Source of the DNA: Bacteroidota bacterium
GTDB lineage: Bacteria; Bacteroidota; Bacteroidia; Bacteroidales; UBA1556
Reading direction: 5' to 3'
Length of the DNA stretch: 14,012 nt
NCBI GenBank assembly: GCA_003973505.1
Contig: QNXT01000224.1
Location: 1 to 14,012, forward strand
In this document: piece by piece, positions 1 through 14,012 of the stretch
Position numbering within the stretch: the first letter of the stretch is position 1
Layout of the letters: the number at the start of each line of letters is the position of its first letter
The notes under the pieces: model-generated
What the model was told of the DNA's origin: nothing
What the model saw: the letters and a program-made list of their open reading frames with translations, nothing else
Databases searched by the model: none
Position numbers and translations under genes: made by a program

Positions 1-155
1 TCACAAAGAAAATATTGATACTTAGCGATTTAATACTGATCTGACACTGTGCTTATGAAGAGTAATATTTCTTAAAGAAACTGATTAGATACTTTAAGTT
101 TTTATGAAAAATCCTAATAAATATTACTAATGTATAAAATATCAATGAATTGCTA

Positions 156-163
156 TACTTTTG
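156..163 (+). promoter_or_regulatory. Bacteroidota-type -7 promoter element upstream of the haem-binding gene pair
   Basis: The octamer TACTTTTG fits the Bacteroidota sigma-ABfrA -7 consensus TAnnTTTG exactly. It lies 42 bases before the ATG at 206, so a start site near 168-170 would leave a leader of about 37 bases. No clear TTTG/TTG -33 element sits 17-23 bases upstream. The rest of 1-205 shows no gene, only AT-rich intergenic sequence. Confidence 0.45.
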
Positions 164-205
164 TAACAGAAACGAATTAGTTAATTAATCTAAAAATACA
201 TTACC

Positions 206-622
206 ATGAAAAGAACCGTAACGATTTTAATTCCTGCTTTGCTTTTTGTGTTTTCGATGGCATTTATGTTTGATGCTGAAAAAACAGTTGAGCCCATTGG
301 AATTTCTTCCAATACATCGAAGCTTGAAATTCCTGAGAATATTAAAAGTATTTTAGATAATTCATGTATGGGTTGTCATAATAGTGAGTCGAAAAATACC
401 AAAGGGAAGATGAAATTGAATTTTGATAAATTCAATAATGGAAAGTATTCAACCGGAAAGCAAATTGCGAAGCTCAACGGAATCGTAAAAACGCTTACAA
501 AAGGGAAAATGCCTCCTAAAAAGTTTGTTGCGAAATATCCTGATCATGCTTTAAGTGCTGATGATTCAAAGGCTCTAATTAATTGGGCAAAATCTCAAGC
601 TACTGCATTGGCAGGAGAATAA
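206..622 (+). CDS. Small exported haem-binding (CxxCH) protein
   Basis: A 138-residue protein starting with an N-terminal hydrophobic segment (about residues 5-22), which reads as a signal peptide or membrane anchor without a clear lipobox Cys. The remaining domain should be periplasmic. A single c-type haem motif CMGCH occupies residues 54-58; Cys54 and Cys57 would bind haem covalently and His58 would be the axial ligand. Met102 in the sequence GKMPPKKF is a candidate second ligand. The short length, the MPP motif and the C-terminal ALINWA segment resemble the Haem_bd domain (PF14376) common in Bacteroidota. It sits 28 bases before another CxxCH protein, so the two are probably cotranscribed. 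No redox partner or enzyme lies beside them, so the role (electron carrier or haem-dependent sensor) is not determinable. The family call is from memory of the motif pattern. Confidence 0.8.
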   Translation: MKRTVTILIPALLFVFSMAFMFDAEKTVEPIGISSNTSKLEIPENIKSILDNSCMGCHNSESKNTKGKMKLNFDKFNNGKYSTGKQIAKLNGIVKTLTKGKMPPKKFVAKYPDHALSADDSKALINWAKSQATALAGE

Positions 623-650
623 AGCTGTTATAACTTTTAATTTGATTGAT

Positions 651-1112
651 ATGAGTAAAAAGAAAAGCTTGTTTTGGTATTCGGTAATTGGAATATTTAT
701 TCTTATGCAAGTATATCCGGTAAGTTATCCTGAAGTAAAAAAGGATAATCCCAATGATTTGCTAGCCACTACCGATGTGCCTGAACCTATAGCTGTAATG
801 CTAAAAGCGGCCTGCTACGACTGTCATTCTAATGAGACTATTTATCCTTGGTATTCGTATGTAGCACCCGTGAAGTGGTTGGTTATCCGTGATACTCGTG
901 AAGGACGAGAGGAACTCAATTTCTCAGATTGGGCAAGCATGAGCAAAATGGATCAAGCTACTGCTCTTAGCGATATTAGTGATGAAGTAAGTGAAGGGGA
1001 AATGCCCATGAAGATTTATCCTATTATGCATGCCGAGGCAAAACTAAGTGACGAGGATCGACAGGCAATTGCCGATTGGGCGGATGAGTTGACAGAAAAA
1101 CTATTTGATTAA
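651..1112 (+). CDS. Membrane-anchored haem-binding domain protein (Haem_bd type)
   Basis: A 153-residue protein when started at the ATG at 651. An in-frame TTG at 642 would add three residues but is the less likely start. Residues 7-24 form one hydrophobic segment, probably an uncleaved anchor, with the rest outside the membrane. The haem motif CYDCH is at residues 55-59 and is followed by SNETIYPWYSYVAPVKW, then ELNFSDW, GEMP and a C-terminal LSDEDRQAIADWA. This order (CxxCHSN, YPWY, AP..W, LNFS.W, GEMP) is what I recall for PF14376 Haem_bd proteins, making this a more typical member than its upstream neighbour. The second axial ligand is probably the Met of GEMP or a nearby His. It shares an operon with the preceding gene and ends at a strong terminator, so these two form a self-contained unit. 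Confidence 0.85.
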   Translation: MSKKKSLFWYSVIGIFILMQVYPVSYPEVKKDNPNDLLATTDVPEPIAVMLKAACYDCHSNETIYPWYSYVAPVKWLVIRDTREGREELNFSDWASMSKMDQATALSDISDEVSEGEMPMKIYPIMHAEAKLSDEDRQAIADWADELTEKLFD

Positions 1113-1136
1113 GAGTCGAGAAAAAGTAAAATTAAG

Positions 1137-1169
1137 AAAAGGGCTTCAAATTGTGGAGCTCTTTTTTTT
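1137..1169 (+). terminator. Intrinsic terminator of the haem-binding gene pair
   Basis: An 11-bp stem pairs 1137-1147 with 1155-1165, including two G-U pairs, around a 7-base loop. A run of T follows on the + strand. It begins 25 bases after the stop at 1112 and separates this unit from the Moco operon promoter. Confidence 0.85.
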
Positions 1170-1262
1170 ATTGCTATAATTTCTAAATAGTGATAGTTTC
1201 TTAGGTTTAACAGCTTGTTAATTGCAGTAAATTAGTTTGTTGTAATTTATAAATAAAATTAA

Positions 1263-1292
1263 TTGTGTTGGGTAGCTAATTATTTAACTTTG
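1263..1292 (+). promoter_or_regulatory. Promoter of the Moco operon
   Basis: TAACTTTG at 1285-1292 matches the Bacteroidota -7 consensus TAnnTTTG. A TTG at 1263-1265 stands 19 bases upstream, a normal spacing for the -33 element. Transcription would start near 1297-1300, exactly at the 5' edge of the riboswitch aptamer. One tension: bases 1289-1295 could also pair with 1419-1426 as an outer closing helix, and that pairing would only exist in RNA if transcription began further upstream. Confidence 0.65.
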
Positions 1293-1295
1293 CAT

Positions 1296-1413
1296 TGTCC
1301 GAGTCGAAGCCATCTAAGGCAATAGCTATGATGCTTCGACCGATGGGTTTAAATAGAAATGTTTAAGCCTCCCGATTCCGTCAATTGATGGATGAATTGG
1401 AAAGGAGCACATC
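1296..1413 (+). ncRNA. Molybdenum cofactor (Moco-family) riboswitch aptamer
   Basis: Three features identify it. First, an 8-bp perfect stem, GTCGAAGC (1303-1310) with GCTTCGAC (1333-1340). Second, an 11-bp hairpin pairing 1345-1355 with 1360-1370 and closed by the GNRA tetraloop GAAA, with three G-U pairs. Third, the core GCCTCCCG (1367-1374) followed after a short arm by GGAAAGGAGCACAT (1399-1412), closely resembling the GCCTCCCG...GGAAAGGTGTACAT core of the E. coli moaA leader as I remember it. TGTCC (1296-1300) with GG(A)GCA (1404-1409) could close the base. Moco RNAs bind the reduced molybdenum (or tungsten) cofactor and control its synthesis genes; here the RNA directly precedes moeA, moaA, moaC and a MogA fusion. 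Whether the ligand is Moco or the tungsten form cannot be settled by eye. Confidence 0.85.
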
Positions 1414-1448
1414 ATATTTGCAAAAGTTTTCTGTATTTAAAATATAGG

Positions 1449-1505
1449 AAAGCCTCTTTTCGTATTTATCCAATTTCTAGTGGAAATCGTAAAGAGGCTT
1501 TTTTT
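1449..1505 (+). terminator. Riboswitch expression platform: intrinsic terminator in the Moco leader
   Basis: Bases 1449-1462 pair with 1488-1501 in a 13-bp stem with a single T-T mismatch. A 25-base loop contains a small inner TCCA/TGGA helix. The run of T at 1499-1505 ends 12 bases before the ATG at 1518, so termination here would silence the whole operon. The 5' arm (1452-1461, GCCTCTTTTC) can instead pair with GGAAAGGAGC at 1399-1408 in the aptamer core (9 of 10 positions, two of them G-U), giving an antiterminator. Ligand-stabilised aptamer would free the 5' arm and favour termination, an OFF switch. The mechanism is inferred from the pairing. Confidence 0.85.
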
Positions 1506-1517
1506 ATTAATTGAAAT

Positions 1518-2246
1518 ATGGATTATCTATTCTTACTGATATTATTTGTTATTGCTGCACTCTATGCATCGGTGGGGCATGGTGGGGCAAGTGGCTATCT
1601 GGCTTTGATGGCGCTTTTTGGCTTCGAACAATATGTGATGAAGTCTTCGGCACTTACGCTTAACCTTTTTGTGTCGGGTATTTCATTTTATTCTTTCTAT
1701 CGAAAAGGACATTTCAAATGGAAAGTGTTATTACCATTTATTATAGGTTCCATCCCAATGGCTTTTATTGGGGCCCGATTAAGTACCGAAGCTCATACTT
1801 ATAAAATTATTCTAGGTGTTTTTCTTTTGATAGCGGTGTCCCGAATGTTTTATAGTCCAAAAGGAGGTTTTTCCGAATCCAAAACTCCTGTTTTTTATTT
1901 GGCTGTAATAATTGGGGCTGTAGTGGGTTTCTTTTCAGGAATGATTGGTATTGGTGGAGGAATAATATTGAGTCCTTTGCTATTGCTTTTGCATTGGTCC
2001 AATGTAAAGGAAACTGCCGGAATATCAGCACTTTTTATCTTTTTAAACTCTTTGGCAGGCTTAGCGGGTTTATATTTTAATACGCATTTCGAGCCGTCAC
2101 CGAATATACTATTGTGGGCAGCAGTTGGGCTGGCCGGAGGTTTTGTGGGTGGCTATATCAGCAATAATAAAATTTCAAACTATCAGTTGCGCTATGTTTT
2201 AGCCTCAGTACTTTTTATAGCAAGTCTTAAACTTTTAATATTTTAA
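1518..2246 (+). CDS. TauE/SafE (TSUP) family membrane transporter, first gene of the Moco operon
   Basis: A 242-residue, very hydrophobic protein with about seven to eight predicted membrane segments. It shows the two internal glycine-rich repeats of TSUP permeases: SVGHGGASGYLAL near residues 18-30 and SGMIGIGGGIILSPLLL near 140-156. This length is normal for the family (COG0730). Known members move sulfite, sulfonates, thiosulfate or other small organic and sulfur-containing anions across the inner membrane. The gene follows the riboswitch terminator by 12 bases and ends one base before moeA, so it is under the same control as the cofactor genes. A role in supplying or removing a sulfur species, or moving an oxyanion such as molybdate, is a guess from context only. 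No substrate can be read from the sequence. Confidence 0.88.
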   Translation: MDYLFLLILFVIAALYASVGHGGASGYLALMALFGFEQYVMKSSALTLNLFVSGISFYSFYRKGHFKWKVLLPFIIGSIPMAFIGARLSTEAHTYKIILGVFLLIAVSRMFYSPKGGFSESKTPVFYLAVIIGAVVGFFSGMIGIGGGIILSPLLLLLHWSNVKETAGISALFIFLNSLAGLAGLYFNTHFEPSPNILLWAAVGLAGGFVGGYISNNKISNYQLRYVLASVLFIASLKLLIF

Positions 2247-2247
2247 T

Positions 2248-3423
2248 ATGATAACATACGAAAAAGCATTGAAACTCGCTCTCGACAGTGGTTTCCCATT
2301 GGGTGAGGAAAAATGTACCTATCTGGAAAGTGTGGGCAGGGTTTTATCAAAAGATATTCTTTCAGATATAGATATGCCTCCTTTCAATCGCTCAGCAATG
2401 GATGGTTATGCCTGTCGTCGCAGTGACCTTGAACAAGAGTTAGAGGTAATTGAAGTCATTCCTGCCGGTGTTTTTCCAAAAAAGAAAATAGGAGCGGGGC
2501 AATGTGCCAAAATTATGACGGGAGCCCCAGTTCCCGAAGGTGCCGATACGGTAATTATGGTGGAGCTTACAAAGCAAATATCAGACTCGCACATTGTATA
2601 TACGGGTAAAAAAACAAAATCAAATATTGCACTCAAAGCGGAGGATGTAAAAGTGGGTGATGTGGTTCTGAAAAAAGGAACCCTTATTCAGCCAAAGCAT
2701 ATTGCTGTTTTGGCCTCGGTAGGAGCGGTTGAAGTGGAGGTCTATAAAAAGCCTCGTATTGCTATTGTTTCTACGGGTGACGAGTTAGTGGAGCCCAATC
2801 AAATTCCTCAAGCTTCGCAAATACGCAATAGCAATGCCTATCAAATGCTTGCTCAGGCAATGGAGCTGGGGATTGAAGCTGAGTATATTGGCGTGGCAAA
2901 AGATACCAAGGAGAGTACCAAAGAAATGCTTTTGAAAGCGATAGAGCGTGCGGATATTATCATTATGTCGGGAGCCGTTTCTATGGGCGATTTTGATTTT
3001 GTTCCCATTGTTTTGCGTGAGCAAGGTGTCGATATTTTGTTTCATGGTATGGAAATAAAACCAGGTAAGAGGGTCATATTTGGAGTGAAGGATAAAAAGT
3101 GGTTTGTGGGAGTGCCCGGAAATCCGGTTTCATCCTTTGTGCAATTTGAAATGCTTGTGAAACCTTTGGTTTATAAAATTATGGGGGCTAATTATGAAAC
3201 CCTGCTTTTCCGTTTGCCTTTGGCACATGATTATAAACGAAAACGCAAAGGACGAAAGGCGTTTGAGCCAATTGTAATTACCGAACAGGGACGAGTTGAA
3301 AAAGCAGATTATAATGGATCGGCTCATATCCATGCTTTAGCCTATGCACAAGGGTTAATGATTATTGAGGCTGATATTGTTGAATTGAAAGAAGGAGACT
3401 TAGTGGATGTTAGACCAATATAA
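2248..3423 (+). CDS. moeA: Molybdopterin molybdenumtransferase MoeA
   Basis: MoeA inserts molybdate into adenylylated molybdopterin, releasing AMP and giving active Moco in the cytoplasm. The 391-residue length is typical. The N-terminal motif DMPPFNRSAMDGYA is at residues 42-55 and KIMTGAPVPEGADTVIMVE at 88-106. The MoCF/MogA-like domain starts around 168 with RIAIVSTGDEL, then SGAVSMGDFDF (241-251; many homologues have SGGVSMGD) and GVPGNPVSS (288-296). The PGKP motif of E. coli MoeA reads PGKR here (272-275). It starts one base after the transporter stop, and its last 17 bases overlap the start of moaA, so translational coupling is likely. Its substrate, adenylyl-molybdopterin, would be made by the MogA part of the fusion protein encoded at the end of the same operon. 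Confidence 0.95.
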   Translation: MITYEKALKLALDSGFPLGEEKCTYLESVGRVLSKDILSDIDMPPFNRSAMDGYACRRSDLEQELEVIEVIPAGVFPKKKIGAGQCAKIMTGAPVPEGADTVIMVELTKQISDSHIVYTGKKTKSNIALKAEDVKVGDVVLKKGTLIQPKHIAVLASVGAVEVEVYKKPRIAIVSTGDELVEPNQIPQASQIRNSNAYQMLAQAMELGIEAEYIGVAKDTKESTKEMLLKAIERADIIIMSGAVSMGDFDFVPIVLREQGVDILFHGMEIKPGKRVIFGVKDKKWFVGVPGNPVSSFVQFEMLVKPLVYKIMGANYETLLFRLPLAHDYKRKRKGRKAFEPIVITEQGRVEKADYNGSAHIHALAYAQGLMIIEADIVELKEGDLVDVRPI

Positions 3424-4207
3424 TAGAGAGATAAACTATATGCGCATTTCGGTTACCGACCGATGTAATTTGCGTTGTACCTATTGCATGCCTGCCAAAG
3501 GCATTCAGTTGATGCCCCATGACGATATTATTTCTTTTGAAAAAATAGTTGAGGTTGTTCATGAGGGGGTGGCACAAGGAATTAATAAAGTTCGACTTAC
3601 AGGGGGCGAACCTCTTGTGCGAAAAGGTATTGTGGATTTAGTATCACAACTATCGCGTATCGAGGGGGTAACGGATTTGGCGATGACCACTAATGGAATC
3701 CTATTGGAAAAATATGCTGAGGATTTGGCAAAAGCGGGTTTGAATCGTGTGAACATTAGTCTGGATACTACATCGGCTGAAAAATATGCGGAGATTACGC
3801 GTGGAGGCGATATTAATCAAGTGTATGCGGGTATTCGAGCTGCCAAAAAAGCGGGACTAACTCCCATAAAAATTAACTGTGTAGTCTTTAAGAACCGGGA
3901 TGAGGAAGATGCTAAATCGGTGGCAAAGTTTTGCAATGACCATGGTTTACAGATTCGGTATATTCATCAAATGGACTTGAAAACAGGGGAGTTTTCCATT
4001 GTTGAAGGGGGTGAAGGTGGTGATTGTAAGTCGTGCAACCGACTGCGCCTTACGGCAAATGGAGAAATTCGCCCTTGTTTGTTTAACGATATGTCGTTTC
4101 AAATAAAAGAACAAGGAGTTGAACAGGCTTATGCTAATGCCTTAAAGAAAAAACCATTGAATGGAACCAAGAGTTTATCGGGAAATTTCTATGGAATTGG
4201 TGGATAG
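3407..4207 (+). CDS. moaA: GTP 3',8-cyclase MoaA, short form
   Basis: MoaA is a radical-SAM enzyme that, with MoaC, converts GTP to cyclic pyranopterin monophosphate, the first step of Moco synthesis. The SAM-binding cluster motif CNLRCTYC places cysteines at 20, 24 and 27, and LTGGEP follows. The second cluster cysteines are 207, 210 and 224 in CKSCNRLRLTANGEIRPC (C-x2-C-x13-C). The protein ends in Gly-Gly, the C-terminal tail needed in MoaA to place 3',8-cH2GTP chemistry. At 266 residues it is clearly shorter than the usual 320-340. Most of the loss is between the RYIHQMDL strand (about 188-195) and the second cluster, where E. coli MoaA has an extra stretch of tens of residues. The reading frame is otherwise intact with every catalytic motif present, so I read it as a natural compact variant. 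It starts inside the end of moeA. Confidence 0.92.
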   Translation: MLDQYNREINYMRISVTDRCNLRCTYCMPAKGIQLMPHDDIISFEKIVEVVHEGVAQGINKVRLTGGEPLVRKGIVDLVSQLSRIEGVTDLAMTTNGILLEKYAEDLAKAGLNRVNISLDTTSAEKYAEITRGGDINQVYAGIRAAKKAGLTPIKINCVVFKNRDEEDAKSVAKFCNDHGLQIRYIHQMDLKTGEFSIVEGGEGGDCKSCNRLRLTANGEIRPCLFNDMSFQIKEQGVEQAYANALKKKPLNGTKSLSGNFYGIGG

Positions 4208-4261
4208 CGTGAGTGGACAATATGAAGTAAATAATGAACGAGAGTATTAAATATTAAACAG

Positions 4262-4711
4262 ATGAAATTAACACATTTAGACAATCATGGCAAAGCCAAT
4301 ATGGTGGATGTAGGAAATAAACCTGAGCAAGTACGCATAGCTATTGCCGAGGGTTTTATTAATTTGAATGATGAAACGGTAAATCTAATTCGTGAGAATG
4401 GAATGAAAAAAGGCGATGTGCTTACTGTTTCTGAAATTGCAGGCATACAAGCTGCCAAACGTACAAGTGATTTGATTCCCCTTTGTCATCCTTTGCGAAT
4501 AGTGAAAATTGCCGTAAAAGCCAGCTTGCATGCAAAAGGAGTACACATTCGTGCTGAAGTTAAAAGTATCGGACAAACGGGAGTGGAAATGGAGGCTTTG
4601 ACTGCGGTAAATGTGGCTTTGCTAAATATATACGATATGTGTAAAGCTGTGGATAAGAATATGATGATGGAAAATATTCGACTAATTGAAAAAACAAAAA
4701 CAGATATATAA
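4262..4711 (+). CDS. moaC: Cyclic pyranopterin monophosphate synthase MoaC
   Basis: MoaC takes the 3',8-cyclo-GTP product of MoaA and rearranges it to cyclic pyranopterin monophosphate. The 149-residue length is close to the family norm of about 160. Typical motifs are the N-terminal HLDNHGKANMVDV (residues 5-17), SDLIPLCHPL (69-78) and GVEMEALTAVNVALLNIYDMCKAVDK (107-132), which carry the conserved Lys, His and Asp residues of the active site. It lies 54 bases after moaA with no terminator in between, and 10 bases before the MOSC-MogA gene, so it belongs to the same transcript. The moaD and moaE genes that would act next, adding the dithiolene sulfurs, are not present in this window. Confidence 0.96.
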   Translation: MKLTHLDNHGKANMVDVGNKPEQVRIAIAEGFINLNDETVNLIRENGMKKGDVLTVSEIAGIQAAKRTSDLIPLCHPLRIVKIAVKASLHAKGVHIRAEVKSIGQTGVEMEALTAVNVALLNIYDMCKAVDKNMMMENIRLIEKTKTDI

Positions 4712-4721
4712 AACTTATATT

Positions 4722-5657
4722 ATGAAGACATTTGAAGTTACATCCGTAAATATTTCAGAGAAAAAGGGAACCATCAAAGTGCCGGTTGAGGATATTGAAC
4801 TAACCGATATTGGTATTCCGAATGATGCACATTCCGGACCATGGCATAGGCAGGTGAGTATGTTGGGAGCTGAGAGTATCCGAAAATTTTCTAAGGATGC
4901 AAGTCGTGAAATAGTGGCAGGAGAGTTTGCCGAAAATATTACCACCGAAGGAATGGAGTTGTATAAAACGGCTCCTTTGGATCGCTTTATTTCGGGTGAT
5001 TTAGAATTGATGGTTACACAGATTGGTAAAAAATGTCATGGCGATGGTTGCGCTATTTTTGAGGAAATAGGCAATTGTGTAATGCCTAAAGAAGGAATTT
5101 TTGTTCAGGTGATTAAAGGAGGAAAGCTAAAGGCTAACACCACTTTTGAATATCACCCCCGCGTATTAAAAATTTTGATTGTTACGCTTAGCGACCGTGC
5201 AAGTAAGGGTGTTTATGAAGATAAGAGTGGACCTTTTGTTCGTAAAATGACGGAAGAATACTTATTGAAAAAACATCGTCATTTTGACTTTGAAACCCAT
5301 GTGATTCCCGATGATGCAAGAATGTTGGAAGAGGTTGTAGGTAATGCTGTTCAGCGAGAATTCGATATCATCTTTACTACTGGGGGTACAGGCATCGGAA
5401 AACGTGATATTACTGTGGATGTTATTCAACCGATGTTAGATAAAGAGATTACGGGTATCATGGAGTTGATTAGGGTGAAATATGGAATGAAAAAGCCCAA
5501 TGCTTTAATTAGTAGAGCTGTGGCAGGTACTATTCAAGATACTTTGGTTTATACCTTGCCTGGGAGTGTGAAAGCTGTTAAAGAGTATTTAGACGAGATT
5601 TTACCTACTGTTGAGCATTCTATCTATATGATGAATGGCTTGGATTTACATGGATAA
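4722..5657 (+). CDS. MOSC domain fused to molybdopterin adenylyltransferase (MogA/MoaB-like)
   Basis: A two-domain protein of 311 residues. Residues 1 to about 147 form a MOSC domain with GKKCHGDGCAIFEEIGNC (cysteines 105, 110, 119) and MPKEGIFVQV; MOSC domains occur in Moco sulfurases and are thought to handle sulfur or bind the cofactor. Residues 149-311 form a MogA/MoaB domain with ILIVTLSDRASKGVYEDKSG, the TTGGTG loop (219-224) followed by KRDIT, and LPGSVKAV (279-286), which adenylylates molybdopterin ready for MoeA. I chose the ATG at 4722 because it leaves a 10-base gap after moaC; an in-frame ATG at 4686 would overlap moaC and add twelve lysine-rich residues unrelated to MOSC proteins. 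The fusion is the last gene of the operon and supplies the adenylylation step missing from the other genes here. I know similar fusions in Bacteroidota, but assign no symbol. Confidence 0.92.
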   Translation: MKTFEVTSVNISEKKGTIKVPVEDIELTDIGIPNDAHSGPWHRQVSMLGAESIRKFSKDASREIVAGEFAENITTEGMELYKTAPLDRFISGDLELMVTQIGKKCHGDGCAIFEEIGNCVMPKEGIFVQVIKGGKLKANTTFEYHPRVLKILIVTLSDRASKGVYEDKSGPFVRKMTEEYLLKKHRHFDFETHVIPDDARMLEEVVGNAVQREFDIIFTTGGTGIGKRDITVDVIQPMLDKEITGIMELIRVKYGMKKPNALISRAVAGTIQDTLVYTLPGSVKAVKEYLDEILPTVEHSIYMMNGLDLHG

Positions 5658-5699
5658 AAAAATGCCCAATTTGTTATTCTGCAAATTGGGCATTTTTTT
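5656..5699. terminator. Bidirectional terminator between the Moco operon and the HAD gene
   Basis: Bases 5656-5673 pair perfectly with 5682-5699 (18 bp) around the 8-base loop TTATTCTG. A-runs on the left arm and T-runs on the right give a U-tract for transcripts in either direction. The stop codons of both converging genes (TAA at 5655-5657 on +, TAA at 5700-5698 on -) overlap the ends of the hairpin, so the whole intergenic space is terminator. Confidence 0.93.
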
Positions 5700-6162
5700 A
5701 TTTTCTCAATGTCCCTTCCATCGACTTTTTGTCCATAAACAAGCGTAAAGCATCGTCAATACTTGGAGTAAGAATATCTACATACTTCAAAACCCCAGTA
5801 TGAATTCCCTCAGCCTGAATGGTGGCGATGGATAAAGCAGCATTTTCGAAAGTGCCAATATCGATACGGGCATTTCCAATGGCAGCCGTTTTTGTTTTAT
5901 CAAACTGTTGCATCTGTGTAGCCTTCTCATCACTGGTTTTACCAAGATAAAGTTCTAAGCCTAATTCATCTGCAATTTGTTTTGCACTACCTCGTATATC
6001 GCCTGATATCAGAACCAAGCGATAATTCAATTCCTTGAGCTGACGAATTAATACCTTAGTAGACTCGTCAATTTTACCTCTTACACTCAAAGTGCCATTT
6101 AAGTCGAGCACGATGGTGTTTATTTCTAGAATTTCCCCATGGGGTGGAATATGGAATATCAT
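5698..6162 (-). CDS. Small HAD-superfamily protein resembling soluble P-type ATPase catalytic cores
   Basis: A 154-residue single-domain HAD protein. Motif I is VLDLNGTLS with the nucleophile Asp at residue 20; the usual second Asp is Asn22. Motif II is LISGD (Ser53), motif III has Lys80 in TSDEKATQ, and motif IV is IGNARID (Gly96-Asp101). The DxNGT start and GN-x-x-x-D ending resemble COG4087 'soluble P-type ATPase' proteins, which look like the phosphorylation domain of a P-type ATPase without membrane parts. In phosphatase HADs the second Asp is the acid/base, and its replacement is typical of ATPase-like members that only form or break the aspartyl phosphate slowly. The substrate is unknown. 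The protein starts at MIFHIPPHGE, giving the beta strand before motif I. It is monocistronic, converges on the Moco operon and is preceded by the repeat array at 6205-6320. Confidence 0.82.
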   Translation of the reverse strand: MIFHIPPHGEILEINTIVLDLNGTLSVRGKIDESTKVLIRQLKELNYRLVLISGDIRGSAKQIADELGLELYLGKTSDEKATQMQQFDKTKTAAIGNARIDIGTFENAALSIATIQAEGIHTGVLKYVDILTPSIDDALRLFMDKKSMEGTLRK

Positions 6163-6190
6163 TGTTTTGTGCTTTGAAAAATGATTGTAC

Positions 6191-6198
6191 CAAAGATA
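6191..6198 (-). promoter_or_regulatory. -7 promoter element of the HAD gene
   Basis: Read on the minus strand, TATCTTTG matches TAnnTTTG. It lies about 28 bases before the ATG at 6162. No good -33 TTG is seen about 19 bases upstream; that zone is occupied by the first copy of the palindromic repeat (6205-6222), so an activator or repressor could act there. Confidence 0.5.
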
Positions 6199-6204
6199 AT
6201 AAAA

Positions 6205-6320
6205 TGTAAAACCTTAATTTGAAATAATCTATAAAATGTAAAATATATTTAACAAAATAATATAAAAAGTGTAAAATGAATTTAACAAAAGTGGTATAAA
6301 AATGTAAAATTGATTTTACA
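6205..6320. repeat. Four phased imperfect palindromic repeats upstream of the HAD gene
   Basis: Four 18-base units begin at 6205, 6237, 6270 and 6303, spaced 32, 33 and 33 bases apart (about three helical turns). The last is a perfect palindrome, TGTAAAAT-TG-ATTTTACA. Units 2 and 3 read TGTAAAAT-nn-ATTTAACA, and unit 1 is more degenerate (TGTAAAACCTTAATTTGA). Units 2-4 are followed by AAAA, and units 3 and 4 are preceded by TATAAAA. The array lies between the ppdK terminator and the HAD promoter, with unit 1 within the core promoter. It may be a multi-site operator or a decayed tandem repeat; both readings fit. Confidence 0.75.
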
Positions 6321-6353
6321 AAAAAAGACCCCAAATCAATATTTGAGGTCTTT
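6320..6353 (-). terminator. Intrinsic terminator of ppdK
   Basis: On the minus strand AAAGACC (6353-6347) pairs with GGTCTTT (6330-6324), with a mismatch and then a CAAAT/ATTTG inner stem around a 4-base loop. A run of seven T follows (6326-6320). It lies about 55 bases after the ppdK stop and touches the last palindrome of the repeat array. Confidence 0.88.
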
Positions 6354-6407
6354 AAATTTGTATAATGTATTAGGACAATTCACGAATTGTCGCTAGATAA
6401 TTATTAT

Positions 6408-9122
6408 CTACATTTCACGAATAGTAGCTTGCGCAGCCGCCAAACGAGCAATAGGCACACGGAATGGAGAACAACTTACATAATCCAATCCGGTGCGGTG
6501 GCAGAACTCAACTGAGCTAGGCTCACCACCATGCTCACCACAAATACCTAGTTTGATATTAGGACGAGTCTTACGACCTTTTTCAACAGCCATTTTTACC
6601 AATTGTCCAACGCCTTCTTGGTCTAATACTTCGAATGGATCGTTTTTCAATAGTCCTTTTTCAATATAGATTGGCAAGAATTTTCCTGCATCATCTCTTG
6701 AGTATCCGAAGGTCATTTGGGTAAGGTCGTTGGTTCCGAATGAGAAGAACTCAGCTGATTTTGCGATTTCATCGGCAGTAAGTGCTGCACGAGGAATCTC
6801 AATCATGGTTCCCACCAAATGGTCGATGGTTTCACCGGTTTCTTCAAATACCTTTTTGATGGTATCGCGCACGATATCTTCTTGCATCTTCATCTCAGCA
6901 TAAGTTCCTGTTAGAGGAATCATAATTTCAGGATGTGCATTGATGCCTTTTTTCTTTAATGCAATGGCAGCACCAATAATGGCACGTGTTTGCATTACGG
7001 TAATCTCAGGATAGGTATTTCCTAAACGACAACCACGGTGTCCAAGCATTGGGTTAAACTCTGATAAGTCTTCAACTTTTTGTTTAATCACAGCTACATC
7101 TACACCCATCACTTCAGCCATTTCTTGTTGGCCTTTTTCATCATGAGGAACAAACTCATGCAAAGGTGGGTCGAGCAAACGAACGGTAACAGGAAGGTCT
7201 TGCATTGCCTCGAAAATTCCTTCGAAGTCTTTTTGCTGAATTGGAAGTAAGCGCTCAAGAGCTTCTTCTCTACCTTTAAGGTCTTCGGCAAGAATCATCT
7301 CACGCATGGCAACAATTTTTTCTCCTTCGAAGAACATATGCTCAGTACGACAAAGTCCAATTCCTTTTGCACCAAAATCGCGTGCTACTTTACTATCGTG
7401 TGGAGTGTCGGCATTTGTACGAACGTACATTCTTGAATATTTATCAGCCAATTCCATTAGTTTACCAAAGTATCCACTCAACTCAGGGTCAATGGTGTCA
7501 ATTTTACCTTCGTAAAGCTCTCCTGTTGATCCGTTTAAGGAAACCCAATCACCTTCTTTAAGTGTTTTATCACCGATTGTTAAAGTGCGAGCTTTATAGT
7601 CAATCTTCAATTCACCAGCACCTGAAACACAGCATTTACCCATTCCACGAGCCACAACTGCAGCGTGAGAGGTCATACCACCACGAGCGGTAAGGATACC
7701 ATTTGCGATATTCATACCTTCCAAATCTTCAGGCGAGGTCTCGATACGAGCCAAAATAGCATTATCATATTTATCACACTCATCAGCAAAGAAAACCAAT
7801 TGACCTGTTGCAGCACCTGGAGATGCAGGAAGACCTTTGGTTAATACTTTGGCAGCAGCCATTGCATCTTTATCGAATACAGGGTGAAGTAATTCGTCTA
7901 ATTTGTTAGGCTCAACACGCATTACGGCTTCTTTTTCGTCTATACGGCCTTGCTCAAGCATTTCCATTGCCATACGAACCATGGCTGCTCCGGTACGTTT
8001 TCCGTTACGAGTTTGCAATAACCATAATTTACCATCTTGAATGGTAAACTCAAGGTCTTGCATATCGTTATAATGATCTTCTAATTTTTGTTGAATTTCA
8101 TTAAGTTCAGCATATGCTTTAGGCATCACTTCTTCCAATGAAGGATATTTAGAAGCTCTTTCTTCTTCAGAAATACCTTGTAGTTTAGCCCAACGTCTAG
8201 AACCTTCTAAAGTAATTTCTTGAGGAGTACGAACACCAGCAACCACATCTTCACCTTGAGCATCAATTAAGTACTCACCATTGAAAATGTCTTCTCCAGT
8301 ACCTGCGTCACGAGTAAATGCCACACCAGTAGCTGAGTTAGAACCCATATTTCCGTAAACCATAGCTTGAACGTTTACAGCAGTTCCCCACTCGCCAGGA
8401 ATCTTATTCATTTGGCGATAGTAAATAGCACGGTCGGTATTCCAACTATCGAATACAGCCATGATAGCTCCCCAAAGCTGATCCCATGGATTATCAGGAA
8501 ATTCTTTTCCTGTTTGCTTGGTTACAGCAGCTTTAAATTTCTTTACAAGCTCTTTCAAATGCTCTACAGTAAAGTCAGTATCTAATTTTAAACCATTAGC
8601 TTCTTTTACTTCTTCCATGATTTCCTCGAAAGGATCAATGTCTTCTTTGGATTCAGGTTTCATTCCCAAAACCACATCGCCATACATTTGTACGAAACGA
8701 CGGTAGCTATCCCAAGCAAAACGCTCATTACCTGATTTTTTTGCAATTCCTTCAACAGCTTCATCGTTCAATCCTAAGTTAAGAACAGTGTCCATCATAC
8801 CAGGCATCGAAACACGAGCACCAGAACGAACAGATAATAATAGAGGGTTTTCTTTGTCGCCAAATTTTGCTCCTAGGATATCTTCCGTATTTTTAATGGC
8901 AGCTTCAACCTCGGCTTTGATTAGTTCAACCGTTTTGTCTTTTCCTAATTCATTATACTCAGTACAAACTTCGGTTGTGATGGTGAATCCCGGAGGAACG
9001 GGTACACCAATTAAATTCATTTCGGCAAGGTTAGCACCTTTACCACCAAGCAGGTTTTTCATGTCTGCTTTACCTTCTGCTTTTTTGTCTCCGAAGGTAT
9101 AGACTCTTTTTGTATTTCCCAT
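6408..9122 (-). CDS. ppdK: Pyruvate, phosphate dikinase
   Basis: PPDK reversibly converts pyruvate, ATP and phosphate to phosphoenolpyruvate, AMP and pyrophosphate in the cytosol; in anaerobes it serves gluconeogenesis or PPi-linked glycolysis. The 904-residue length is normal. The N-terminal ATP-grasp domain has GGKGANLAEM (27-35), PVPPGFTITT (41-50) and SVRSGARVSMPGMMDTVLNLG. The swivelling phosphohistidine domain carries GGMTSHAAVVARGMGKCCVSG with the catalytic His486. The C-terminal PEP/pyruvate TIM barrel includes GIGLCRTEHMFF, the GHRGCRLG loop, SFGTNDLTQMTFGYSRDD and GICGEHGGEP with the catalytic Cys861. All key residues are present. The gene is monocistronic, with its own terminator and -7 element. 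No PPDK regulatory protein lies next to it. Confidence 0.97.
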   Translation of the reverse strand: MGNTKRVYTFGDKKAEGKADMKNLLGGKGANLAEMNLIGVPVPPGFTITTEVCTEYNELGKDKTVELIKAEVEAAIKNTEDILGAKFGDKENPLLLSVRSGARVSMPGMMDTVLNLGLNDEAVEGIAKKSGNERFAWDSYRRFVQMYGDVVLGMKPESKEDIDPFEEIMEEVKEANGLKLDTDFTVEHLKELVKKFKAAVTKQTGKEFPDNPWDQLWGAIMAVFDSWNTDRAIYYRQMNKIPGEWGTAVNVQAMVYGNMGSNSATGVAFTRDAGTGEDIFNGEYLIDAQGEDVVAGVRTPQEITLEGSRRWAKLQGISEEERASKYPSLEEVMPKAYAELNEIQQKLEDHYNDMQDLEFTIQDGKLWLLQTRNGKRTGAAMVRMAMEMLEQGRIDEKEAVMRVEPNKLDELLHPVFDKDAMAAAKVLTKGLPASPGAATGQLVFFADECDKYDNAILARIETSPEDLEGMNIANGILTARGGMTSHAAVVARGMGKCCVSGAGELKIDYKARTLTIGDKTLKEGDWVSLNGSTGELYEGKIDTIDPELSGYFGKLMELADKYSRMYVRTNADTPHDSKVARDFGAKGIGLCRTEHMFFEGEKIVAMREMILAEDLKGREEALERLLPIQQKDFEGIFEAMQDLPVTVRLLDPPLHEFVPHDEKGQQEMAEVMGVDVAVIKQKVEDLSEFNPMLGHRGCRLGNTYPEITVMQTRAIIGAAIALKKKGINAHPEIMIPLTGTYAEMKMQEDIVRDTIKKVFEETGETIDHLVGTMIEIPRAALTADEIAKSAEFFSFGTNDLTQMTFGYSRDDAGKFLPIYIEKGLLKNDPFEVLDQEGVGQLVKMAVEKGRKTRPNIKLGICGEHGGEPSSVEFCHRTGLDYVSCSPFRVPIARLAAAQATIREM

Positions 9123-9171
9123 GATTATGGTTTTTATGTTTAGTATATTATTGTTCCTAAATTTTGGGCTA

Positions 9172-9179
9172 CAAATATA
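9172..9179 (-). promoter_or_regulatory. -7 promoter element of ppdK
   Basis: Minus-strand TATATTTG matches TAnnTTTG and lies 49 bases upstream of the ppdK ATG at 9122, leaving a leader of about 45 bases. I see no clear -33 TTG at the usual spacing. Confidence 0.5.
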
Positions 9180-9546
9180 GTATAATTCGCATAGTTTTTT
9201 AGATTAATATTTGCAGTAATAATTTTTTAAAGTCTTCATAGATAGCGCTTTTTTTCAATTTTCTTTTCTGTGAAAACTATTTATTTCATACTGTGTGAAA
9301 TATACACGAACTAAGTGTGGATTGGCTTTTGTTTTTGCCTTTAAAAAAATGACGAAACCGATATTATTTATTTTTTGTTGCATGGAAAAAATTAAAGTTT
9401 TTATTCCAATTAATGCATTGTTTTGTTTGCAGAGTTACACGGAAATTATGAATTATTATCATTTTTATTGCCAAAAAATTCCTACCTTGCGGCCACTTTT
9501 TGAAAGCAATTAAAATGAATTTTTATTAATACACAAAACACATATT
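9180..9546. other. Divergent intergenic region between ppdK and the acyl-CoA dehydrogenase
   Basis: Very AT-rich sequence between two divergent genes, holding the ppdK promoter at its left edge. No convincing TAnnTTTG element, palindrome or terminator is seen for the rightward gene; TACCTTGC at 9483-9490 is only a partial match. A 72-codon open frame at 9295-9513 is Phe/Cys-rich, has no recognisable domain and is not called as a gene. Confidence 0.6.
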
Positions 9547-10689
9547 ATGGTAGATTTTAGATTAAATGATAAGGAGCTTGCGATACAGGAGAAGTATCGT
9601 GATTTTACTAATAGAATGATTATTCCTAATGCAAGAAAGTATGATCTTTCTGCAGAATTTCCATGGGAAGTTATTAAAGAGGCCTATAAGGAGGGGATTA
9701 TGAACGGCCCTATTCCAACCAAATTTGGTGGAAATGGATACAGCCTTTTTGAGGGAGCTATTGCTGCCGAGGAATTAGGTGCAGGTTGTATTGGAATTGG
9801 AATTGGAATAGAAGCAAATACTTTGGCATTAACTCCTCTTTTGCTTGCTGCAAATGATGCTCAGCAAAAAGAGTTTTACGGACGTATCAACGAGGAACAA
9901 GGTGTTGCGGCTTATGCTTTGACTGAGCCAAATGCGGGTTCTGATGTTCAAGGAATAAAAACAACAGCCATCAAAAAAGGCGATAAATATATTATCAATG
10001 GTCATAAGCGTTTTATTACCAATGCGGAGGTTTCTACTTTCTTAACTGTTTTCGCTTTAACTGACCCTGCTCGCGGAAGTCGTAGTTTATCAGCGATTGT
10101 TGTTCCTACAAATACTCCAGGAGTTGAGATTAAACCTCACGTAATGAAAATGGGACAGCGTGCATCCGTACAAAATGAGATTATTTTCCACGATGTGGAG
10201 GTGCCTGTAACTAATCTTTTGGGACAAGAAGGACACGGTTTCTTAATTGCTATGAAAACATTTGACCGTACTCGTAATGGAGTAGGTTCTTTGGCTTTAG
10301 GAGCTTCGCGAACTGCTTTCGAAACAGCTCGTGATTGGGCGAAAAATCGTATTCAGTTTGGAAAACCTATTGCAGCACAGCAAGTAATTGCTTTTATGTT
10401 GGCTGATATGGCTACTAGTATTGAGGCTTCTCGTGGTTTGATTTGGAAAGCGGCTACCGCTTACGATCAAGGTTCTAAAAAAGCATCGATGTATTCTGCA
10501 ATGGCAAAACTTTATGCTTCGGATGAGGCTATGAAGATTGCAACAGATGCAGTTCAGATTATGGCTGGTGATGGATACTGCCAAGATTATTTGGTTGAGA
10601 AAATCATGCGTGATGTGAAATTAAATCAGATTTACGAAGGAACAAACCAAGTTCAACGATTGGTTATTTCGAAGAGTGTTTTGAAATAA
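9547..10689 (+). CDS. Acyl-CoA dehydrogenase (short/medium-chain type)
   Basis: An FAD flavoenzyme that introduces a trans-2,3 double bond into an acyl-CoA and passes electrons to electron-transfer flavoprotein. The 380-residue length is the family norm. The N-terminal helical domain (about 1-115) is followed by the FAD/substrate signature YALTEPNAGSD (about 122-132) and the middle beta domain with GHKRFITNA. The C-terminal helical domain has DRTRNGVGSLALGASRTAFETARDWAKNRIQFGKPI and MAGDGYCQDYLVEKIMRD. The catalytic base is Glu364 in IYEGTNQVQR, the position used by short- and medium-chain and butyryl-CoA dehydrogenases. Substrate length cannot be read from the sequence. No ETF, thiolase or enoyl-CoA hydratase gene flanks it, so it is not in a visible beta-oxidation operon. 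It is monocistronic and ends at a shared terminator. Confidence 0.94.
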   Translation: MVDFRLNDKELAIQEKYRDFTNRMIIPNARKYDLSAEFPWEVIKEAYKEGIMNGPIPTKFGGNGYSLFEGAIAAEELGAGCIGIGIGIEANTLALTPLLLAANDAQQKEFYGRINEEQGVAAYALTEPNAGSDVQGIKTTAIKKGDKYIINGHKRFITNAEVSTFLTVFALTDPARGSRSLSAIVVPTNTPGVEIKPHVMKMGQRASVQNEIIFHDVEVPVTNLLGQEGHGFLIAMKTFDRTRNGVGSLALGASRTAFETARDWAKNRIQFGKPIAAQQVIAFMLADMATSIEASRGLIWKAATAYDQGSKKASMYSAMAKLYASDEAMKIATDAVQIMAGDGYCQDYLVEKIMRDVKLNQIYEGTNQVQRLVISKSVLK

Positions 10690-10711
10690 AAGCATTTGTA
10701 TGCTAAATATA

Positions 10712-10744
10712 AAAAGCCGCATCTCAATTTGAAATGCGGCTTTT
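10712..10744. terminator. Bidirectional terminator between the acyl-CoA dehydrogenase and dnaJ
   Basis: AAAAGCCGCAT (10712-10722) pairs perfectly with ATGCGGCTTTT (10734-10744), with an inner TC/GA extension around an AATTT loop. The flanking A- and T-runs suit termination of both the rightward gene (stop 10689) and the leftward dnaJ (stop 10777). Confidence 0.9.
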
Positions 10745-10776
10745 GTATTTTAAATCTATTTGCTATTCCGTAGCTT

Positions 10777-11922
10777 TTAATTGTGGAAATAATCACGCAT
10801 ACGATCAAAGAAACTTTTGTCTTTGGCTGTTGGCTTTGGATTAAAACTATCTGAATTACGCATTTTCTCCATCATTTTTTCTTCCTCTTTAGTCAGTTTC
10901 TGAGGAGTCCATACGTTTATATTTACAAGCAAATCGCCTTGACCATGATACTCTACACTAGGCAAACCTTTGCCTCGTAGTCGGAATACCTTTCCGGCTT
11001 GTGTCCCTGCCGGAACTTTTATTTTGGCTTTGCCATCTACTGTAGGTATTTCGATGGTTGTACCGAGAACGGCTTCCGGAATACTTATATAGTGGTCATA
11101 AAGTAGATTCTGTCCGTCGCGTTTTAATTGCTCGTGAGGAATTTCATTTATAACGACAATTAAATCGCCGTTAATACCACCGCGAGCTGCTGCATTTCCT
11201 TTTCCACTTACTGATAATTGCATACCATCTTCAACTCCGGCAGGGATATTAATGGTAATTACTTCTTCACCTTTTATAATGCCATTTCCGTTACAACTCT
11301 TACATTTATTAGTAATGGTTTTACCTTCGCCACCACAACTAGGACAAACGCTTTGTGTTTGCATATGACCTAAGAATGTTTGCTGAACTTTTGTAACATA
11401 TCCAGAGCCATTACAAGTATTACAAGTGGAGTAGGAGCTTCCGTTTTCGGCACCTGTACCGCTACAATGCTCGCAGGCAATATATTTACTTACTTTTATT
11501 TTCTTTTCAGCACCATGTGCAATTTCTTTTAGCGAAAGCTTAACACGAACTCTTAAGTTTGAACCACGATTTACATGACGGCCGCGTCTTCCGCCACCGC
11601 CAAAACTACTAAATCCACCGCCAAAGATGTCACCAAACTGAGAGAATATGTCTTCCATATTCATTCCGCCACCGCCAAAGCCACCGCCAGCAGCACCGCC
11701 CATGCCTGCATGACCAAATTGGTCGTAACGCGCACGTTTGTTCTCGTCACTCAACACCTCATAGGCCTCTGCTGCTTCTTTAAACTTTTCTTCAGCACTT
11801 GCGTCACCTGGATTTTTATCTGGATGATATTGCACCGCCTTTTTACGATATGCTTTTTTAATTTCAACAGCAGTGGCTGTTTTCGAAACGCCTAATATTT
11901 CGTAATAATCTCTTTTTGACAT
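10777..11922 (-). CDS. dnaJ: Chaperone protein DnaJ (Hsp40)
   Basis: DnaJ delivers unfolded proteins to DnaK and stimulates its ATPase in the cytoplasm. The 381 residues show the full type I layout. A J domain (1-70) carries HPD at 33-35, then a Gly/Phe-rich linker (about 70-112). The zinc-binding region has four CxxCxGxG repeats with cysteine pairs 150/153, 167/170, 193/196 and 207/210, followed by the C-terminal peptide-binding domains. A minus-strand AGGAG (11937-11933), ten bases before the ATG, is a Shine-Dalgarno-like sequence, unusual here because the other genes lack one. It follows grpE by 87 bases with no terminator between, so the two form an operon. dnaK is not adjacent. Confidence 0.97.
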
Positions 11923-12009
11923 CTTAATCTTTCTCCTGTATTTTGCATTGATAAGTAAGTGTCGTTTTCAACAATTTACCGATCAATGAATTATTGAATT
12001 AACAATTAC

Positions 12010-12621
12010 TTATTCCCCAACAACTACTTTAGCATAACGGATTACCTTATCGCCCATGGTATATCCCTTTTCTGTAACATCAACCACTTTTCCTTTCATA
12101 TCCTCGCTTGGAGCAGGAAAACGTGTAATTGCTTCATGATAATCGGTGTCGAAATCCTTACCTTTTGCATCAATTTCAGCAACATGATGTTTTTTAAGAA
12201 TATTCAAAAACTTATTGTAAATCAATTCTAAACCCTCACGATGCGCTTGGGCCTCTTCCGAATCGCCAATATGTTGTAGGGCACGCTCAAAATCGTCGAT
12301 GGTTGGAATAATATCCATCATCAATTTTTCGCCTGCAGTAATGTATAAGTCTGAAATCTCTTTATTTTTACGTTTTCTAAAGTTGTCAAACTCAGAGAAT
12401 AAACGTAAATAATCGTCATTCAACTTAGCATATTTTTCTTGTAATTCTTCTAATTCACGTTTGATTTTTTCCTCCTTTGTTTCTTTTTTTGCTTTCGATT
12501 TTTTAGACTTCTTACTCTTTTTGTCAGTCTTTCTATCTTTTTCCTCTACCGATTTGTCAGTTCCTTCTTGGTTCTGAACATCGTCTTTTATATTATCGTT
12601 ATCTGTACTCATTTTTCTCAT
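12010..12621 (-). CDS. grpE: Nucleotide exchange factor GrpE
   Basis: GrpE removes ADP from DnaK so that the chaperone can release and rebind substrate. The 203-residue protein starts with a highly charged, Lys-rich, probably disordered tail (residues 1-50). A long coiled-coil helix follows (about 51-105), including DDYLRLFSEFDNFRKRKNKE. The C-terminal beta domain carries DFDTDYHEAI and VTEKGYTMGDKVIRYAKVVV, the GrpE signature. Either the ATG at 12621 or the one nine bases downstream (12612, MSTDN) could be the true start; the second gives a more usual N-terminus. It is first in the grpE-dnaJ operon. I see no CIRCE inverted repeat or sigma-32-like promoter upstream, so heat-shock control is not evident from the sequence. 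Confidence 0.96.
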   Translation of the reverse strand: MRKMSTDNDNIKDDVQNQEGTDKSVEEKDRKTDKKSKKSKKSKAKKETKEEKIKRELEELQEKYAKLNDDYLRLFSEFDNFRKRKNKEISDLYITAGEKLMMDIIPTIDDFERALQHIGDSEEAQAHREGLELIYNKFLNILKKHHVAEIDAKGKDFDTDYHEAITRFPAPSEDMKGKVVDVTEKGYTMGDKVIRYAKVVVGE

Positions 12622-12833
12622 ATTTAAAAAGTTTATAAAACATTAATATGTAACCTAATACAAATTATATTCTATGTCTGAATTTTAATTTAACGCGCTG
12701 CCTACCTCAATTCCTAAGCCATATTTGATTTGGGGACATTTTGGCAGAAAAAATTGGGAATGGCTATCTTGCTGTTATATTAAAGAATAAACTTTGCCTT
12801 TTAGTTTTTTTTGTAGCAATAGGTTAAACAATA

Positions 12834-12868
12834 GCCACAAAGGCACAAAGACTCTAAGAAACACTAAG
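12834..12868 (+). repeat. CACAAAG/CACTAAG short-motif repeat cluster
   Basis: The stretch carries CACAAAG twice (after GC and GG) followed by ACTCTAAG and ACACTAAG, that is, four imperfect 8-10 base units in tandem. I recall similar 'GCCACAAAGGCACAAAG' sequence as dispersed intergenic filler in several Bacteroidota genomes, but cannot confirm copies elsewhere from one window. Confidence 0.5.
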
Positions 12869-12903
12869 AATAAAAAACGTCTTTTGGAAATATGATGAGT
12901 GTT

Positions 12904-12920
12904 ATAATGCTTTGCATTAT
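12904..12920. repeat. Short perfect palindrome
   Basis: ATAATGC and GCATTAT form a perfect 7+7 inverted repeat around TTT. It has no T-run and is not next to a gene end, so it is not a terminator. Confidence 0.6.
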
Positions 12921-12929
12921 TCTGTTTTT

Positions 12930-12959
12930 TGACTCTGATTTTGTTATTTCTGACTCTGA
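12930..12959 (+). repeat. Direct repeat TGACTCTGA, two copies
   Basis: TGACTCTGA occurs at 12930-12938 and again at 12951-12959, 21 bases apart, with similar T-rich sequence before each. Just downstream, CCTATACCGGTAGATAGG at about 12964-12981 forms a small bulged palindrome around TACCGGTA. Confidence 0.5.
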
Positions 12960-12986
12960 CCTACCTATACCGGTAGATAGGTTGCA

Positions 12987-13035
12987 CTGATTAGCTCTAA
13001 TCTTTACTCTAATTATTTAATTAGAGTAATCAGTT
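12987..13035. repeat. Nested inverted repeat with a perfect 12+12 core
   Basis: TTACTCTAATTA (13004-13015) and TAATTAGAGTAA (13018-13029) are perfect inverted repeats around TT. The outer ACTGATTA (about 12987-12994) can pair with TAATCAGT (about 13027-13034), leaving a bulged GCTCTAATCTTT on the left arm that looks like a partial duplication of the CTCTAAT core. There is no T-run in either direction, so it is a cruciform- or REP-like element rather than a terminator. Confidence 0.7.
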
Positions 13036-13105
13036 TAAATCAGGATGATCAGTGTCAAAAAAATATGATTGAGCAGGGCGAAATCGAATATTATACCAAT
13101 TTTAG

Positions 13106-13134
13106 TTTCAAATAACGCATAGTGTAATTTGAAA
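13106..13134. repeat. Inverted repeat TTTCAAAT / ATTTGAAA
   Basis: TTTCAAAT (13106-13113) and ATTTGAAA (13127-13134) are perfect inverted copies with a 13-base spacer. It lies about 165 bases upstream of guaA and could be an operator or a remnant of the neighbouring repeats. Confidence 0.45.
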
Positions 13135-13286
13135 TATACAATGGTCAATATCGAGATTACAATAAAGTCGTAGGTTGAATGCAATGAGAATATATAGCAT
13201 TTGATTGTTCAATCTACTATGTAAAGAGAACTGCGAAACTTTAGTTATTCTAAAAAAATAATCCCCAATTAATTCAATGCTTTTTA

Positions 13287-13294
13287 TACTTTTG
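13287..13294 (+). promoter_or_regulatory. -7 promoter element at the guaA start codon
   Basis: TACTTTTG matches TAnnTTTG. It ends only 4 bases before the guaA ATG at 13299, so a start site at the usual distance would coincide with the start codon and give a leaderless mRNA. No clear -33 TTG is seen near 13265. Confidence 0.5.
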
Positions 13295-13298
13295 CGCC

Positions 13299-14012
13299 AT
13301 GGAAGATGCAATTTTAATTTTAGATTTCGGTTCGCAATATACTCAGTTAATAGCCAGACGAGTACGTGAGCTAAATGTGTATTGTGAAATACATCCTTAT
13401 AATCATTTACCCGAAGATATGAGCCGTTTCAAAGGCGTGATTTTATCGGGTAGTCCTTTCTCGGTTCGTGACGAAGATGCTCCTGTGCCTGATTTGTCCA
13501 ATATTCGTGGAGTAAAACCTCTTTTGGGTGTTTGCTATGGTGCACAATATTTGGCACAATCGGAAGGTGGAAATGTGATGCCATCGAAAACAAGGGAGTA
13601 TGGTCGTGCAAATTTGGGTTTTATCAATAACGATAGTGAATTGGTGAAAGGAATGAGTGCGAATTCCCAAGTGTGGATGTCGCATGGTGATACTATTACC
13701 AAAATACCTGAGAGCTTTGAGATTATTTCGAGCACAGCCGATGTGGATGTGGCTGGTTTTAAAATTAAAGGCGAAACTACCTACGGAATTCAATTTCACC
13801 CGGAAGTTTACCATTCTGAAGAAGGGAAAACGCTGTTAAAAAACTATGTGGTAGATATTTGTGGTTGTGCACAAAATTGGACTCCCGATTCCTTTGTGCA
13901 TAATACAGTGGAAGATTTGAAAAAGCAATTGGGCGACGATAAAGTGGTGTTGGGTCTTTCCGGAGGCGTGGATTCTACAGTAGCGGCAGTGCTTTTGCAT
14001 AAAGCCATTGGA
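13299..14012 (+). CDS. guaA: GMP synthase (glutamine-hydrolysing), 5' part, cut by the window end
   Basis: GuaA makes GMP from XMP, ATP and glutamine, the last step of guanine nucleotide synthesis. The 238 residues visible contain the full class I glutamine amidotransferase domain. [21 protein letters not shown] is the canonical start (written here from residue 1 with D9-F10-G11), catalytic Cys79 is in GVCYGAQ, and His167 and Glu169 are in QFHPEV. The ATP-pyrophosphatase domain begins at about residue 205 and its P-loop [10 protein letters not shown] is present just before the edge. The frame is open to the last base; the remaining part of the usual ~510 residues lies outside. The ATG at 13299 is fixed by the conserved N-terminus and has no Shine-Dalgarno sequence. 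Confidence 0.96.

Follow-up and report, generated by a model that had tools for sequence, protein, structure and literature searches.

A P3-lacking Moco/Tuco-type RNA as a probable transcription attenuator upstream of a TSUP-moeA-moaA-moaC operon in a Bacteroidota bacterium

The stretch of DNA analysed here (14,012 nt of a Bacteroidota contig, hereafter referred to as the window) carries a probable riboswitch followed on the forward strand by a five-gene operon. The first gene (1518..2246) encodes a TSUP-family membrane transporter (TauE/SafE, PF01925; E 1.3e-36) and is followed by moeA (2248..3423; PF03453, PF00994, PF03454), moaA (3407..4207; PF04055, PF06463), moaC (4262..4711; PF01967, 3.1e-54) and a gene encoding a MOSC-MoaB fusion (4722..5657; PF03473, PF00994), for which the ATG at 4722 was preferred over a TTG at 4686. 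This arrangement bears out the initial annotation of this DNA, which had claimed control of a whole cofactor operon. The moaA product is short (266 aa; TIGR02666, 285.8 bits against a cut-off of 284.05); its match to the MoaA model is split into two stretches, and it retains the C-terminal cysteines and the C-terminal GG, so its middle segment seems to be reduced. A terminator-like hairpin (5655..5700), with 20 pairs and a T tract behind them, lies at the operon end, and two adjoining genes for proteins with haem-binding domains (PF14376) occupy positions 206-1112, just 5' of the riboswitch operon.

Rfam cmscan placed a covariance match to RF01055 at 1286-1423 of the forward strand (62.7 bits, gathering threshold 36, E 2.3e-13), the sole Rfam family above threshold in the window, and thereby confirmed the Moco-type aptamer that had been proposed from reading the sequence. 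The aptamer (1296..1410), delimited from cmscan, folding and sequence reading, adjoins Moco/MPT genes (moeA, moaA, moaC and MOSC-MoaB). Its minimum-energy fold contains helices P2 (1303-1310/1333-1340) and P4 (1345-1355/1360-1370), the latter capped by a GAAA loop (1356-1359) that was read from the sequence, as was the tetraloop receptor (CUAAG at 1314-1318 and UAUG at 1327-1330); the conserved GGAAAGGAG is also present. The linker between P2 and P4 is short (ACCGAUGGG) and holds no P3 stem, and by-eye reading of 28 clade aptamers did not reveal a P3 in them either. For P1, the Rfam alignment pairs UCC with GGA; energy folding of the window does not form this helix.

A match to the Bacteroidota -7 promoter box, TAACTTTG (1285..1292), lies 13 nt before UCCGAG and fits TAnnTTTG, the -7 consensus of Bacteroides (PMC7366714). 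Because the 5' end of the Rfam match overlaps this box, the transcript probably starts near 1296, where the 5' strand of P1 lies, and hence at the aptamer itself, and the opening bases of the Rfam match are probably in large part promoter. Of 31 leaders (the window, its clade relatives and two further loci, described below), 16 have the same TAnnTTTG motif starting 15-30 nt 5' of UCCGAG or its equivalent, compared with 153 of 12400 random positions; the window, with its box 13 nt upstream, is not counted among these 16.

Downstream of the aptamer lies an intrinsic terminator (1448..1505), with an outer stem joining 1448-1459 to 1491-1502 and a tract of seven T (T1499-T1505) that ends 12 nt 5' of the operon. 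The hairpin folds at -19.2 kcal/mol (1449-1506; z -5.55), and none of 200 shuffles was as good. The initial annotation had proposed that the aptamer core GGAAAGGAGC (1399-1408) can pair with the terminator 5' arm GCCTCTTTTC (1452-1461). These letters and coordinates are exact, the pairing does extend over 9 of 10 positions (two G-U pairs, with a mismatch at A1406/C1454) and the additional U1398-G1462 wobble is possible, but the best register is one base off. In the minimum-energy antiterminator, eight unbroken pairs, one of them G-U, run from G1400-C1461 to G1407-C1454, and a second part adds nine pairs between 1389-1397 and 1464-1472, giving 17 pairs together. The switching strand (1389..1408) is, according to the fold helices, both the 3' strand of P5 and P1 and the 5' strand of the antiterminator. 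The antiterminator 3' strand (1454..1472), defined by folds and arm controls, overlaps the terminator 5' arm, and single-sequence folding predicts a spacer hairpin (1427..1451) in the interval between aptamer and terminator of the antiterminated fold. The antiterminator uses the P5/P1 3' strand of the aptamer, in agreement with the earlier claim that it is mutually exclusive with the aptamer and the terminator.

The antiterminated fold has a computed energy of -55.0 kcal/mol, versus -45.3 kcal/mol when 1448-1480 is kept unpaired. As long as the terminator hairpin has yet to close, 0.86-0.87 of the core strand of the window pairs with the arm and none of it (0.00) with the aptamer. Completion of the hairpin shifts the balance to the terminator, whose pairing reaches 0.72-0.74 in the window with ligand absent. 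The full-length fold of the window favours the terminator even when ligand-free, and the switch must therefore be kinetic, decided during transcription. Folding leaves the full-length leader antiterminated in some relatives (L082, L088, L093-L096, L101 and L102).

A short match between a purine-rich and a pyrimidine-rich strand could arise as a by-product of such sequence next to a terminator that is constitutive or serves another signal. The core-arm pairing was therefore set against 418 control hairpins, which are putative, of unconfirmed terminator status, and include hairpins inside genes. The 9-nt duplex of the window (-9.2) was equalled by 4 of the 418 control arms, and none of 200 of these arms, when swapped into the window leader, attained the native antiterminator pairing of 0.86. 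The by-product explanation draws on the occurrence of TTTCC or TTTTC in 29 of the 418 control arms and on the 44 of 418 that equal the window once a 21-nt core stretch replaces the 9 nt; the swaps speak against it, as do the leaders of related genomes.

These leaders were gathered starting from a MoeA scan that returned 73 loci, the nearest of which, with 61% identity, belongs to the Bacteroidetes MAG SZUA-53 (L001, genome G001). Direct Rfam scans covered 37 of the 73 loci (12 with two matches among them, L035 with one match, and 24 with none), and L013, L015 and L017-L020 were covered via genomes only; RF01055 was found in three of 20 genomes (G001, G006 and G015). Among 149 relatives of G001, 28 carry RF01055. 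With stricter filters, under which weak matches may be missed, one genome out of 395 from the class to which G006 belongs had it, as did 21 out of 395 from the G001 phylum, with 19 of the latter above the cut-off. We define the clade set as the window plus the 28 relatives of G001 (n = 29), excluding L074 (G015) and L075 (G006), which came from a separate scan. At L035 (Carboxylicivirga marina, 3922-4204), the aptamer precedes a TSUP gene and a terminator was not seen; by eye, CTCCTTTTC, a complement of the core, lies 36 nt 5' of the ATG at 4202.

The clade leaders differ in what follows the aptamer. Terminators are present in 16 of the 29 (the window, L076, L082, L084, L085, L087, L088, L089, L091, L093, L094, L095, L096, L099, L101 and L102), the hairpins having been picked by eye from fold listings where several candidates occurred. 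In five others (L079, L080, L092, L100 and L103), GGAG or GGG of the P1 3' strand lies 5-7 nt before the ATG, and the remaining eight (L077, L078, L081, L083, L086, L090, L097 and L098) lack both a terminator and a start-proximal GGAG. The five start-proximal leaders invite the idea that these RNAs mask the start region and so act on translation, the mechanism originally put forward for E. coli moaA. In the case of the window we consider this most improbable, given that its core lies about 110-120 nt before the ATG at 1518 with a strong terminator in between. The same five leaders weaken the argument, made in the initial annotation, that termination makes sense in a lineage devoid of Shine-Dalgarno sites. 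One of them is L100 (1501-3139), in which the gene directly 3' of the Moco-type RNA (49.7 bits) codes for a TonB-dependent receptor and has GGAAAGGG 7 nt 5' of its ATG.

In all 16 clade leaders with terminators, the terminator arm pairs with its own aptamer core within the best 0-16 of the 418 control arms, beating at least 96% of them, and in the ten of these leaders subjected to swaps with 200 control arms each, 0-18 of 200 reached the native pairing. Folding further indicates that the antiterminator leads right after the loop is passed, with pairing of 0.74-1.00 across the 16. The arm reads CCTCGTTTCC in six clade leaders (L087, L093, L094, L096, L101 and L102), although the folded terminator leaves the UUU on which the antiterminator depends in part unpaired or holds it by weak pairs; this speaks against a by-product, and is as would be expected if CCTCGTTTCC were kept by the antiterminator. 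Taken with both sides of the evidence, a by-product origin of the core match appears very unlikely.

In an automatic repeat of the analysis, 24 of 31 leaders (the clade, including the window, with L074 and L075) had a hairpin; 15 of the 24 fell within the best 5% with a 9-nt core and nine with 21 nt. Eight of the nine missing on 9 nt have hairpins in or running into coding sequence (L075, L077, L079, L080, L083, L090, L097 and L098), and in the ninth, L088, the search pattern misplaced the core; with the by-eye hairpin, L088 ranks 1 of 418. Covariation between core and arm had been suggested at the outset as a check. True covariation cannot be shown for the core, because one strand of the helix is the near-invariant aptamer, but the variable flanks do fit their own arms: when flanks and arms were permuted among the 16 clade leaders, native combinations paired better on average, and 109 of 20000 permutations were as good. 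Yet no more than 6 of 16 clade leaders, and 8 of 15 leaders from elsewhere in the phylum, rank their native arm in the top three. For the clade, chance complementarity was ruled out by the 418 control hairpins, the arm swaps in 10 of 16 leaders and the permutations.

Of 19 loci from elsewhere in the phylum, 15 have a terminator-type hairpin, and arm complementarity passes in nine of these 15 with the 21-nt stretch and in two with 9 nt. It is absent with either length in six (L135, L136, L140, L146, L151 and L152); for these, chance complementarity was not rejected. Leaders that keep the aptamer and lose the complementarity, which the initial annotation had named as evidence against the switch, are thus found among 6 of 15 phylum terminators but not among the 16 clade leaders with terminators. 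None of 20000 flank-arm permutations of the 15 phylum leaders was as good as the native set. The helix can be shifted: in L143, L144, L145 and L147 an arm with CCTCATCTCC faces GGAG and the bases 3' of GGAG, and in L134, by eye, arm and loop face GAGAACAAATG. The principle of the switch recurs among these leaders in differing registers. At eight of the 19 loci (L134, L138, L139, L141, L143, L144, L145 and L147), a Moco-type RNA with no visible P3 lies 5' of genes for related membrane proteins. The L138 protein weakly resembles a permease for cobalt-type transport (PF09819, below cut-off); next to it come genes for a protein with slight similarity to CbiQ (TIGR02454, below cut-off) and for a TonB-dependent receptor plug. 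This arrangement could be an uptake route for the cofactor, a precursor or the metal.

Computation shows a match to the aptamer, a terminator, helices that are mutually exclusive and the conservation of the antiterminator helix in 16 of 29 clade leaders, and on this basis we consider it very probable that the P3-lacking Moco/Tuco-type (RF01055) RNA of the window is a ligand-responsive transcription attenuator. RNA polymerase would start near 1296. With ligand absent, the P5/P1 3' strand (1389-1407) would pair with 1454-1472 once the latter is transcribed, the antiterminator so formed would block the terminator, and the TSUP-moeA-moaA-moaC-MOSC/moaB operon would be transcribed. With the cofactor bound, P1 and P5 would hold 1399-1408 and leave the arm 1448-1459 free, upon which the terminator would close and transcription would stop. 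In this scheme we infer that the ligand binds, that the response has this direction and that termination takes place.

The identity of the ligand is a separate question. A proposal of 2008 holds that P3-lacking Moco RNAs sense the tungsten cofactor, and the window RNA, in which few nucleotides join P2 to P4 and P3 is absent, has the corresponding architecture; in extracts of that study, 17 of 19 organisms whose RNAs lack P3 are reported to have tungsten genes (Regulski 2008, PMC2408646). The "Moco" label of the initial annotation accordingly holds for the RF01055 class, but with P3 absent Moco is not to be assumed over the tungsten cofactor. Among the 28 carriers of the RNA in the clade, 11 encode an AOR-family domain and five encode WtpA above the cut-off, all five together with AOR, which speaks for tungsten sensing. 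AOR is nevertheless no commoner in carriers (11/28) than in other relatives (46/121; P = 1.0), and the family is not tungsten-specific, because the E. coli control genome also matches it. Moreover, 17 of the 28 carriers show neither of the two tungsten markers covered, AOR and WtpA, and 13 of these 17 have xanthine-oxidase-family domains. Xanthine-oxidase-family proteins are molybdenum enzymes, and their domains occur in 23 of the 28 carriers. PF00384 is found in 26 of 28 carriers versus 82 of 121 other relatives; these counts are weak evidence for molybdoenzymes because the model also matches a NADH dehydrogenase subunit. PF00174 was found in none of the 28 carriers. Tungsten-cofactor sensing by RNAs of the window type thus seems to us rather unlikely. 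Moco appears the more likely ligand, if weakly supported by these gene contents; the P3 rule does not predict this clade well, though genome gaps and the further tungsten marker TupA leave room for tungsten.

The gene that most often follows the riboswitch encodes the TSUP transporter, which lies directly 3' of the RNA in 24 of the 28 carriers and may therefore be a molybdate or tungstate importer, a hypothesis derived from genomic context. Of the 149 genomes, 26 encode relatives of this protein (E 1e-20 or better), and 24 of these are the riboswitch carriers; in the other two, G430 and G440 (the latter with a partial match), no RF01055 was found genome-wide or, at a loose threshold, at the TSUP locus. 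ModA is present above the cut-off in nine of the 149 genomes. In G415, G421 and G422, moeA directly follows the riboswitch with no TSUP gene, and all three have ModA, which is found in one of the 24 TSUP carriers (G538). Among carriers, the mutual exclusion of ModA and TSUP has P = 0.0014 with kinship ignored. Over all 149 genomes such an exclusion is unsupported (overlap 1, P = 1.0). A limited search of the literature on TauE/TSUP proteins together with molybdate, as far as its records go, yielded no TSUP molybdate carrier. We tentatively suggest, as a possibility somewhat short of probable, that the P3-lacking RNA of this clade senses Moco, P3 not being a discriminator of molybdenum and tungsten, and controls a TSUP protein that substitutes for ModABC as an importer of molybdate (or tungstate).

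A limited search of the Moco riboswitch and Bacteroidetes literature, in the portions accessible, turned up no description of a system of the window type. The type of switch is nonetheless already known; the window RNA is a well-supported example of it, and its ligand and transporter are of more interest than the switch itself. The analysis provides a comparatively supported switch anatomy for Bacteroidota Moco RNAs, with one aptamer and several output platforms in one clade; it opens the 2008 proposal, which links loss of P3 to tungsten sensing, to testing in bacteria that appear to use molybdenum; and it nominates a TSUP transporter, from a family that Pfam calls sulfite exporter, as a candidate carrier of molybdenum or tungsten oxyanions.

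Compared with the Moco RNA described in 2008 (RF01055), the window RNA is alike in its aptamer, its GAAA tetraloop and receptor, the cofactor-synthesis genes downstream and the presence of terminators, as far as extracts of that paper show (PMC2408646). Terminators were noted there after some Moco RNAs, in S. wolfei, for instance, after the first and the second of three P3-lacking copies in tandem (PMC2408646), and a transcription-terminating version, on which the initial annotation had remarked, is not new in view of these terminator-type Moco RNAs (Regulski 2008, PMC2408646). The systems differ in that the list of phyla in the 2008 abstract is without Bacteroidetes (PMC2408646), whereas the RNA here heads a TSUP-moeA operon and its P3-lacking form occurs, among relatives, in genomes without AOR and WtpA. 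With the E. coli moaA riboswitch the window shares the aptamer class and the use of the P1 3' strand as the switching element. That riboswitch had been called mainly translational; ribosome-binding-site control does operate there, but the wording is too strong in view of the Rho-dependent 3' ends of the moaA leader (PMC7815308) and the termination signals seen in RNA-seq (PMC12121620), both taken from excerpts of these reports. E. coli thus combines ribosome-binding-site control with Rho-dependent 3' ends (PMC7815308, in excerpt), whereas the window has an intrinsic terminator and an antiterminator. The TPP riboswitches of Bacteroides differ in aptamer and ligand but offer, to judge from a preprint title cited in PMC7366714, a parallel within Bacteroidota in which one riboswitch class is served by both transcriptional and translational platforms.
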